DNA of 64,000 nucleotides from an uncultured Deferribacteraceae bacterium (lineage in GTDB: Bacteria; Chrysiogenota; Deferribacteres; Deferribacterales; Mucispirillaceae): the NCBI GenBank assembly GCA_947039395.1, contig CAMQYS010000001.1, forward strand, positions 124,001 through 188,000. Reading direction: 5' to 3'. Numbering within the stretch: position 1 is the stretch's first letter; every line of letters starts with the position of its first letter. Positions 1 to 64,000 of the stretch are shown here, in pieces. The notes below the pieces were generated by a model that was not told the DNA's origin, did not search any database, and saw nothing but the letters and a program-made list of their open reading frames with translations. The position numbers were made by a program, and so were the translations under genes.

Positions 1-359
1 TTATTGCACGCCATACCAACCGCTCTATAACCTTTAGGCATCCCTATCTTACTGCATATATCCTTATATGAAACCGTTGTACCGTAAGTTATCAATTTAA
101 GCGCATACCAAACTGAAAGTTGAAAATTAGATCCTTTAATATCATATGGAATATCTATCTTTCTACTCTTGCCTAAAAGATAATTATTTATACTCTCCAT
201 ACTCTTTTTAATAAAACCTGTCTCACTCATATTATGGTTACTATTAATATTAATATAACTTTCATTATCATCTACAAAAACTATCTTCTGTAAATAATTG
301 TTTGAAGCAACTACTGCTAACCTACCGATAGATGTATTATAGATCCAACACTCTGACAT
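1..359 (-). CDS. ogt: O6-alkylguanine-DNA alkyltransferase, C-terminus cut off by the window edge
   Basis: Direct-reversal DNA repair protein that moves an alkyl group from O6-alkylguanine to its own cysteine. I translated the 119 codons that lie in the window; they start at an ATG with GGGAGGAA upstream. The last part matches the family helix-turn-helix region: F-QLSVWYALKLITYGTTVSY, then DICSKIGMP and RAVGMACNN. The window ends just before the expected IPCHRV active-site motif, so the catalytic cysteine is not seen. Family assignment rests on this conserved stretch and is confident. The gene is partial only because of the window boundary. Confidence 0.88.
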   Translation of the reverse strand, partial: MSECWIYNTSIGRLAVVASNNYLQKIVFVDDNESYININSNHNMSETGFIKKSMESINNYLLGKSRKIDIPYDIKGSNFQLSVWYALKLITYGTTVSYKDICSKIGMPKGYRAVGMACN

Positions 360-709
360 AAAAATATATTCCTCCCATACAATAAACTATAATATACTAG
401 CTACAATATTATTAATAGTATAAAAGCTGAACACTTAAATTAAAAAATTTTTAAATCTAGGTAATGTCGGATTATAATAAAAATCTTTCTGTAAATTAAG
501 AAATATTCGTCCCCACACATAAGTGAGAGGACGATAGATATCAGACTACTTAGATAATTATTGAGGAATTCAATCGTAAGTATACTGTACCTAACTTTAT
601 CTCATAAATAAATTATAACTAAAACTAATCAGAAACTTTATCTAGCTCTCATAATGAATTTTAAGTTCATTATCTACTCTAATAACTATCAATTTTAAGT
701 TCACTATTA
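360..709. other. Intergenic stretch with two imperfect hairpins
   Basis: No gene is visible. Bases 508-536 form an imperfect hairpin with outer arms TCGTCC and GGACGA. Bases 651-673 form a hairpin with perfect 8-bp arms ATAATGAA and TTCATTAT. The inner part AATTTTAAGTTCA recurs at 690-703. Neither has a clear U tract, so I do not call terminators. Either could sit in an untranslated leader or separate the two minus-strand genes on each side. Confidence 0.4.
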
Positions 710-1096
710 TTAAGCAGTAACAGGATGTTTTCTTCTGTTAGATGGTGCAAATATACACATAATATATGCAACAAGTTGTGCTACTGGTACTAAAAATAAT
801 AATATCCAATATGGTGATAATCCAGCATCTCTTAATCTGCGAACAGATAGCGAAATCCAAGGTATTAAAGATATAATAAAAAACGCTATTGATGTATATC
901 CAAATCTTATAGTCATATCATTTACAATAAAATTTCCTACCACATCGTATGTTATAAAAAAATCTGATGATGTGTCAAACATAAATAAAAACGTCCAAAC
1001 AATTAATGAAAAAATCATAAAAATATTATAATCCATTCTTGTAGATTTACCATTAAAATTAAAATAATTTTTATAAACTTCTAATATAATACGCAT
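710..1096 (-). CDS. DUF805 family inner-membrane protein
   Basis: A 128-residue membrane protein of the DUF805 family, whose biochemical role is unknown. The N-terminal YKNYFNFNGKSTRMDYN resembles the family's start (F-F-G-R-D/EY). Three or four hydrophobic segments follow, and the loop LSVRRLRDAGLSPYW is the family hallmark. AGAGGAG lies upstream of the ATG. A second DUF805 paralogue lies about 220 bp upstream in the same orientation. Function is not inferred beyond membrane location. Confidence 0.8.
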   Translation of the reverse strand: MRIILEVYKNYFNFNGKSTRMDYNIFMIFSLIVWTFLFMFDTSSDFFITYDVVGNFIVNDMTIRFGYTSIAFFIISLIPWISLSVRRLRDAGLSPYWILLFLVPVAQLVAYIMCIFAPSNRRKHPVTA

Positions 1097-1314
1097 AAAT
1101 ACTCCTCTAATTTAAAAAATAGTTTACTCTCTAAAACTAATTTAATAATATTAGTGGACTCTATCTATGTCAATTTTATAATTATGACATATTAAATAAT
1201 TTGTTTAACATTTGAATAATAAGAGCTAGAAAGAAAATTATAACCTATCATAGATCACAATAATCATCGTAAGATAATCTGAAAATATCGTAAAGAAATC
1301 TTGTACAAAAATTA

Positions 1315-1683
1315 TTAAAAGAACTTTAACTCATCTGATTCGTTCTCTCTACTTCTTACCAATGCATAAAACACTAAAATAAAAACATTTCTGATCGGTA
1401 TCAAATATAAAAATACTAGATATGGTGATAAAGAAATATCTCTCAATCTGCGACAACTTAACGATAGTAGTGGTATGCCTAAAAAAATAATAAGCACCAT
1501 TATCGTGCCTATGAGAACTGAAACAATAACACTCTCACCAATAAACAATACAATTAAAACACTTATTAAAACTGTAAGTGTTGCAACTATATATCCAAAA
1601 ATACAAAACGTTATAAACTCTTTTCTTTTTGCAACACCTTCAAAATTAAAAAAGTTTTCATAAGTTAATAGTAACTCTTTCAT
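1315..1683 (-). CDS. DUF805 family inner-membrane protein, second copy
   Basis: A 122-residue DUF805 paralogue of the gene just downstream. It has the same layout: an N-terminal YENFFNFEGVAKRKEFI segment, two long hydrophobic helices, then LSCRRLRDISLSPYLVF and a final hydrophobic stretch. The two proteins are clearly diverged, so this is an old tandem duplication. The ribosome binding site is weak. No partner or substrate can be read from the sequence. Confidence 0.78.
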   Translation of the reverse strand: MKELLLTYENFFNFEGVAKRKEFITFCIFGYIVATLTVLISVLIVLFIGESVIVSVLIGTIMVLIIFLGIPLLSLSCRRLRDISLSPYLVFLYLIPIRNVFILVFYALVRSRENESDELKFF

Positions 1684-1864
1684 AGTAGTAGTCTTCTTGA
1701 TTTAAACACCTATATACCCACTACTCTATTACTCTAAATTTTAAACAATTGGTTCAATATAGTATTACTAAAACAGTAGTAAAAAGAGTTCCAATATACT
1801 TAACTTTTTATACTAAATAAGCATATTAGAACTCTATTAATTTAAACAGAAAATAAATTTAATA

Positions 1865-2446
1865 TTAACCGATAAGTAACTTCATCTTTTCATATGATTT
1901 ATCTGCGATCTCTTTATGCAACGATCCACCGTGAGAATCCATAGTTACAACACATGGAAAATCCTCAACCTCTATTACCCAAAAAGCCTCTGGTGATCCA
2001 AACTCTTCTAACTTAAACACAGTTAAAACTTTCTTAACTCTTTCAGCTGTCAATGCTCCTGCCCCACCTACTGCATGTAGATATACAGCACCTGTATGCA
2101 TTAGCCCTTTACAAGTCTTATCACCCATTCCACCTTTACCAATAACTGCACGAACTTTATAATCTTCTATCACTTTCGCCTGATACGGCTCTTCTCTTGC
2201 AGATGTTGTAGGTCCACTTGATATAAACGACCACTCACCACTGCTACTATCTTGACTTACAACTGGGCCACAATGATATATCGCACCATCTTTTAAATAT
2301 TCATCGATAAACGTCGGTCTATCTTCATACATTAACTTATGTGCAGCGTCCCGTGCAGTAACGATTATTCCTGATAATAATACTTGATCACCTACTTTTA
2401 ATTTACGGATATCCGCCTCACTAATAGGCGTTTTAAGCTTAATCAT
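1865..2446 (-). CDS. Class I fumarate hydratase, beta subunit
   Basis: The smaller, C-terminal half of the two-subunit [4Fe-4S] fumarase, which interconverts fumarate and malate in the citric acid cycle. The 193-residue protein shows family landmarks: GDQVLLSGIIVTARDAAHK near residue 20-38, HCGPV near 58, SSGPTTSAREEPYQ near 76-89, and KGGMGDKTCKGLMHTGAVYL in the middle. Its ATG overlaps the end of the alpha-subunit gene by 8 bp, implying translational coupling. With mdh on the other side of the shared upstream region, the two successive steps fumarate to malate to oxaloacetate are encoded together. The substrate could also be tartrate in related enzymes, but the mdh neighbour favours fumarate. 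Confidence 0.9.
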   Translation of the reverse strand: MIKLKTPISEADIRKLKVGDQVLLSGIIVTARDAAHKLMYEDRPTFIDEYLKDGAIYHCGPVVSQDSSSGEWSFISSGPTTSAREEPYQAKVIEDYKVRAVIGKGGMGDKTCKGLMHTGAVYLHAVGGAGALTAERVKKVLTVFKLEEFGSPEAFWVIEVEDFPCVVTMDSHGGSLHKEIADKSYEKMKLLIG

Positions 2447-3305
2447 ATTCCACCTCGTTACCTTTAATTGTTAATGTTCTTCTTCTGCATGCCCAGCACA
2501 TATACGATATAGAAACAAAAAATGATGCAGGATGACGAGGTTGAATTCCAACTAAAACATCTAATATAGTAGTCTTACCACCAAAACCCATAGGGCCTAT
2601 ACCCATCGTATTTAACTCTTTACATAACTCTACTTCAAACTCTGCAATCTCTTTATCTGGATTACGTTCACCTATCTTTCTAAATAACTGCTCTTTTGCG
2701 TATGTATATGATACAGCTCTATCTCCACCTATTGATATACCTAATATCGCTGGGGCACAACCTTGTCCTTGTGCTTGGAAAACTGCATCAATAATCGCTT
2801 TACGAACACCTTTAATATCTCTACCTGCGTTGAGTGTGCTATCAGGTAATCTGTACTGTGCACCACAATTTTCACAACCACCACCTTTTTGCATAAAACG
2901 TATACGAACGTAATCTTTATCCCATTGATGAAAATGTAGGTATGGAGCGTTTCTACCTATATTATCTCCACTGTTCTTTCCACTTAATGGCTCAACAGTG
3001 TTAGGTCTTAAATATTTTAAATTAGTCGCTTCTCTAACAGCATCTAAAATACTCTCTCTATATATCCTCTCATTTCCACATTCTGGATAGTCGATATAAA
3101 ATACTAATGATCCAGTATCTTGACACATAGCCGTTGTTTCTTTTCTCGCTAACTTAATGTTCTCCTCAATAGTTTGAAGAACTGTCGCAGCTGATGATCC
3201 TACCTCTTCCCTTTTAGTAGCCTCTTGAATAGCATTTTCTACATCCGCTGGTAAATCAGTAGATGATATTCGTATCAATTCCAAAATCTGAGAAGTTAAA
3301 GCCAT
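2439..3305 (-). CDS. Class I fumarate hydratase, alpha subunit
   Basis: The iron-sulfur-cluster-bearing subunit of heterodimeric fumarase, 288 residues, a normal family length. CQDTGS at residues 61-66 supplies one expected cluster cysteine and the GQGCAPAILG stretch supplies C183. The glycine-rich motif reads GGGCENCG (residues 141-148), where many homologues have GGGSEN followed by a methionine-rich segment, so extra cysteines C144 and C147 are present. The start is an ATG preceded by AAGGGGGA. The downstream beta subunit overlaps it. Expression probably comes from the 198-bp region shared with the divergent mdh gene. The product would be cytoplasmic and oxygen-sensitive, as is known for this enzyme class. 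Confidence 0.9.
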   Translation of the reverse strand: MALTSQILELIRISSTDLPADVENAIQEATKREEVGSSAATVLQTIEENIKLARKETTAMCQDTGSLVFYIDYPECGNERIYRESILDAVREATNLKYLRPNTVEPLSGKNSGDNIGRNAPYLHFHQWDKDYVRIRFMQKGGGCENCGAQYRLPDSTLNAGRDIKGVRKAIIDAVFQAQGQGCAPAILGISIGGDRAVSYTYAKEQLFRKIGERNPDKEIAEFEVELCKELNTMGIGPMGFGGKTTILDVLVGIQPRHPASFFVSISYMCWACRRRTLTIKGNEVEYD

Positions 3306-3420
3306 ATTTATATCCCCCTTTTTTTTAGCATTCTCTATACATCTATGCAGAATTTAGTTTAACATACCACTATAATGTAATGCAAATATTATATTATATT
3401 ATAAAAAATAATCATAACTG

Positions 3421-3450
3421 TTGCAATATATGTGTATTTGCAATTATAAT
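3421..3450 (+). promoter_or_regulatory. Candidate sigma-70-type promoter of mdh
   Basis: TTGCAA at 3421-3426 and TATAAT at 3445-3450 are separated by 18 bases and point to mdh. The region is very A+T-rich, so chance matches are possible; a second TATAAT at 3470-3475 has no good -35 partner. A strong ribosome binding site, AAAGGGGG, follows before the ATG. Confidence 0.45.
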
Positions 3451-3503
3451 ATAATCTAACGTATTGTTGTATAATAATTTATCTTTAAAGGGGGATTAAT
3501 ATT

Positions 3504-4481
3504 ATGTCTTTTTGTAAACCAAAAATCGCAATAATAGGCGGTGGAAACATAGGTGGAGTACTAGCTCAATTAGCAGCTAGTCGTGAATTAGGAGATATCA
3601 CTGTATTAGATATCGTTGAAGATTTAGCAAAAGGAAAATGTCTTGATATAGCCGAAGCTGCAGCTGCTGAAGGTTTTGATGTTAAATTGTCTGGAGATCA
3701 TAAACCTGAAGCAATACTGAAAGATGCTGACATTGTTATCGTTACTGCAGGGATCGCTAGAAAACCTGGAATGAGTAGAGATGATCTACTTTCTATAAAC
3801 TCTAAAATTATTAAAGAAGTTGCTGAAAATATTAAAAAATATGCACCAAAATCTTATGTTATAGTTATATCTAATCCACTTGATGCAATGGTTACTCTTA
3901 TGAAAGCTGTAACAGAGTTTCCCGCAAATAGAGTTATGGGACAAGCAGGTGTTCTTGATTCTTCAAGATTTGCATCTTTTATAGCATGGGAACTTGAAGT
4001 GTCTGTAAAAGATATCAATGCACTTGTTCTAGGTGGACATGGAGATACTATGGTTCCATTAATCAACTATGCAAATGTTGCAGGTATACCTGTTATGGAA
4101 ATGCTTGAACGTAAATATAAAAGCAAAGAAAAAGCTGTTAAAGTTATGGACGATATCGTTAAACGTACAGCTGATGCTGGTGGTGAAGTTGTAAGATTAT
4201 TAAAAACTGGATCTGCTTTCTACTCTCCTGCTGCATCTGCAATCGCTATGGTTGAATCTATATTAAAAGATCAGAAAAGAATTTTACCAACTTGTGCATA
4301 CCTTGATGGAGAATACGGTGTTAAAGGATTATATGTAGGCGTACCCGCTATTCTTGGTGCTAACGGTGTTGAAAAAGTTGTTGAATTAACTTTAAGCGAT
4401 GATGAACAAAAAATGTTTGATCACTCAACTAGTGCTGTAAAAGAACTTATTGATCTACTTAAAGAATTAAAATTTCTATAA
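3504..4481 (+). CDS. mdh: Malate dehydrogenase, NAD-dependent, LDH-like type
   Basis: Oxidises malate to oxaloacetate with NAD+ in the citric acid cycle. The 325-residue protein has the nucleotide-binding loop GGGNIGG (12-18) and the acidic residue D36 expected for NAD rather than NADP. The substrate loop [10 protein letters not shown] has R86 and R92; an arginine at the first site is the known mark of malate rather than lactate specificity. The catalytic histidine is H179 in GGHGD. The ATG has AAAGGGGG upstream. It is divergent from the fumarase genes, a logical metabolic pairing. A strong hairpin follows the stop codon. Confidence 0.95.
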
Positions 4482-4510
4482 AATTTTTAAAGCATTTTAA
4501 CAAAATCTAA

Positions 4511-4550
4511 AAATATAGTATCCTCTACATCTATTGAGGGTACTATATTT
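4511..4550 (+). terminator. Stem-loop terminator after mdh
   Basis: Arms at 4511-4525 and 4536-4550 pair over 15 bases with one G-U wobble, closing a 10-base loop. The tail after the stem is A+T-rich but not a pure T run, so termination strength is uncertain. Position, 30 bp after the mdh stop, supports the call. Confidence 0.65.
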
Positions 4551-4993
4551 AATTCACTCCTATCTTATTAGAAACTCTACTGAAACTATATAATTAATTA
4601 CTTATTATATTTATACCTTAACAATCTACCAACTGATTTGTTTGTTTATTTGTCAATGTCCTAAATAATGTATCATTCTAAAGTAAACTTAAAAATCTGT
4701 TTAGTAAGTAGTTAATTAATTTATCACTAGGTAATAACTTACTAAATAACAACTAGCGATTACTATATATTTAAAGTTTATATGATCTACTGACTAGTAA
4801 GTGCCTGTTACAAAATGAGTAATTAGTTAATGAAAAAATCTACAATATTTAAAATATGTTACAAAACTTATTTATTAAGTAATTTAATACTTACTAAATG
4901 GTAACTAGCTAAATAACCTAGATAACTATCATATATGTAAAACCTATAACATTAAAAAAATTCAAAATCACAATAAAACATAAATCAACTTAC
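4551..4993. repeat. Intergenic stretch with repeated TTAGTAAGT / ACTTACTAA motifs
   Basis: No gene is visible in these 440 bases. TTAGTAAGT at 4701-4709 is the inverted copy of ACTTACTAA at 4737-4745. A diverged second pair, TTATTAAGTA near 4871 and TACTTACTAA near 4888-4897, is followed by the same ACTAGC-type flank as the first. A further ACTAGTAAGT lies near 4793. It reads as a duplicated, decaying inverted-repeat block of unknown role, next to an XRE regulator. Confidence 0.5.
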
Positions 4994-5332
4994 TTATCTT
5001 TTTCTTAAGATCTTAAAATTATCTAGCAACTCCGATACGCTTTCCAAAGTTTCTAAATCAATCTGTTCAAATTTATTCATTATAGCTGTTTTACTATCAT
5101 TCATTTCATTATTTTTATCTTTTAGTAGATTTACTATATCGATATCAAGAGCGTATAGAAGTTTGTAGAGAGTATAAATTCTAGGGTTCTGTTTTCTGTT
5201 CTCAATTAAGTTTAATGTTGAATAATCAATATTACTCATTTCAGAAAGTTTATCAAAGGTGTATTTCTTTCTTCTTCTTAATTGCCTTAAGATATCAGCA
5301 ATCTCATTTATTAACTCTTGTTCTTCTAACAC
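4994..5332 (-). CDS. XRE-family helix-turn-helix transcriptional regulator
   Basis: A small DNA-binding protein of 112 residues. The Cro/C1-type helix-turn-helix occupies roughly residues 5-65: LRQLRRRKKYTFDKLSEM, then IDYSTLNLIENRKQNPRIYT and LYKLLYALDI. The C-terminal 45 residues are a charged helix that may dimerise. I chose the GTG at 5330-5332 because AGAGG lies 8 bases upstream; an upstream ATG would add 19 residues unlike the family and lacks such a site. It faces away from the barrel-like protein gene at 5524 and probably controls itself and neighbouring genes. The target is unknown. Confidence 0.82.
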   Translation of the reverse strand: MLEEQELINEIADILRQLRRRKKYTFDKLSEMSNIDYSTLNLIENRKQNPRIYTLYKLLYALDIDIVNLLKDKNNEMNDSKTAIMNKFEQIDLETLESVSELLDNFKILRKR

Positions 5333-5523
5333 TAAATAAACCTCTAAAGTAGTTATTGTGATTATACAACAAAAATAAGTTGACAACATTGTGTATATGC
5401 TATAAATTATAATTGCTTAATCACAATAGATATTTATTGTAAGAATGCTTGTTACTATTTGTGAACTGTGAATAGTTGATCTGTTATTTTAAGCGATATA
5501 ATTTATTTTGAGGAAATATTGTA

Positions 5524-6252
5524 ATGAAACACTTCACCTTACTAATTATTGTTCTATCATTTTGCATAACTTCTATATCAAGTCTAAATGCACAAGAGAT
5601 CATACAAGTACTTAAAGATAGAAATGCTACGATGAAAACTGGTAGTAAAAATAATATAACTAATACAAAGAATACTATCACACAGAATGATAATCTGTCT
5701 AAAAACGATGTAGAGAAAAAGCCGTACTCTTATCTGTTAATATCTCCAGGATATTATAATATTTTTGGAGATGGAAAATATGCACATGGTGGCACAGGAT
5801 ATATTACTTATGGATTTCAAAGTATCAAAAACCCTCTTGCTATGGAAATAGATTTTGGACTTAGAAGAGCAAGTAGAGAGTACGATGAGATAGATCATCA
5901 CTTTAACGATTATTTTACGAATATTGATATACGATATAAAGCTTTAGCCTCGTTACCAATAAAGTTAAGTGAATCATGGACAGTTATACCAAAAATCGGA
6001 GGTGGGGTATTTATCACGCTAGCTGGACTTTCATCTGATGTTACAGGAACAAAAATTAATGGAAATATAAATTTAGGTTACGGATTAGGTGTAGGTATCT
6101 TAGCAACAACAGGAGTAAGAGCTATGTATAAAAATTTCATATTTGGATTATCAGGAGAGATCGACTTCGGACTTGTACCGTTCAATGCTTTAGGTGCAGT
6201 GCTGTATTCTACATCATTTAGGGTGCTAGCTGAAATTGGTGGAAAGTTTTAA
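5524..6252 (+). CDS. Predicted outer-membrane beta-barrel protein of unknown function
   Basis: A 242-residue exported protein. Residues 1-23 form a signal peptide ending in LNA before QE. A polar Asn/Lys-rich linker (about residues 30-65) precedes alternating hydrophobic strands such as YLLISPGYYNIFGDG and AMEIDFGLRRAS. The chain ends in a phenylalanine (EIGGKF), the usual signal for outer-membrane barrel assembly. The many glycine-aromatic strands suggest a small 8-stranded barrel, but I do not recognise a family. It is transcribed away from the XRE regulator and may begin a run of small envelope genes extending to 7803. Confidence 0.6.
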   Translation: MKHFTLLIIVLSFCITSISSLNAQEIIQVLKDRNATMKTGSKNNITNTKNTITQNDNLSKNDVEKKPYSYLLISPGYYNIFGDGKYAHGGTGYITYGFQSIKNPLAMEIDFGLRRASREYDEIDHHFNDYFTNIDIRYKALASLPIKLSESWTVIPKIGGGVFITLAGLSSDVTGTKINGNINLGYGLGVGILATTGVRAMYKNFIFGLSGEIDFGLVPFNALGAVLYSTSFRVLAEIGGKF

Positions 6253-6305
6253 GGATTAATACGGGCTATTAGTGTTAATATTATATATAAAATCAATTAC
6301 TATTG

Positions 6306-6588
6306 TAGAGGGATATTGTGGACGTACTTATCGGTTTAGCTGTTCTACCATTTGCTTTATATGGACTCGGTGTTCTTTTAAAAATTTCAATTATTGTGAT
6401 TGCAATCATTATAGCTATATGTATTCAATATAAATCAGGATGCTTAACTGCTATAATAGTATTTGGAGCAGTTTTTGTAGCCATGCTACTTACTTTTTAT
6501 CTTGCGGAACTTTAAACAGAACAAATTATAGAGGGATATTGTGGAAGTACTTATCGGCTTAGCTATTCTACCACTTGCTTTATGGGGA
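6306..6588 (+). repeat. Duplicated 60-bp gene start (two copies)
   Basis: Bases 6306-6365 and 6529-6588 are the same 60-bp element with only a handful of differences. Each holds the ribosome binding site AGAGGG, a GTG start, and codons for M-D/E-VLIGLA-V/I-LP. It is a recent duplication that gave two adjacent genes the same translation start and first membrane helix. Confidence 0.85.
6318..6515 (+). CDS. Small membrane protein, 65 residues
   Basis: Almost entirely hydrophobic, with two or three membrane segments (residues 2-20, 21-38, 45-63) separated by the short polar loop QYKSGC. It starts at GTG with AGAGGG five bases upstream. Its first 17 residues are nearly identical to those of the next gene, so both come from a duplication. 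No known family is recognised. Expression is supported by the good ribosome binding site and tight spacing with the neighbours. Confidence 0.6.
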   Translation: MDVLIGLAVLPFALYGLGVLLKISIIVIAIIIAICIQYKSGCLTAIIVFGAVFVAMLLTFYLAEL

Positions 6589-7029
6589 TTAAAAGTTGCA
6601 TTGGCAATTATTATCGGATTGTTTCTTATATTAGTTGATACATTTAGAACTACTAAAACAACATCTGATCATACTGATGAAAATGACATCATGACTTCAC
6701 TGCCTCAAGGTAAATCACTTTTTGATCAACTCAATGAAACAACAGTTAAACTTTTTAGAGATATCGCTGAAGCAGGTAACACATCAATAGGTGAATTATC
6801 AGATACTCAAATTTCAGAGATTATAAATGAAGTCATAACAGCTTTTAGGAATGCAAGTGAGTCTATTGATGATCATATTCAAGGTGGATTCTTATTGACT
6901 ATCGCAATGCATCATGTTTTAACTCATGCTACATATGGAGAACTTTTCTATTATAAACATTTAGATTATGAAGTTAATAACTATCTGGCAAACGGACTTA
7001 GGGATAGTTATAAAAAAAATTTATTTTAA
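6541..7029 (+). CDS. Membrane-anchored protein of unknown function
   Basis: A 162-residue protein with one or two N-terminal membrane helices (residues 2-35), followed by a soluble, probably helical domain of about 115 residues rich in acidic and amide residues. It starts at GTG with the same AGAGGG site as the preceding gene. The first helix copies that gene's start, but the soluble domain is unique, so the anchor looks transplanted onto a different body. The C-terminal part (ITAFRNASESIDDHIQGG and beyond) is not a motif I recognise. It lies 25 bp after the preceding stop, so both are likely cotranscribed. Confidence 0.6.
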   Translation: MEVLIGLAILPLALWGLKVALAIIIGLFLILVDTFRTTKTTSDHTDENDIMTSLPQGKSLFDQLNETTVKLFRDIAEAGNTSIGELSDTQISEIINEVITAFRNASESIDDHIQGGFLLTIAMHHVLTHATYGELFYYKHLDYEVNNYLANGLRDSYKKNLF

Positions 7030-7044
7030 AACTTGGAGGAAATT

Positions 7045-7215
7045 ATGAAACGCCTACTACTTATCATTATACTAAACATTCTTCTAACCTACTCTTCTGT
7101 ATTTGCAGGAGTACTACTATCTGAATGGACTGGTGCAATGAACCGTTACTGTAAATATAGTGATGGAACTGTAATTACTTTATCATTTGGATCAACATGT
7201 CCATCAACTAATTAA
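7045..7215 (+). CDS. Small exported peptide, 56 residues
   Basis: Residues 1-22 form a typical signal peptide (MKRLLLIIIL core, then SSVFAG). The mature part is about 34 residues with two cysteines that could form a disulfide (RYCKYSDG and STCPST). I chose the ATG at 7045 because GGAGG lies six bases upstream; a TTG 12 bases earlier overlaps that site and is unlikely. It follows the previous gene by 15 bp. The family is not recognised. Size and cysteines would suit a small periplasmic or surface peptide. Confidence 0.6.
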   Translation: MKRLLLIIILNILLTYSSVFAGVLLSEWTGAMNRYCKYSDGTVITLSFGSTCPSTN

Positions 7216-7494
7216 CTTCTATTACATGTAGTTGATATATAATAGAAAGTGATATCCTTTATTGTAATCAACTACTTGTAATTATATTTATACATTTTAA
7301 CTTATTTAATATTTAATAATTTTGTTTATTTAATCTTTACAGAACATAAATAATAGTTTTTATATCTATAATAATGGTACAATATATTGATTGACTTCCT
7401 TAGTTATACACTATAAACTTACAAACGTAATAATAAATTAGATCATGATACTAAATTATTGTAAAACATGAAATTTACTTAGGAGAATATTATA

Positions 7495-7803
7495 ATGAAA
7501 TATCTAATCGTATGTTTAGTGGCTATGCTTTATTTATCAGGCTGTGCTATGGTTTCTGCACCTGTAAATGGGTTTATTTCTACATCTGTTAAAACACCAA
7601 TTACTGCTACTTCTAATGCTCAAGGAAGTAAAGAAGGAACTTCTGTTTGTAAAAGTATTTTAGGACTTTTCGCTTTCGGTGATTGCTCTGTTGAAGCTGC
7701 TGTTATTGATGGACAAATTTCTGAGATTTCTACAATCGATGCAAAAAGTTTCTCTATCTTAGGTATCTACTCATCATATACAACTATCGTTACTGGTGAA
7801 TAA
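7495..7803 (+). CDS. TRL-like family lipoprotein
   Basis: A 102-residue predicted lipoprotein: the signal peptide ends in the lipobox LSGC, with lipidation cysteine C17. The remainder matches the TRL-like family: early P-NGF, then SKEGTSVCKSILGLFAFGDC, a repeat of small residues, and SILGIYSSYTTIVTGE. Members are small outer-envelope lipoproteins of unknown function. AGGAG lies upstream of the ATG. A 280-bp A+T-rich gap separates it from the preceding peptide gene, so it probably has its own promoter. Confidence 0.78.
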   Translation: MKYLIVCLVAMLYLSGCAMVSAPVNGFISTSVKTPITATSNAQGSKEGTSVCKSILGLFAFGDCSVEAAVIDGQISEISTIDAKSFSILGIYSSYTTIVTGE

Positions 7804-8103
7804 AAACTATCTATTAGCTTACTTTTTAACATACGTAGTAAATACGAATATTTAAGCAAACTAATAAAATAAATAATCGCTGTAATTAATATAGTTGAAC
7901 GTAATTGCAGTGATGTATCTCTATACAAAATCATAAATAAATTTCTCATAATAATAAATCACTCACTAAGAATATAAATATTTATCATTTTATTAATTAA
8001 CTAAAACAACTTTATAAAAAAACTCTCTGCTTCTGTAGTAGTAATATTATGATGATCGGAGAAACTAAATTACTCTATAACTAATACCTAATATTTAACA
8101 CGA
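7804..8103. other. Intergenic stretch, no feature seen
   Basis: About 300 bases between the convergent TRL-like lipoprotein gene and mcrC. No gene, tRNA or clear terminator is visible. A minus-strand reading frame at 7767-7949 lacks a ribosome binding site and overlaps the lipoprotein gene, so it was not called. Confidence 0.4.
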
Positions 8104-9369
8104 TTAATCGGTGTAGCTTTTCTCTAAAATATCTAACAACTTCTCTTTTATCTGTTTTGCTTCAAGAGTTAAGTCTATAGTTACAAAACTTATTTTATGA
8201 CCTTGAATTATAACCGACTCACTTACACTTTCATGAACTGATGGATGCAACAACATACCGTAAGAATTATCTAACAGAGGATTACCTAACCCCTCTTGAG
8301 ATCTTAAATATGCATATATCTGATAGAGATAACCACTTCGTATACTGTTTTCTCTATTCCAACCTTTAATCAAAACAGAGTTAAATTTTGTATCAATAAC
8401 GATATATTTTCCTAACGTTTCATTTTGAATTGTTATATCTGTAACCATTGATGGAAAGATTTTATCTATACCAGCTGTTGCATTCTGCTTCTGCCAATAT
8501 ATCGTTTTAGATGGAGATACCCGCCATGCTTTATTAAGATAAAACTTGTAAAATCCAGCTATACCTTTCTCAAAAATCTTTCTAATATACTCTACTTTCT
8601 TTTCAGGACTTGATAGATACTTATCACCTATTAACTCTGTTGGAAGTGCTAAATTAAATGCAAGGCGAGCTGCTTCAACCATTGTTCTATCGTTCGCATT
8701 ATTGCGTCCAAACTGTTCAATAGACATCTCTATATCGCTAGGCTTAATATCTATAACTCCCATCTGTCGCATTGTGGTTGAAAGAGATCTACACTTTTTT
8801 GATACGTTTTTATCTGTAACAAGTTTAGCAATCTTATCTAACGCTGAACGAACTAAACGGTTTCTAGGTGTGTTAACGGTTAGCTCATCGAACCTACAAA
8901 ATATTTTACCTTTATCAAGAAGTTTATCTCTCTCAGTCTTAAACAAATCTATTCGTCCACGAACACGGTTAAGCACCATAGCTTTATTCTGATAATCAAA
9001 ACTTAAATTACGTCTAATACGTTTACTTACTTCTTTCAATAATATGTTCGCAACAAGATCAGGGATATCATCTAAATTTTCTTCAACCGATACCTTACCT
9101 GTTTTTTTAATCTGTTGCATTAACTCTGATGCATAAAGCATAAGCAACCAAATATTGCGAACAGGGATAGCACCAACGTAACCATCTTTAATATTTTGAT
9201 TACTATCTTGACTGCTACCATTTACAATATCTTGATAATTATTATTTGCATTATTTTGATCGCTATACTGTTCGCTATTATTTACAATATCTTGATAATT
9301 ATCATTTGCATTATCTTGATCGCTATCTTGTTTATTGATATTCACGTTGGCTTTATTCACTGCTTCCAT
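8104..9369 (-). CDS. mcrC: McrC-family subunit of a type IV (methyl-dependent) restriction system
   Basis: The nuclease partner of McrB in systems that cut modified DNA. The 421-residue protein carries McrC landmarks: an N-terminal region with IPVRNIWLLMLYASEL, then VRGRIDLF, the segment FDELTVNTPRNRLVRSAL, and a C-terminal PD-(D/E)xK-type core with VTDITIQ and IVIDTKF supplying the catalytic Asp, Asp and Lys. The first 60 residues are an Asn/Gln/Asp-rich tail with a 20-residue tandem repeat that is not part of the family. Its ATG overlaps the mcrB stop as TAATG, so the subunits are translationally coupled. Target modification cannot be told from sequence. Confidence 0.88.
   Translation of the reverse strand: MEAVNKANVNINKQDSDQDNANDNYQDIVNNSEQYSDQNNANNNYQDIVNGSSQDSNQNIKDGYVGAIPVRNIWLLMLYASELMQQIKKTGKVSVEENLDDIPDLVANILLKEVSKRIRRNLSFDYQNKAMVLNRVRGRIDLFKTERDKLLDKGKIFCRFDELTVNTPRNRLVRSALDKIAKLVTDKNVSKKCRSLSTTMRQMGVIDIKPSDIEMSIEQFGRNNANDRTMVEAARLAFNLALPTELIGDKYLSSPEKKVEYIRKIFEKGIAGFYKFYLNKAWRVSPSKTIYWQKQNATAGIDKIFPSMVTDITIQNETLGKYIVIDTKFNSVLIKGWNRENSIRSGYLYQIYAYLRSQEGLGNPLLDNSYGMLLHPSVHESVSESVIIQGHKISFVTIDLTLEAKQIKEKLLDILEKSYTD
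9201..9330 (-). repeat. 60-bp tandem repeat inside mcrC
   Basis: Bases 9211-9270 and 9271-9330 are two copies of a 60-bp unit; a shorter, decayed third copy lies at 9191-9210. They encode Asn/Gln/Asp-rich repeats with the core NYQDIVN. The unit length keeps the reading frame, so copy number can change without breaking mcrC. Confidence 0.85.
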
Positions 9370-11531
9370 TATACTTCAAAACCAGCAAGTAATTTCTTTT
9401 TTGCATCCTCAGTTTTCTTAGGATCATCGAACCAATACTCATTTAATAGTGGTACAATTTCAGTCTCTACTATATCGCAAAACCATTTTTTAGCATCAAC
9501 TACATCGGTATCATTAGAAGGTGTTACATAGCTATGTCCGATACAAGATTGTTTACCTAAAGAGATATCTTCTATTATAGTTTTATTCAACTCATTAATA
9601 TTATCACTAATCTTTGTGAGTGTAGATACATCAATTTTATTTTCCTTATGCACCCTTTCTTTCCACTTATCACCAAGTAAAGGTTCTAGATCTATAAAAG
9701 CGAAACGACGTCTAAATGCAAAATCAACTAACGCTAAAGATCTATCTGCTAGATTCATCGTGCCTATAACATAAAGATTTTCTGGTATGTAAACGGGTTC
9801 ATTATCTTTAGTTGAGTAAGAAAGTTCTAACGCTTCACTTTCATTTCTTTTACTTGCTTCTAGTAACGTTAACATCTCTCCAAAAATCTGCGCTGGATTT
9901 CCTCTGTTTATCTCCTCAATTACAATAACATACTTATCATCTTGATTCGCTTTTGCTAAATTAATCATCTCTATAAAAGGTCCATAAACTAGATCTAGCG
10001 TACCACCTTTTATTGGACGAAACCCAAGAATAAAATCTTCATAAGAAAGGTTCGGATGAAATTGTACTACTCTCACATTGCGACTATTTTCCTCTCCAAT
10101 TAATGCATATGCTAATTTTCTTGCAAGCCAAGTTTTACCTGTTCCAGGAGGACCTTGTAATATAATATTCTTTTTATCACGAAGGCGATTTATTATATTT
10201 TCAAGCTTAGAAATATCCATAAAACAACCGTCTGAAATAATATTATCTATACTATATGGTTCAAAACTATCCGTCATAATGTCAGCATTTATTATAACAC
10301 TCTCATCTTGTAAATCATTTTTAGAAAGATATGCTCTATGTGATAGCGCTGGAAAAGAGTGAACTAGAAATAACTCAGTTTTAAATTTCATATTAAATTC
10401 ATCTATTAAAGATATGTACTCACCACTATTAAAATACTTTTTATTAGAGTCCTTTAAGCTGCTTTCAATCCCAAGCTTCGTCACAATATAATTTCGAGAT
10501 AGAATAGTTAATGTAACAAATTGCCACGGTCTTACCCAATATAGTCCGATAGATAAATTCCAACCTACTTTGTACTGTTTTATCGCTTTATCATATGCAT
10601 CACTAAACTCTGATCCTTCAGTACCGTTCTCATCTTTACTATCTGCAAATGCTATTGCCTTTTCAAAAACATCCCATAAATCATCAATATCTTCTGATTT
10701 CCTACCTTTAAGTAAACTAAATAAAAAAGATTTATTTTTATCTAGTCTAGTAACTCCATCAAAATTATTAGGTACAGCTTCTTTCACATCTAGAAACTTT
10801 GCAAGTTCAGTTGCAATAATTACCCTAACTTTATCCGTGATACCTCTATTAAAAATACCCATTACTGTAAAAGGACATATATCTTTTAATGGAGTATTAC
10901 TCTTATCTGATAACTCATCTTGAAAAGCAGATGCAACATCAACTCTGCTTCCAATTGAACGTATACCCTCTAATAGTTCTGTACGTTTATTTTTATATAG
11001 TAAAAGTTTATCTGCAACCTCTTCATAAAACTTTGTCCACTGATAACTATCACCAAACCTCTCTCTTAATGATGGAGAGTTAATAAAATCATTTATATTT
11101 TGATCTTTATTATTAAATGATAAATCTATTAACGCTTTGCACCAATCTCCATTATCTGGATCAACTTTAACTATCGTTGATCTATATGCTGTAAAGTACC
11201 ATGTTTTTTGTTTAAAATCTTTATCCCAACTAACATCTAACTTTGTCCCGTTATCATAGTTCTTAGTAACAGTGCCTATCGCCTTAATATACATACAAGA
11301 AACATAGAACCCGTTACTATTAAATGGTAAATTATTTTTCTGTTTGAATGAAGATTTTATCGCAATCTTATCTCCTACTTTTACAGATTTAACAAGATCA
11401 ATAAATTTATCATCGTATCCATTCTCCCAAATACCGTTATCTAAAAATCTACCCGTTTCATCGTTATCATCCCACATTGAACCTACAAACCAATACGATA
11501 CTAAATCTGTGTTATCTATAATTTCACTCAT
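9369..11531 (-). CDS. mcrB: McrB-family AAA+ GTPase/ATPase of a type IV restriction system
   Basis: The motor and recognition subunit that drives translocation before McrC cuts. In the 720-residue form, residues 10-135 are a target-recognition domain resembling the PUA/EVE-like folds found in such proteins (SYWFVGSMWDDNDE, VGDKIAIKSSF, IGTVT). A helical region follows. The AAA+ module has Walker A GPPGTGKT at 460-467, Walker B VIVIEEINRG, and the McrB signature GTMNLADRSL, with arginines in FRRRF. I chose the ATG at 11529-11531 because AGGGAGA lies six bases upstream; the longer frame adds 19 residues before that site. A promoter with ideal spacing lies about 80 bp upstream. Confidence 0.9.
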   Translation of the reverse strand: MSEIIDNTDLVSYWFVGSMWDDNDETGRFLDNGIWENGYDDKFIDLVKSVKVGDKIAIKSSFKQKNNLPFNSNGFYVSCMYIKAIGTVTKNYDNGTKLDVSWDKDFKQKTWYFTAYRSTIVKVDPDNGDWCKALIDLSFNNKDQNINDFINSPSLRERFGDSYQWTKFYEEVADKLLLYKNKRTELLEGIRSIGSRVDVASAFQDELSDKSNTPLKDICPFTVMGIFNRGITDKVRVIIATELAKFLDVKEAVPNNFDGVTRLDKNKSFLFSLLKGRKSEDIDDLWDVFEKAIAFADSKDENGTEGSEFSDAYDKAIKQYKVGWNLSIGLYWVRPWQFVTLTILSRNYIVTKLGIESSLKDSNKKYFNSGEYISLIDEFNMKFKTELFLVHSFPALSHRAYLSKNDLQDESVIINADIMTDSFEPYSIDNIISDGCFMDISKLENIINRLRDKKNIILQGPPGTGKTWLARKLAYALIGEENSRNVRVVQFHPNLSYEDFILGFRPIKGGTLDLVYGPFIEMINLAKANQDDKYVIVIEEINRGNPAQIFGEMLTLLEASKRNESEALELSYSTKDNEPVYIPENLYVIGTMNLADRSLALVDFAFRRRFAFIDLEPLLGDKWKERVHKENKIDVSTLTKISDNINELNKTIIEDISLGKQSCIGHSYVTPSNDTDVVDAKKWFCDIVETEIVPLLNEYWFDDPKKTEDAKKKLLAGFEV

Positions 11532-11610
11532 AAATTGTCTCCCTGTAATACCAAATTTAACTAACAAAATAACTACATGATTAATCACATATAGTTAATT
11601 ATAGATATAA

Positions 11611-11639
11611 ATATTAACACTTTAATTGTATTCTATCAA
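11611..11639 (-). promoter_or_regulatory. Predicted promoter of mcrBC
   Basis: On the minus strand TTGATA (11634-11639) and TAATAT (11611-11616) are 17 bases apart, the ideal sigma-70 spacing, and point to mcrB about 80 bp downstream. Confidence 0.55.
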
Positions 11640-11708
11640 CTATTTTCATTATCCTAAACAGTAAGCAAGTAAGTAAACAATCAATTTAATTTATAGTTAA
11701 TATCAACT

Positions 11709-11722
11709 CTTACTATAGTAAG
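11709..11722. promoter_or_regulatory. Perfect 14-bp palindrome, possible operator
   Basis: CTTACTATAGTAAG is a perfect inverted repeat between the mcrBC promoter and the tmRNA terminator. It resembles a dimer binding site, but no regulator is linked to it. Chance occurrence is possible in A+T-rich DNA. Confidence 0.35.
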
Positions 11723-11740
11723 TTTGATTATTTTATATAT

Positions 11741-11772
11741 AAAAAAAGAGAGCATATAAATACTCTCTTTTC
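11741..11772 (-). terminator. Intrinsic terminator of the tmRNA gene
   Basis: On the minus strand the sequence AAAGAGAG, a 10-base loop, then CTCTCTTT and a T tract forms a classical terminator 11 bases past the tmRNA 3' end. Confidence 0.85.
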
Positions 11773-11782
11773 TATAATATTA

Positions 11783-12123
11783 TGGAGGTGAGGAGAATCG
11801 AACTCCTGTCCAGATACCCTACAATATAGACCACTACATGTTTAGTCTGTACTTATTTCTCGCTATCCTCATCTATACAGACGTAGTCAATTCAAGCAAA
11901 GCCTCTTTGTTTAAACTGGTCGGTAGAGACATACAACCAGTCTTGCCTGTATCATTTTACACCCGCTACCGTAACCACAGGCAGGTGACGGCGAAGATGT
12001 AGCTGCCTAGGCAGCTAGTGCTAAATTATCTTCAGCTTTTAAATTTGTCAAGTTTTTAACTTGGACCTTGAACCAAGACATGCGTCCTATACCCACAGAT
12101 AACTGTCGAAACCGAGCACCCCC
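11783..12123 (-). ncRNA. ssrA: Transfer-messenger RNA (tmRNA), one-piece
   Basis: Rescues stalled ribosomes and tags incomplete proteins for degradation. The 5' end GGGGGUG (12117-12123) pairs with CACCUCC (11784-11790) as a 7-bp acceptor stem with one G-U. The 3' tRNA-like part has the T arm with GTTCGATTC. After discriminator A at 11783 the genome reads TA, so CCA is added after transcription. The tag frame ends AEDNLALAA followed by TAG at 12007-12009; the resume codon is not certain and could lie a few codons upstream, near ACA at 12046-12048. The stop sits in the perfect palindrome AGCTGCCTAGGCAGCT, the expected helix. It is a single-molecule form, about 341 nt. Confidence 0.95.
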
Positions 12124-12284
12124 AAAAATAAAACTATAATACAATTTATATTATATATTATATATTATCAACCTAAAACTTCTAAACTATAACCATATCA
12201 CTTTAAACAATCTTACTCTATACATCACAAACTATCAATTCTACTCCACAACTCAAAATAACATGCTATATATTTCCATTTCAA

Positions 12285-12749
12285 CTACATATTATCTCTA
12301 TCTAAAATTATACCATCTTCACCTTTAAAAGGTAGAAAACAACCACCCGATGAGTCTAATATAAATTGAACTGTAATTATATCACCATTCTCTAAACCAT
12401 AACCTTGAAATTTATCTGATAAAGCAATTATCAAATCAGCTATTAACGCATCACCCATATTTAACCATAGATTACCTTGATCTGATCTCACAACTTTACC
12501 TGTCCATGTAAATTGCTTATTCACATACATCTCTCTAAATAATGATCGTTTCTTCTCTTCACTATATTTACTGCTACAACCTGTATCTGCTTCAACTTTA
12601 CTAAAATCAGCACCTGATACTATCGGCACAAGTTGAACTTTATTGAAATCATTAACTTCATCAACTGATGGAGTATCCCCCATTGAAAATAGTAACCACA
12701 ATAACAGTAGTATAACTATAATTCCACCTAAAATTGCTAATAATTTCAT
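12285..12749 (-). CDS. Membrane-anchored protein with a possible OB-fold (tRNA_anti-like) domain
   Basis: A 154-residue protein of uncertain function. Residues 3-23 are a single membrane helix; the rest is likely periplasmic. Residues 75-150 (FTWTGKVV, NLWLNMGDALIADLIIAL, GDIITVQFIL and GCFLPFKGEDGIIL) resemble the pattern of tRNA_anti-like OB-fold domains found in small lipoproteins and membrane proteins. Two cysteines, C58 and C136, could form a disulfide. It stands alone between tmRNA and the ABC genes, with a 140-bp spacer upstream. Confidence 0.5.
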   Translation of the reverse strand: MKLLAILGGIIVILLLLWLLFSMGDTPSVDEVNDFNKVQLVPIVSGADFSKVEADTGCSSKYSEEKKRSLFREMYVNKQFTWTGKVVRSDQGNLWLNMGDALIADLIIALSDKFQGYGLENGDIITVQFILDSSGGCFLPFKGEDGIILDRDNM

Positions 12750-12891
12750 TCAATTACCTACGGTACTTTCGTTCTACATCATTACAGTATTTTACTTTAT
12801 ATATCATAACACTTCTATTATACCTATCAATTACAACTTTCTCTAGTTAAATATTTTAACACATATAATAATGTTAAATCAATAAAATTTT

Positions 12892-13482
12892 TTAACTGTT
12901 AAATATTTTATCAAAATCAAATACCGCATCTGCAATTCTTAGATGATCCCTTCTGTTGGCTGTGTAAATTATATCTACTCCTGCTCTCTTTGATTCTAAA
13001 AACGCATCTTCAATCTCACTTCTACTAACCGCATCAATAGATACAAACGGTTCATCAAATATTACAATCTTCTTACTCATAAGATATCCATAAATAAAAA
13101 GCAGCCGTTTCTGTCCATCACTTAATTTTAGCGAAGATCTATCCCCACTAACACCTATACGTGATAAAAGTGATCTTGCTAACTCCATATCATTACCAAC
13201 AATCAATAACGCTTCATCTATAACATACTCCCTAAATATTAAACTCTCGGGAGATTGCAATAATATTCCGCAATCTGATAATTCAAAAAACCTCTCTATC
13301 CTACCAGATGGATAATCAAAAACATCTGCGATAGATTTAACTAATAATGATTTTCCAGAACCATTACTACCATAAATTGCCGTAATCTTACCACTACCTA
13401 TATCGTAACTTACAGCTCCTTTATCCGTTAAACTATATCGCCAATCTTTTATTGATAACACTTTCTTATCATTATTATTCAT
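12892..13482 (-). CDS. ABC transporter ATP-binding protein, energy-coupling-factor-like
   Basis: A compact 196-residue ABC ATPase. It has Walker A GSNGSGKS, Q-loop LLQSPES, signature LSDGQKR (one change from LSGGQ), Walker B IVIFDEPF and a degenerate switch region (TANRRDH). The pattern LLQSPESLIF-V-DEAL resembles EcfA/CbiO subunits, which pair as two different ATPases on a vitamin or metal transporter. The preceding gene, 16 bp upstream, is its likely partner. In many bacteria a pair of EcfA genes follows rplQ together with ecfT, but no EcfT gene lies in this window. A CcmA-like role cannot be excluded. Confidence 0.7.
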   Translation of the reverse strand: MNNNDKKVLSIKDWRYSLTDKGAVSYDIGSGKITAIYGSNGSGKSLLVKSIADVFDYPSGRIERFFELSDCGILLQSPESLIFREYVIDEALLIVGNDMELARSLLSRIGVSGDRSSLKLSDGQKRLLFIYGYLMSKKIVIFDEPFVSIDAVSRSEIEDAFLESKRAGVDIIYTANRRDHLRIADAVFDFDKIFNS

Positions 13483-13498
13483 AACTTTCTCAATATTA

Positions 13499-14263
13499 TC
13501 ATTCTGCTACTATCTCGATAATTGTATCTGCATAATCATCAAAATGCGTATCGTGAGTTGCTATTATAAATGGTGTTGTTTTACTCATCTCAATAATCTC
13601 CTTAGATATTAATGATGCGTATTTATCATCTAACATATCTAGTGGTTCATCAAGCAGAATCACTTTATCGTTTCCCATCTCTAAAGCTATCATTATTGAT
13701 AGTCGCTTTAACTCACCACCTGATAAGTCGTAAATTGATCTATCAAGAAACTCGCTAAATTTACTTATATCGCTACTTTTATCTGTAAGTATTGATGACA
13801 ATATTAACTCATCTTTAAGATAACCTGTAACAAAATTAAACTCTGCTGATGAATGTAGGTATATTGAATCTAACTCATTAACACCATAAGCACCTTTTTT
13901 GACTAGGTTATCGTTATTTAAATCAATACCAGTAACATTTTCAACTATATCACTGTTATTTAGATCAACAGCAGTAATACGACTACCTATGCAGTCACTA
14001 CCTAGATCTACCGTGCTAACAGTATTAACTATCTCTCCACTATTTAGATCAACTACACCAGCTATTGAACGAAGTAATGTTGACTTACCCGTTCCAACCC
14101 TACCCTTTATTACTAATATATTTCTGTATGGTATAGAAATATCTAAGTTATCAAATAAAGGCTCATTATCACTAAATGATATCGTTACCGAATTAAAAGT
14201 TAAAAAAAAGAGAGGTTTCTGTTGAACCCTCTCTTCTTTTATTATATTTATTCTTCTTTTCAA
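13499..14263 (-). CDS. ABC transporter ATP-binding protein with an inserted 14-residue tandem repeat
   Basis: An ABC ATPase of 254 residues: Walker A GRVGTGKST (54-62), signature LSGGE (180-184), Walker B VILLDEP (201-207), switch histidine H237. The Q-loop glutamine is replaced by histidine (YLHSS, 134-138). Between Walker A and the Q-loop, residues 71-126 are four 14-residue repeats of the VDLNNSDIVENVTG type, an insertion unlike normal members. The frame begins at TTG, two bases after the rplQ stop, and has no other ATG, GTG or TTG before Walker A. An intrinsic terminator lies inside codons 10-20. It is probably the partner of the following ABC gene. The start is the least certain part. 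Confidence 0.65.
   Translation of the reverse strand: MKRRINIIKEERVQQKPLFFLTFNSVTISFSDNEPLFDNLDISIPYRNILVIKGRVGTGKSTLLRSIAGVVDLNSGEIVNTVSTVDLGSDCIGSRITAVDLNNSDIVENVTGIDLNNDNLVKKGAYGVNELDSIYLHSSAEFNFVTGYLKDELILSSILTDKSSDISKFSEFLDRSIYDLSGGELKRLSIMIALEMGNDKVILLDEPLDMLDDKYASLISKEIIEMSKTTPFIIATHDTHFDDYADTIIEIVAE
13886..14053 (-). repeat. Four 42-bp in-frame tandem repeats in an ABC ATPase gene
   Basis: Residues 71-84, 85-98, 99-112 and 113-126 align as four copies of a 14-residue unit beginning V/I-DLN. The copies have diverged, so the expansion is not brand new. Each unit is 42 bp and keeps the frame. Confidence 0.8.
14202..14237 (-). terminator. Intrinsic terminator just after rplQ, inside the next reading frame
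   Basis: On the minus strand AAGAGAGG pairs with CCTCTCTT around a short loop and is followed by eight T's, a near-ideal intrinsic terminator. It starts about 30 bp after the rplQ stop and therefore would end the long ribosomal transcript, but it overlaps the start of the ABC ATPase frame. Confidence 0.9.
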
Positions 14264-14264
14264 T

Positions 14265-14813
14265 TCAACTTTCTTTTATTGGATTATCAGATTCCGCTGT
14301 TTCAGGTGTCTTTGTTGCAACATCTTCTACTGCTTTTGGAACAACTGTTTCTGGTGCTGTTTTAGCAACTGTTTCAGCTGTCTTTGTAGGAGCAGTTTCC
14401 ACAACATCGTTAGAATCACCTTTCTTACTAGGTTTAGGTATCTCAATAATAGGATCAGTAAATTCGATAATAGCCATATTAGCATTATCACCACGTCTTT
14501 TACCAGATCTAATTATTCTCGTATATCCACCATTTCTATCTTTAAATGAATGAGCTATAACATCAAAAAGTCTATTAACCGTATCTTTATGATGTAATCT
14601 TGCTATAGCAACTCTTCTTGTTGCAAGTGTACCTTTTTTACCTAATGTTATCAACGGTTCGATATAGGTACGAAGATATTTCGCCTTATCTAAAGTAGTT
14701 TCTATTCTACCATACTCTATTAATGATTTCGCCATGTTGCTAAAAGTAGCTTTACGATGGGCTGTTTTCATTCTGAATTTATTATTTACAACTGAATGCC
14801 TCATAAGCTCCAA
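14265..14813 (-). CDS. rplQ: Ribosomal protein L17 with an extended C-terminal tail
   Basis: Large-subunit protein near the exit tunnel. Residues 1-125 match L17: MRHSVVNNKFRMKTAHRKA, then LIEYGRIETTLDKAKYLR and the ending GGYTRIIRSGKRRGDNANMAIIEF. Residues 135-182 form an Ala/Thr/Val/Pro-rich tail beyond the usual 120-130 residues; the tail repeats VVETAPTKT-like units. It is the last gene of the alpha cluster and ends in TGA just before a strong terminator. Confidence 0.95.
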   Translation of the reverse strand: MELMRHSVVNNKFRMKTAHRKATFSNMAKSLIEYGRIETTLDKAKYLRTYIEPLITLGKKGTLATRRVAIARLHHKDTVNRLFDVIAHSFKDRNGGYTRIIRSGKRRGDNANMAIIEFTDPIIEIPKPSKKGDSNDVVETAPTKTAETVAKTAPETVVPKAVEDVATKTPETAESDNPIKES

Positions 14814-14866
14814 AACCTCAAATTATTTATATTATAAATGTTTAATTTATATACTCTAAGAACAAT

Positions 14867-15892
14867 CTACTCTTCTTCGTCGTCATCGTCATCCACTATT
14901 GCTGGAGCTTCATAACCGTAAGCCGATAGATCCATACCTAGACTTAAACCTAAATCACATAGAACTTTCTTAATTTCCTCTAAAGATTTTCTACCAAAAT
15001 TCTTGGTTTTTAACATCTCTCCATCGGTTTTTGTACAAAGCTCATACAATGTTTCTATATTAGCATTTTTTAAACAGTTGTAAGCACGAACTGATAATTC
15101 TAATTCTTCAATAGAATTATCTAACATATCAACTATCTGATCATTTGATTTAGATGCTTCAACTTCTGGAATAGCTTCAATAGTTTCCTCAAAATTAATA
15201 AACTGCATCATATAATCTTTAATGATCTTTGCTGCAAATGCCATTGCATTTTCTGGTTTAATTGATCCATCTGTTTCAATCTCTATAGTTAGCTTGTCGT
15301 AATCTGTAGACTGACCAACACGTGCATTCTCAATATAGTAATTAACACTTTTTATAGGTGTAAATACTGCATCTATCGGTATCACTCCAACTATATCGTC
15401 AAACTTATTACCAAAATCTTCACTTGGAAGATATCCTATACCTCGTTCTATGAATAGCTCAATATAAATCTCTGTACTATCATCTGTTATAGTAAGGATA
15501 TGTTGTTCTGGTTCTAGAATTTCTAGATTTATATCACCTTCAATATCACCAGCTACAATAGGCCCCACACCTTTCTTCTTAATAGAGGCTCTAATTTGTT
15601 CATGTGATGTTGAATTTAGTTCTAATGATTTGATGTTAAGTAATATCTCTACAATATCCTCTTTTACACCCGATATTGAACTAAACTCATTACTGATACC
15701 CTCTATACGGATACCAACTACTGCTGTTCCCTCTATAGATGATAACATTACTCTACGCAATGCATTACCTATAGTTATGCCAAAACCTTTCTCATACGGC
15801 TCTGCTACAAACTTACCATAATGACCAACTAATTGACCAACTGTATCTATCTTCTTAGGCTTAATTAAGCTCTTGAAATTCATCATTACCAT
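14867..15892 (-). CDS. rpoA: RNA polymerase alpha subunit
   Basis: Assembles RNA polymerase and contacts promoter elements and activators. The 341-residue protein has the N-terminal dimerisation domain (FVAEPYEKGFGITIGNALRR, SSIEGTAVVGIRI) and the C-terminal helix-hairpin domain (LSVRAYNCLKNANI, GRKSLEEI). It ends in an acidic tail of seven Asp/Glu residues. The start has AGGAG eight bases upstream. It lies between rpsD and rplQ, the standard alpha-operon order. Confidence 0.97.
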   Translation of the reverse strand: MVMMNFKSLIKPKKIDTVGQLVGHYGKFVAEPYEKGFGITIGNALRRVMLSSIEGTAVVGIRIEGISNEFSSISGVKEDIVEILLNIKSLELNSTSHEQIRASIKKKGVGPIVAGDIEGDINLEILEPEQHILTITDDSTEIYIELFIERGIGYLPSEDFGNKFDDIVGVIPIDAVFTPIKSVNYYIENARVGQSTDYDKLTIEIETDGSIKPENAMAFAAKIIKDYMMQFINFEETIEAIPEVEASKSNDQIVDMLDNSIEELELSVRAYNCLKNANIETLYELCTKTDGEMLKTKNFGRKSLEEIKKVLCDLGLSLGMDLSAYGYEAPAIVDDDDDEEE

Positions 15893-15921
15893 TAACGGTA
15901 CTCCTATAAGATATTCTTACC

Positions 15922-16548
15922 CTACTTAGAATAAAGCTCTACTATTAGTGATTCTTGAATTTCATATTTCACATCTTCTCTAATAGGCATTCTACTGATC
16001 TCTGCTTTAAAGTTAGGTTTATCTAGTAATATCCATTCTGGTATACCACGACCTTGAGCAGTCTCTAGTGAATCTACTATGCGTATATGCACCTTACTAA
16101 CCTCTTTAACTGCTACAACCATACCTGGTTTAACTAAAAATGATGGTATAGATACTTTACGACCATCAACAGTAAAATGTTCATGTTTAACCATCTGTCT
16201 TGCTTCTTTTCTGCTTGCAGCAAAACCAGATCTATAAACAACATTATCTAAACGACGCTCTAGTAACTGAAATAAATTATCGCCTGTTATACCTTGTGTT
16301 GATGAAGCTTTTGCAAAATATCTTCTAAATTGTGTTTCTAGTACACCATAAATTCTTTTTGTTTTCTGCTTCTCTCTCAACTGAATACCGAAATCTGATA
16401 ATTTCTTTCTTAGTTTTCCATGTTGACCTGGAGCGTAATCTTTTCTTTCAAAAGCACACTTCTCTTTATAACAACGCTCACCTTTTAAGTATAGCTTCAT
16501 ATTTTCTCTTCTGCACAACTTGCAGTTAGCCCCTGTATATCTAGCCAC
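15922..16548 (-). CDS. rpsD: Ribosomal protein S4
   Basis: Primary 16S rRNA binder that starts assembly of the small-subunit body, and a translational repressor of its own operon in many bacteria. The 208-residue protein keeps the zinc-binding-type N-terminus (C8, C11, C26, C31: [16 protein letters not shown]) and the S4 RNA-binding module [25 protein letters not shown]. Cysteines mark the C+ form. It starts 11 bp after rpsK. Confidence 0.97.
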
Positions 16549-16559
16549 TTAATTGCTCC

Positions 16560-16946
16560 TTATATTCTTCTTTTCTTTTGTGGACGGCACCCATTATGTG
16601 GAACTGGAGTGATGTCTCTTATTAAGGTAACTTTTATACCTGCTGTTTGGATAGCACGAATCGCTGATTCTCTTCCTGATCCTGGACCTTTTACTGAAAC
16701 TTCAACTTCACGCATACCACAATCCAATGCTTTTTTTGAAGCATTCTCTGCTGCCAACTGTGCAGCAAACGGAGTTGATTTTCTTGAATTTTTAAAATTC
16801 TCTGTTCCACCTGTCGCCCATGCTATAACATCACCGTTCATATCTGAAAAAGTTATGTGTGTGTTATTAAATGTTGAGTAAACATGTGCTATACCACGTG
16901 GTATATTGCGTTTCTCTTTCTTTACTTTTTTTCTAGGACCTGCCAT
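16560..16946 (-). CDS. rpsK: Ribosomal protein S11
   Basis: Forms the platform of the small subunit next to S18 and S21. The 128-residue chain has the family core [17 protein letters not shown], then [21 protein letters not shown], the loop [12 protein letters not shown], and the ending [18 protein letters not shown]. Normal length and position between rpsM and rpsD. Confidence 0.97.
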
Positions 16947-17008
16947 CGTGCCTCCTTTAGTATATGGCTACTTTATCTCTATTTTATTTATCAATTATAT
17001 TTTTAAAA

Positions 17009-17377
17009 CTATTTACGTTTTATACCACGTTTACCAGCAAGACCTTTACGCGTTCTAGCATTTGAGCGTGTCTTTTGACCTCTAACTGGCATACCTAGTT
17101 TATGTCTTACGCCTCTATAACAGTTAATCTCCATTAATCGTTTAATGTTTAGACTGATATCTTTACGTAAATCACCCTCTACTTTATAGTTATCCTCAAT
17201 AAGATTTCTTATTGTAGATATCTCTTGCTCTGTAAGATCGCCTACTCGCTTATTAATATCAATCTTAGCTTCTTCTATCAACAGACGTGATATATTTCTA
17301 CCTACACCGTATATATAAGTAAGGCCTATCTCTACCTTTTTATTGTTTGGAATATCTACTCCGGCTACTCGTGCCAT
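17009..17377 (-). CDS. rpsM: Ribosomal protein S13
   Basis: Head protein of the small subunit that contacts the P-site tRNA and L5. The 122-residue protein opens with [20 protein letters not shown] and ends in the basic tail [16 protein letters not shown]. It follows rpmJ and precedes rpsK, the usual order. Confidence 0.97.
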
Positions 17378-17454
17378 GCTTACTCTCCTTTGGTACTACT
17401 TCATGGTTTTTAAAAAAAAATATCACATAATCTATAAACTAATTATAAACCTAA

Positions 17455-17568
17455 TTAACCTTGACGTTGTTTGTGACGAGGATTTTCACAGATAACTCTT
17501 ACAACACCTTTGCGCTTAACAACCTTACACTTTGTGCATATAGGTTTTACACTTGAACGTACTTTCAT
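17455..17568 (-). CDS. rpmJ: Ribosomal protein L36, zinc-ribbon form
   Basis: The smallest large-subunit protein, 37 residues, found by translating the gap between infA and rpsM. It reads [20 protein letters not shown] and ends RHKQRQG. The zinc ligands C11, C14, C27 and H32 are all present, so this is the zinc-binding copy. AGGAGG precedes the ATG. Placement between infA and rpsM is the usual one. Confidence 0.96.
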
Positions 17569-17619
17569 AAATAAAGCCTCCTACTCTATACAAATCTTAC
17601 TGACCCGTATGACAAAAAT

Positions 17620-17841
17620 CTACTTATCTCTATATGTTATTCTACCTTTTGTAAGATCATAAGGAGATAACTCTACCGTAACTTTATCACCCGGAAGAAT
17701 ACGAATGAAATTCATTCTCATTTTACCAGATAAATGTGCTAAAATCTTGTGATTGTTCTCTAACGTTACTATGAACTGTGCGTTCGGTAACGACTCTACT
17801 ACTACACCTTGAGTCTCTATGACATCATCTTTTTTACTCAT
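17620..17841 (-). CDS. infA: Translation initiation factor IF-1
   Basis: An OB-fold protein that binds the ribosomal A site during initiation. The 73-residue chain matches throughout: [37 protein letters not shown] and ITYRDK. Normal length and position between map and rpmJ. Confidence 0.97.
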
Positions 17842-17880
17842 ACACCTTCTCTATATAAAATAAACATGCAGTATATCGAA

Positions 17881-18633
17881 TTATTGAGCTAATGTCAATA
17901 TCTCAGGTTCTTTATCTGTAATTAACACCGTATTCTCGTAGTGTGCTGATAGAGAGTTATCTACAGTAATAACAGTCCACTTATCTGCCAATATCTTAAT
18001 CTTGTAGTCGCCTGCCGTAACCATCGGTTCTATCGCTAAAACCATACCCTTCTTCAATCTAAGTCCCGTACCTGCTTTTCCATAGTTCGGAATTGATGGC
18101 TCTTCATGAAGGTTTCTACCTACGCCATGACCACAAAACTCTCGTAATACTCCGTAACCTCTACTTTCAACATGCTGTTGGATAGCTGATGAAATATCGT
18201 ATAATCTACTTCCAACCCTTGCATGTGCAACTCCTGCAAAGAACGCCTCTTCCGTAGTTTTTACTAAATCTAAACCCTGCTCACTAACGTTTCCTACTGT
18301 AAATGTTCTACACGCATCTGCATGAAATGAATCTTTCGATATAACAACATCTACTGATACTATATCGCCATCTTGTATAACCTTCTTATCTGTTGGTATA
18401 CCATGAATCACTTCTTCATTTATCGAAACACAACAACTACTAGGATAACCCTTAAAACCTTTTGTTGAACAGATACCACCTTTTGATGATACATACTCTG
18501 CAACTATAATATCTATATCGTTGGTTGTCATACCAACTACTATCTCATCTTTTAATTTTAAAAAAACTTCTTTTAAAATATCTGCTGACACTCTGATCTT
18601 ATCTATCTCTGACTTAGAATATATCTCTACCAT
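17881..18633 (-). CDS. map: Methionine aminopeptidase, type I
   Basis: Removes the first methionine from new proteins. The 250-residue pita-bread enzyme has all expected metal ligands: D95, D106 (HADACRTF), H169 (CGHGVGR), E202 (AIEPM) and E233 (HYENTV). H78 (IHGIP) is the substrate-binding histidine. It begins just after the adk stop and precedes infA, the usual secY-adk-map-infA order. Confidence 0.97.
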   Translation of the reverse strand: MVEIYSKSEIDKIRVSADILKEVFLKLKDEIVVGMTTNDIDIIVAEYVSSKGGICSTKGFKGYPSSCCVSINEEVIHGIPTDKKVIQDGDIVSVDVVISKDSFHADACRTFTVGNVSEQGLDLVKTTEEAFFAGVAHARVGSRLYDISSAIQQHVESRGYGVLREFCGHGVGRNLHEEPSIPNYGKAGTGLRLKKGMVLAIEPMVTAGDYKIKILADKWTVITVDNSLSAHYENTVLITDKEPEILTLAQ

Positions 18634-18635
18634 AA

Positions 18636-19289
18636 TTAAGATAAAATCTTTTTAATATCATCATAAACAGTTTTTGGATCTCTAGAACCATCTACTAAAT
18701 GAAGTTTGCCCGATGGCTTATAGTAACTCTTTAATGCCTCTGCTTGTGAATGAAAAACCTCTAATCTTTTTATAATCGTCTCTGGTTTATCATCATCTCT
18801 ATGCATAAGAGGTGTTTTACCATCCTCTGACATTCCATTAACTGTTGGAGGATTAAATTTCACATGATAAGCCTTACCCGTTAATGGAGATATTCTTCTA
18901 CCTGATAGTCGCTCTATAATCGGCTCATCTGGAACCTCTAAAGATATTATATGTGTTAAGCAACTCTCTAAACTTGTTTGTAACATAGTATCTAATGCTG
19001 TTGCTTGAGTAACTGTACGTGGAAAACCATCTAATATAAAACCTTTCTGACAGTCTGATGCACTTAATCTCTCTTTCATCATCTTGATTATTATATCATC
19101 TGTTACAAGGCTACCTTCATCCATAAATGCTTTAGCAATTACACCTAATTCTGTGCCATTCTTGACAGCTTCACGAAGCATATCACCTGTTGATATCTGT
19201 ATCACACCAAACTCTTCTGTTATCTTTTCTGATTGCGTACCTTTACCGGAACCTGGTGCACCTAAAAATAATATCTGAATTTTACTCAT
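18636..19289 (-). CDS. adk: Adenylate kinase, long-lid form
   Basis: Converts ATP plus AMP to two ADP. The 217-residue protein has the P-loop GAPGSGKGT (10-18), the AMP site STGDMLREAV, GFPRTVTQA, and a full lid RRISPLTGKAYHVKFNPP without zinc cysteines. Its ATG overlaps the secY stop by 4 bp, so translation is coupled. Confidence 0.97.
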   Translation of the reverse strand: MSKIQILFLGAPGSGKGTQSEKITEEFGVIQISTGDMLREAVKNGTELGVIAKAFMDEGSLVTDDIIIKMMKERLSASDCQKGFILDGFPRTVTQATALDTMLQTSLESCLTHIISLEVPDEPIIERLSGRRISPLTGKAYHVKFNPPTVNGMSEDGKTPLMHRDDDKPETIIKRLEVFHSQAEALKSYYKPSGKLHLVDGSRDPKTVYDDIKKILS

Positions 19290-20605
19290 GACCAGTTACG
19301 TCCCCCTATTTTACCTTTTTTCAGAAAACCTGAAAAATTGTGTGTTAATAATTGTGACTCTAATTTTTGTATAACGTCTAAACCAACACCAACTACAATA
19401 AGTAAACTCGTACCACCAAAATAAAATGGTAATGAAAAACCTGATACAAATAACTGTGGCATAACCGCAACTAATGATAAGTATAATGCTCCAATAAATG
19501 TCAATCTAGTTAAAACAAAATCTATATAATCAGCTGTTGCTTGTCCAGGACGTCTGCCCGGCATTACTCCACCTGAATTTTGAATATTATCTGCTATATC
19601 CTTTGGATTAAAAATAATAGATGTATAAAAATATGTGAAAAATACTATCAATACAAGTTCCAATACATAATAGTATGGGTATTGTGGTGAAAATAGTAAT
19701 GACATACTTTGTGCAAATGCATTGTCTGGTGCAAATGTAGCTATCGTTGCAGGTGTTGCTATTAATGTTGATGCAAATATAATCGGTATAACACCAGCTG
19801 GATTAATTCTTAACGGTAAATATGATGTAGATGTCTCCGATATACCACTAATGCTTCCCTTACGTACATACTGTATAGGAAGACGACGCTGTGATGTCTC
19901 CATAAACACTATCGCTACAAACGCTAAAGCCATTATCGCTAACGCTACTAAAACTGGGATTAATTGTAACTCATTTGTAATCATTAAACCGTATGTATTT
20001 GCAAGAGCCGACGGAAGTGATGCTATAATACCTGCCATAATTATCAATGACATACCGTTACCAACACCAAACGATGTTATCTTCTCGCCTAACCATACTA
20101 GAAATACTGTCCCTGCTGTCAACGTCAATGCAGTAATTAATCTAAACGACCAACCCCCAACTAAAACAACTGGAGAACCATCAGGTGATGTCATTGATTC
20201 TATACCTATTGCAATAAACAGTCCTTGCATAAATGCTATAGCTACTGTTAATAGTCTCGTGTATTTAGTTATCTTCTCTCTACCCTCTGAACCTCGTTTC
20301 TTAAGCTCGCCTAATGTAGGGATAACTGCTGCTAGTAGCTCCATTATAATTGATGCTGAAATGTAAGGCATAACTCCTAATGCAAAAACTGTCAATCTTG
20401 ACAACGCACCACCAGTAAACATATCAAAAAAACCTAGCATACTATCTTGTGCCATTTGAAAAAATTGTGATAACGCCTCTCCATTAACACCTGGAGTTGG
20501 AACATGAGCACCAATTCTAAATACCGCTAAAAGAAAAAGCGTCATTAATATACGTTTTCTTAGCTCTGGTATAGAAAAAATTTCTCCTAATTTTGTTAAA
20601 AACAT
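19286..20605 (-). CDS. secY: Protein translocase channel subunit SecY
   Basis: The pore of the Sec export channel in the inner membrane. The 439-residue protein has ten membrane helices and family motifs: the opening RKRILMTLFLLAVFRIGAHV with PTPGVN, GVMPYISASIIMELL, GNGMSLIIMAGI, and GGVMPGRRPGQATADYI. It overlaps adk by 4 bp. A 216-bp spacer separates it from rplO, longer than usual for the spc cluster, so an internal promoter is possible. Confidence 0.97.
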   Translation of the reverse strand: MFLTKLGEIFSIPELRKRILMTLFLLAVFRIGAHVPTPGVNGEALSQFFQMAQDSMLGFFDMFTGGALSRLTVFALGVMPYISASIIMELLAAVIPTLGELKKRGSEGREKITKYTRLLTVAIAFMQGLFIAIGIESMTSPDGSPVVLVGGWSFRLITALTLTAGTVFLVWLGEKITSFGVGNGMSLIIMAGIIASLPSALANTYGLMITNELQLIPVLVALAIMALAFVAIVFMETSQRRLPIQYVRKGSISGISETSTSYLPLRINPAGVIPIIFASTLIATPATIATFAPDNAFAQSMSLLFSPQYPYYYVLELVLIVFFTYFYTSIIFNPKDIADNIQNSGGVMPGRRPGQATADYIDFVLTRLTFIGALYLSLVAVMPQLFVSGFSLPFYFGGTSLLIVVGVGLDVIQKLESQLLTHNFSGFLKKGKIGGRNWS

Positions 20606-20821
20606 TTATAACCTCGATACTGCTCAATATAATTATTTGATATAACTACTAAACATAATATACATACTCTAAACACAATATAACTTGTCTAAATCTATAT
20701 ACTTAATTCACATATACTATAACATATCCTAAAATATATACCTATACTCAATATACTAAATATAAATATAACTTAGTCCAAAACTTATACTTAACACAGA
20801 AACACAATAATAAATAAATTA
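20606..20821. other. Spacer between rplO and secY with degenerate repeats
   Basis: This is an unusually long gap for the spc cluster and is extremely A+T-rich. Two similar blocks, AATATAACTTGTC near 20680 and AATATAACTTAGTC near 20765, each run on into TATACTTAA. No gene is visible; an internal promoter for secY-adk-map is the most likely content. Confidence 0.35.
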
Positions 20822-21319
20822 CTATCTATCTCTTATAGCACCTTTTTTTACTACTGGTACTTTCGGAGCATGATATATCTTCTCTACTGAACCACCAGCT
20901 GCCGTAATCTTAGCCTCTGCTGATTTAGATATTCTATCTATTACAAATGACAACTTCTTACTAAGTTCGCCATTACCTAAAATCTTGATACCATCTTTAT
21001 TACCATTAACAAGCCCTTTAGATTTTAATGTAGCTTTATCAACTGTATCGTTATCAGAAAACCTAATATCAATATCCTCTAAATTAACAATTTCAAAAAC
21101 TAATGCAAATCTAACATTAGAGAAACCACGCTTAGGTATACGACGAATAAGAGGCATCTGTCCACCTTCAAATCCTACACGTACATGTCCAGATTTTCTA
21201 GCCTTCTGACCCTTAGTACCCTTACCTGCTGATGTACCTTGACCAGAACCTGTTCCTCTTCCTAATCTTTTTGTTGCTCTATTTGCTCTATAACCCGGTT
21301 TTAGGTCATTTAATTTCAT
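20822..21319 (-). CDS. rplO: Ribosomal protein L15
   Basis: Late-assembling large-subunit protein. The 165-residue chain begins MKLNDLKPGYRANRATKRLG, has the glycine/lysine-rich loop GRGTGSGQGTSAGKGTKGQK, then GFEGGQMPLIRRIPKRGF. It follows rpsE directly, without the rpmD (L30) gene commonly found between them. Confidence 0.96.
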   Translation of the reverse strand: MKLNDLKPGYRANRATKRLGRGTGSGQGTSAGKGTKGQKARKSGHVRVGFEGGQMPLIRRIPKRGFSNVRFALVFEIVNLEDIDIRFSDNDTVDKATLKSKGLVNGNKDGIKILGNGELSKKLSFVIDRISKSAEAKITAAGGSVEKIYHAPKVPVVKKGAIRDR

Positions 21320-21378
21320 CTTTACACCTCTAAGCTATATTTAATATATAACTCGATAAATTATTACTATTACTAATG

Positions 21379-21885
21379 TTAAACTTTACTTGTTTTACCC
21401 ATTAATGCCGATCTTTCAATGTTTCTTGCATCAGCTACTTGATTCAATGTACGAATATTTTCAAAACCGTTCATCGCTGCATATAATGAATTATACGGGT
21501 TACGACTTCTTACAGATTTTGCCAATATGTTCTGTACGCCTGCTAATTCAAATAATGATCTAACAGCTCCACCAGCAATAATACCAGTACCCGGTGCTGC
21601 AGGCTTCATAACAAGCTCACTTGCACCGTACTTACCAACTGTAGCATGAGGGATAGAACCCTTAACCACTGGAATAGATACCATGCTCTTCTTAGCAAAC
21701 TCTATCGCCTTACGTATAGCATCAGGCACTTCTCTCGCCTTACCATGTCCTATACCAACATTACCATTATGGTCACCAACCACTACTAGTGCCGTAAATT
21801 TAAATATACGTCCACCCTTAACAACCTTAGTAACTCTACCTATATGTACAACCTTATCGGTTATCAGATTTTCTTCAACGCTCAA
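21379..21885 (-). CDS. rpsE: Ribosomal protein S5
   Basis: Decoding-accuracy protein of the small subunit. The 168-residue chain has the N-terminal fold [20 protein letters not shown], the core [17 protein letters not shown] and the C-terminal part [18 protein letters not shown]. Located between rplR and rplO; L30 is missing after it. Confidence 0.97.
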
Positions 21886-21899
21886 AGTGATACCCCCAA

Positions 21900-22265
21900 C
21901 TAAAATTCAAGTCCGGCTTCTCTTGCCGAATCAGCTAATGACTTTATCTTACCATGGTAGATAAAACCACCTCTATCAAATACTGCTTGCTTGATACCCT
22001 TTACTACCGCTCTATCTCCAATAGTTTTACCTATTAATGATGCAACCTCTTTATTCAACTTGCCATTATATTTAGCTCTAATATCTTTCTCTAATGAACT
22101 AGCTGATGCCAACGTAATGCCTGACTCATCATCTATTAGTTGAGCATAAATATAACTGTTACTTCTAAACACCGCTAAACGTGGTCTAGATGAACTTCCT
22201 GATAATTTCTTTCTTATGCGAAAGTGACGTTTATTACGACCTTCAACCTTGCTTATCTTACCCAC
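21900..22265 (-). CDS. rplR: Ribosomal protein L18
   Basis: Binds 5S rRNA in the central protuberance. The 121-residue chain has [37 protein letters not shown], and the ending [20 protein letters not shown]. Normal length and order. Confidence 0.96.
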
Positions 22266-22282
22266 AACAGATACCTCTTAAA

Positions 22283-22864
22283 TTATTTCTTACCAGACTT
22301 ACCAGCTTTTAACATAATTTTCTCGTTTTGATAGCGAATACCTTTACCTTTATATGGCTCTGGTTTACGAATTTTTCTTATGTTTGCAGCTACTTGACCT
22401 ACTAATTGCTTATCTATACCTTTTACAATTATCCTGTTCGTTCCTTCAACTGTAAATGCTATACCAGCTGGAGCAAGAAATACACAAGGATGTGAAAAAC
22501 CCATAGCAAAATCTAAATCCTTATCTTTTAAAGTAACTCTGTAACCAACACCGACTATCTCTAATACTTTCTCAAAACCATTAGAAACACCTATTACCAT
22601 ATTTGATACTAATGTACGCATCAAACCATGTTGAACTCTTATCTTTAAGACAACATTAGCATCACATAGTAATTCAGCAATATTGTTCTCTAACCTTAAA
22701 GTAATCCCATCAGGCAACTGCTGAGATAATTTACCTTTTGGCCCTTCAACTGTAACAAGATTAGATGAATCGCAATTCACACTAACTCCCGATGGGATCT
22801 CAATAGGTGATTTACCTATTCTTGATACATTGTATTTTGATTTCTCTTTAACTTCTGTTTTCAT
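22283..22864 (-). CDS. rplF: Ribosomal protein L6
   Basis: Large-subunit protein near the factor-binding site. The chain shows SRIGKSPIEIPSGVSV at the start, the tandem fold with VLEIVGVGYRVTLKDKDLDF, and the ending IRKIRKPEPYKGKGIRY. I place the start at the ATG at 22862-22864, with GGAG upstream; it yields 193 residues, with about 13 extra residues before the usual family start. Confidence 0.96.
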   Translation of the reverse strand: MKTEVKEKSKYNVSRIGKSPIEIPSGVSVNCDSSNLVTVEGPKGKLSQQLPDGITLRLENNIAELLCDANVVLKIRVQHGLMRTLVSNMVIGVSNGFEKVLEIVGVGYRVTLKDKDLDFAMGFSHPCVFLAPAGIAFTVEGTNRIIVKGIDKQLVGQVAANIRKIRKPEPYKGKGIRYQNEKIMLKAGKSGKK

Positions 22865-22890
22865 CAAAAAATCTCCTTAATCTCCGCAGA

Positions 22891-23289
22891 TTACCAAATC
22901 TGACAAAGATACTCTCCACCAACTTTTTCTGTAAGACACTGTTTAACCGTTTTGATACCTGATGATGTAGATACTATTCCATTACCTAAACCACCTAAAA
23001 CCAATGTAAGGTTCTTAGTATTAATATAAACTCTACCACCAGGTTTTGATATACGCTTTAACCCACGTATTACAGAATCATTCATGTCGGTATACTTAAG
23101 AAGAACAACGATATCTTGATGATTACCAACAGGCTCTATCTGAAATTCTCTTATATATCCTTCTTGCTTTAATACTAAAGCTATATTCTCTTTCATCTTA
23201 GAATATGGTATCTTAACTTTCTCATGCTTTACCATAAGTGCATTACGAATACGGGTTAACATATCCGATATAGGATCAGTAAGTCTCAT
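22891..23289 (-). CDS. rpsH: Ribosomal protein S8
   Basis: Binds 16S rRNA helix 21 and, in many bacteria, represses its own operon. The 132-residue chain has DPISDMLTRIRNALMVKHEK, the core PGGRVYINTKN and the ending KTVKQCLTEKVGGEYLCQIW with the STSSGI motif before it. Confidence 0.97.
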   Translation of the reverse strand: MRLTDPISDMLTRIRNALMVKHEKVKIPYSKMKENIALVLKQEGYIREFQIEPVGNHQDIVVLLKYTDMNDSVIRGLKRISKPGGRVYINTKNLTLVLGGLGNGIVSTSSGIKTVKQCLTEKVGGEYLCQIW

Positions 23290-23309
23290 AATTTTATCTC
23301 CACCTAATT

Positions 23310-23495
23310 TTACCAGCTAGATTTACGTACGCCCGGAATGTCACCAGCTAACGCTAATTTACGAAAACAGATACGACACATATTAAATCTTCTTAAATAC
23401 GCTCTCGCTCTGCCACATAATGGACAACGATTGTTCTTTCTAACTTTAAATTTCTTCTTCTCAAATGCGCTGTTATATTTCGCTGTTGTAGCCAA
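23310..23495 (-). CDS. rpsN: Ribosomal protein S14, zinc-binding form
   Basis: A 61-residue head protein of the small subunit. C24, C27, C40 and C43 form the zinc ribbon of the C+ type ([16 protein letters not shown]). The ending PGVRKSSW is typical. It sits between rplE and rpsH, the standard place. Confidence 0.97.
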
Positions 23496-23518
23496 ATGAT
23501 ACCCCCTAAAGTCTCATA

Positions 23519-24055
23519 CTAAGCAAACGGCATACCGAGTGCTCTTAATAACTGTCTACCTTCTTCATCCGTTTTAGCTGTTGTAGTTATTATAACATCT
23601 AACCCACGAACCTTATCTATTCTATCATAATCAATCTCAGGAAAAATAATCTGCTCTTTAATACCAACAGCGTAATTACCTCTACCATCAAATGAGTTCG
23701 GATTAACACCTTTAAAATCTCTAACCCTTGCTAAAGCTATATTAAAGAAACGTTGTAGAAACTCATACATTATCTCATTGCGAAGTGTAACCTTGCAACC
23801 GATAGGCATTCCCTCTCTTAACTTAAAACCAGCAATAGAACGCTTAGCTTTTGTTAATATAGGCTTCTGACCAGCTATCTTTGCCATATCAGCAACTGCA
23901 TGATCTAATACCTTAGAGTTTGTTGCAGCTTCTCCAACTCCCATGTTTAATACTACTTTAGTAACAACTGGAACTTGGTTGATATTTTTATATCCATTCT
24001 CTTTCATCAAAAAAGGGATTACTTCCTTTTGATACTTCTCTCTTAAAACTGTCAT
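23519..24055 (-). CDS. rplE: Ribosomal protein L5
   Basis: 5S rRNA-binding protein contacting S13 across the subunit bridge. The chain has [14 protein letters not shown], the core [36 protein letters not shown], and the ending [20 protein letters not shown] use the ATG at 24053-24055 with GAGG eight bases upstream; it gives 178 residues, the normal family size. Confidence 0.97.
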
Positions 24056-24082
24056 CTTATAAGACCTCACAAATCACTATCA

Positions 24083-24421
24083 TTATTTCTTATCTAACAA
24101 TTCGCCACAAGATTTACAAAATCTAGACTTTTTACCATTTTCTAAAATCTTTACACCAAGCCTAACACCTTTGTCACATTTACCACACAGGTACATAACA
24201 TTAGATATATCCACTGGCATACTTTTCTCAATGATACCACCATCAGGATTAAGTGCGTTCGGCTTAGTATGACGCTTAACAATTGCAACATTCTCTGCAA
24301 GAACTTTGCCACGTATTTTATCAACAGAAATAATTTTCGTCTTCGTTTTCTTATCCTTACCAGCCGTAACTATTATCGGATCGTCTTTAAACAATTTATA
24401 CTTGATCTTCTTCGTCTTCAT
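24083..24421 (-). CDS. rplX: Ribosomal protein L24
   Basis: Early-assembly large-subunit protein with a KOW domain (DDPIIVTAGKDKKTKTKIISV, then VLAENVAIVKRHTKP). At 112 residues it has a C-terminal zinc-ribbon-like tail with CGKC and CKSC, a variant seen in some lineages. Confidence 0.96.
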   Translation of the reverse strand: MKTKKIKYKLFKDDPIIVTAGKDKKTKTKIISVDKIRGKVLAENVAIVKRHTKPNALNPDGGIIEKSMPVDISNVMYLCGKCDKGVRLGVKILENGKKSRFCKSCGELLDKK

Positions 24422-24462
24422 CTATCAAAAACCTCTTTACAATCTTAGTAGCGGAACAATAA

Positions 24463-24831
24463 TTAAAGAACCTCAGGTGCCATAGATACTATCTTTAAAA
24501 AACCTTTACCCCTAAGCTCTCTTGCTACTGGACCAAAAACACGAGTACCTACTGGCTCGCTCTGTTTGTTAACTAGAACAGCAGCGTTATCGTCAAACTT
24601 GATGTATGTACCATCTTCACGGCGTTTCTCTTTTTTAGTTCGAACAACAACTGCTTTAATAACTGTACCTTTCTTTATATTACTATCTGGAGCAGCTTCC
24701 TTTACTGAAGCAACTATAATATCGCCAACTCTACCGTAACGCTTACGTGAGCCACCTATAACTTTAATACACATAATCTCTTTAGCACCAGAATTATCTG
24801 CTATAATTAATCTTGACTGAACCTGAACCAT
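24463..24831 (-). CDS. rplN: Ribosomal protein L14
   Basis: Forms part of an intersubunit bridge. The 122-residue chain shows [33 protein letters not shown], the core [20 protein letters not shown] and the ending [12 protein letters not shown], all as expected. Confidence 0.97.
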
Positions 24832-24834
24832 ACT

Positions 24835-25122
24835 CTACTCAGCCCCCTTTGTTCTGCTCTCTAAAGCTTGTGAAATTATCGTACTAACTCTCCAGCATTT
24901 ATTCTTACTTAAAGGACGTGTTTCTATAATTTCAACTTTATCTCCGATTTTTGCTGTGTTCTCTTCATCATGAGCAAAAAAAGTTTTTGAGCGTTTAATA
25001 TATTTTCTATACATTGGATGAAGCATCTGACGTTCAATCTTTACCACAACTGTCTTCTGCATCTTATCGCTTACCACTATACCACGACGTACTTTTCTTC
25101 TTCCTCTACTATTTGCTTCCAT
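24835..25122 (-). CDS. rpsQ: Ribosomal protein S17
   Basis: Early-assembly 16S rRNA binder with an OB fold. The 95-residue chain has [39 protein letters not shown] and [20 protein letters not shown]. It overlaps the end of rpmC by 14 bp. Confidence 0.97.
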
Positions 25123-25318
25123 CGTCTGCCTTCCTGTTACGCTCTGACATAATTGTCTTTATACGCGCTATATCCTTTTTTGATTGTTTAATCTTTGAGG
25201 TATCTTCTAACTCACCAGTCGATAACTTGAAACGCATACGGAATACACTTTCACGTATCTCTTTCTCTTTGTTTAATAACTCTTCTGTGCTAATATCTCT
25301 TAGCTCTGTCGGTTTCAT
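25109..25318 (-). CDS. rpmC: Ribosomal protein L29
   Basis: Two-helix protein at the exit tunnel that binds chaperones and export factors. The 69-residue chain has [20 protein letters not shown], the helix [18 protein letters not shown], and [14 protein letters not shown]. It overlaps rpsQ by 14 bp, suggesting coupled translation. Confidence 0.96.
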
Positions 25319-25320
25319 AA

Positions 25321-25758
25321 TTATTTACCCTCCACAGAACTTTGAACCTGTGCCGTTTTAACAACAATCTTAGTCTTTATAGGTAGTTTATGTGACGCTC
25401 TACGGAATGCTTCTCTAGCATCTGCTTCACTTACTCCACCTATTTCAAATAACATAGTTCTCTCTTTCACTGGAGCAACATAACCCTCTAAAGGTCCTTT
25501 ACCTTTACCCATACGAACCTCTGCAGCACGTTTAGTTATAGGCTTATGTGGGAATATACGTATAGTAACATCTCCACCCCTTTTTAAGTATCTGTTAATT
25601 GCAATACGCGCTGCTTCTATTTGACGACTCGTAATCTTAGCTTTGCACTCGCTCGCTAATCCAAAATCTCCATAAACAACTGTGTGCCCCTTAGTCGCTT
25701 TACCTTTTATTCTACCTTTAAACTGCTTTCTATATTTTGTCTTCTTTGGCTGTAACAT
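25321..25758 (-). CDS. rplP: Ribosomal protein L16
   Basis: Large-subunit protein near the A-site tRNA. The 145-residue chain has [54 protein letters not shown] and the ending [10 protein letters not shown]. Standard length and place between rpsC and rpmC. Confidence 0.97.
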
Positions 25759-25762
25759 AAGG

Positions 25763-26422
25763 CTATTCTACCTCCTTTGAAGTACCAGTTCTATCTTCTA
25801 ATATCTCACCAGTAAAAATCCAAACTTTAATACCGATTATACCAAACGTAGTTAAAGCCTCTGCTGTGTTATAGTCGATAGATGCACGTAATGTTTGTAA
25901 AGGAACACGACCTTTAATATACCACTCGCTTCTTGCTATATCTGCACCAGCTAATCTACCACTACACATAACTTTGATACCTAATGCTCCAGATTTTAAA
26001 GTCTGTAACACAGCTTTCTTCATCGCACGTCTGAATGCAACTCTTCTTACTAGTTGTTGAGCTATACCTTCTGCAACTAATTTTGAGTCTAACTCAGGTT
26101 TCTTGATCTCTCTTATAACTATTAACGCCTCTGAACTGGTATACTTTTTAAGTTCAAGCTTCAATTTTTCAATCTCTGCTCCCTTCTTACCGATAACTAC
26201 ACCTGGACGGCTACTGTTTAATGTAATTCTTACCTTACCGCTCATACGTTCTATAACTATTTGAGATATACCAGCTTGTGAAAGCTTCTTACGTAAAAAT
26301 GTACGTATTTTTATATCTTCTATTAGATGTTTCGCATAATCTGTTTTGTTAGCATACCATATTGAATTCCAAGGCTTACTTACACCTACTCTAAAACCAG
26401 TTGGATTAACCTTCTGTCCCAC
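25763..26422 (-). CDS. rpsC: Ribosomal protein S3
   Basis: Lines the mRNA entry channel. The 219-residue chain has [20 protein letters not shown], the KH domain with [17 protein letters not shown], and the C-terminal part [20 protein letters not shown]. It shares one base with the end of rplV. Confidence 0.97.
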
Positions 26423-26769
26423 TATTTACCCCCTTTGTCATCTGCAATAACTACTTTTATATGAGTAGTCGGTTTACAAATAAGAGACGCTCTACCATGT
26501 GCTCTTGGCATGAATCTCTTTAACGGAGGACCCATCTCAATATTTAATATCTTCACTCTAAAATTTGAAAAATCACGAATCTTATGATTCTCTTCAGCGT
26601 TCGCAACAGCAGACCTTAGAACTTTAAATATAGCTAAAGCACTTTTGCGTGGCGTAAACTTAAGCAATGCTATCGCTGCATCAACTTGTTTACCGCGTAT
26701 CAACGCCGCTACTTCTCTTGTCTTACGTGTAGAAACCCTTATATACTTGCCTGTAGCTTTTACATCCAT
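26422..26769 (-). CDS. rplV: Ribosomal protein L22
   Basis: Contributes to the peptide tunnel wall. The 115-residue chain has [20 protein letters not shown], the helix [14 protein letters not shown], and the tunnel loop region [16 protein letters not shown]. It starts 3 bp after rpsS. Confidence 0.97.
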
Positions 26770-26772
26770 AAT

Positions 26773-27054
26773 CTATCTTCCTTTAACCTTTTTATCATCT
26801 TTCTTATGACCTTTAAAAGTTCTTGTTAATGAAAATTCACCCAATTTATGACCAACCATATTCTCTGTAACATAGACAGGGATAAATTTATGTCCATTAT
26901 GAACAGCAAAAGTTAAGCCGATCATATCTGGTATGATAGTACTTCTTCTTGACCACGTTTTGATAACTTGCTTACTGCCCGAACTTTTAGCAACATCTAC
27001 TTTCTTCTCTAGATGTTTATCAATAAATGGGCCCTTCTTTAACGATCTTGGCAC
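26773..27054 (-). CDS. rpsS: Ribosomal protein S19
   Basis: Head protein that binds 16S rRNA with S13. The 93-residue chain begins [18 protein letters not shown] and includes [20 protein letters not shown] and [16 protein letters not shown]. An 88-bp spacer separates it from rplB. Confidence 0.97.
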
Positions 27055-27142
27055 GTTAATCCTCCTAAGTTAATGACTATCCGTTTATATAAACTTATAT
27101 AGTATTAAATAGATTTACAATATTTAATATACTCTTTCTTAA

Positions 27143-27973
27143 TTACTTCTTCTTACGACTCTTAACAATATACTTATTAGATTGTTTGTTACGTTTACGA
27201 GTCTTATAACCTTTAGTCGGTTTACCCCATGGTGTAACTGGATGACGTCCACCTGATGTACGACCTTCACCACCACCCATCGGGTGATCTACTGGGTTCA
27301 TCGCAACCCCTCTAACTGTTGGACGAACTCCCATCCAACGCTTACGACCTGCTTTACCAATTGATATATTATCATGCTCTTGATTAGATACCTGTCCAAT
27401 CGTTGCTCTACACTCCGATTTAACTAATCTAATCTCTCCAGATGGTAATCTAACGTGACAATATTTACCCTCTTTAGATAACAACTGTGCAAATGAACCT
27501 GCTGATCTAACCATCTGTCCACCTTTACCTGGACGAAGCTCAACATTATGGATCACTGTACCAACTGGCATATTACATAACTGTAATGTGTTGCCTGTTT
27601 TTATATCAGCACCTTCACCTGATTGAATTTTGTCTCCAACTTTCAACCCTACTGGTGCAATGATATAACGTTTTTCACCATCAAGATAATGTAGCAATGC
27701 AATTCTTGCCGATCTATTTGGGTCATATTCTATAGTTGCAACGTTCGCAACAATTATATCTTTATTACGTTTAAAATCTATCAGACGATAACGACGCTTA
27801 TTACCACCACCTTGGTGACGAACTGTAATACGACCGTTATTGTTTCTTCCACATCTTCTTGTCTTAGATACCGTCAACGACTTCTCTGGAGATGATACTG
27901 TTACCTCCGAATAGTCACTGTTTGTTCTAAAGCGAACACCTTTCGATGTTGGATTATATTTCTTTATGCCCAT
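27143..27973 (-). CDS. rplB: Ribosomal protein L2
   Basis: Core large-subunit protein needed for peptidyl transferase activity. The 276-residue chain has [57 protein letters not shown] and the conserved ending [17 protein letters not shown] then [16 protein letters not shown]. Confidence 0.97.
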
Positions 27974-27989
27974 CTAAACTGTACCCCTT

Positions 27990-28271
27990 CTATGCAAAAT
28001 CTAAACTTTCGCCTTCTTTTAAATACACAACCGCTTTCTTCCAATCTTGACGACGTCCTGTTTTTTTACCAAAACGTTTAACTTTTCCATCAAAATTTGC
28101 CGTTCTAACTGCACGTACCTTTACTTCAAAAAACTTCTCTACTGCCTCTGCTATCTGAATCTTGTTCGCAGATGGATGTACTTGGACAACAACAGCATTA
28201 AACTGCTCTTTCTGAAATACAGCCTTCTCTGATAAATGAGGTCTTCTTAATACGTCATATATTGTTATCAT
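27990..28271 (-). CDS. rplW: Ribosomal protein L23
   Basis: Docking site at the exit tunnel for SRP and trigger factor. The 93-residue chain has IYDVLRRPHLSEKAVFQKE, the loop VKRFGKKTGRRQDWKKAVVY. Normal length, placed between rplD and rplB. Confidence 0.96.
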   Translation of the reverse strand: MITIYDVLRRPHLSEKAVFQKEQFNAVVVQVHPSANKIQIAEAVEKFFEVKVRAVRTANFDGKVKRFGKKTGRRQDWKKAVVYLKEGESLDFA

Positions 28272-28312
28272 AACTCTTTCCTATTAAATCACTATATATT
28301 TAGCTATTCTAA

Positions 28313-28987
28313 TTAAGCTGTTGCTGCTTCTTTACTATCTTTTTCAGGTGATTGCTTACTCTCAAGTCCAGTTGCCGTTTTTAACAATGGAAGACAAGAT
28401 TTTAAGATAAAAACCTTACGAGAATTAACTAAATCGTATACATTCAAGCCATCTATATGCAATATGTTAGCACACTGAAGATTACCAAATGAACGTGTCA
28501 CTTTCTCATCTAAGGTATCAACTATAAATAAAACGCCTCTATCCAATGCAAAATTATTTAATATCACTAATGCTTCTTTAGTTTTACCCATTTCAACATA
28601 TAATGAATCTAAAACAATTAATGCTCCATCATCATATTTTGAACTTAAAACTGATTTTAACGCATTCTTAACTTTCTTCTTAGGCATACTGTATGAGTAA
28701 TCTCTCTGTTGTGGACCAAATGTAGTACCACCACCTCTCCATAATGGAGATCTGTTAGATCCTGCTCTTGCATTACCTGTACCTTTCTGCTTGTAAGGCT
28801 TTCTACCACCACCCGAAACTTTACCTTTCGTCTTTGTAGAGTGTGTGCCTTGTCTCTTATTTGCTAACTGCATCTTTACCACTTCATGGACAAGAACTGG
28901 ATTAACTGGATAATTAATTATCTCATCATCAATCTCTGCAGTAGAAACAACCTCATTCTTAAGATTATAAACATCTATTTTAGCCAT
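28313..28987 (-). CDS. rplD: Ribosomal protein L4
   Basis: Reaches into the peptide tunnel and in many bacteria represses the S10 operon. The 224-residue chain has LANKRQGTHSTKTKGKVSGG, GRKPYKQKGTGNARAGSNRS, and FGPQQRDYSYSMPKKV-like core (reading FGPQQRDYSYSMPKKK). A short charged C-terminal tail (SKQSPEKDSKEAATA region) goes beyond the core. Confidence 0.96.
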   Translation of the reverse strand: MAKIDVYNLKNEVVSTAEIDDEIINYPVNPVLVHEVVKMQLANKRQGTHSTKTKGKVSGGGRKPYKQKGTGNARAGSNRSPLWRGGGTTFGPQQRDYSYSMPKKKVKNALKSVLSSKYDDGALIVLDSLYVEMGKTKEALVILNNFALDRGVLFIVDTLDEKVTRSFGNLQCANILHIDGLNVYDLVNSRKVFILKSCLPLLKTATGLESKQSPEKDSKEAATA

Positions 28988-29039
28988 CTTTTTATCTCTC
29001 TGTTATTACTTCAATATAATATACTGATATCAACAAAAC

Positions 29040-29678
29040 CTAACGCTTAGGTTTAACAGTCTCTTTTATATAAACTATACCGTTCTTATGACCCGGAACA
29101 GCTCCCTCAACTAATATAACATTAGTCTCAGACATAACTTTAACCACTTTTAGTCTTTGAGTAGTAACTACTTTATTACCCATATGACCCGGCATCTTTC
29201 TGCCCTTATAAACTTCCCCTGGATGCTCTTTCATACCAATTGAACCAACTCTACGGTGGAAACCTGATCCGTGTCCTGCTGGACCACCTGCAAAATTATG
29301 TCGCTTCATTACACCCTGAAAACCTTTACCTAATGAAACACCTTGAATATCTACAAGATCACCTTCTGAAAAAATTTCAGCTTTAATCTCTTGACCGATA
29401 TTAAAATCATCTGTCTGGTCTAGACGAATCTCTTTAAGATACTTCATCGGAGTTACCCCTGCCTTCTTAAAGTGACCTGTCATAGGTTTATTTACTTTGT
29501 TCTCAGATACTATCTGCTGAAAACCTATCTGAATAGCACTGTAACCATCAGACTCCAATGTTTTCTTTTGAGTAACAAAACATGGGCCGGCTTCAATAAC
29601 CGTCACTGGTATTACTACACCATTAGAGGAGAAAATCTGTGTCATTCCAACTTTTCTACCTATTATTCCCTTTCCCAT
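29040..29678 (-). CDS. rplC: Ribosomal protein L3
   Basis: Early-assembly protein near the peptidyl transferase centre. The 212-residue chain begins [16 protein letters not shown] and includes [38 protein letters not shown] and [10 protein letters not shown] with the conserved glutamine-methylation region. Spacing of 117 bp to rpsJ. Confidence 0.97.
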
Positions 29679-29795
29679 CTATCTATATCCTGCCTTATAA
29701 TTCTATAATTTCGTTATTAAACACTAAACTAATTCTCAAAACTTCAGCTTAGCAATGTAAAGCAAACTCCTGTTTCAAATAAATCAATAAATACT

Positions 29796-30104
29796 CTACT
29801 GATTAATCTCTACATCTACCCCTGCTGATAGATCTAGCTTAGTTAAAGCTTCTATCGTTTGTGGGTTATACTCAAAAATATCTATAAGTCTTTTATGTGT
29901 TCTTATTTCAAACTGCTCACGCGAATTCTTATCTACATGGGGAGATCTTGTTACACAAAATTTCTCTATGCGAGTTGGCAATGGTATAGGGCCTACAATT
30001 CTAGCCCCTGTACGTTTAACAGTATTCACTATATCCTTTACCGACTTATCTAAAACTCTATGTTCAAACGCTTTTAACTTAATTCTTATCTTTTGACTTG
30101 CCAT
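29796..30104 (-). CDS. rpsJ: Ribosomal protein S10 (NusE)
   Basis: Head protein of the small subunit and a transcription antitermination partner of NusB. The 102-residue chain has [40 protein letters not shown] and [12 protein letters not shown]. It heads the S10 cluster, 156 bp after tuf. Confidence 0.97.
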
Positions 30105-30260
30105 TAATAATTACCCACTTTCCTATGTATGTACATTAACTACTTTATTACTAAACAAAAACCACAAACCGAAGTATAAATAACGATAAATACTAAGATT
30201 AAAACTATAGATTAATAAATATTAACACTATCTACTAATCTATATATATTCTAACTAATA

Positions 30261-31454
30261 TTACTCTATTATCTCTGTAACAACACCTGCTCCAACTGTT
30301 TTACCACCCTCACGAATTGCAAAACGTAACCCTTTTTCCATAGCGATAGGTTGAATCAAGTTTACTTCAGCAGAAATATTATCACCCGGCATAACCATTT
30401 CTACGCCTTCTTGTAGAACAATGATACCCGTAACATCTGTTGTTCTGAAATAGAACTGTGGACGGTAGCCTGGAAAAAATGGAGTGTGACGACCATGCTC
30501 TTCTTTAGTTAATATATATGCTTCAGCCTTGAATTTTTTATGAGGCTTGATTGATCCCGGTTTAGCCAATACTTGACCACGCTCAACATCATCTTTCTTA
30601 GTTCCTCTTAATAAAACACCAACGTTATCGCCTGCTGTTCCTTCATCAAGAAGTTTTCTAAACATCTCTATTCCTGTTACAGTTGTTTTTGTAGTGTCGT
30701 TGATACCAACGATCTCTATCTCTTCTCCAACTTTAACAACTCCACGCTCAACTCTACCTGTTACAACTGTTCCTCTACCTGATATTGAGAAAACATCCTC
30801 TATCGGTAAAAGAAATGGTAGGTCTACTGCACGCTCTGGTTGTGGAATAAATGAATCTACTGCAGCTATTAAATCTAATATAGGCTGGCTATGAGTTGGA
30901 TCAGTTGGATTCTCTAACGCTTTTAACGCTGAACCTTTAACTATCGGAGTATCATCGCCTGGAAATTCATATTTTGATAATAAATCTCTAATCTCTAACT
31001 CAACTAATTCAATTAGTTCTGGATCAAGATCTGGGCTATCAGTTTTATTAACGAAAACAACTATGTGAGGAACACCAACTTGACGTGCTAATAGTATATG
31101 CTCTCTTGTTTGAGCCATAACACCATCTGTTGCTGCAACAACTAATATCGCTCCATCCATCTGCGCTGCACCAGTAATCATATTCTTAATATAATCTGCG
31201 TGACCTGGACAATCAACGTGTGCATAGTGACGCGTTTCTGATTCGTACTCAACGTGTGCTGTTGATATCGTAATACCTCTTTCTCTCTCTTCTGGAGCTT
31301 TATCAATATTAGCATAATCTACGAACTCAGCTAAGCCTTTGTGAGCTAAAACACTTGTAATTGCTGCTGTTAATGTCGTTTTACCATGATCTACGTGTCC
31401 TATCGTACCTATGTTTACGTGTGGCTTCTTACGCTCAAACTTCTGTTTTGCCAT
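30261..31454 (-). CDS. tuf: Elongation factor Tu
   Basis: Delivers aminoacyl-tRNA to the ribosome as a GTPase. The 397-residue protein has G1 GHVDHGKT, switch residues RGITIS, G3 [10 protein letters not shown]4 VNKTD and G5 GSALKA, followed by the two beta-barrel domains ending [10 protein letters not shown]. It follows fusA in the str cluster. Only one copy is in this window. Confidence 0.98.
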
Positions 31455-31534
31455 TTCTTAATCCTCCGTATCTAAATTTCTTAATTTACTATTTTTAATT
31501 TATTTTTTATCTTACAAAATACTTATATACTATG

Positions 31535-33607
31535 CTAGCCTCTAGACTTCATTATCTCTTCAGCTATACTGTTTGGAACATCTTCGTAATGATCGAACTG
31601 CATTGTATATGTAGCTCTACCTTGTGATGCCGATCTTAAATCAGTTGAGTAACCAAACATCTCTTTTAATGGAACCATCGCATTGATAACTTGAACATTA
31701 CCTTGCATATTCATGCCTTCAATACGTCCTCTTCTTGATGATAAATCACCCATTACATCGCCCATATACTCATCTGGAACTACAACTTCAACCTTCATCA
31801 TCGGCTCTAATAATACCGGTGATGCTGAACGCATACCATCTTTAAACGCCATTGAACCAGCTATCTTAAACGCCATCTCGTTTGAATCAACTTCATGGAA
31901 TGAACCATCTGTTAATCTAACTTTACAGTCTACAACAGGATATCCTGCCATTGGACCTGATTCCATAGCCTCAATAATGCCCTTCTCTACTGCTGGAATA
32001 TACTCTCTAGGAATAGATCCACCAACTACATCATTAACAAACTCAAAACCTTGACCTGCTTCATTTGGAATAAGCTCTAACCATACATGTCCGTACTGTC
32101 CACGTCCACCTGATTGCTTGATATATTTACCTTCACTCTTAACCGTCTTCTTAAACGTTTCTCTATAAGCAACTTGAGGGTTACCGATGTTCGCTTCAAC
32201 TTTAAATTCTCGCTTTAATCTATCAACGATAATCTCTAAATGAAGCTCTCCCATACCTGATATAACCGTTTGAGCTGTTTCATCATTTACTGAAACTCTA
32301 AACGATGGATCCTCTGATGCTAATTTAGCTAACGCCTGTGATAACTTATCTTGATCTGCCTTAGTTTTTGGCTCAATCGCAATAGATATAACTGGCTCTG
32401 GAAACTCTATAGACTCTAATATAACTGGAGCATTCTCATCACATAGAGTATCGCCTGTTGTTGTAAACTTTAATCCAACTGTAGCACAGATATCTCCCGC
32501 TCTGATCTCTTTAATCTCTTCACGCTTATTTGCATGGATTTTAAGAAGACGTCCAACTCTCTCTTTCTTACCTTTTGTAGAGTTTACTACATAGTTACCC
32601 GCTTCTAAAACACCAGAATAAACTCTGAAATATGTTAACTGACCCATATATGAATCTGTCATAATTTTAAATGCTAACGCTGAAAATGGGGCATCATCTG
32701 ATGCTGGACGCTCTACTTCATTACCTTTCATATCAATACCTTTGATCGGCTTGATATCAAGTGGTGATGGCATGTAATCCACTACCGCATCTAATAACTT
32801 CTGTACACCTTTATGCTTAAACGCTGTTCCACATATAACTGGATTGAACATTAACGATATAGTACCTTTACGGATACATCTTTTAATTTCTTCTACCGTA
32901 AGCTCTTGACCTTCAAGATATTTCTCCATTACTGTTTCATCTGCGTCAATAACCGCTTCTATCATCTGAACTCTATATTCATCTGCTTTAGCCTTCATAT
33001 CCGCAGGGATATCTTGCTCTGTAACTTTCATTCCTAGATCTTCGCCTGTCCATACATACGCACGCATCTCAACTAGATCTATAACACCTTCAAACTTATC
33101 TTCAGCACCGATCGGTAGTTGAATTGGAACTGGTTTTGCTCCAAGTCTATTTGCCATCATTGATACTGCATTATAAAAATCTGCACCAGTTCTATCCATC
33201 TTGTTGATAAATGCTATTCTTGGAACAACATATTTATCTGCTTGTCTCCAAACTGTTTCAGATTGTGGTTGCACTCCTGAAACCGCACAGAAAACTGCTA
33301 CTGCACCATCAAGAACTTTTAATGAACGCTCAACTTCAATTGTGAAATCAACGTGTCCAGGTGTATCAATTATATTAATAACATAATCGTTCCAAAAACA
33401 CTGTGTTGTTGCTGAAGTAATCGTGATACCACGTTCCTTCTCTTGCTCCATCCAGTCCATTGTCGCTGCGCCATCATGAACTTCACCGATTTTATAGTTT
33501 ACGCCTGTATAGTATAAAATACGCTCTGTTGTTGTAGTTTTACCTGCATCAATATGAGCCATAATACCTATGTTACGTTGAAATTCTAAACCTTTAACTC
33601 TTGCCAT
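31535..33607 (-). CDS. fusA: Elongation factor G
   Basis: GTPase that moves tRNAs and mRNA through the ribosome. The 690-residue protein has G1 [10 protein letters not shown]2/switch [12 protein letters not shown]3 DTPGHVDF, and G4 NKMDRTGA; domains II to V follow, including [11 protein letters not shown] and [10 protein letters not shown]. It begins 4 bp after rpsG. Confidence 0.98.
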
Positions 33608-33611
33608 TATC

Positions 33612-34082
33612 TTACCACCTAAAGTGTGCGAAAGCTCTGTTTGCTTCTGCCATACGATGTATATCTTCGCGACGTTTTACTGAAACACCTTTATTAGATG
33701 CTGCATCTATAAACTCTCCAGCTAAACGCTCTGTCATTGTCTTCTCTTTACGCGCACGTGCTGCCGTTATTACCCATCTTATAGATAAAGCTTGCTTTCT
33801 TACTAGCCTAACCTCTATCGGAACTTGATATGTTGCACCACCAACTCTTCTTGACTTAACTTCTAATGTTGGTTTAACATTCTCTATTGCTCTCTTGAAA
33901 ACCTCTACACCATCTTCACCCGTACGCTCTTTGATAAGGTCTAGTGTTGAGTAAAATATTCCCTCTGCAACCGACTTCTTGCCAGAGTACATTAAACTAT
34001 TGATAAACTTTGTTATCAATATATCCTTAAATATAGGATCTGGTAAAACTTCTCTTTTTTTTGCGACTCTTCTACGTGCCAT
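33612..34082 (-). CDS. rpsG: Ribosomal protein S7
   Basis: Initiates assembly of the 30S head and is the usual translational repressor of the str operon. The 156-residue chain has [38 protein letters not shown] and the ending [15 protein letters not shown]. Confidence 0.97.
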
Positions 34083-34150
34083 CTAAATATTACTCCCAAT
34101 ATATGATTATGATTAGTAACCTTAATTAAACTGTACTGCTAACAAACTTC

Positions 34151-34522
34151 CTATTTAGGACGCTTCGTTCCATATTTTGAACGACTCTTCTTTCTGTTTG
34201 CAACACCCGAAGTATCTAACGCACCTCGAACTATTTTATATCTTACACCAGGTAAATCTTTTACCCTTCCACCACGAACTAACACAACAGAGTGTTCTTG
34301 AAGATTATGACCTATACCTGGAATATAAGCTGTTACCTCTATTGAGTTCGTCAAACGTACACGAGCTACTTTACGCAACGCTGAGTTAGGTTTCTTTGGG
34401 GTAGTCGTATATACTCTAACACAAACACCTCTACGCTGTGGATTACCCTGTAACGCTGGCGACTTTGTTTTACGTATCTGTGATTTACGACCAAAACGTA
34501 CTAACTGATTTAATGTAGGCAA
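34151..34522 (-). CDS. rpsL: Ribosomal protein S12, TTG start
   Basis: Decoding-centre protein and target of streptomycin-resistance changes. The 123-residue chain begins with [12 protein letters not shown] and includes [20 protein letters not shown] with the conserved lysine, and [18 protein letters not shown]. The start codon is TTG at 34520-34522, seven bases after GGAGG. No ATG is available in frame upstream near the site, so this is a real TTG start, which is unusual for an abundant ribosomal protein. It opens the str-S10-spc-alpha run. Confidence 0.96.
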
Positions 34523-35129
34523 AATGCCACCTCCATGCTGTACTTTTATATAAATATAACTTTTTATATAATTGAACTAGACATAATTAATCTATGCTCT
34601 CAAAACATAACACATATAAAACTATTTCATTTAGCGACACCGATCTCTCAATGTTTAATCACTAAACAATTTTTAAAACAATCTAAATATTTATAATCTT
34701 CGATACATTGTCGTTTTTCAGAAACTCACCCTTTAAACGGTTGGTCCAATAGTGAAAATAGTTGAGTACTATTATTTACTGGTTTGTTTCTATAAATTCG
34801 TCAAGATGAAGATAATAGTACAGATAATAATAAAATGCAAGCATTATTTACATTTGATTAATATTTTTATTTATACAAATAATAACTACTAAATACTATA
34901 TCCATTTTTATCGCAATTATTCTTAAATAATCGTTATAAAATATAGCTATTTAATAGTATCTATCCTTAATAATATGATAGAAAAATTTTGTATTTTTTT
35001 ATCTATACATAAAATTATAACAAAATATCATATAGAAACTCACTCTTTTTATATGTTTAATAATACTTGTGATTTATTTCTATATATATTATAATTCATA
35101 AATAATAAACTTAAAGCAAGGTAAAAAAT
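34523..35129. promoter_or_regulatory. Divergent intergenic region upstream of the ribosomal super-cluster
   Basis: Six hundred A+T-rich bases between rpsL and the GyrI-like gene, transcribed in opposite directions. They must contain the main promoter of the ribosomal run, but several TATAAT-like matches make any single choice unsafe. A short hairpin ATAGT/ACTAT lies near 34758-34772. No tRNA or small gene was seen. Confidence 0.4.
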
Positions 35130-35540
35130 ATGAACAAAATCTATGTATTAGATAACTGTATAACAAATAACTTTAATGATAGTTTAGTGTTTGAAAAAAT
35201 ATCTAAAGCGTGGAACTCAATTGCAAATGTGAAATCACAATCATCTATAAAATATGGCGTCTACCATAACTATGAAAGTGATTATAAAGGCGACTATACT
35301 CTATCTATTGCAACTGATGATGAAACCGATAGTAACACTGTGCTAGAAATACCTAATGATATATCGTATAAAGTTTTTGAAGTTGATACATCTAAAAATA
35401 TATACACTGCTGTTATTGAAACATGGAAACAGATTTGGGAGCTTGAAGATAAATTATTACTTAAAAGAGATTATGTTTTTGATTATGAGAAATATGATCC
35501 AGATGGAAAAATTGAGATCTATATCGGTAAGAAAAAATAA
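35130..35540 (+). CDS. GyrI-like / Cass2-type small-molecule-binding protein
   Basis: A stand-alone effector-binding domain of 136 residues, as found at the C-terminus of AraC-type activators or alone as in Cass2 and GyrI-like proteins. Family pattern: FEKISKAWNSIANV, IKYGVYHNYESDYKGDYTLS, then EIPNDISYKVFEVD, ETWKQIWELE and DFE-YDPDGKIEIYIGKK-like ending. No DNA-binding domain is present, so it would bind a ligand or sequester it. AAGGTA precedes the ATG. It stands alone between long intergenic regions. Confidence 0.78.
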   Translation: MNKIYVLDNCITNNFNDSLVFEKISKAWNSIANVKSQSSIKYGVYHNYESDYKGDYTLSIATDDETDSNTVLEIPNDISYKVFEVDTSKNIYTAVIETWKQIWELEDKLLLKRDYVFDYEKYDPDGKIEIYIGKKK

Positions 35541-35913
35541 TATAAAATAGAAAAAACTAGTTTTAATCAATCTAATTAACGGCTATAAAAAGATGATTTA
35601 GTTAATATAAAATTAACCAGTTTTATTTGATGAACTAAATATCATACAGCAAAAACTCACTAACATAAAATTAATTAGTTTTAATTTATAATAATTAATA
35701 TATGTAAACTGAAAATTACTTAAAAAATATTGATTATTCTAAAACTTGCAAAACTAAACTGATCAATCTAAAATTAGCTAATCTAAACTAGATGACTAGA
35801 ATATTCGGCTTAAAATATTAAAATTTTTATATGAAAATACGAATTGTACAGAAATAATATATATCACTCTAAAACTTGTAAAACTAAACAGCTAAGTTTA
35901 AAACTGATTGAAT
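35541..35913. repeat. Intergenic stretch with direct repeats, including a copy of a downstream gene end
   Basis: No gene is visible. The block CTAAAACTTG-AAAACTAAAC occurs at about 35738-35759 and 35868-35889 with single changes. TTGTACAGAAATAA occurs at 35844-35857 and again at 35934-35947, inside the 3' end of the neighbouring gene. TAAAATTAA-AGTTTTA-type inverted segments occur near 35610 and 35670. Together they look like duplicated debris. Confidence 0.6.
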
Positions 35914-37590
35914 TTATATAGGTGATACAAATGTTGTACAGAAATAAAACTCTCTACTAAAATCTAACATATGAAACCCTTCTGCCTTAATATCTTCTGT
36001 CAATTCTAAAACTGTTGACGGGATTGGAGCTATTGAACTCTCTGAATAGTAATATCTTTCATCTTTAATATCTCTTATTGATCTATCAACAACTATTACT
36101 TCAATCTTACTCTTCTGATTTTTAAGAGTATCTGTCAAAACAAGATTGTTATCAATATTTTCAATACCTTTAACTGATGATGGCGTTTCTATATCTGTTC
36201 TACCAACCGATAGATCAATAGATAAACTTCTATTAACTAAACTTGGAGATAATGATGCAAACTCTTGCGTAATATTACCTGCTAATGCAAGATTTGTTAA
36301 ATTCGTTTCATGCTCTCTTACTTCTAACTCTTGCGTATCTACTGCTACCTGTAAATATTTCGCTTCAGCATCTTTTACTGCCAACTCTTTTATCTTTATA
36401 GATGAGACCTCTATACTATCCTTCTCTGTAACACTTTCACTAACTTCAATAACTTTTTTATCTTCTATTACATAGTTACTATATGCAATCATCTCTATCG
36501 TTGACGTATCTAACATATCTATACTACTATATAGATTAATATCGTTACTTATAATATCATTATCGCTGTTTACAAATAATTCCGTTTCAACTTTTTTCAC
36601 TTCTTTTAATACTTCTGCTTTCTCAAACGTTTCAACGATATCTACACTCTCTATATTTTCAAAAGGTTTTACTGCCTCAACAGTTTCTACCGTTTCAAGA
36701 TCTCCAATATCAATATTATCTGCAATATCAACCTTAGTAAATACTCTCTCCAACACTGTAGATTGATCGCTAAACTGCTCTTTATCTATTTTAGCAACAA
36801 CTATATTCTCTGCTACTTTACTATTATCAACTTCAACCAAACTACTATAAATATCTCTCTCATTCATAGAAATATCTCTATAGTTGTTTCGCAATAATAC
36901 TGTTTCTGCAGTTTTATCTGTTACAACTACTCCTACACTCTCAATACTTTCAACAGTCTCACTATCGGTGTTATCAATATTAACCAATATCATATCAGAA
37001 ACTATATCTTGATTAATAACATGTTCTTCATCTTTCACTGCAACTGTTATCTCTTGATCTATATTACCCATATCATCAACAGTTATATAAATATTTTTAT
37101 CTACACTTGAAACATCACTATTATTACTTATTAATAACTCTGTTTCAACTAAATTATTTGAAGTAGATACTATCTTCTGATCTATATTACCCATACTATC
37201 TATAGTAATATAAATATTTTTATCACTACTCGATATATCATTAAGTAGTAAACTATCTTGATCAATATTTAAATCTGCTGTTAATAAATTTGATGGTAAA
37301 CTCTCTTGTGATATAGAAGAGTTAGTAGAGTGTGTGTTAGAAAATGATCTATCTGTTTCTAAATAAACGCTACCTGTTAAATCTCCACTGCGATACATCT
37401 CTATATCACTTAATAAAGATAACATTTCAAGATTAATAGAATTTAACTCTACACTAGATGAATTAGTAGAAACTAATGATTGATTATCTTCTTTAGGTAT
37501 AAGATCATTACTACTTATTGTAACCAACCATAACGGAATAGTCACAACTGTACCTAATACAAAAATTGTTATCATATGTCTTATAACCAT
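35914..37590 (-). CDS. Repetitive acidic membrane-anchored protein of unknown function
   Basis: A 558-residue protein not recognised as any family. Residues 6-26 form one membrane helix or uncleaved signal, then about 530 residues rich in Ser, Asp, Glu, Val and Ile. The unit DKNIYIT-D-MGNIDQ occurs twice (about residues 123-140 and 165-182), and shorter relatives with IYSS or LYSS occur near 250 and 360. The E-V repeats suggest extended or coiled structure. GAAGG lies nine bases before the ATG. It follows cheZ by 41 bp on the same strand, so it may be part of the motility cluster. Confidence 0.6.
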   Translation of the reverse strand: MVIRHMITIFVLGTVVTIPLWLVTISSNDLIPKEDNQSLVSTNSSSVELNSINLEMLSLLSDIEMYRSGDLTGSVYLETDRSFSNTHSTNSSISQESLPSNLLTADLNIDQDSLLLNDISSSDKNIYITIDSMGNIDQKIVSTSNNLVETELLISNNSDVSSVDKNIYITVDDMGNIDQEITVAVKDEEHVINQDIVSDMILVNIDNTDSETVESIESVGVVVTDKTAETVLLRNNYRDISMNERDIYSSLVEVDNSKVAENIVVAKIDKEQFSDQSTVLERVFTKVDIADNIDIGDLETVETVEAVKPFENIESVDIVETFEKAEVLKEVKKVETELFVNSDNDIISNDINLYSSIDMLDTSTIEMIAYSNYVIEDKKVIEVSESVTEKDSIEVSSIKIKELAVKDAEAKYLQVAVDTQELEVREHETNLTNLALAGNITQEFASLSPSLVNRSLSIDLSVGRTDIETPSSVKGIENIDNNLVLTDTLKNQKSKIEVIVVDRSIRDIKDERYYYSESSIAPIPSTVLELTEDIKAEGFHMLDFSREFYFCTTFVSPI

Positions 37591-37630
37591 TAAATTATAC
37601 CTTCATAACTTGAATTTATGTAGTTTAAAA

Positions 37631-38542
37631 CTAATTCAAACCAAAATCAGATAATAATGTTTTTACATCATCACTATCATCTTTCTTAGGCAAACTATTG
37701 AAATGCAGATATCCAACTAGTGAGCCTAATGCTGTACCTATCTCACGCATTGATAACATTACTTTACGTAATTTCTGCTCTGTTATATCTTGAAACTCTA
37801 AACTTTCTAAAACCCTTAATCCCATTGTATCAACCTTACCTATAACAGAATCAATAGCATCTAAACGATTATTTATAGCAACAATATCACTATTTCTTAA
37901 TGCTGTTTTTAACTCCAACGTGTAAGCAGAAATTAATTTATAGTAATCAAGTAACGTTTCTGTTGATTGAACAAGGTTAGTTATCGCATCATCAGTAGTT
38001 CTATTAACCGATACTAATGAAGTCATTATATCTGGAATAGAACCTCTTGTTTCTGATACAGTAGGATTAATCTCATCCATCTTCATCTTTAATTCAGATA
38101 TTAATTTTAATAACTCTCCAACCTCACCTTTAACATTGAGTGAACTGTTATCTACCTTCTCACCTGATATAATTTTTTTAGCAGCTAATTTAAGATCTTC
38201 TACTGACATATCTTTAAAAACATCCTTATTTATATCTACTTCTTCTCTATTCTGATGTAGATCTTTTTTATCTAAACTATTATGTTCTATGTCAAACATT
38301 TCAACAGATTCAGTTAAGTTAATTATATCTAAATTATCTGTTGAAATATTATCAATATTATAAGTTTCATTATCTAACTCTTTTAGAACATCTTCTTGAT
38401 AGATATAATTATCGTAATAATCATCGCTACTGTGATATCCATCATCGCCGTAATCATCTATCTGATAATCATCGGCATGAAGTGATACTGCTGCATGTCC
38501 AGTAATCTTATTATCTGCTGGTACCTTATCTATATCTAACAA
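37631..38542 (-). CDS. cheZ: CheZ-type CheY-P phosphatase, probably made as an extension of CheW
   Basis: Removes phosphate from CheY to reset the flagellar switch. The catalytic signature FQDITEQ contains D252 and Q256, the acidic residue and glutamine of CheZ, four apart on a helix. The chain ends DDVKTLLSDFGLN, matching the CheY-binding tail. Residues 1-110 are an acidic, Tyr/Asp-rich linker. The listed start is a TTG without a ribosome binding site. The frame is open upstream for 32 more codons (to 38638) into the ten-A run that ends cheW; no ATG or GTG occurs there. A -1 shift in that run would fuse it to CheW as a protein of about 700 residues. Confidence 0.85.
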   Translation of the reverse strand: MLDIDKVPADNKITGHAAVSLHADDYQIDDYGDDGYHSSDDYYDNYIYQEDVLKELDNETYNIDNISTDNLDIINLTESVEMFDIEHNSLDKKDLHQNREEVDINKDVFKDMSVEDLKLAAKKIISGEKVDNSSLNVKGEVGELLKLISELKMKMDEINPTVSETRGSIPDIMTSLVSVNRTTDDAITNLVQSTETLLDYYKLISAYTLELKTALRNSDIVAINNRLDAIDSVIGKVDTMGLRVLESLEFQDITEQKLRKVMLSMREIGTALGSLVGYLHFNSLPKKDDSDDVKTLLSDFGLN

Positions 38543-38633
38543 ACTATCTGCTGTATCTAATAGAACATCTACTGTGTCTAATAAACGGATACTTGTATCT
38601 ACTAAACTATCATCTAAATTATCATAAACTTCA

Positions 38634-38657
38634 GTTAGTTTTTTTTTTCTAAATCCT
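38634..38657 (-). promoter_or_regulatory. Candidate programmed -1 frameshift or slippage site joining cheW to cheZ
   Basis: On the minus strand G, ten A's and C are followed by the cheW stop TAA (38635-38637). The last seven bases before the stop are A_AAA_AAC in the cheW frame, a canonical -1 slippery heptamer. AGGA (38654-38657) lies 9 bases upstream, like the stimulatory Shine-Dalgarno-type element of the dnaX frameshift. The -1 frame then continues as CTA ACT GAA into cheZ. A one-base sequencing error in the homopolymer is the main alternative; in that case cheW and cheZ are simply one gene. Confidence 0.75.
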
Positions 38658-39732
38658 GACGTTTCTTCTTATTAAGTTCCTCTGTTTCTTTCTCTCTCAT
38701 ATTAAGTTCTTTAGATATTAAAGAATCTAACTCATCTTGTGAAACGTGGACCATCTCTTCTATACCTGATTGAGATACAGCATCAGCTAAAACATCCTCA
38801 ACCGAACCACCTCTACGTTTAACATTTAAAGCATCGGTTTCTTGCTCTCTTGCTAATAATTCAGCAGCTATTAAATCATCTATACTTGCCGATTCTGTAT
38901 CATCTACTGGTAATGAAGGAGCAACTACAGGAGTAGATTTCTTCTCTTTATTCAGTTGATCAGTTTCTAGCTCTCTCTTCTTCAACTCTTCTATTATCGC
39001 TTGATCTATATCTAGATCAGCAACAACATCCGCTTCTTCAGGAGCTGACGCACTACTTTGTTGAGAAGAACTTTGAACAGTTGCTGTTTCTGAAGTTTGA
39101 GAAATATCTTGAACAGCTTTAGGTTTAGTATCAGAACCGTTAGAAGATTTTTTATCAGCTCCTATTACAGGTTCACTTGCTTTACCTTTTGTAGAACCTT
39201 TTGCTTTATTACCCTTATTGCCTAACATGATTTTTCTAAGATCACTATCACCCATATTATTGCCATCTTTTAATACTCTATCAATATCAAGTATCATAAC
39301 AAGTCTCTCATCATATCTACATATTCCTAATATGTACTCTTGTCCAACGGAGCCTACAAGTGGCGGAGCAGGTTCTATCATCTCTTTAGTAACACGAATA
39401 ACTGCGGTTACTTCATCTACTACAAAACCTATATTACTTCTATCAAAACGTACAACAATTATGCGTGTTGTTTGATCAAAATCATGACTGCTAAGATTAA
39501 ACTTTACCCTTAAATCCATTACAGGAATAACTTTTCCTCGTAAATTCATCACACCTAATACATAGTCGTCCAAACGTGGGACAACAGTTATCTCTACAGT
39601 TTTTATTATTTCCTGTATCTTCAAAACATCAATTGCATACTCTTCATCACCTAGCTTCATTCCGACAAGTTCGATTATATCAACTTCGCTATCTGAATTG
39701 TAACTTTCGGACAAATCAAAAATCTGTTCCAT
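38635..39732 (-). CDS. cheW: CheW chemotaxis coupling protein with a repeated C-terminal tail
   Basis: Links chemoreceptors to the CheA kinase. Residues 15-160 are the CheW domain: VGMKLGDEEYAIDVLKIQEI, VPRLDDYVLGVMNLRGKVIP, and RFDRSNIGFVVDEVTAV. A Ser/Lys/Thr-rich linker follows, then three copies of a motif of the form EL-RE-ETD-LN-K-R (about residues 240-262, 285-307, 330-355). The ATG has GGGG six bases upstream. The frame ends at a ten-A run, where a shift would continue into cheZ. Confidence 0.92.
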   Translation of the reverse strand: MEQIFDLSESYNSDSEVDIIELVGMKLGDEEYAIDVLKIQEIIKTVEITVVPRLDDYVLGVMNLRGKVIPVMDLRVKFNLSSHDFDQTTRIIVVRFDRSNIGFVVDEVTAVIRVTKEMIEPAPPLVGSVGQEYILGICRYDERLVMILDIDRVLKDGNNMGDSDLRKIMLGNKGNKAKGSTKGKASEPVIGADKKSSNGSDTKPKAVQDISQTSETATVQSSSQQSSASAPEEADVVADLDIDQAIIEELKKRELETDQLNKEKKSTPVVAPSLPVDDTESASIDDLIAAELLAREQETDALNVKRRGGSVEDVLADAVSQSGIEEMVHVSQDELDSLISKELNMREKETEELNKKKRQDLEKKN

Positions 39733-39769
39733 TTAAATCCCCGTTCACTAAAAATAGATAATACAGTAA

Positions 39770-40654
39770 CTATAATTTAAGAAGTATTTGATCGCGTATA
39801 TCATCTATACAACCAACTACATCACTCTCAGGATGCCTCGTATAGTAAGGCTGAAGTAACTTTATTGACTCACTTATATCCTCATCATAAGGAATAAAAC
39901 CCAATTTCTCTACACTAATATTTAAATACTTTTCAACAACTGATGAAAAACCATGAAATACATTTAACTCTCTTTTATATTTTACCATATTTAATATCAT
40001 ACCTGGTCTAAAATATTCTATAAACGATTCTATCGTTGCTGCCATCTTAGGGTCTATCTTCTTAGCTAAATCAACGATAGACTGAACAGATGGAAAGTTC
40101 ATACTCTTACTTCGAAGCTTCTTATTCATATCTTCAAAATCCCATCTATTTGCTAACAACCTTTCTATATGCCTAAATATAGCAACTTTTAGAAAACCAT
40201 ACGCATTCTCTATAGATGTAGGCTCTCCACTCATTATAACTATCTTTTTATCAGCAACATTAAATATATCTATCATATTAAAACTTGTTCCAGCACCTAG
40301 ATCCATAATAACATAATCATACGATGATGATTTTAAATTGGTAAGGATCTTCATCTTCTCATACTTAGATATATTAGCCATACCTAATACATCGCCTGAA
40401 CCACCAACAAAATCTATACCAGCTGGAGATTTAACAATAACTTCATCTAACTTTGCTTTGTCTCGTATAAAATTATATAAACTTACACCAGGTATTTTTA
40501 AGCCTACGAAATTATGCAGGTTTGCTCCACCTAAATCAATATCTACTAGCAACACTTTATGTTTTAAGGATGAAAGTGATATCGCTAGACTAGATGAACA
40601 AAAACTTTTACCAACACCACCTTTACCAGATGCTATTGCTACCAATTGCGCCAT
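39770..40654 (-). CDS. flhG: FlhG/FleN-type MinD-like ATPase
   Basis: A ParA/MinD ATPase that sets flagellar number or placement, together with FlhF. The 294-residue protein has deviant Walker A KGGVGKS (11-17), LLVDIDLGGANLHNFVG, and IMDLGAGTSFNMID. I chose the ATG at 40652-40654 with GGGG ten bases upstream; the longer TTG form includes that site. It leads into cheW 37 bp downstream. FlhF is not in this window. The alternative, a cell-division or chromosome ParA, is less likely given the chemotaxis genes. Confidence 0.82.
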   Translation of the reverse strand: MAQLVAIASGKGGVGKSFCSSSLAISLSSLKHKVLLVDIDLGGANLHNFVGLKIPGVSLYNFIRDKAKLDEVIVKSPAGIDFVGGSGDVLGMANISKYEKMKILTNLKSSSYDYVIMDLGAGTSFNMIDIFNVADKKIVIMSGEPTSIENAYGFLKVAIFRHIERLLANRWDFEDMNKKLRSKSMNFPSVQSIVDLAKKIDPKMAATIESFIEYFRPGMILNMVKYKRELNVFHGFSSVVEKYLNISVEKLGFIPYDEDISESIKLLQPYYTRHPESDVVGCIDDIRDQILLKL

Positions 40655-40897
40655 ATCTAAATTACCCCGTAACAAAAACTTAATTATTTGTAACTAATAA
40701 CTAATATATAAAATTAAGACTTATGATATAGTAATATAATTGTTTTGTCTATATTATTTGATACTATCGTACAAAATAGAAAATAATTTACTTATCTATT
40801 AATTTATAAAAAAATAATCTATATAAGTCTGACTGAAATATCTACACTCTTATATTGTTTCACATAAAAACAAATCATAAATAAATATAACAGTAAA

Positions 40898-41338
40898 TTA
40901 TCTATTCTGGTATCGACTAGAAATAAAATAAACTGTAAAATATGATACAACAGCAGCGATCAATCCGATTATATGAGTACCAACTATAAATGGTAAAAGG
41001 ATACTTTCAAAAAACTCTTTTACATTATCTAAACTAATTGAACTCCAATCCTTAGGAATAACTATCTCTCTACCCAATACAAATGCACCAAATTTTGTTG
41101 TAAGTCCATATATGAATGGTATCGTTATAGGATTAGTAATATACGCTCCTAAAATTAACGGATATACTGGAAGACTAAAAAATGTGGAACAAACTAACGC
41201 TATATAAGTATGAAAGCCTATATATGGAGAAAGCCCTATTAAAACACCTAGAAAAGTAGCTCGTGCTAAGTCTTTAGGTGATCTATCTAGGGATAATACC
41301 AATTTAAATTTTATTCTAAGTTTTTCTAATATCTTCAT
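40898..41338 (-). CDS. DUF2062 family membrane protein
   Basis: A 146-residue inner-membrane protein with a short cytoplasmic start and three hydrophobic segments. Family motifs: SPKDLARATFLGVLIGLSPYIG and the loop TNPITIPFIYGL. Function is unknown; members are often next to glycosyltransferases or regulators. It begins 42 bp after lon and may be cotranscribed with it. Confidence 0.82.
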   Translation of the reverse strand: MKILEKLRIKFKLVLSLDRSPKDLARATFLGVLIGLSPYIGFHTYIALVCSTFFSLPVYPLILGAYITNPITIPFIYGLTTKFGAFVLGREIVIPKDWSSISLDNVKEFFESILLPFIVGTHIIGLIAAVVSYFTVYFISSRYQNR

Positions 41339-41380
41339 CTAACTCTATTATACTAATATGTGCGTATAAATCAATATCAT

Positions 41381-43714
41381 TTATAATCCCACAATTGCAT
41401 GCTTTGCAACTTCATTAAAATTACTTACCTCTATAAGCTTAATCGACTTAGTAACATACTCTGGAAGTTTTAATAAATCCCTAGCATTTTTCTTAGGGAT
41501 TATCACTGTTGTTGCACCTATGCGTTTAGCTGCAAGCAACTTCTCTTTTAATCCACCTATCGGTAAAACTCTACCAGTTATAGTTATCTCTCCTGTCATT
41601 GCAACAGCGTGACGCACTTTCTTAGATGTCAATATAGATAAAAGTGCTGTAGCTATAGTAATCCCTGCCGATGGACCATCTTTCGGAATTGCTCCTGCTG
41701 GAACATGAATATGATAATCATAATCTGTAAATGACTTGCTGTCTATATTATAATCAGTAGCAACTGTTTTTATAAAGCTTAATGCTGCCTTTGAAGACTC
41801 TTTCATAACCTCTCCTAGCATACCTGTTACTATTAAATTTCCACTACCAGCATATCTTGCACACTCAACAAAAAGTACCTCTCCACCTACTGGTGTCCAT
41901 GCTAACCCTGTTGCAACCCCAATATCATTACTTGTTAATTCATCCTCTTTCATATACTTATCGGGACCTAAAAGGTCAACTAAATTCTTTTCAGTAACTT
42001 TAAATTTACTATATTTCTTTTCAACTATACCCCTTCCTACTTTTCTACACAACTTATTTATAACTTGTTCTAAATGGCGAAGCCCACTCTCACGCGTGTA
42101 TGAAGATATAAGTTTCATAATTGAACGCTTATCAAAACTTATTTGACTACTCGTTAAACCATTCTCCTTTATTGCACTATTTATAATATACTTCTCTGCT
42201 ATGATAACTTTCTCTTCCTCTGTATAACCTGGAATATGTATTATCTCCATTCTATCTTGTAACGGTAGAGGAATAGCATCTAATATATTTGCTGTAGTTA
42301 TAAATAGTATCTTACTTAAATCAAACGGTAACGCTAAATAATGATCGATAAAATTCTTGTTCTGTACTGGATCTAAAACCTCTAGAAGTGCAGCAGACGG
42401 GTCTCCTTTAAAATCTGAACCTAACTTATCTATCTCATCTAAAATAAATACTGGATTGCTTGAACCAACGGTATTTATTCCTTGAATTATTCTGCCCGGC
42501 ATTGCTCCTACATATGTTCGTCTATGTCCTCTAATCTCTGCTTCATCTCTTACACCACCAAAACTTATAGATAAAAATTTTCTACCCATCGCTGTTGCTA
42601 TTGATCTGCCTAACGATGTTTTACCAACTCCTGGAGGGCCTACTAAACATAGTATAGGTGCTTTCATATTGCTATTAAGTGAACGTATTGCAAGAAAATC
42701 TAACACTCTCTCCTTAATCTCATCTAATCCATAATGATCTTCTTCTAAAATCTTACTAGCATTTTTTATATCTAAATTATCATCTGTGCTACTACTCCAC
42801 GGTAGATCTGTTAATAAATCAAGATAAGTTCGTACAATATTCGCCTCAGGAGAGTCTTGATACATACTACTTAATCTCTCAAGCTGTTTCTCTGCCTCCT
42901 TCTTAACATCTTTAGGCATCTTAGCTTTACGGATTTTTTTCTTATACTCATCTGACTCTTTAACATGAACCTCTTCTTCTCCAAGCTCACGTTTGATAAC
43001 TTTTAATTGCTCTTTTAAAAAAAAGTTTCGCTGTCCTCTATCTATCTGTCCTTTCGTATCTGAAAATATCTGACTCTTTAATTCAGATATAACAATCTCA
43101 TTATTGATTAAAACTAATAACTTATCTAATCTATCTGAATCTGATTCTAACTCTAGTAACTCTTGTGCCTCTTCAAGTTTTAAACCTAAATTACCTGCTA
43201 TCACATCGACTATTTTACCACTATCATCTACCTCTTCTACAAGTGGAAGTAAATTAGGTATTAAGTTTTTATCTAAATCTGTTGCACGCTCTAATCGTTC
43301 CTTTAACGTTCTAGTTTTTGCTGATATAAGCAGTTTATCCTCTTCTAACTTAGAAGTTACATTAGCTGTCTTAACCATAAAAAACGGTTTAGTTGATTTA
43401 TATTTTTCAACCTTAGCTCTAACCAACCCTTGAACTAATATCTTTATCTTTCCTTCTGATATAGTACTCATACGAATTATAGTTGCAATTGTACCAGTTT
43501 CATATATATCTTCTTTATTAGGGATATCAATTGATGAGTCTTTCTGACTAACTAAAAATATAATATTTTCGCTCTCTAATGCTGCTTCAACTGCTTGAAT
43601 ACTAGATTCTCTTCCAACAACTAACGATACAACGATATGAGGGAAAACTATCATATCTCTTATTGGAAGTAACGGAATATAATTACCCTTAGCAATGCTA
43701 TCAATAGTTTTCAT
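41381..43714 (-). CDS. lon: ATP-dependent Lon protease
   Basis: Degrades damaged and regulatory proteins in the cytoplasm. The 777-residue protein has the N-terminal LON domain (YIPLLPIRDMIVFPHIVVSL), AAA+ Walker A GPPGVGKT (359-366), Walker B VFILDEIDK, the conserved FGGVRDEAEIRGHRRTY, and the protease domain with serine in PKDGPSAG and lysine in GGLKEKLLAA. It lies 42 bp upstream of the DUF2062 gene. The 284-bp upstream spacer presumably holds its promoter. Confidence 0.97.
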   Translation of the reverse strand: MKTIDSIAKGNYIPLLPIRDMIVFPHIVVSLVVGRESSIQAVEAALESENIIFLVSQKDSSIDIPNKEDIYETGTIATIIRMSTISEGKIKILVQGLVRAKVEKYKSTKPFFMVKTANVTSKLEEDKLLISAKTRTLKERLERATDLDKNLIPNLLPLVEEVDDSGKIVDVIAGNLGLKLEEAQELLELESDSDRLDKLLVLINNEIVISELKSQIFSDTKGQIDRGQRNFFLKEQLKVIKRELGEEEVHVKESDEYKKKIRKAKMPKDVKKEAEKQLERLSSMYQDSPEANIVRTYLDLLTDLPWSSSTDDNLDIKNASKILEEDHYGLDEIKERVLDFLAIRSLNSNMKAPILCLVGPPGVGKTSLGRSIATAMGRKFLSISFGGVRDEAEIRGHRRTYVGAMPGRIIQGINTVGSSNPVFILDEIDKLGSDFKGDPSAALLEVLDPVQNKNFIDHYLALPFDLSKILFITTANILDAIPLPLQDRMEIIHIPGYTEEEKVIIAEKYIINSAIKENGLTSSQISFDKRSIMKLISSYTRESGLRHLEQVINKLCRKVGRGIVEKKYSKFKVTEKNLVDLLGPDKYMKEDELTSNDIGVATGLAWTPVGGEVLFVECARYAGSGNLIVTGMLGEVMKESSKAALSFIKTVATDYNIDSKSFTDYDYHIHVPAGAIPKDGPSAGITIATALLSILTSKKVRHAVAMTGEITITGRVLPIGGLKEKLLAAKRIGATTVIIPKKNARDLLKLPEYVTKSIKLIEVSNFNEVAKHAIVGL

Positions 43715-43998
43715 TATTAAAACCTCACATCATGTTTAGACTTATCTAATTTTGAGTGGAAATATAATAAACTACTTTATAAATTATTCACTATTTAAGT
43801 AATTAGATGAAGTTAGTATATGATATGATCATCAACCATTATTGCAATAAATAATGTTGTAAGTTATTAAAAATCAACTTTATCATCAATGAGTTACGAT
43901 TTTATCACTTTTTTTAAATTCATGAAATATAATACGATTATTTCTTAATTGTTCTATAATACTTTTTTGAATTAATTACAGAAATATATAATTAGATT

Positions 43999-44865
43999 TT
44001 AATTATTTGGTAACTCTTTTATAATCTTATTCAAATCATCTTTAAGGTCTAAACGCTTATGTGCAAAATTGATAGTTGCCTCTAATAATCCTGATCTTGT
44101 ACCACAATCAAAACGCTTACCTTCAAATTCGTATCCGTATACCTTTTCATTTGTTGCAACTAAGTTTAATGCATCTGTTAATTGTAACTCATTATTACAA
44201 CCGATATTAATATCCTCTAACGCCTTCATTACTGAACTTGTTATCACATATCTACCGATAATAGCATTAGTTGATGGAGGATTAAATTTAGGTTTTTCAA
44301 CTAAAGAGTCTAAAAGTGATAATCTGTCATTGATACACTCTTTAAACTTCACAATACCATATTTACTGCTATCCTCTTCCTTGACTTTCATCGTTGATAC
44401 AATAGGAAAACCGTACTCCTCAAATTGAGTCATAAGCTGGGATACAACTGGAGTATCTGATAATATAATATCATCTGGAAGTATCACAACGAACGGATCA
44501 TTATTGACTATATCTTTAACACATAAAATAGCATCGCCTAATCCAAGCATACGCTTTTGACGGACATAAACAAGATTTATCATCTCACTTATCTTTTTGA
44601 TCTCTTCTAACATCTCTAAATTGCCTGATTCTATAAGAGTATTATTTAACTCTACATTAATATCAAAATGATCTTCTAACGCTTTTTTAGTTCTACCTGT
44701 AATAAATATAATACGCTCAATACCTGAATCAATCGCCTCTTCTACTGCGTACTGGATAAGTGGTTTGTCGATTAAGGTTATCATCTCTTTAGGTATTGCT
44801 TTAGTCGCGGGAAGCATTCTTGTGCCAAAACCTGCAACTGGAAAAACTGCCGTTTTAATTTTCAT
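43999..44865 (-). CDS. galU: UTP-glucose-1-phosphate uridylyltransferase
   Basis: Makes UDP-glucose for lipopolysaccharide and other glycans. The 288-residue protein has the nucleotidyltransferase signature VAGFGTRMLPATKAIPKEM, VYVRQKRMLGLGDAIL, the loop VVILPDDI, and the C-terminal FEGKRFDCGTRSG. It follows the unknown gene 44902-45723 by 36 bp and is probably cotranscribed with it. Confidence 0.96.
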   Translation of the reverse strand: MKIKTAVFPVAGFGTRMLPATKAIPKEMITLIDKPLIQYAVEEAIDSGIERIIFITGRTKKALEDHFDINVELNNTLIESGNLEMLEEIKKISEMINLVYVRQKRMLGLGDAILCVKDIVNNDPFVVILPDDIILSDTPVVSQLMTQFEEYGFPIVSTMKVKEEDSSKYGIVKFKECINDRLSLLDSLVEKPKFNPPSTNAIIGRYVITSSVMKALEDINIGCNNELQLTDALNLVATNEKVYGYEFEGKRFDCGTRSGLLEATINFAHKRLDLKDDLNKIIKELPNN

Positions 44866-44901
44866 AATGCACCATAAATATTAATATTGTATAAGTTAAA
44901 A

Positions 44902-45723
44902 TTATTTTTTAGAGATAAGTTTTACAATAAAACTTGCAACTTTATCGTAATAGTAAGATGGAAGAACTATTGACGTTTTACCAAAACTATAATCATTAAA
45001 AAGAAATGTGTCTGGTGATATAATCTCAATATATGGCGATCTTGAAATCTTTATAATTGAACTGCTTTTTATCGTAAAGTTATAATTCTCAACAGTTGGA
45101 ATAAGTTTTTTTACTATTGATATAGGATCATCATGTTTTGAGATTACTACTAAATCACCTTTCGATACATACATCTCAATTCTGCTCTTATCTGCAAAAA
45201 ACACAAAATAATCTCTACCTAATACTGTTTTATAATCAAACGTAGAATTATATATATAAATCTTGTAATCACTGTCTTTATTAATAGATTTCGTAAATAT
45301 TTTAGCTGTGCTATAAGCCTTTCTAACCTCTGATAAATATTTAAATGAAACTACTTCGTTATTAGAAAGATCAGACTTGAAAAGCATATTACTCTTATAC
45401 ATTACAAGATCATTAAAAACACCACTATCTAAATCATTATCTATTCTCTTTAGTGACATATTAACTGTCAACATACGAAGCTTATTTAAAATCGTAGGCT
45501 TAAAAAGAAACATCCGTTCCTCTTTCTTACTCTCTTTAGAGTTTGACTGGCTATTCATCTCAAATGTACGATAATGATCTGTTAAAAAATAATTAACTCT
45601 ATCAACTACTGGAGAGTGGATATCCTCAACATTAGCTAACACTACACTTACTCCACGTAATTTTAACTGTCTACTAATAAGAACCATAGTAGCCGATGGA
45701 TTAATAAATACTATATCTGCCAT
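44902..45723 (-). CDS. Unknown protein overlapping mqnE
   Basis: A 273-residue protein with no signal or membrane helix. The start MADIVFINPSATMVLISRQL and later strand-rich segments (KYLSEVRKAYSTAKIF, SDYKIYIYNS) suggest a soluble alpha-beta fold, but I recognise no motif. Its ATG lies inside the last codons of mqnE, a 13-bp overlap implying translational coupling. It is cotranscribed with mqnE and galU. Asn/Lys/Ser-rich composition matches the surroundings, so it is not obviously imported. Confidence 0.65.
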   Translation of the reverse strand: MADIVFINPSATMVLISRQLKLRGVSVVLANVEDIHSPVVDRVNYFLTDHYRTFEMNSQSNSKESKKEERMFLFKPTILNKLRMLTVNMSLKRIDNDLDSGVFNDLVMYKSNMLFKSDLSNNEVVSFKYLSEVRKAYSTAKIFTKSINKDSDYKIYIYNSTFDYKTVLGRDYFVFFADKSRIEMYVSKGDLVVISKHDDPISIVKKLIPTVENYNFTIKSSSIIKISRSPYIEIISPDTFLFNDYSFGKTSIVLPSYYYDKVASFIVKLISKK

Positions 45724-46727
45724 ACTTTTAACTCCTTGTAAAATGAGTCTCTCATTACAGGTGTCATATTAGCAGATCTTATAAGATTAACTAACTCACT
45801 CTCAAGCATAGAATCTTCAGATTTTGCACCTGCTGCATAAGTTATATTCTCTTTTATAATCGTACCATCTAAATCATCTGCACCAGCTCGTAGTGCTACC
45901 TGTGCAGTTTTACTACCAAGCATAACCCAGTATGCTTTGATATGCGGGATATTATCTAATACAATCCTTGATGCTGCTATAATTCGTATATCATCTATAC
46001 CTGTTGACTTATGAACATCTGACAAAAATGTGCCATCTGGATGAAACGATAACGGAATAAATGATACAAATCCACCTGTCTCCTCTTGAAGTTTTCTAAG
46101 TCTTAATAGATGATCAAACCTTTCACTATCACTCTCAATATGTCCGTATAGCATAGTTGCGTTAGTACGGATACCCTCTTTATGAGCGATCCTATGAATA
46201 TCTAACCATCTATTACTTGATATCTTCTCTGGACATATTTCAGCTCTTACCTTCTCATCAAAAATCTCTGCTCCACCACCAGGCATTAACTCTAAACCTG
46301 CAGATTGTAACGCTTTTAAAACATCTGCTATAGATAAACTAGATATAGTTGAAAAATAATCTATCTCAACTGCTGAAAAACCTTTAATAGATATATGAGG
46401 ATAACTACTCTTAATCGCTGATAACATATCTGTATAGTAACTAAAAGGATAATCTGGGTGGAGTGAACCAACTATATGAACTTCATTAAGATTCTCTGCA
46501 TACTCTGATATATAAGATAGTACATCATCAATACTCATCTCGTAAGCACCAGCATCACCCTCATCTTTTGCAAAAGCACAAAATTTACAATGACTAGCAC
46601 ATATGTTTGAGTAGTTTATATGCATATTCTTTACAAAAAATGCTTTGTTACCCCATAAATTTTTTCTAATTTTATCAGCTTTATTTACTAAATCATAAAA
46701 CTCGTATTCAAATGGATTATATTGCAA
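45711..46727 (-). CDS. mqnE: Aminofutalosine synthase MqnE
   Basis: Radical-SAM enzyme of the futalosine pathway for menaquinone. The 338-residue protein has the cluster motif C43-x3-C47-x2-C50 (SNICASHCKFCAF) and family signatures HIVGSLHPDYPFSYY, LMPGGGAEIFDE and TNATMLYGHIES. The start is TTG with GAGAG upstream. It implies menaquinone as the respiratory quinone. MqnC is a close relative, but the PGGGAEIF and YGHIE motifs point to MqnE. Confidence 0.92.
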   Translation of the reverse strand: MQYNPFEYEFYDLVNKADKIRKNLWGNKAFFVKNMHINYSNICASHCKFCAFAKDEGDAGAYEMSIDDVLSYISEYAENLNEVHIVGSLHPDYPFSYYTDMLSAIKSSYPHISIKGFSAVEIDYFSTISSLSIADVLKALQSAGLELMPGGGAEIFDEKVRAEICPEKISSNRWLDIHRIAHKEGIRTNATMLYGHIESDSERFDHLLRLRKLQEETGGFVSFIPLSFHPDGTFLSDVHKSTGIDDIRIIAASRIVLDNIPHIKAYWVMLGSKTAQVALRAGADDLDGTIIKENITYAAGAKSEDSMLESELVNLIRSANMTPVMRDSFYKELKVWQI

Positions 46728-46773
46728 TTCTTACTCTCGCTTATATTATTTCGTAATATATTAATAATTAACT

Positions 46774-47973
46774 CTATCCTACCATAGAATTCATCTGAAA
46801 TAAAGGCTGCATTATTGATACTATGATAAATCCAACCATACCACCTATAAAAACTATAAATAACGGCTCTATTAATGATACAAATCGTGTTAAAAATTTA
46901 TCTACCTGCTTAGAATAAAACTCATTTACTCTATCTAGTAGATCTGGCATATTACCTGATGATTCTCCAGTTGATACAGCAGCTGGAAATAACTCTGGGA
47001 AAACTTCTGCATTTTTTATAGCTTTTGAAAACTTTACACCTGACTGAACTGATGTTCTAACATCATTTATTACCGATTGAATATACCTATTATTTAACGT
47101 GCTACCAGCATGAGCTAATGCATCTGTAAGAGGTAATCCTTCTCTTAACTGAAATGCTAATATATGTGCAAATTTTGCAACTAAAGTTGTTGATACTAAC
47201 TTTATATTATAAAGACGCTTATCAACCTTTAATCTAAATTTTACATTATTTCTAAAATTATACCTTGTAACAAATATTACAAATAACAGAAATACAAGTA
47301 GTATGATTCCGTAATTCACTACAAAATCTGATATAGTCAATAAGAACTTAGTAGTACCTGGAACCTCTTGCTTCATTGATGAAAAAATCTTCTCCATTTT
47401 AGGCACAACAACAGATAAAAGAAATCCTAAAACACCCATACCCATAACTAAAATAGTCATCGGATATACTAGCGCTGATGATACCTTATCGTTATTCTTC
47501 TGCTTATACTCTTCATACTCTGCAATATCACCAAGAACCGCCGATAATCTACCGATATTCTCCGATGCCTTAATTAAATTAACATACATCGGATCAAATA
47601 TATTTGGATATCTTGCTAACGACTCTGAAAACCTCATACCCTCTGAAACCTTAGATGCAGAATCTTGTAACGCTTCACGCAATCCTTCATTCTTCTCAGA
47701 TTTAGCTATAATATTTATAGCATCAACTAATGTTATACCTGATCTTAGTAGAAGTGATAATTGAAAGAAAGTATCTGCTAGATTTTTTTTGCTAGCAAAT
47801 AAATTACGAAAAGTATCGAATTGTCCTTTTTTAATAGATACTTCCGATATATCCGATACAAAAATACCTTGACGCATTAACTCATTTGTAAGCGCTATCT
47901 TTGAAATAGACTCCTTTGTGCCACGCTCAACCTTACCATCTGATGTTGTTCCTGTATAATTAAATGATGCCAT
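46774..47973 (-). CDS. gspF: Type II secretion inner-membrane platform protein GspF
   Basis: Platform protein of the type II secretion system, with GspE and GspL. The 399-residue protein has two T2SSF domains and three membrane helices. Motifs: SLLLRSGITLVDAINII, GMRFSESLARYPNIFDPMYV, then FAFQLREGLP-like FQLREGLPLTDAL and ATGESSGNMPDLL. Starts 4 bp after gspE. Type IV pilus PilC is similar; context of gspC-D-E decides. Confidence 0.93.
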   Translation of the reverse strand: MASFNYTGTTSDGKVERGTKESISKIALTNELMRQGIFVSDISEVSIKKGQFDTFRNLFASKKNLADTFFQLSLLLRSGITLVDAINIIAKSEKNEGLREALQDSASKVSEGMRFSESLARYPNIFDPMYVNLIKASENIGRLSAVLGDIAEYEEYKQKNNDKVSSALVYPMTILVMGMGVLGFLLSVVVPKMEKIFSSMKQEVPGTTKFLLTISDFVVNYGIILLVFLLFVIFVTRYNFRNNVKFRLKVDKRLYNIKLVSTTLVAKFAHILAFQLREGLPLTDALAHAGSTLNNRYIQSVINDVRTSVQSGVKFSKAIKNAEVFPELFPAAVSTGESSGNMPDLLDRVNEFYSKQVDKFLTRFVSLIEPLFIVFIGGMVGFIIVSIMQPLFQMNSMVG

Positions 47974-47977
47974 ATCT

Positions 47978-49441
47978 TTACTCTACCTGTGTAACAGCCA
48001 ATACCTCTTCTGGAGTGGTAATGCCCTGCTCTACTAAATAAATACCGTACTCTAACATCGTCTTAAATCCATTGTTTCTAGCCTCTTGACGGATTTCAAA
48101 TGCAGATGCACGTTTATTTATCATATGTCTTATGCTATCTGTTATCTCTAATAGCTCAAAAACTCCAACCCTACCACGATAACCTGTATCGTAACAATCT
48201 GAACAACCTGTACCTTTTTGATGTGTCTCTATCGTTAAGCCAACTTCTGCAATCTTTGTCTTCAAAAATGGATCTATCTTTACCGTTGTTGCACAACTAC
48301 TACAAACTTTTCTCACAAGACGTTGCCCTATTACAATTAATAATGATGATGATATTAAAAACGGTTCAACATCCATCTCTATCAATCTTGCAACTGCCGT
48401 TGGTGAGTCGTTTGTATGTAGAGTAGATAAAACTAAGTGACCTGTTAAAGATGCTTGGATAGCAGCCTCTGCCGTATCATTATCCCTTATCTCTCCAACC
48501 AATATAACATCAGGATCTTGACGTAAAAATGTTCTAATAGCACTTGCAAAAGTTAGATTTACCGCTGCATTCATCTGAACTTGAGTAACGTTATCCATAT
48601 GATACTCAACTGGATCTTCTATCGTTACTACATTTTTATTATCTCTATTCATCGCAAGAAGCGATGCATACAATGTCGTTGTCTTACCAGAACCTGTAGG
48701 GCCTGTTACTAATATAATTCCGTTTGGACGATCTAAATATGGTTTAAATTTATCGTAAACCTCGCCAACAAAACCTATAGTTTCAAGTGATGTGAAATCT
48801 GATGAACGTTCTAAAATACGAAGAACAGCTTTCTCTCCATTAATAGATGGCATAGTTGATACACGGATATCTATCGTTCTATTACCGATCTTTAAATTAA
48901 TTCTACCATCTTGAGATCTACGACTCTCGGCAACATCTAACTGTCCGATAACTTTTATTCTTGCAAGGATCTGCTCATGAACCGCTTTTGGATAACTTCT
49001 TAATGTATTTAATCTTCCATCAACACGGATACGAATAAGAAATGATGCATCTCTTCCTTCAAAATGAATATCCGATGCACCACTTTTAACTGAATATATT
49101 ATAATCTGATTAACTAACTTAATAACTGGAGCATCATCATATGACGCTGTTAAAATATCTGATTCATCATCATCTGGTAATTCCTCTCCATCAGAGTCTG
49201 ACTCATTGACATAATCAACATCACCTCCAAAAGATTCCAGTAATGCCAATATCTCTTTTTTCTCTTTTTGAATAAATGTAGCCTTAACACCTAAAGAAAA
49301 TGTTAAGTATTCAGCCTTCTGTAAACCAGATTCATCAAGGTAGTAAAATATTAACTCACCATCATCTGATACCAATGGAATAAAATCACTCTTATCAGGA
49401 TATCTAATATATTTACTCTTTACCTTATCAAAATCTAACAT
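47978..49441 (-). CDS. gspE: Type II secretion ATPase GspE
   Basis: Cytoplasmic motor of type II secretion. The 487-residue protein has Walker A GPTGSGKT (247-254), the Asp box VTIEDPVEYH, Walker B DPDVILVGEIRD, and the His box SLTGHLVLSTLHTND. A four-cysteine zinc motif (CSSC and CSDC) lies toward the C-terminus, typical of GspE. The N-terminal domain is short, with an acidic linker near residues 80-95. It starts 22 bp after gspD. Confidence 0.95.
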   Translation of the reverse strand: MLDFDKVKSKYIRYPDKSDFIPLVSDDGELIFYYLDESGLQKAEYLTFSLGVKATFIQKEKKEILALLESFGGDVDYVNESDSDGEELPDDDESDILTASYDDAPVIKLVNQIIIYSVKSGASDIHFEGRDASFLIRIRVDGRLNTLRSYPKAVHEQILARIKVIGQLDVAESRRSQDGRINLKIGNRTIDIRVSTMPSINGEKAVLRILERSSDFTSLETIGFVGEVYDKFKPYLDRPNGIILVTGPTGSGKTTTLYASLLAMNRDNKNVVTIEDPVEYHMDNVTQVQMNAAVNLTFASAIRTFLRQDPDVILVGEIRDNDTAEAAIQASLTGHLVLSTLHTNDSPTAVARLIEMDVEPFLISSSLLIVIGQRLVRKVCSSCATTVKIDPFLKTKIAEVGLTIETHQKGTGCSDCYDTGYRGRVGVFELLEITDSIRHMINKRASAFEIRQEARNNGFKTMLEYGIYLVEQGITTPEEVLAVTQVE

Positions 49442-49463
49442 TTAATATTAACCTATTACTACC

Positions 49464-51419
49464 CTATTCATCATCTACTGTTTCTTGTGATTGCTTTCTA
49501 CCATCAACTTGACGATCTATTTCATGAATTAATGGGATATCAAACTCTAATGTTGAAAATATCTCATCACCAAATATCTTGTCACCTTTTAATCTAAACT
49601 TATCAATATCTGCAGTATTCTTATCAAGGAAAACATTTGCGTCCTCGACTGAATCTATTATACTTGTTGAAATGAAAATCATCAAATTAGTTTTCTCTGA
49701 TGTCTTGTTCTGTGTTTTAAATAACCAACCTAATATAGGTATTCTTGCTAAAAATGGAACTTCGTTTCTAACTATAGATGAATCATCTTTAATAAGTCCT
49801 GATATAACCATTATAGATCTATCTCTTAACTTTACAGTTGTTTGTGTTGTTCTTGTTAATGTAATAGGTGCTGATGCGTTAAATGTTGCTGGAGATATAC
49901 TGTTTATCTCTTGGTTGACTGCTAATGTAATCGTATCATCATTTGATATCTGTGGAGTTATCTTTAATCTTATACCAACATTTCTGTAATCAAATGTTTG
50001 TATCGGATTGTTATTAGAATCAAACTTTTCACTCGTTACATAAGGTCTGTTCTCACCAACAAAAACCTCTGCCTCTTCATTATCTAAAGTTAATATCTGT
50101 GGGTTTGAAACTATATTTACACCTGATAAACTTTTCGCAGCAGAAACGAGCGCTCCGATTGATGGAAACTTCATTCCGCCGTACTCAATTATATTTCCTA
50201 TAACACCTACACTAAAACCACTAGGTGGTGAATATGCTGTTCCTTGTGATACTGCTCCTGCTAAACCTTGCACCCCACCTGAATTTGAAAGACCACCTAT
50301 TACTGCTCCAACTCCTGGTATCTGTGCTCCACCAAACCACTCCACACCAAACTGTGATCCTTGATCTATAGATGTCTCTAAAATAAGTGCCTCAACATAA
50401 ACCTGTCTACGTTGCTTATCCATTTGAGATATTAAACTCTCTAATCTTGCATAAAATGTCGCATCACCCATTGCGATGATACTATTTGTTGCTTTATCTG
50501 AAGTTAAACTAGTCTGAACACCTTGACCACCACGTGCTGTATCTTTATTCGTTAATGAACTTGTTAATTTAGATAAAATCTTCTCCATATCTTCTGCTTT
50601 CGCATTCTTAAGTGGATATACTTTTGGAATTAATAACGACTCTGATTGTAGTTTATCCATCTCATTTACAACATAAAGAATACGTTCATAATCTTTATCT
50701 GTTGCAGCTATGATAAGTGTATTTGTTGTATCATCTGATACAAGTGCTGGTATAGTTGTTGTTAATGAATTTTTAGTTAATTCAGCAAAAAATTTAATTA
50801 TCTGTTGTTCTGCTCTTGATGCTGTTGTAGATTTTAAACTAAGTGTATATAATTTAAATTTACCAGCCTCTTTACTAAGCTCATCTAACATATTTACCAT
50901 TGATCTAATTCTTGAACCCATATCCCTTATAATAAGAAGATTTAAACCTCTTACTGGTTCTATATAACCTGTTCTTGATTTCATCTTATTAAGTATAGGT
51001 ATCACAGCTGCTGCATTATAGTTATCAAGCGATATAACAGTTGTTACATAAGTCTCACCCTCAACATCACCAGCCCTAACGCTCTCTCCATACAATGGAA
51101 CGTCTTTCTCTGATAGTATCTGAATGTTGTTACCCGACTCAACTGGAATTAATCCATTAAGTTTAAGTATTGAGAAAAATAAACTCAAAACCTCTCTAGG
51201 GTTCATCTCTTTCTGTGAGTCTATTGTGATAGTTCCTTTTATATCAGCTTCATTGTAAATCATATTTCTACCCGTAAACTCCGATACAAATGTAAGAAAA
51301 TCCTTTATAGGAACATTCTTGAAATTCACATTGTATGAACTTTGCGAGTACGCAATAGATGTAAATGTACTAGCTAGTGATATAGATAAAATAAGAAAAA
51401 ATGTTACTAAATGTCTCAT
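49464..51419 (-). CDS. gspD: Type II secretion outer-membrane secretin GspD
   Basis: Forms the outer-membrane channel of the type II secretion system. The 651-residue protein has a signal peptide (1-25), N0 domain (NFKNVPIKDFLTFVSEFTGR), N1-N3 repeats, and the secretin core with VYVEALILETS, NPQILTLDNEEAEVFVGENR and DYRNVGIRLKITPQIS. It overlaps the gspC end by 4 bp. Confidence 0.95.
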   Translation of the reverse strand: MRHLVTFFLILSISLASTFTSIAYSQSSYNVNFKNVPIKDFLTFVSEFTGRNMIYNEADIKGTITIDSQKEMNPREVLSLFFSILKLNGLIPVESGNNIQILSEKDVPLYGESVRAGDVEGETYVTTVISLDNYNAAAVIPILNKMKSRTGYIEPVRGLNLLIIRDMGSRIRSMVNMLDELSKEAGKFKLYTLSLKSTTASRAEQQIIKFFAELTKNSLTTTIPALVSDDTTNTLIIAATDKDYERILYVVNEMDKLQSESLLIPKVYPLKNAKAEDMEKILSKLTSSLTNKDTARGGQGVQTSLTSDKATNSIIAMGDATFYARLESLISQMDKQRRQVYVEALILETSIDQGSQFGVEWFGGAQIPGVGAVIGGLSNSGGVQGLAGAVSQGTAYSPPSGFSVGVIGNIIEYGGMKFPSIGALVSAAKSLSGVNIVSNPQILTLDNEEAEVFVGENRPYVTSEKFDSNNNPIQTFDYRNVGIRLKITPQISNDDTITLAVNQEINSISPATFNASAPITLTRTTQTTVKLRDRSIMVISGLIKDDSSIVRNEVPFLARIPILGWLFKTQNKTSEKTNLMIFISTSIIDSVEDANVFLDKNTADIDKFRLKGDKIFGDEIFSTLEFDIPLIHEIDRQVDGRKQSQETVDDE

Positions 51420-52261
51420 ATAATCTCTACAAATAATGTATTTTTAGTGCTATTTCGCATTATATCAATGCTAACAGCTGATATATCGTCTAAGTTTGAT
51501 AGCATCTGAAATAAAACTTCTGGTGATTTTAAACTCTCTCCATTTATCCTTGTTATAATATCACCTAACTGTAAACCTAATTTAGCCAAAGGAGAACCTT
51601 CCTTCATTCTTGATATTTTATAACCTAAAAACTCTTTTCCATCATACGAAGGAGAAACAAGTGCCGATTGTAATACCTTATTTAAATCTTGAAGCTCATT
51701 AACAATCTCTGCACGTGGAATAGATATATTAAGGCTACCACCTGCTGCAGCTGTACTTGATATCCCTTGAGAACTACTACTGCTAGATGATGATGAAAGT
51801 ACACTCTTACCCTTCTCTAACTTTAAAAGATATTTCCTACCACCTCTATCTATTTCAGCTTCAGCTACTCCTAATGAAACTAGTTTTAAACCCTCTTTCT
51901 CTTTACCAATTGATAATGCAATAGTTTTGCCATCTACTATAATTAACGCAACACCTTTACCAGTATCAGTTGAAACAATACCAACTAACTTAGCATTAAC
52001 TAACTCTGGAGCGTTTACTGTACCATCTCCTAAATCTGTCTCAACCATAGATGTTGAAAGAAGTTCAAGGTTAAAAATATTATCATTTATCATCTTTCTT
52101 AGCATTTCACCAGAATATACTACCGCTTGTTGGCTATCTATTGATACAACTGGCATCTTTTTAGCATCCGCATATACATAAGATATAAGCTCACTAACCA
52201 GCCAACCAAAAAATACTCCAAATAAAAGTGAGTATGCTAAGTATGGAATTTTTAAATACAT
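51416..52261 (-). CDS. gspC: Type II secretion protein GspC with a PDZ domain
   Basis: Connects the inner-membrane platform to the secretin and helps select substrates. The 281-residue protein has one N-terminal membrane helix (7-30), an HR-type domain with NLELLSTSMVETDLGD and LVGIVSTDTGKGVALIIVDG, a serine run, and a C-terminal PDZ domain (SPLAKLGLQLGDIITRINGE). gspC-D-E-F here lack gspG to M, which must be elsewhere. Confidence 0.92.
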   Translation of the reverse strand: MYLKIPYLAYSLLFGVFFGWLVSELISYVYADAKKMPVVSIDSQQAVVYSGEMLRKMINDNIFNLELLSTSMVETDLGDGTVNAPELVNAKLVGIVSTDTGKGVALIIVDGKTIALSIGKEKEGLKLVSLGVAEAEIDRGGRKYLLKLEKGKSVLSSSSSSSSSQGISSTAAAGGSLNISIPRAEIVNELQDLNKVLQSALVSPSYDGKEFLGYKISRMKEGSPLAKLGLQLGDIITRINGESLKSPEVLFQMLSNLDDISAVSIDIMRNSTKNTLFVEII

Positions 52262-52351
52262 AAAATCAATCTATACCAATACCTATATAAAATCAACAAC
52301 TAATTAATCGTCTATGCTATTACTCAACTGACAATAAACTATATAGTAAGT

Positions 52352-52792
52352 TTAAAAAATATTTATATTATATACAATAAATATATTTATATTATACACA
52401 AAATGAGTTATAACCGATGGTATTATTGATCTGCTTCTATCGTATAAAATACCGAAAACCATTGAAGGAAAAAACACAAGAACTGAATGTAATAAAGTAT
52501 TATAAAAAAGATGTGATAATGAGAAAATTATAGAAGTAATTATATTCGCATAACTTACTATGTATATACTACTAGAAAATCTAGTGAGTAACATACTCTG
52601 AAATAATCCCCTAAATAAATATTCCTCTACTAATGGTGCAAAAATAAGAAATATCAATATAGATCTTAAATCTATATTACCCACTCTTGCATAACCTGTT
52701 AATAGTAAAATAATAAAAACTATCGCCACCGGTATAGTGGCGATAAGTATATCTCTTAAATTAACACTCAAAATATTGATAATTGAAAACAT
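52352..52792 (-). CDS. CPBP family intramembrane metalloprotease
   Basis: A 146-residue CAAX-protease/bacteriocin-processing (Abi) protein. The EExxxR motif is E56-E57-YLF-R61; H94 lies in SLSHLF, and H130-xxx-N134 in THFVYN, the expected ligands and catalytic residues. The chain ends in two copies of an 8-residue unit VYNINIF, a 24-bp tandem duplication. It starts 14 bp after sdhB, so it is cotranscribed with SDH. Substrate unknown. Confidence 0.85.
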   Translation of the reverse strand: MFSIINILSVNLRDILIATIPVAIVFIILLLTGYARVGNIDLRSILIFLIFAPLVEEYLFRGLFQSMLLTRFSSSIYIVSYANIITSIIFSLSHLFYNTLLHSVLVFFPSMVFGILYDRSRSIIPSVITHFVYNINIFIVYNINIF

Positions 52793-52806
52793 TAATCTAA
52801 AATAAA

Positions 52807-53517
52807 TTAAAACTGTTTATCTAACAACATCTTTCTAATTTCAACGATAGCTTTAGTCGGATTAAGTTCCTTAGGGCAAGCTTTTACACAGTTATAAATT
52901 GTGTGACAACGCCATACACCGTGCTTATCATTTAATATCTTCAGACGCTCATCTGTACCTTCATCACGCGTATCACTAATATATCTCCACGCACGTAAAA
53001 ATGCATTTGGCCCTAAATACTCTTTATCTGTCCAGTAGCTAGGACATGATGATGAACAACATCCACAAAGAATACACTCATATAAACCATCTAGTTTCTT
53101 TCTGTCCTCTTCTGATTGATAAATCTCTTTATCTCCAGTAGGTGTACTTCTTATAAGATACGGCTTAACTGTAATAAACTTCTCAAAAAAATCTGTTACA
53201 TCTACAACTAAATCTCTCATAACTGGCATACCAGGTAATGGCTGAAGAACTATCTTACTTGTACTAATATCTTCTACCTTAGTCATACATGATAACATAT
53301 TTACACCGTTAACATTTAGACCATCTGAACCACAAACACCTTCACGACAAGATCTTCTATATGTTAAGGTATGATCTAGTTCCCACTTAATCTGATTTAA
53401 TGCCTCTAAAATCAACATACCCGGACGACGTATCTCTACATCGTACTTCTGATAATACGCTGATTTATCTTTATCTGGATCGTATCTTAATATCTCAAAA
53501 GTTACCTTTTTTCCCAT
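52807..53517 (-). CDS. sdhB: Succinate dehydrogenase iron-sulfur subunit
   Basis: Passes electrons from FAD to the quinone site. The 236-residue protein has the [2Fe-2S] cysteines in RRSCREGVCGSDG and LSCMTK, and the [4Fe-4S] and [3Fe-4S] motifs CILCGCCSSSCP and CVKACPKELNP. Last of the sdhCDAB run. Confidence 0.97.
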   Translation of the reverse strand: MGKKVTFEILRYDPDKDKSAYYQKYDVEIRRPGMLILEALNQIKWELDHTLTYRRSCREGVCGSDGLNVNGVNMLSCMTKVEDISTSKIVLQPLPGMPVMRDLVVDVTDFFEKFITVKPYLIRSTPTGDKEIYQSEEDRKKLDGLYECILCGCCSSSCPSYWTDKEYLGPNAFLRAWRYISDTRDEGTDERLKILNDKHGVWRCHTIYNCVKACPKELNPTKAIVEIRKMLLDKQF

Positions 53518-53623
53518 ATTATGCCTTCCTCAATAATAATTCTTAATTAAAATAATTGCTAATCAATAAAATATTCTATTAACTAATAAAATATCTGCCA
53601 ACTAATAAAGTAATCTCTATAGA

Positions 53624-55387
53624 TTAATAAACTCTTGCTTTTGGTTCAAAACTTTCTACTGTAAGAGGTTTTAGTCTAACAGCTCTATAGTCAACTTTGA
53701 TATCTTTACCTTCTACAGTTATATCAGTGTGTTTTAAGAAATTTTTATCGTCTCTTTCTGGATAATCATCTCTATAATGTCCACCACGTGATTCTTTCCG
53801 TGTAAGTGCTCCCTCTGTTGCAGCTCTTGCTACTAAAATCATATTGTTTAACTCTAATGCCTCTACAAGATCTAGGTTATAAATCGTTGATTTATCAGCA
53901 ACTTTATAATCTTCAATCATCGACTCTAACTCAATTAAATCTTTACGAGCAGTTGTCATTAATTCCTCTGTTCTGAAAACACCTACATTTGTCTGCATAG
54001 TTTTAGTTAATTTTTTATATAATGGTCCAAATGTATTCTTACCATTACCGTTAGCAAATCTGTTTAATAAAGCTAAACCTTCACTACCAGCATTCTCTGG
54101 AAGTTCAACAAAACTACTCTCTTTAGCATATTTAGCCGCTTGCTCACCTGTTGTTCTACCAAATACAACTAGATCTAGTAATGAGTTAGTACCTAGTCTA
54201 TTTGCTCCATGAACTGAATTAGCTGCACACTCTCCTGCTGCAAAAAATCCCGGTACATCAACCTCTTTACCACCCTTCATAGTAACAACTTGACCTAAAT
54301 AGTTAGTCGGAATACCACCGTTCTGATAATGCGCTGTTGGAACAACTGGAATAGGATCTTTAATACAATCTACCCCTGCAAATACTAATGATAACTCATG
54401 AATACCCGGTAACTTCTCTAATATAGCCTCTTTACCTATATGATCTATTTTTAAAAGAATATGATCTTTCTCTGGACCTGCACCATTACCATCTAATATC
54501 TCTTTCTGCATTGAACGTGATACAATATCTCTTGGTGCTAAATCTTTAATAGTTGGTGCGTATCTTTCCATAAAACGCTCACCATTACCATTTAATAATA
54601 TACCACCTTCACCACGAACACCCTCTGTAATTAAATTACCTGCACCGTAAACACCTGTTGGATGAAATTGAAATGACTCTGCATCACACCATGAGAAACC
54701 TGCTCTTAATGCTAACGCTAAACCATCACCTGTATTAATATGTGCGTTTGAGTTAGTTTCATATATTCTACAATTTCCACCTGTTGCAAATATAACAGCT
54801 TTTGCATGGAACATATGTAATCCGCCGTTTTGAAGGTCTAATGCTAAAACTCCTACTACAGCATCACCGTTCTTAATTAACTCTAATGCATAAAATTCTG
54901 AATAAAATTCTGTACCTTGTGCAACCGATTTCTCATATAACGTCTGAAGCATAGCATGTCCTGTTCTATCTGCAACGTAACAAGCACGCTTTACTGGACG
55001 CTTACCGTAATCAGCTGTATGCCCTCCAAATGGACGTTGAGCTATCTTGCCCTCTGCCGTTCTATTAAACGGTAACCCAAGATGCTCTAACGCTATAATC
55101 ATCTCTGGAGCCATACGACACATATACTCTGCAGAATCTTGATCACAAAGATAATCAGATCCCTTAACTGTATCAAACATATGCCAGTGCCAATTATCTT
55201 CCTCTAAGTTACCAAGTGCTGCAGCTATTCCACCTTGTGCTGAAATTGTATGACTTCTTGTTGGATAAACTTCTGATATAACAGCTGTTTTAACATGCTG
55301 TGATGCAACTTGCGCAGCATTTAAACCTGCTCCACCTGCTCCCACAACTAAAACATCATATTTATGATTCTCTATTTTTATCGACAT
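53624..55387 (-). CDS. sdhA: Succinate dehydrogenase flavoprotein subunit
   Basis: Oxidises succinate to fumarate. The 587-residue protein has the FAD fold GAGGAG, H46 in the SHTISAQGG motif for covalent FAD, substrate-site residues in the segment HPTGVYGAGNLITEGVRGEG, and the ending with RPLTVESFEPK-like tail. The gene for the flavinylation factor SdhE lies at 57399. Starts 36 bp after sdhD. Confidence 0.97.
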   Translation of the reverse strand: MSIKIENHKYDVLVVGAGGAGLNAAQVASQHVKTAVISEVYPTRSHTISAQGGIAAALGNLEEDNWHWHMFDTVKGSDYLCDQDSAEYMCRMAPEMIIALEHLGLPFNRTAEGKIAQRPFGGHTADYGKRPVKRACYVADRTGHAMLQTLYEKSVAQGTEFYSEFYALELIKNGDAVVGVLALDLQNGGLHMFHAKAVIFATGGNCRIYETNSNAHINTGDGLALALRAGFSWCDAESFQFHPTGVYGAGNLITEGVRGEGGILLNGNGERFMERYAPTIKDLAPRDIVSRSMQKEILDGNGAGPEKDHILLKIDHIGKEAILEKLPGIHELSLVFAGVDCIKDPIPVVPTAHYQNGGIPTNYLGQVVTMKGGKEVDVPGFFAAGECAANSVHGANRLGTNSLLDLVVFGRTTGEQAAKYAKESSFVELPENAGSEGLALLNRFANGNGKNTFGPLYKKLTKTMQTNVGVFRTEELMTTARKDLIELESMIEDYKVADKSTIYNLDLVEALELNNMILVARAATEGALTRKESRGGHYRDDYPERDDKNFLKHTDITVEGKDIKVDYRAVRLKPLTVESFEPKARVY

Positions 55388-55423
55388 TTTCTCACCTTTA
55401 ATTTATTAAGATACGTATAAAAC

Positions 55424-55738
55424 TTATGGAAGCAAGCTTAGACCTAGAGTGATCATGATTACTCCTACTGTCCAGTATATAAGAAGTAAAATAAATCTTT
55501 TACCTATTCCTGAAACATAATCATCTGTGATCGCCTTTAAACCGTTAACAGCGTGAAAAACTCCAAAGATTAAAACTAATCCTAATACTAAACTATTCAT
55601 ACCGTTATAAGCGCCTGTTACCATTCCGCCTATATGAAATGTTAGAGCAAATAGTAGAATAACCGCTGATACACGTTGTAACATCCAACCTAACGTTCCG
55701 TTATTACCCGTGCCTGTAAATTTATATCTATTCTCCAT
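55424..55738 (-). CDS. sdhD: Succinate dehydrogenase membrane anchor SdhD
   Basis: A 104-residue anchor with three membrane helices. The segment WMLQRVSAVILLFALTFHIG and VFHAVNGLKAITDDY carry the quinone-site residues and likely heme ligand. Its ATG overlaps the sdhC stop as TAATG. Confidence 0.93.
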   Translation of the reverse strand: MENRYKFTGTGNNGTLGWMLQRVSAVILLFALTFHIGGMVTGAYNGMNSLVLGLVLIFGVFHAVNGLKAITDDYVSGIGKRFILLLIYWTVGVIMITLGLSLLP

Positions 55739-56103
55739 TAAATCACCCCTTTAGACATAAAAGTGATACCAACAACTGACAATATTACTACTGTCAATAC
55801 AAATACAACACCTAGATAGCTATTAAACTTATCTCTATCTGCTGCATTAAAAAACTCCATAAGTAGTATACGCAATCCATTTAACAAATGGAATACAAAC
55901 GATACAATCATTATAGACTTAACTATAGGATTCGCTAAAAATGTTGGTAAAAATGTGCAAACACCCGTTGAACCTAACATATGAAATAAAAAATAAAGGA
56001 CTAGTATAACAGCTGTAATACGATGCAAAACCCAAGCTATCATTCCAGGATGCTTCTTGTATCCTACCTTCTTTGGATAGGACAGCAGATCTTTTCTTGG
56101 CAT
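55738..56103 (-). CDS. sdhC: Succinate dehydrogenase cytochrome b subunit SdhC
   Basis: A 121-residue membrane anchor with three helices. WVLHRITAVILVLYFLFHML holds the quinone-binding S/H-x-R-type motif, and VFHLLNGLRILLMEF supplies a heme-ligand histidine. I place the start at the ATG at 56101-56103, seven bases after AGGAG, not at the upstream ATG only one base from it. First gene of the sdhCDAB run. Confidence 0.92.
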   Translation of the reverse strand: MPRKDLLSYPKKVGYKKHPGMIAWVLHRITAVILVLYFLFHMLGSTGVCTFLPTFLANPIVKSIMIVSFVFHLLNGLRILLMEFFNAADRDKFNSYLGVVFVLTVVILSVVGITFMSKGVI

Positions 56104-56970
56104 AACCATACTCCTAATTATAAAAATTTATTTGACTCATATTTGGAAAACTTATATTACAAAATAGAAAATTATCACATTTAGCTAATATTTTAAATAA
56201 AAACACTACTAAATCTGCATAACTTATCTAAGTAAAGAAAATACATAGATCAACCAAATAAAATATATTGACGCAAGACTCATTAATGATCTGTTAAACT
56301 AATAAATTAAAATATGACCTATACATTAGCAATTATATATATAAACTACTAATTACCTAATACTTTAACTCTAGACTGCACTAAATACCTGTCAATTTAA
56401 ATGATAATAAAAATGACAAATTAAAGTGAAAATAAAACTTGGAGCGTTATTATCTTATTTCAAACTAAAATTGTCAACTAAAATTAGAAAAAACTAATAA
56501 TTAAATAAACAGATACTTAACTCTTTCATAAAATTAAATAAGCACTATCTATCGACATATATTTGTTTCTAACTCCACTCTATTGAGGTATCTAGATACC
56601 ATACCACAGTAAAGTATCTCTATTCACTAATGATTAGGTAAAACCTGTTAATAATTTCTATTTTGAAAACCATTGAAAATAAAGGGTATTATAGCTATTG
56701 ACAAAAAAATATCTTATCTATTAACAACTTAACTAAAAACCCCTTTAATCGTTATATTTTTCAATAGTAAATAAAAAAATAAGATATTATTGTGTTAAAA
56801 CTGTTAAAAGAGAACAGATATCAACAAAAAGACTTGAAAAATCAATACTATATACTAGTTGCTTAAATTTTAAGCAGTTGTCACTGTTTATATTTATATG
56901 AATTATCAACTACTCTTTATCTTGAAATAAAAGGATTGTTTTTTATATCTCTTTCGTATAAAATCAGAGA
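56104..56970. promoter_or_regulatory. Long divergent intergenic region upstream of sdhC
   Basis: About 870 very A+T-rich bases with no visible gene or tRNA. The most distinct feature is the perfect palindrome GGTATCTAGATACC at 56587-56600, followed by GTATCTC. The sdh promoter is expected near 56110-56160 but no single match stands out. The length is unusual for this otherwise compact region. Confidence 0.45.
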
Positions 56971-57279
56971 ATGAAATGCGTTAAGGTTTATAAAAAAAGA
57001 AAACTTGCAGATATTGATGCTTCTAAATTACTATCTAGTAGTATTCCATGTGTCGTATATGGGCATGAATTAACACCTAAAATAGTCACAATAGATAGTG
57101 GAGATAACCTAGTTGAACTATGCGTTGAAGAGAAATATTTTACTCGTGCTGAAACAATACTTAACAATAAAGATCACATGATTGTTAAAATATTCAAAAT
57201 ATTAACTTATAAAAATCATCATAAAAGAATGGCAAAAGAGAGTAAAAAAAGTGAACAACTTGAGAAAAGTAATATTTAA
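56971..57279 (+). CDS. Small protein resembling DUF2007 (putative signal-transducing)
   Basis: A 102-residue soluble protein. The pattern VKVYKKRKLADIDASKLLSS followed by IPCVVYGHEL, then VELCVEEKYFTRAETIL fits the DUF2007 layout (an alpha-beta unit ending in a V-E/D-A--IL helix), but similarity is loose. The C-terminal 30 residues are Lys/Glu-rich. Moderate ribosome binding site AGAGA. Confidence 0.45.
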   Translation: MKCVKVYKKRKLADIDASKLLSSSIPCVVYGHELTPKIVTIDSGDNLVELCVEEKYFTRAETILNNKDHMIVKIFKILTYKNHHKRMAKESKKSEQLEKSNI

Positions 57280-57398
57280 TAAAATATTTCAATCAACTTA
57301 TCTGATAAAATTCTCTAAAATAAACAGATGTTAAATTGTAATTGTGCTTAAGGCATCAATAATAAATTTATATCAAATATAAATATCTACAGCTATGC

Positions 57399-57701
57399 TT
57401 ATTTAGTATTTAATTTTATTGACTCATCTCTATATTCACATGAATAATTCTCTATCTCTAATAAAATCTCCTGATCGTACCTATCTTTAAAATCTGTATA
57501 TGTCTTCATACCCATAACTATATCAAAAAGATCATTATCATACATATCTCGTAGTAAAATATTTAATCTTTCTAATTTCTCATCAGTATAGTTATTAAAT
57601 ACGATCTTCTCAACAAAACCTTTTATAACATATTCATTCTCTAGCATCGCTCTACGTGCTGCTTGAAAAACTGCTTTCTTGTATAATGGATTATCTATCA
57701 T
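57399..57701 (-). CDS. sdhE: FAD assembly factor SdhE (variant motif)
   Basis: Helps attach FAD covalently to SdhA. The 100-residue helical protein has the family pattern: RRAMLENEYVIKGFVEKIV, then LNILLRDMYDNDLFDIVMG. The conserved RGxxE motif reads R17-A18-M-L-E21, so the usual glycine is alanine. It lies 1.3 kb from sdhCDAB on the same strand. Identification rests on the pattern, length and neighbour. Confidence 0.75.
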   Translation of the reverse strand: MIDNPLYKKAVFQAARRAMLENEYVIKGFVEKIVFNNYTDEKLERLNILLRDMYDNDLFDIVMGMKTYTDFKDRYDQEILLEIENYSCEYRDESIKLNTK

Positions 57702-57830
57702 ACTATTCTCCCTTTTATAGATATGTAATATAGTTATTTCTAACCTTAATAAATTATAATTGCAATAATTATAATGCTTGGCATAAACATTGCTTTACTA
57801 AAATTAACAAATATATGAAGTGGGTAGTCT

Positions 57831-58013
57831 ATGTCAAATACGAATAATAAACTTAAAGTTCAAAATCAAAAACCGATAGATAAAGTACAAGATAACTATA
57901 ATCTATTAAACAATTCTGATAAACAGTTGTCTGATTTAGATAAATCTATACTTGAACTTTATGAACTTATTGAAAACCTAAAAGAAAAAAGTGAGAACAG
58001 AATAAACAAGTAA
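57831..58013 (+). CDS. Small coiled-coil protein, 60 residues
   Basis: A charged, Asn/Lys-rich peptide whose last 25 residues (LSDLDKSILELYELIENLKE) form a strong helix or coiled coil. GTGGGT upstream is a modest ribosome binding site. The family is not recognised. Small exonuclease VII-like or regulatory helices look similar, but nothing decides. Confidence 0.4.
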   Translation: MSNTNNKLKVQNQKPIDKVQDNYNLLNNSDKQLSDLDKSILELYELIENLKEKSENRINK

Positions 58014-58208
58014 TATCCACAAATATATTGACACTTTTTAATAAAATCAACCTAATCTATCTAATCATTAATTATTGTATCTTTTAAAACTTATTGCAAT
58101 AACCGTACATTTTATATTATAATAAGTTATTACACATTCATACATCTTAATAGTAATAGATACTCTTTTAAAATAATATAATTGTACTTATAATATATAT
58201 ATTGCATT

Positions 58209-58514
58209 ACGCATCAAATAAAATAATTGACACCTAATTTAATAGAGGTGTTTATATGGATAAAAATAGTGAAAATATAGATAACAATAATACTGTTGTA
58301 GAACCTATACCCACGAAAATAAATACATATAGAAATATAATATTAACTATTCTATTTGTGACTCTATCTATCGGAGCTGTTGTGGCGTATTATATGTATT
58401 TTGTCTATAAGGCAGTATTCTCTAAATTTATGTAGTTTATATTTAATAAAAAACATACTGTGTTAGGCATCAAATACAATAACTAATAATCATTTTAATC
58501 GAGGTATTCATATG
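58209..58514 (+). repeat. Two copies of a gene leader with the motif GCATCAAATA
   Basis: Bases 58210-58259 and 58466-58515 align: each has GCATCAAATA, an A+T stretch, TTTAAT-GAGGT and TATATGG or CATATGG at the start codon. A shorter GGCATCAA is at 57352. The shared leader would let the two genes be controlled together. Confidence 0.6.
58256..58435 (+). CDS. Small single-pass membrane protein, 59 residues
   Basis: Found by translating this gap. A polar Asn/Asp-rich start (about 25 residues) is followed by one membrane helix (about 27-48) and a short basic end YKAVFSKFM. AGAGG lies seven bases before the ATG. Its leader is repeated before the next gene, so the two are probably coregulated. Function unknown. 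Confidence 0.6.
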   Translation: MDKNSENIDNNNTVVEPIPTKINTYRNIILTILFVTLSIGAVVAYYMYFVYKAVFSKFM

Positions 58515-59432
58515 GGTAAAGCTGTTAAAAGTAAAGTAACTAAAAAAAATAGTAATGGAAATGGGAAATTAATATTTATTGTTTTCTTTACACTTGTTGT
58601 AATTGTATCGGTAGGAGTTATATCTCTACATTTATATTCAAACTATAAGCTGAACACTGTTCTGAAATCGACTATAAGATCTTTTCGTGGAAATACTGAA
58701 CTGTCGTACGCTAAAGCTGAATATACTTTTTGGAATAAGCAACTACGTATTAATGATTTAACTATCATAAAAGGAGATTCTACTATTGCACAGTTTGGTA
58801 CAATTGATATTCCAAACATAGGCTTTCAAGAGAATTTACTTTCTGATCTAAATTTTAGTTTTGAGAATGCTCAATTAAATCTTTCATCTCCAGTATTTAA
58901 GATATTAGGTAAAAGAATTGAATCATTAGGATATAATCCATTATATTTTAAAGGATCTATCGGTATTAAGTATAATAGTGCTCATAAAAATATAATAATT
59001 AATAACTTTGAACTTGATATTAAAAATTTAGGGAAACTAAACATAGAGTTAGAAATACCAAATGTTCAAAATAAAAACGATCTACTTTATAACAGTTTTG
59101 AAAGATTAAGAGCAAGCTTTATAAATGATGGAATTATCAGTGAAGTAATAAGTAGTTACGCTAATAGTAGAGGATACGATCTTTTACAAGGTAAAGAGGT
59201 TGCTCTTTATAGATTAAGAACGTTAATGTCTAGATATGAGCCTATAAGTAATCAATATAGACAGTTGACTAGTTTATATGACTTTATAGAAAACTCATCT
59301 GAAATACTTTTTTCATCAGATGTAAGAACTTCATTATCTTTAATGGACTTATTTAAAATAATGAACTCTAAAACTTATAGTGGTATTGTTAGATCTATCC
59401 TAAACTTACCACTCATAGTGATAACTAAGTAA
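58512..59432 (+). CDS. Membrane-anchored protein of unknown function, AsmA/YdgA-like shape
   Basis: A 306-residue protein: a basic start, one membrane helix (about 20-42), and a periplasmic part with alternating beta segments (LRINDLTIIKGDSTIAQFGT, FSFENAQLNLSSPVFKI). This outline recalls AsmA or YdgA-like envelope proteins, without a decisive motif. GAGGT precedes the ATG. A strong terminator lies 100 bp after the stop. Confidence 0.55.
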   Translation: MGKAVKSKVTKKNSNGNGKLIFIVFFTLVVIVSVGVISLHLYSNYKLNTVLKSTIRSFRGNTELSYAKAEYTFWNKQLRINDLTIIKGDSTIAQFGTIDIPNIGFQENLLSDLNFSFENAQLNLSSPVFKILGKRIESLGYNPLYFKGSIGIKYNSAHKNIIINNFELDIKNLGKLNIELEIPNVQNKNDLLYNSFERLRASFINDGIISEVISSYANSRGYDLLQGKEVALYRLRTLMSRYEPISNQYRQLTSLYDFIENSSEILFSSDVRTSLSLMDLFKIMNSKTYSGIVRSILNLPLIVITK

Positions 59433-59534
59433 ATCAACTGGGCTTAGTTCGTAAACAAGTTAGCAAGTGTGCTACGCATAATTACAACTTATAATTTTTG
59501 CAGTAACGCAATATATAATAAAACAAACATAAAA

Positions 59535-59566
59535 GATCCTCTTTAAATTATTAAAGGGGATTTTTT
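59535..59566 (+). terminator. Intrinsic terminator
   Basis: ATCCTCTTTAA and TTAAAGGGGAT pair over 11 bases with one G-U around a short loop, followed by six T's. It ends the plus-strand transcript of the preceding gene. Confidence 0.88.
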
Positions 59567-60060
59567 ATATACTTAAATTGATACGAACAATTAACATTTA
59601 TATCTTAGTAAATAGATTTGGTTAATCAAGTGATTTCTTAAAAGTGTTTACTTACTATGAAGCTTTACATTTACTTTAATTAATTAAACAACAGTGAGTA
59701 TAAGTAGTTAATGGTTTGCAAAAGCCGTTTGAACAGTAGTGAGCGTGTGAGTGGAAAAAATTTCACTACACATGTGTTAACATTATTTACTACAAAATAT
59801 CTTCCTTCATTATTATATTTATTAAGAAGTGCTATGTTTAATCTAAAGTGAATAATTCTCTCATCGTTCCTTATGTCAACAATAATTCCCTCTTTTATTT
59901 GATCTTATAAGTAAGAGTATTCGCTTGGAAGAGAACTATATATTTTTAATAAATATATTATTCATATTACTCGTATAAACATCTTTCTTTTTAAAAAAAA
60001 TAAACATAGCTTTTTAATCCCCATTAATTTCCTAAATTATATTTAATTTAATCTACCTAT
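59567..60060. other. Intergenic stretch between convergent genes
   Basis: About 490 A+T-rich bases with no gene or tRNA. It has the short palindrome ACACATGTGT (59768-59777), and GTGAG appears several times between 59690 and 59760. Nothing else stands out. Confidence 0.4.
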
Positions 60061-62220
60061 CTACTTAAAAAGTTTTAATCTAAGTGAGTTAGATATAACT
60101 GTGATTGATGATAACGCCATCACTATCCCTGCTATCGCTGGATTAAGCATCGTGCCTGTTATAGGATACAACACCCCTGCTGCAACTGGTATCGCTATAA
60201 TATTATAGATAAATGCTAAAAATAAATTCTCTCTTATTATCACTGCTGATCGTTTTGCAACTCTCACTGTAAACAAAATCTTTATAAGTTCATTTCTAAT
60301 AATCATTATATCGCTTGAATTGATAGCTATATCTGTTGCTGATCCTAGCGATAAACCTATATCTGCCTTAGATAACGCTATCGAATCATTTATACCATCT
60401 CCAACCATAGCAACCTTTTTACCTGTTTCTTGAAAGTTGGATATAATCGTGAATTTATCATGAGGCGATACACTATGATAATAATTATTTATACATAAAC
60501 TATCTGCAATCTTTTTAACAGAGTTATGATTATCTCCTGACAATATTACAGCCTCAATCGACAACTCTTTTAATCCATTAATTAAATCTACAGCGTTATC
60601 TCTTAATCTATCCCCTAACAACATTCTTCCTGCTAATTTATTGTCTACTGTGATATAAACAGTTGTATCATCTGTATAACTATCACCTGTGTCTAACACT
60701 GATATGTCAACATCATGATTAAGAAGCAGTAGCTCGTTACCTATAAGGATTTCCTCACCCATTACGGTTGCCATAACACCTTGTCCTGCGATATTCTCAT
60801 AATGTTCAACCTCTACCGCACTACTCTTATTAAGCAGACTATCAACATTTAAATATGATACTATAGATCGTGCAATAAAATGTTCTGATTTATTTTCAAC
60901 TAAAAGAAGTAATAATCTAATTTTTTTCTCTTCAAAACCGTTATAGATATCGAAACTTCTAACCTCAAATTTACCATCTGTTAATGTTCCTGTTTTATCA
61001 AACACAACAGTATCTATATCTTTAGCTCGTTCTAAAATCTCTCCATTTCTAATTAATACACCGTCCTTTGCAGCTCTGCCAACAGTTGCTATTATCGCAG
61101 TTGGGATAGCTAAACCTAATGCACATGGACAAGCTATAACTAAAATAGATACAAACGGGATAATACTCGCATTGATAGATCCTGTTGATATAAACCAAAA
61201 AACAAATGTTAATACAGCAATAGATAAAACTACTGGTGTAAATATTGAAGAAATCTTATCAGCTAATCGTTCAATAGAGGCTTTATGCATAGAGGCTTCA
61301 AGAACTGATTTTGTAATTGATGCTAAAACTGTATCTTTACCTAATTTTAACGATTTATAAGTTGATGATCCGTTGACAACTATCGTACCTGTATAGATTT
61401 TATCGCTAAACTCTTTTTTGATAGGTTTTGATTCTCCCGTTAATAGCGACTCATCAATAACTAGATGTCCATTTATAATCTCTCCATCTGTTGGAACAGT
61501 ATCTCCCGCCTTTAGAATAATTATATCGTTTATATCTATATCTGATATACTTCTCTCAACCTGTTCTCCATCAACAATAACTGTAGCTTTTTTAGGAGAT
61601 AGATTTATTAATGAATTGATCTCCTTAGATACATCTCGTTTTGCCCTATCTTCTAACGATCTTCCTAATAGTAGAAATGTTATTATAATAGCTGATGACT
61701 CAAAATATAATTCATGATGCGATCTACCTAACAGTAGTAACACTGTTGAATATATAAACGCTGTAAAAGTTCCAAGCGTTACAAGTGAGTTCATACCAGA
61801 ACTTAACGGTTTCTTAAATGCTGGAATATAGAACGGATATCCACCGTAGAACAGTACAACTGCCGATAATATAAGCTGTATATATCCAGAATATGGAACA
61901 TTGAAATCAATGATCATTGAACCCATAGATAGAATAAAAACTATTATACTAAACGGTAAAGTTATTAGAAATCTTCTAAATAACTTTCTACCTTTAGAAC
62001 TATCAACTATATCATCTAATGATGGTGTAAAACCTGCTTTTCTAATAGATTCAAATATAGCCTCAACATCAGTATCATCATTCACAACAATCATAGCTCT
62101 ATTTGTAGCAAGGCTAACTGATACCGAAATAACTGTTTTATCTTTTGATATAACTTTCTCAACTCTATTCACACAAGCAGCACAACTCATTCCCGCGATT
62201 GATATATCTATCTGTTTCAT
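60061..62220 (-). CDS. copA: Copper-exporting P1B-type ATPase, CopA-like
   Basis: Exports Cu(I) from the cytoplasm. The 719-residue protein has one metal-binding domain (GMSCAAC, C13 and C16), eight membrane helices, the transport motif CPC (364-366), TGES, phosphorylation site D408 in DKTGTLTDG, and GDGIND (607-613). The helix-7/8 motifs YN and MALSS match Cu(I) pumps. The nucleotide-site motif SEHP reads S445-E-H-F448, with Pro replaced by Phe. It diverges from the receiver-like gene at 62291. Confidence 0.93.
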   Translation of the reverse strand: MKQIDISIAGMSCAACVNRVEKVISKDKTVISVSVSLATNRAMIVVNDDTDVEAIFESIRKAGFTPSLDDIVDSSKGRKLFRRFLITLPFSIIVFILSMGSMIIDFNVPYSGYIQLILSAVVLFYGGYPFYIPAFKKPLSSGMNSLVTLGTFTAFIYSTVLLLLGRSHHELYFESSAIIITFLLLGRSLEDRAKRDVSKEINSLINLSPKKATVIVDGEQVERSISDIDINDIIILKAGDTVPTDGEIINGHLVIDESLLTGESKPIKKEFSDKIYTGTIVVNGSSTYKSLKLGKDTVLASITKSVLEASMHKASIERLADKISSIFTPVVLSIAVLTFVFWFISTGSINASIIPFVSILVIACPCALGLAIPTAIIATVGRAAKDGVLIRNGEILERAKDIDTVVFDKTGTLTDGKFEVRSFDIYNGFEEKKIRLLLLLVENKSEHFIARSIVSYLNVDSLLNKSSAVEVEHYENIAGQGVMATVMGEEILIGNELLLLNHDVDISVLDTGDSYTDDTTVYITVDNKLAGRMLLGDRLRDNAVDLINGLKELSIEAVILSGDNHNSVKKIADSLCINNYYHSVSPHDKFTIISNFQETGKKVAMVGDGINDSIALSKADIGLSLGSATDIAINSSDIMIIRNELIKILFTVRVAKRSAVIIRENLFLAFIYNIIAIPVAAGVLYPITGTMLNPAIAGIVMALSSITVISNSLRLKLFK

Positions 62221-62290
62221 AATTTTACCTATCTGTTTCTTTTTTTAATAATTGCAAAAAACTATATTTCATAATATCATAACAGTGTTT

Positions 62291-62584
62291 ATGAAAATTG
62301 GTATATATATTATAGAAGAAGATCTTGCCATCGCTATTAAAACCTTTCTAGATTTAAGAAATATTAATAGTGAGGTAGTTGATCGTAAAAATCTACAACT
62401 TGATCTATACGATATAATTATAGTAGAAAGTTGTAAAGATGATTTAGTTCTATATAAAAATAAACTTACTTTAACAGATGATATATCATTAAAAAATGAT
62501 CTTAACTATATATATATACCTTTTACTGCACACGAACTTTTACTTAAAATTGAGGGGTTAATAAACAAAGGTAGTAGGAAATAG
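62291..62584 (+). CDS. Receiver-like protein, possibly lacking the phosphoacceptor
   Basis: A 97-residue protein resembling an isolated response-regulator receiver: KIGIYIIEEDLAIAIKTFLD at the start, then YDIIIVESCKDD, and a C-terminal helix HELLLKIEGLI. At the phosphoacceptor site, E is found in IIVES rather than D. The invariant lysine near the end is not clear. I use the inner ATG at 62291, 71 bases from copA. The role is speculative. Confidence 0.45.
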   Translation: MKIGIYIIEEDLAIAIKTFLDLRNINSEVVDRKNLQLDLYDIIIVESCKDDLVLYKNKLTLTDDISLKNDLNYIYIPFTAHELLLKIEGLINKGSRK

Positions 62585-62633
62585 TTCATAGTAAATAATT
62601 TTATATTATATAAATACTTTTGAGGAAAGAAAA

Positions 62634-63878
62634 ATGAATGAAAAATTAGTTGAATACTCTAACGATGGAGATTTAGTTGGTGTACAACGATGTATAGAAA
62701 ATGGAGATAATGTCAATTCTGAAGATGAAAGCGGAAATACAGCGTTATTATATGCTTCAAGTAGAAAACATATTGAGATAGTAAAATATCTTATAGATAG
62801 TGGAGCTAGTATTAATTTTCAGAATAAACATGGTTATACTGCACTCATGTGTGCAGCAATGGTAAACAGTATAGAGGTCGTAAAAACCCTTGTAGAAAAC
62901 AACGCCTTAATTGATTTGAAAGATAATAAGGCTTCTACTGCATTACTCTATGCTTCAAAAAGCACCTCCCATTCAGAAATAGTAGAGTATCTTGTTAAAA
63001 ACGGTGCTGACGTTAATGTTAAAAATGATGAGGGTATTACAGTGTTGTTTTATGCCTCAAGTAGTAACAATCTCAATCAAGTAAAATATCTTATTGATAA
63101 TGGTGCTGATATTAATATTAATGGTATACGTGGTACAACAGCATTAATTGAGGCTTCAGCAAATAAATATAATAAAATGGTAGAGTATTTAATAGGAAAA
63201 GGAGCATCTATTAACGATCAAGATGAAAATGGTTATACAGCATTAATGCGAGCTTCAGAAGAAGGATATTTTGAAACAGTAAAATATTTAGCAGATAATG
63301 GTGCTGATATTAATATACAAAATAAAGACGGTCTTACAGCAACAGCGCTAACTAAATCTAAAAAAATAATACAATATCTTGTAGGAAACGATACTCTAGT
63401 AAAAAATAATACTATAGCTAATACAAATAACGCTTCAGATAAAAAACTGGAAGAAGAGTTTCTTATATTTCAGTGTTTTGAATTTAAGTTGGCAGTTCTA
63501 GAAGTGCTAATGTATAAACTTAAGTTAATAACACCTTTTGATATATATAAATTTGCTGAGCAATACGGTGATGAAGAAATTGATATAGACAGTGAAGAGC
63601 CTATTCCTGCTGTTATTGATTATTTTAGAGAATTAGCTATCCCTAAAAGATTTGATAAATATGTTGAAAGTATTGATATGGATGGTGGTAACGACATATA
63701 TATGAACATCGCTCCTCTATGGACTGGAGAAGATGGTTTTTTTGATATTAACGATATTACCAGTGAAGAAATTCTACAGTTTCCAAATCTTAAAAAAGTT
63801 TCATTAATGAGTGGGAGTTCTTTTAAAGATGTATCAGAAGTGTTTAGACAACATGGAATTGATGTGGAAAGCTGTTAA
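62634..63878 (+). CDS. Ankyrin-repeat protein with a C-terminal DUF6892-like domain
   Basis: A 414-residue cytoplasmic protein. Residues 5-250 are about seven ankyrin repeats (TALLYAS-type starts and IVKYLIDSGASIN-type ends). Residues 270-414 form another domain containing VIDYFRELAIPKRF, MDGGNDIYMNIAPLWTGED and FPNLKKVSLMSG; this recalls DUF6892, seen in immunity-type proteins, but I cannot confirm it. AGGAAAG precedes the ATG. Confidence 0.7.
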   Translation: MNEKLVEYSNDGDLVGVQRCIENGDNVNSEDESGNTALLYASSRKHIEIVKYLIDSGASINFQNKHGYTALMCAAMVNSIEVVKTLVENNALIDLKDNKASTALLYASKSTSHSEIVEYLVKNGADVNVKNDEGITVLFYASSSNNLNQVKYLIDNGADININGIRGTTALIEASANKYNKMVEYLIGKGASINDQDENGYTALMRASEEGYFETVKYLADNGADINIQNKDGLTATALTKSKKIIQYLVGNDTLVKNNTIANTNNASDKKLEEEFLIFQCFEFKLAVLEVLMYKLKLITPFDIYKFAEQYGDEEIDIDSEEPIPAVIDYFRELAIPKRFDKYVESIDMDGGNDIYMNIAPLWTGEDGFFDINDITSEEILQFPNLKKVSLMSGSSFKDVSEVFRQHGIDVESC

Positions 63879-64000
63879 TTAAAAAGTAGTAAAACTTCAG
63901 AAAGGTGCTTAAGGTACAGTATAATTATTTTAATTATATCTCTATTAGCAGAGGTTATTGTTTGGTCTATTATTGTATGATTACAATTTTCATGATAAAG
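63879..64000. other. Window end, no feature seen
   Basis: About 120 A+T-rich bases after the ankyrin-repeat gene, with a weak ATAATT/AATTAT hairpin near 63922-63940. Confidence 0.3.

Follow-up and report, generated by a model that had tools for sequence, protein, structure and literature searches.

The locus raises the question of how a chemotaxis gene that stops directly after a run of ten A's relates to a second open frame just beyond it, which lacks an obvious start of its own and is shifted by one nucleotide. It lies on the minus strand of the window, the whole 64-kb stretch of DNA analysed here, which comes from a draft genome of 2.1 Mb in 64 contigs. The two proteins concerned have well-known roles: CheW couples receptors to CheA, and CheZ dephosphorylates CheY-P. 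The features of the locus are as follows.

39770..40675, minus strand: MinD/FlhG-like ATPase gene, upstream; a neighbour kept in relatives
38635..39732, minus strand: cheW frame of 365 aa, consisting of a CheW domain and a tail with two repeats, with TAA immediately 3' of the A-run
39265..39669, minus strand: CheW domain, residues 22-156 (PF01584, E=7.6e-39)
38824..38901, minus strand: CheW tail repeat 1, DTESASIDDLIAAELLAREQETDALN, kept in nearly all relatives
38671..38748, minus strand: CheW tail repeat 2, HVSQDELDSLISKELNMREKETEELN, resembling the FliM/CheZ CheY-binding peptide
38639..38648, minus strand: A10, candidate slippage site, phase GAA AAA AAA AAC; run kept in relatives
38635..38637, minus strand: TAA stop of the CheW-only product, as read from the sequence
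37631..38638, minus strand: -1 frame 3' of the run, comprising an acidic linker and CheZ, 335 codons plus stop (assessed by dN/dS)
37634..38140, minus strand: CheZ domain of 169 aa (PF04344 via relatives; profile match to E. coli CheZ)
37775..37789, minus strand: CheZ catalytic motif DITEQ (DxxxQ), aligned to E. coli CheZ, with the same D and Q in all 29 sequences
37634..37678, minus strand: C-terminal peptide DSDDVKTLLSDFGLN, by alignment the counterpart of the CheY-binding tail of E. coli CheZ

Reading of the minus strand gave CAG GAT TTA GAA AAA AAA AAC TAA as the 3' end of cheW (T10 on the plus strand), in agreement with the initial annotation, which had described an end of the form G-A10-C-TAA with the heptamer A_AAA_AAC in frame. 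The upstream frame is identified as a CheW coupling protein by its Pfam match (PF01584). The -1 frame is open from stop to stop across 345 codons (38668..37631), 335 of which follow the A-run, and the first start codon within it is a TTG that lies 32 codons in and has no Shine-Dalgarno (SD) sequence, again as had been annotated. A search of the linker and the -1 frame for an independent CheZ start with a well-placed SD sequence found none; the sole SD-like sequence ahead of a start in the linker is an AAGGA, and the ATG it precedes by 13 nt lies immediately 5' of the CheZ domain. Directly 3' of cheZ, window positions 35914-37590 (minus strand) hold an ORF of 558 aa, acidic and of low complexity, with a hydrophobic stretch at its N-terminus; a Pfam search returned no match for it.

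The identity of the downstream frame was established with the help of relatives. Searched by itself, the window's CheZ ORF had no match in Pfam; PF04344 matched all 29 CheZ domains taken from the relatives and the window, the window's own included. A profile made from the relatives matches E. coli CheZ (1kmi_Z, E=4.7e-10) and aligns both FQDxTxQ and the C-terminal CheY-binding tail, and all 29 sequences share the Asp and Gln of DxxxQ. With the PF04344 match and the DxxxQ pair that mark a CheZ phosphatase both present, the -1 frame is, as far as its sequence tells, a genuine CheZ. It is also under purifying selection in the window's genus, as judged from dN/dS, which is 0.10-0.14 for CheZ and 0.22-0.33 for the linker 3' of the run. 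The DxxxQ pair, the C-terminal CheY-binding peptide and the PF01584 domain are shared with E. coli CheZ (PDB 1kmi) and CheW; unlike in E. coli, a long linker bearing repeats of the FliM/CheZ type here connects CheZ to CheW.

Most genomes of the order Deferribacterales encode CheW and CheZ in a single open frame of 524-735 aa. The junction was readable in 41 genomes (38 in which a single piece carries both domains, plus G003, G012 and G029, each affected by a contig end), and every one of the 41 has a run of at least ten A's there. Fusion of CheW and CheZ extends to family f10, which is more distant; two of its three genomes have A10 at the junction, one of them at 56% GC, and G049 of this family is fused yet has no A-run. 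Fused genes commonly read GAA AAA AAA AAT GAN at the junction, such that one extra A brings an immediate TGA, and stops lie in both shifted frames shortly 3' of the run. The window's genus (four genomes of four, G000-G003) instead carries GAA AAA AAA AA[C/T] TA[A/G], with CheW as the default product and CheZ in the -1 frame. Access to CheZ requires a -1 shift in these four and in G024 and G045, and a +1 shift in G017 (A11, TGA) and G041 (A14). G042 (L112) has an A11 junction resembling the -1 cases, after which an A9 and an in-frame stop disrupt the linker and CheZ; this downstream break may be another slippage site or an error in the draft. The comparison with relatives that the initial annotation had proposed thus finds the A-run and the -1 frame conserved in the window's genus, and relatives with a separate, well-started cheZ and no run, which it had named as counter-evidence, were not encountered. 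Its central claim, that a CheW of 365 residues is made alongside a CheW-CheZ fusion reached by a change of frame, gains support from the relatives, in which the two are one protein and the run is conserved.

We propose, with a probability of roughly 0.78, that programmed transcriptional slippage at the A-run makes both CheW and CheW-CheZ. RNA polymerase moving along the T10 template would add or drop A's and so generate a mixed pool of mRNAs. Within the window's genus, transcripts with ten A's would yield CheW with a lysine-rich tail, while those with one extra A would lead into the -1 frame and yield a CheW-CheZ protein of about 700 residues. Where the fused state is the default, faithful transcripts would give the fusion and slipped transcripts CheW. 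Selection would then keep the mixture of products, whichever of the two is the default. Both the occurrence of slippage and its ratio are what we infer from genome sequences, which for the window's genus are metagenome-assembled.

The strength of the run as evidence depends on the scale at which it is considered. The A10 at 38639-38648 is the sole A10 in the 64-kb window, where dinucleotide shuffles predict 2.0, and since about 2.0 are expected per window its presence alone is unsurprising at that level. Genome-wide statistics, drawn from a pattern search and sampled loci, gave nine distinct A10 runs in the 2.1 Mb window genome and between 1 and 14 in each of 15 sampled genomes (1.6-3.2 Mb); for genomes of the order with a readable junction the total is about 3-14. 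Calculated from the genomes' other runs, the number of A10 runs expected by chance in the linker is 0.0003-0.003 per junction, and about 0.002 for the window. Among the fused genes, the frame reached by an extra A stops no more than 9 nt after the run in 11 of 11 order-level genera. The null for such prompt stops, 0.14-0.46 of comparable linker positions per genus, gives a product of 2e-6, and retention of the run, with the amino acids and the codon use of each gene taken into account, gives a product of 2e-7 over 12 genera, with the most permissive member taken from each; these products overstate the case because they treat related genera as independent, and their direction is consistent. The junction therefore has a homopolymer of at least 9 A/T in the coding frame that is kept beyond codon needs, together with alternative frames that yield defined products (a prompt stop or a functional extension), the two properties looked for in transcriptional slippage.

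Programmed -1 ribosomal frameshifting on A_AAA_AAN, which would join CheW to CheZ during translation, is the alternative that survives best, and we consider it unlikely. E. coli dnaX uses this mechanism, with A_AAA_AAG, an SD-like element and a stem-loop, and the initial annotation had read AGGA and A_AAA_AAC at the window's junction as a signal of that type. The likeness extends to the A-rich slip site and to the AGGA, which is indeed present upstream of the run in the window. The slippery heptamer is in frame at most sites, the window's A_AAA_AAC included, so that -1 ribosomal frameshifting could take place at those sites, and G024 and G045 carry A_AAA_AAG. The proposed signal is nevertheless poorly conserved. 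AGGA lies 5 nt 5' of the run in G000, G002, G003, G015 and G034 but is missing from the congener G001 and from most relatives, and the last base of the heptamer varies between C, T, G and A (AAT in G003; AAG, AAT or AAA in other relatives). Downstream RNA structure was not found in the window's genus (z about 0), and weak folding in some family f6 genomes, with scattered z values of -2 to -3.9, did not amount to a consistent signal among relatives. Neither the upstream element nor the downstream structure of E. coli dnaX is conserved at cheW-cheZ. What is conserved, a unit of at least ten A's, exceeds the needs of a heptamer, with GAA retained at the junction where GAG is common. The direction of the shift is not constant either: -1 in some genomes and +1 in others is not expected from one ribosomal mechanism, the +1 evidence coming from two genomes (G017 and G041). 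Transcriptional slippage, which the initial annotation had mentioned as an alternative, appears to be the better fit, being favoured by the conserved length of the homopolymer, the variation in the last base, the existence of -1 and +1 lineages and the exchange of default frame.

Further evidence bearing on the mechanism comes from a second gene. A10 runs elsewhere in the sampled genomes are few, and dnaX, the classic example of a gene with transcriptional slippage, recurs among them, with A9 or A10 near codon 400 in most of the Deferribacterales. In the window's genus, dnaX of each of the four genomes (L192, L193, L194 and L195) is interrupted at A10 in just the same manner as cheW-cheZ: a stop lies four codons past the run in the default frame, and the -1 frame adds a conserved 156 aa. 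This speaks to phase variation at the DNA level, whereby replication slippage at the homopolymer would switch cells between CheW-only and fusion states. Long homopolymers are hypermutable and the default frame does differ among lineages, as would suit such switching, but the frame and the A10 length are identical in the four congeners and all 10 g3 genomes also have A10 at the junction. Moreover, the same device is borne by dnaX, an essential gene that should not be switched off. We accordingly regard phase variation as improbable. Still less credible is an assembly error or an ordinary break, with the genome truly in frame or CheZ separately started or a pseudogene: the 64-contig draft and the genus-conserved ATG just before the CheZ domain could be cited for it, but the same A10 break occurs in four genomes of the genus at about 80% protein identity, a comparable break is found in the single-contig genome G041, a dN/dS of about 0.1 argues against CheZ being a pseudogene, the linker 5' of that ATG is also protein-conserved in the -1 frame, and the spacing of the ATG from its SD-like sequence is poor.

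Precedents exist for transcriptional slippage of the kind proposed. Slippage at an A9 in Thermus dnaX is reported to be transcriptional, with half of the product short (PMC1088944, citing Larsen et al. 2000). The Thermus thermophilus gene resembles cheW-cheZ in being a cellular gene with a long, late A-run, two products with a shared N-terminus and closed frames after the run (PMC1088944), and the device itself also sits in dnaX of the Deferribacterales genomes studied here. The two cases differ in gene and pathway; in cheW-cheZ the default frame alternates by lineage and the shift adds a whole enzyme domain. Transcriptional frameshifting has also been described at an A11 ahead of a stop in Citrobacter tssM (PMC4256274). 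There too, in Citrobacter rodentium, the run abuts the stop, slippage restores the full length and both forms are needed (PMC4256274); tssM slippage is reported in two species, whereas the cheW-cheZ arrangement is order-wide and occurs in both default states. Dual-output slippage as a kind is therefore known, while the gene, the order-wide conservation and the alternating default frame appear to be new within the literature searched. The papers searched gave no description of CheW-CheZ slippage and did not use CheW-CheZ as a term, and the recoding papers among them mentioned neither CheW nor CheZ.

A tree of CheW and CheZ indicates that the fused or split state changed at least four times, at least three of these changes being forced by well-supported branches. 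The A-run was retained through every such change wherever CheZ is intact. Where CheZ is altered or absent, the run has gone: G037 (L107) has CheW and CheZ in frame with a degraded CheZ motif (EHSSEVDG, no DxxxQ), while CheW occurs without CheZ in two genomes of f9 and in a paralogue on a second replicon of G028 (L121). Judging from these genes, loss of pressure on CheZ accompanies loss of the run. If the slippage reading is true, programmed slippage in chemotaxis is conserved across an order and probably further in the phylum, and the annotation of a gene as fused or as split is of little consequence, since both products come from the polymerase; gene callers would then be misreading the locus as fused only or as broken. 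A wider reading, to which we give somewhat less than even odds, is that a bidirectional slippage switch as old as the phylum sets the fraction of array coupling protein that bears the CheY-P phosphatase, and possibly tunes it under conditions affecting slippage by RNA polymerase, with the default frame drifting and only the mixture under selection.

If slippage occurs as proposed, the product is a natural CheW-CheZ fusion, a single polypeptide that combines coupling and phosphatase functions and is made in a proportion determined by the run. By its domain content, the fusion would tether a CheY-P phosphatase to the receptor array. All eight genomes tested have CheX, so that CheZ is not necessarily the sole phosphatase; the whole-genome Pfam search for CheZ was insensitive, missing the window's own CheZ in G000, which may thus have further CheZ copies. 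Other CheW-type proteins are found in most relatives.

The tail of CheW contains two conserved copies of a repeat ahead of the run, with the consensus [IL]D[DAS]LIAxELxKREAETxELN, and family f10 has three or four copies. The repeats resemble the CheY-binding peptides of FliM and CheZ. Repeat 2 (SQDELDSLI) is similar to the N-terminus of the FliM encoded in the same genome (LSQDEIDALL) and to the C-terminus of CheZ. The tail repeats may bind CheY-P, and given the likeness of repeat 2 to the FliM and CheZ peptides, both products may hold it. Several genera (L077-L087 of g2 and g3, L096, L108, and L110-L115 of f6) have a second run of A9-A11, which lies 3' of tail repeat 1 and about 170-210 nt 5' of the run at the junction.
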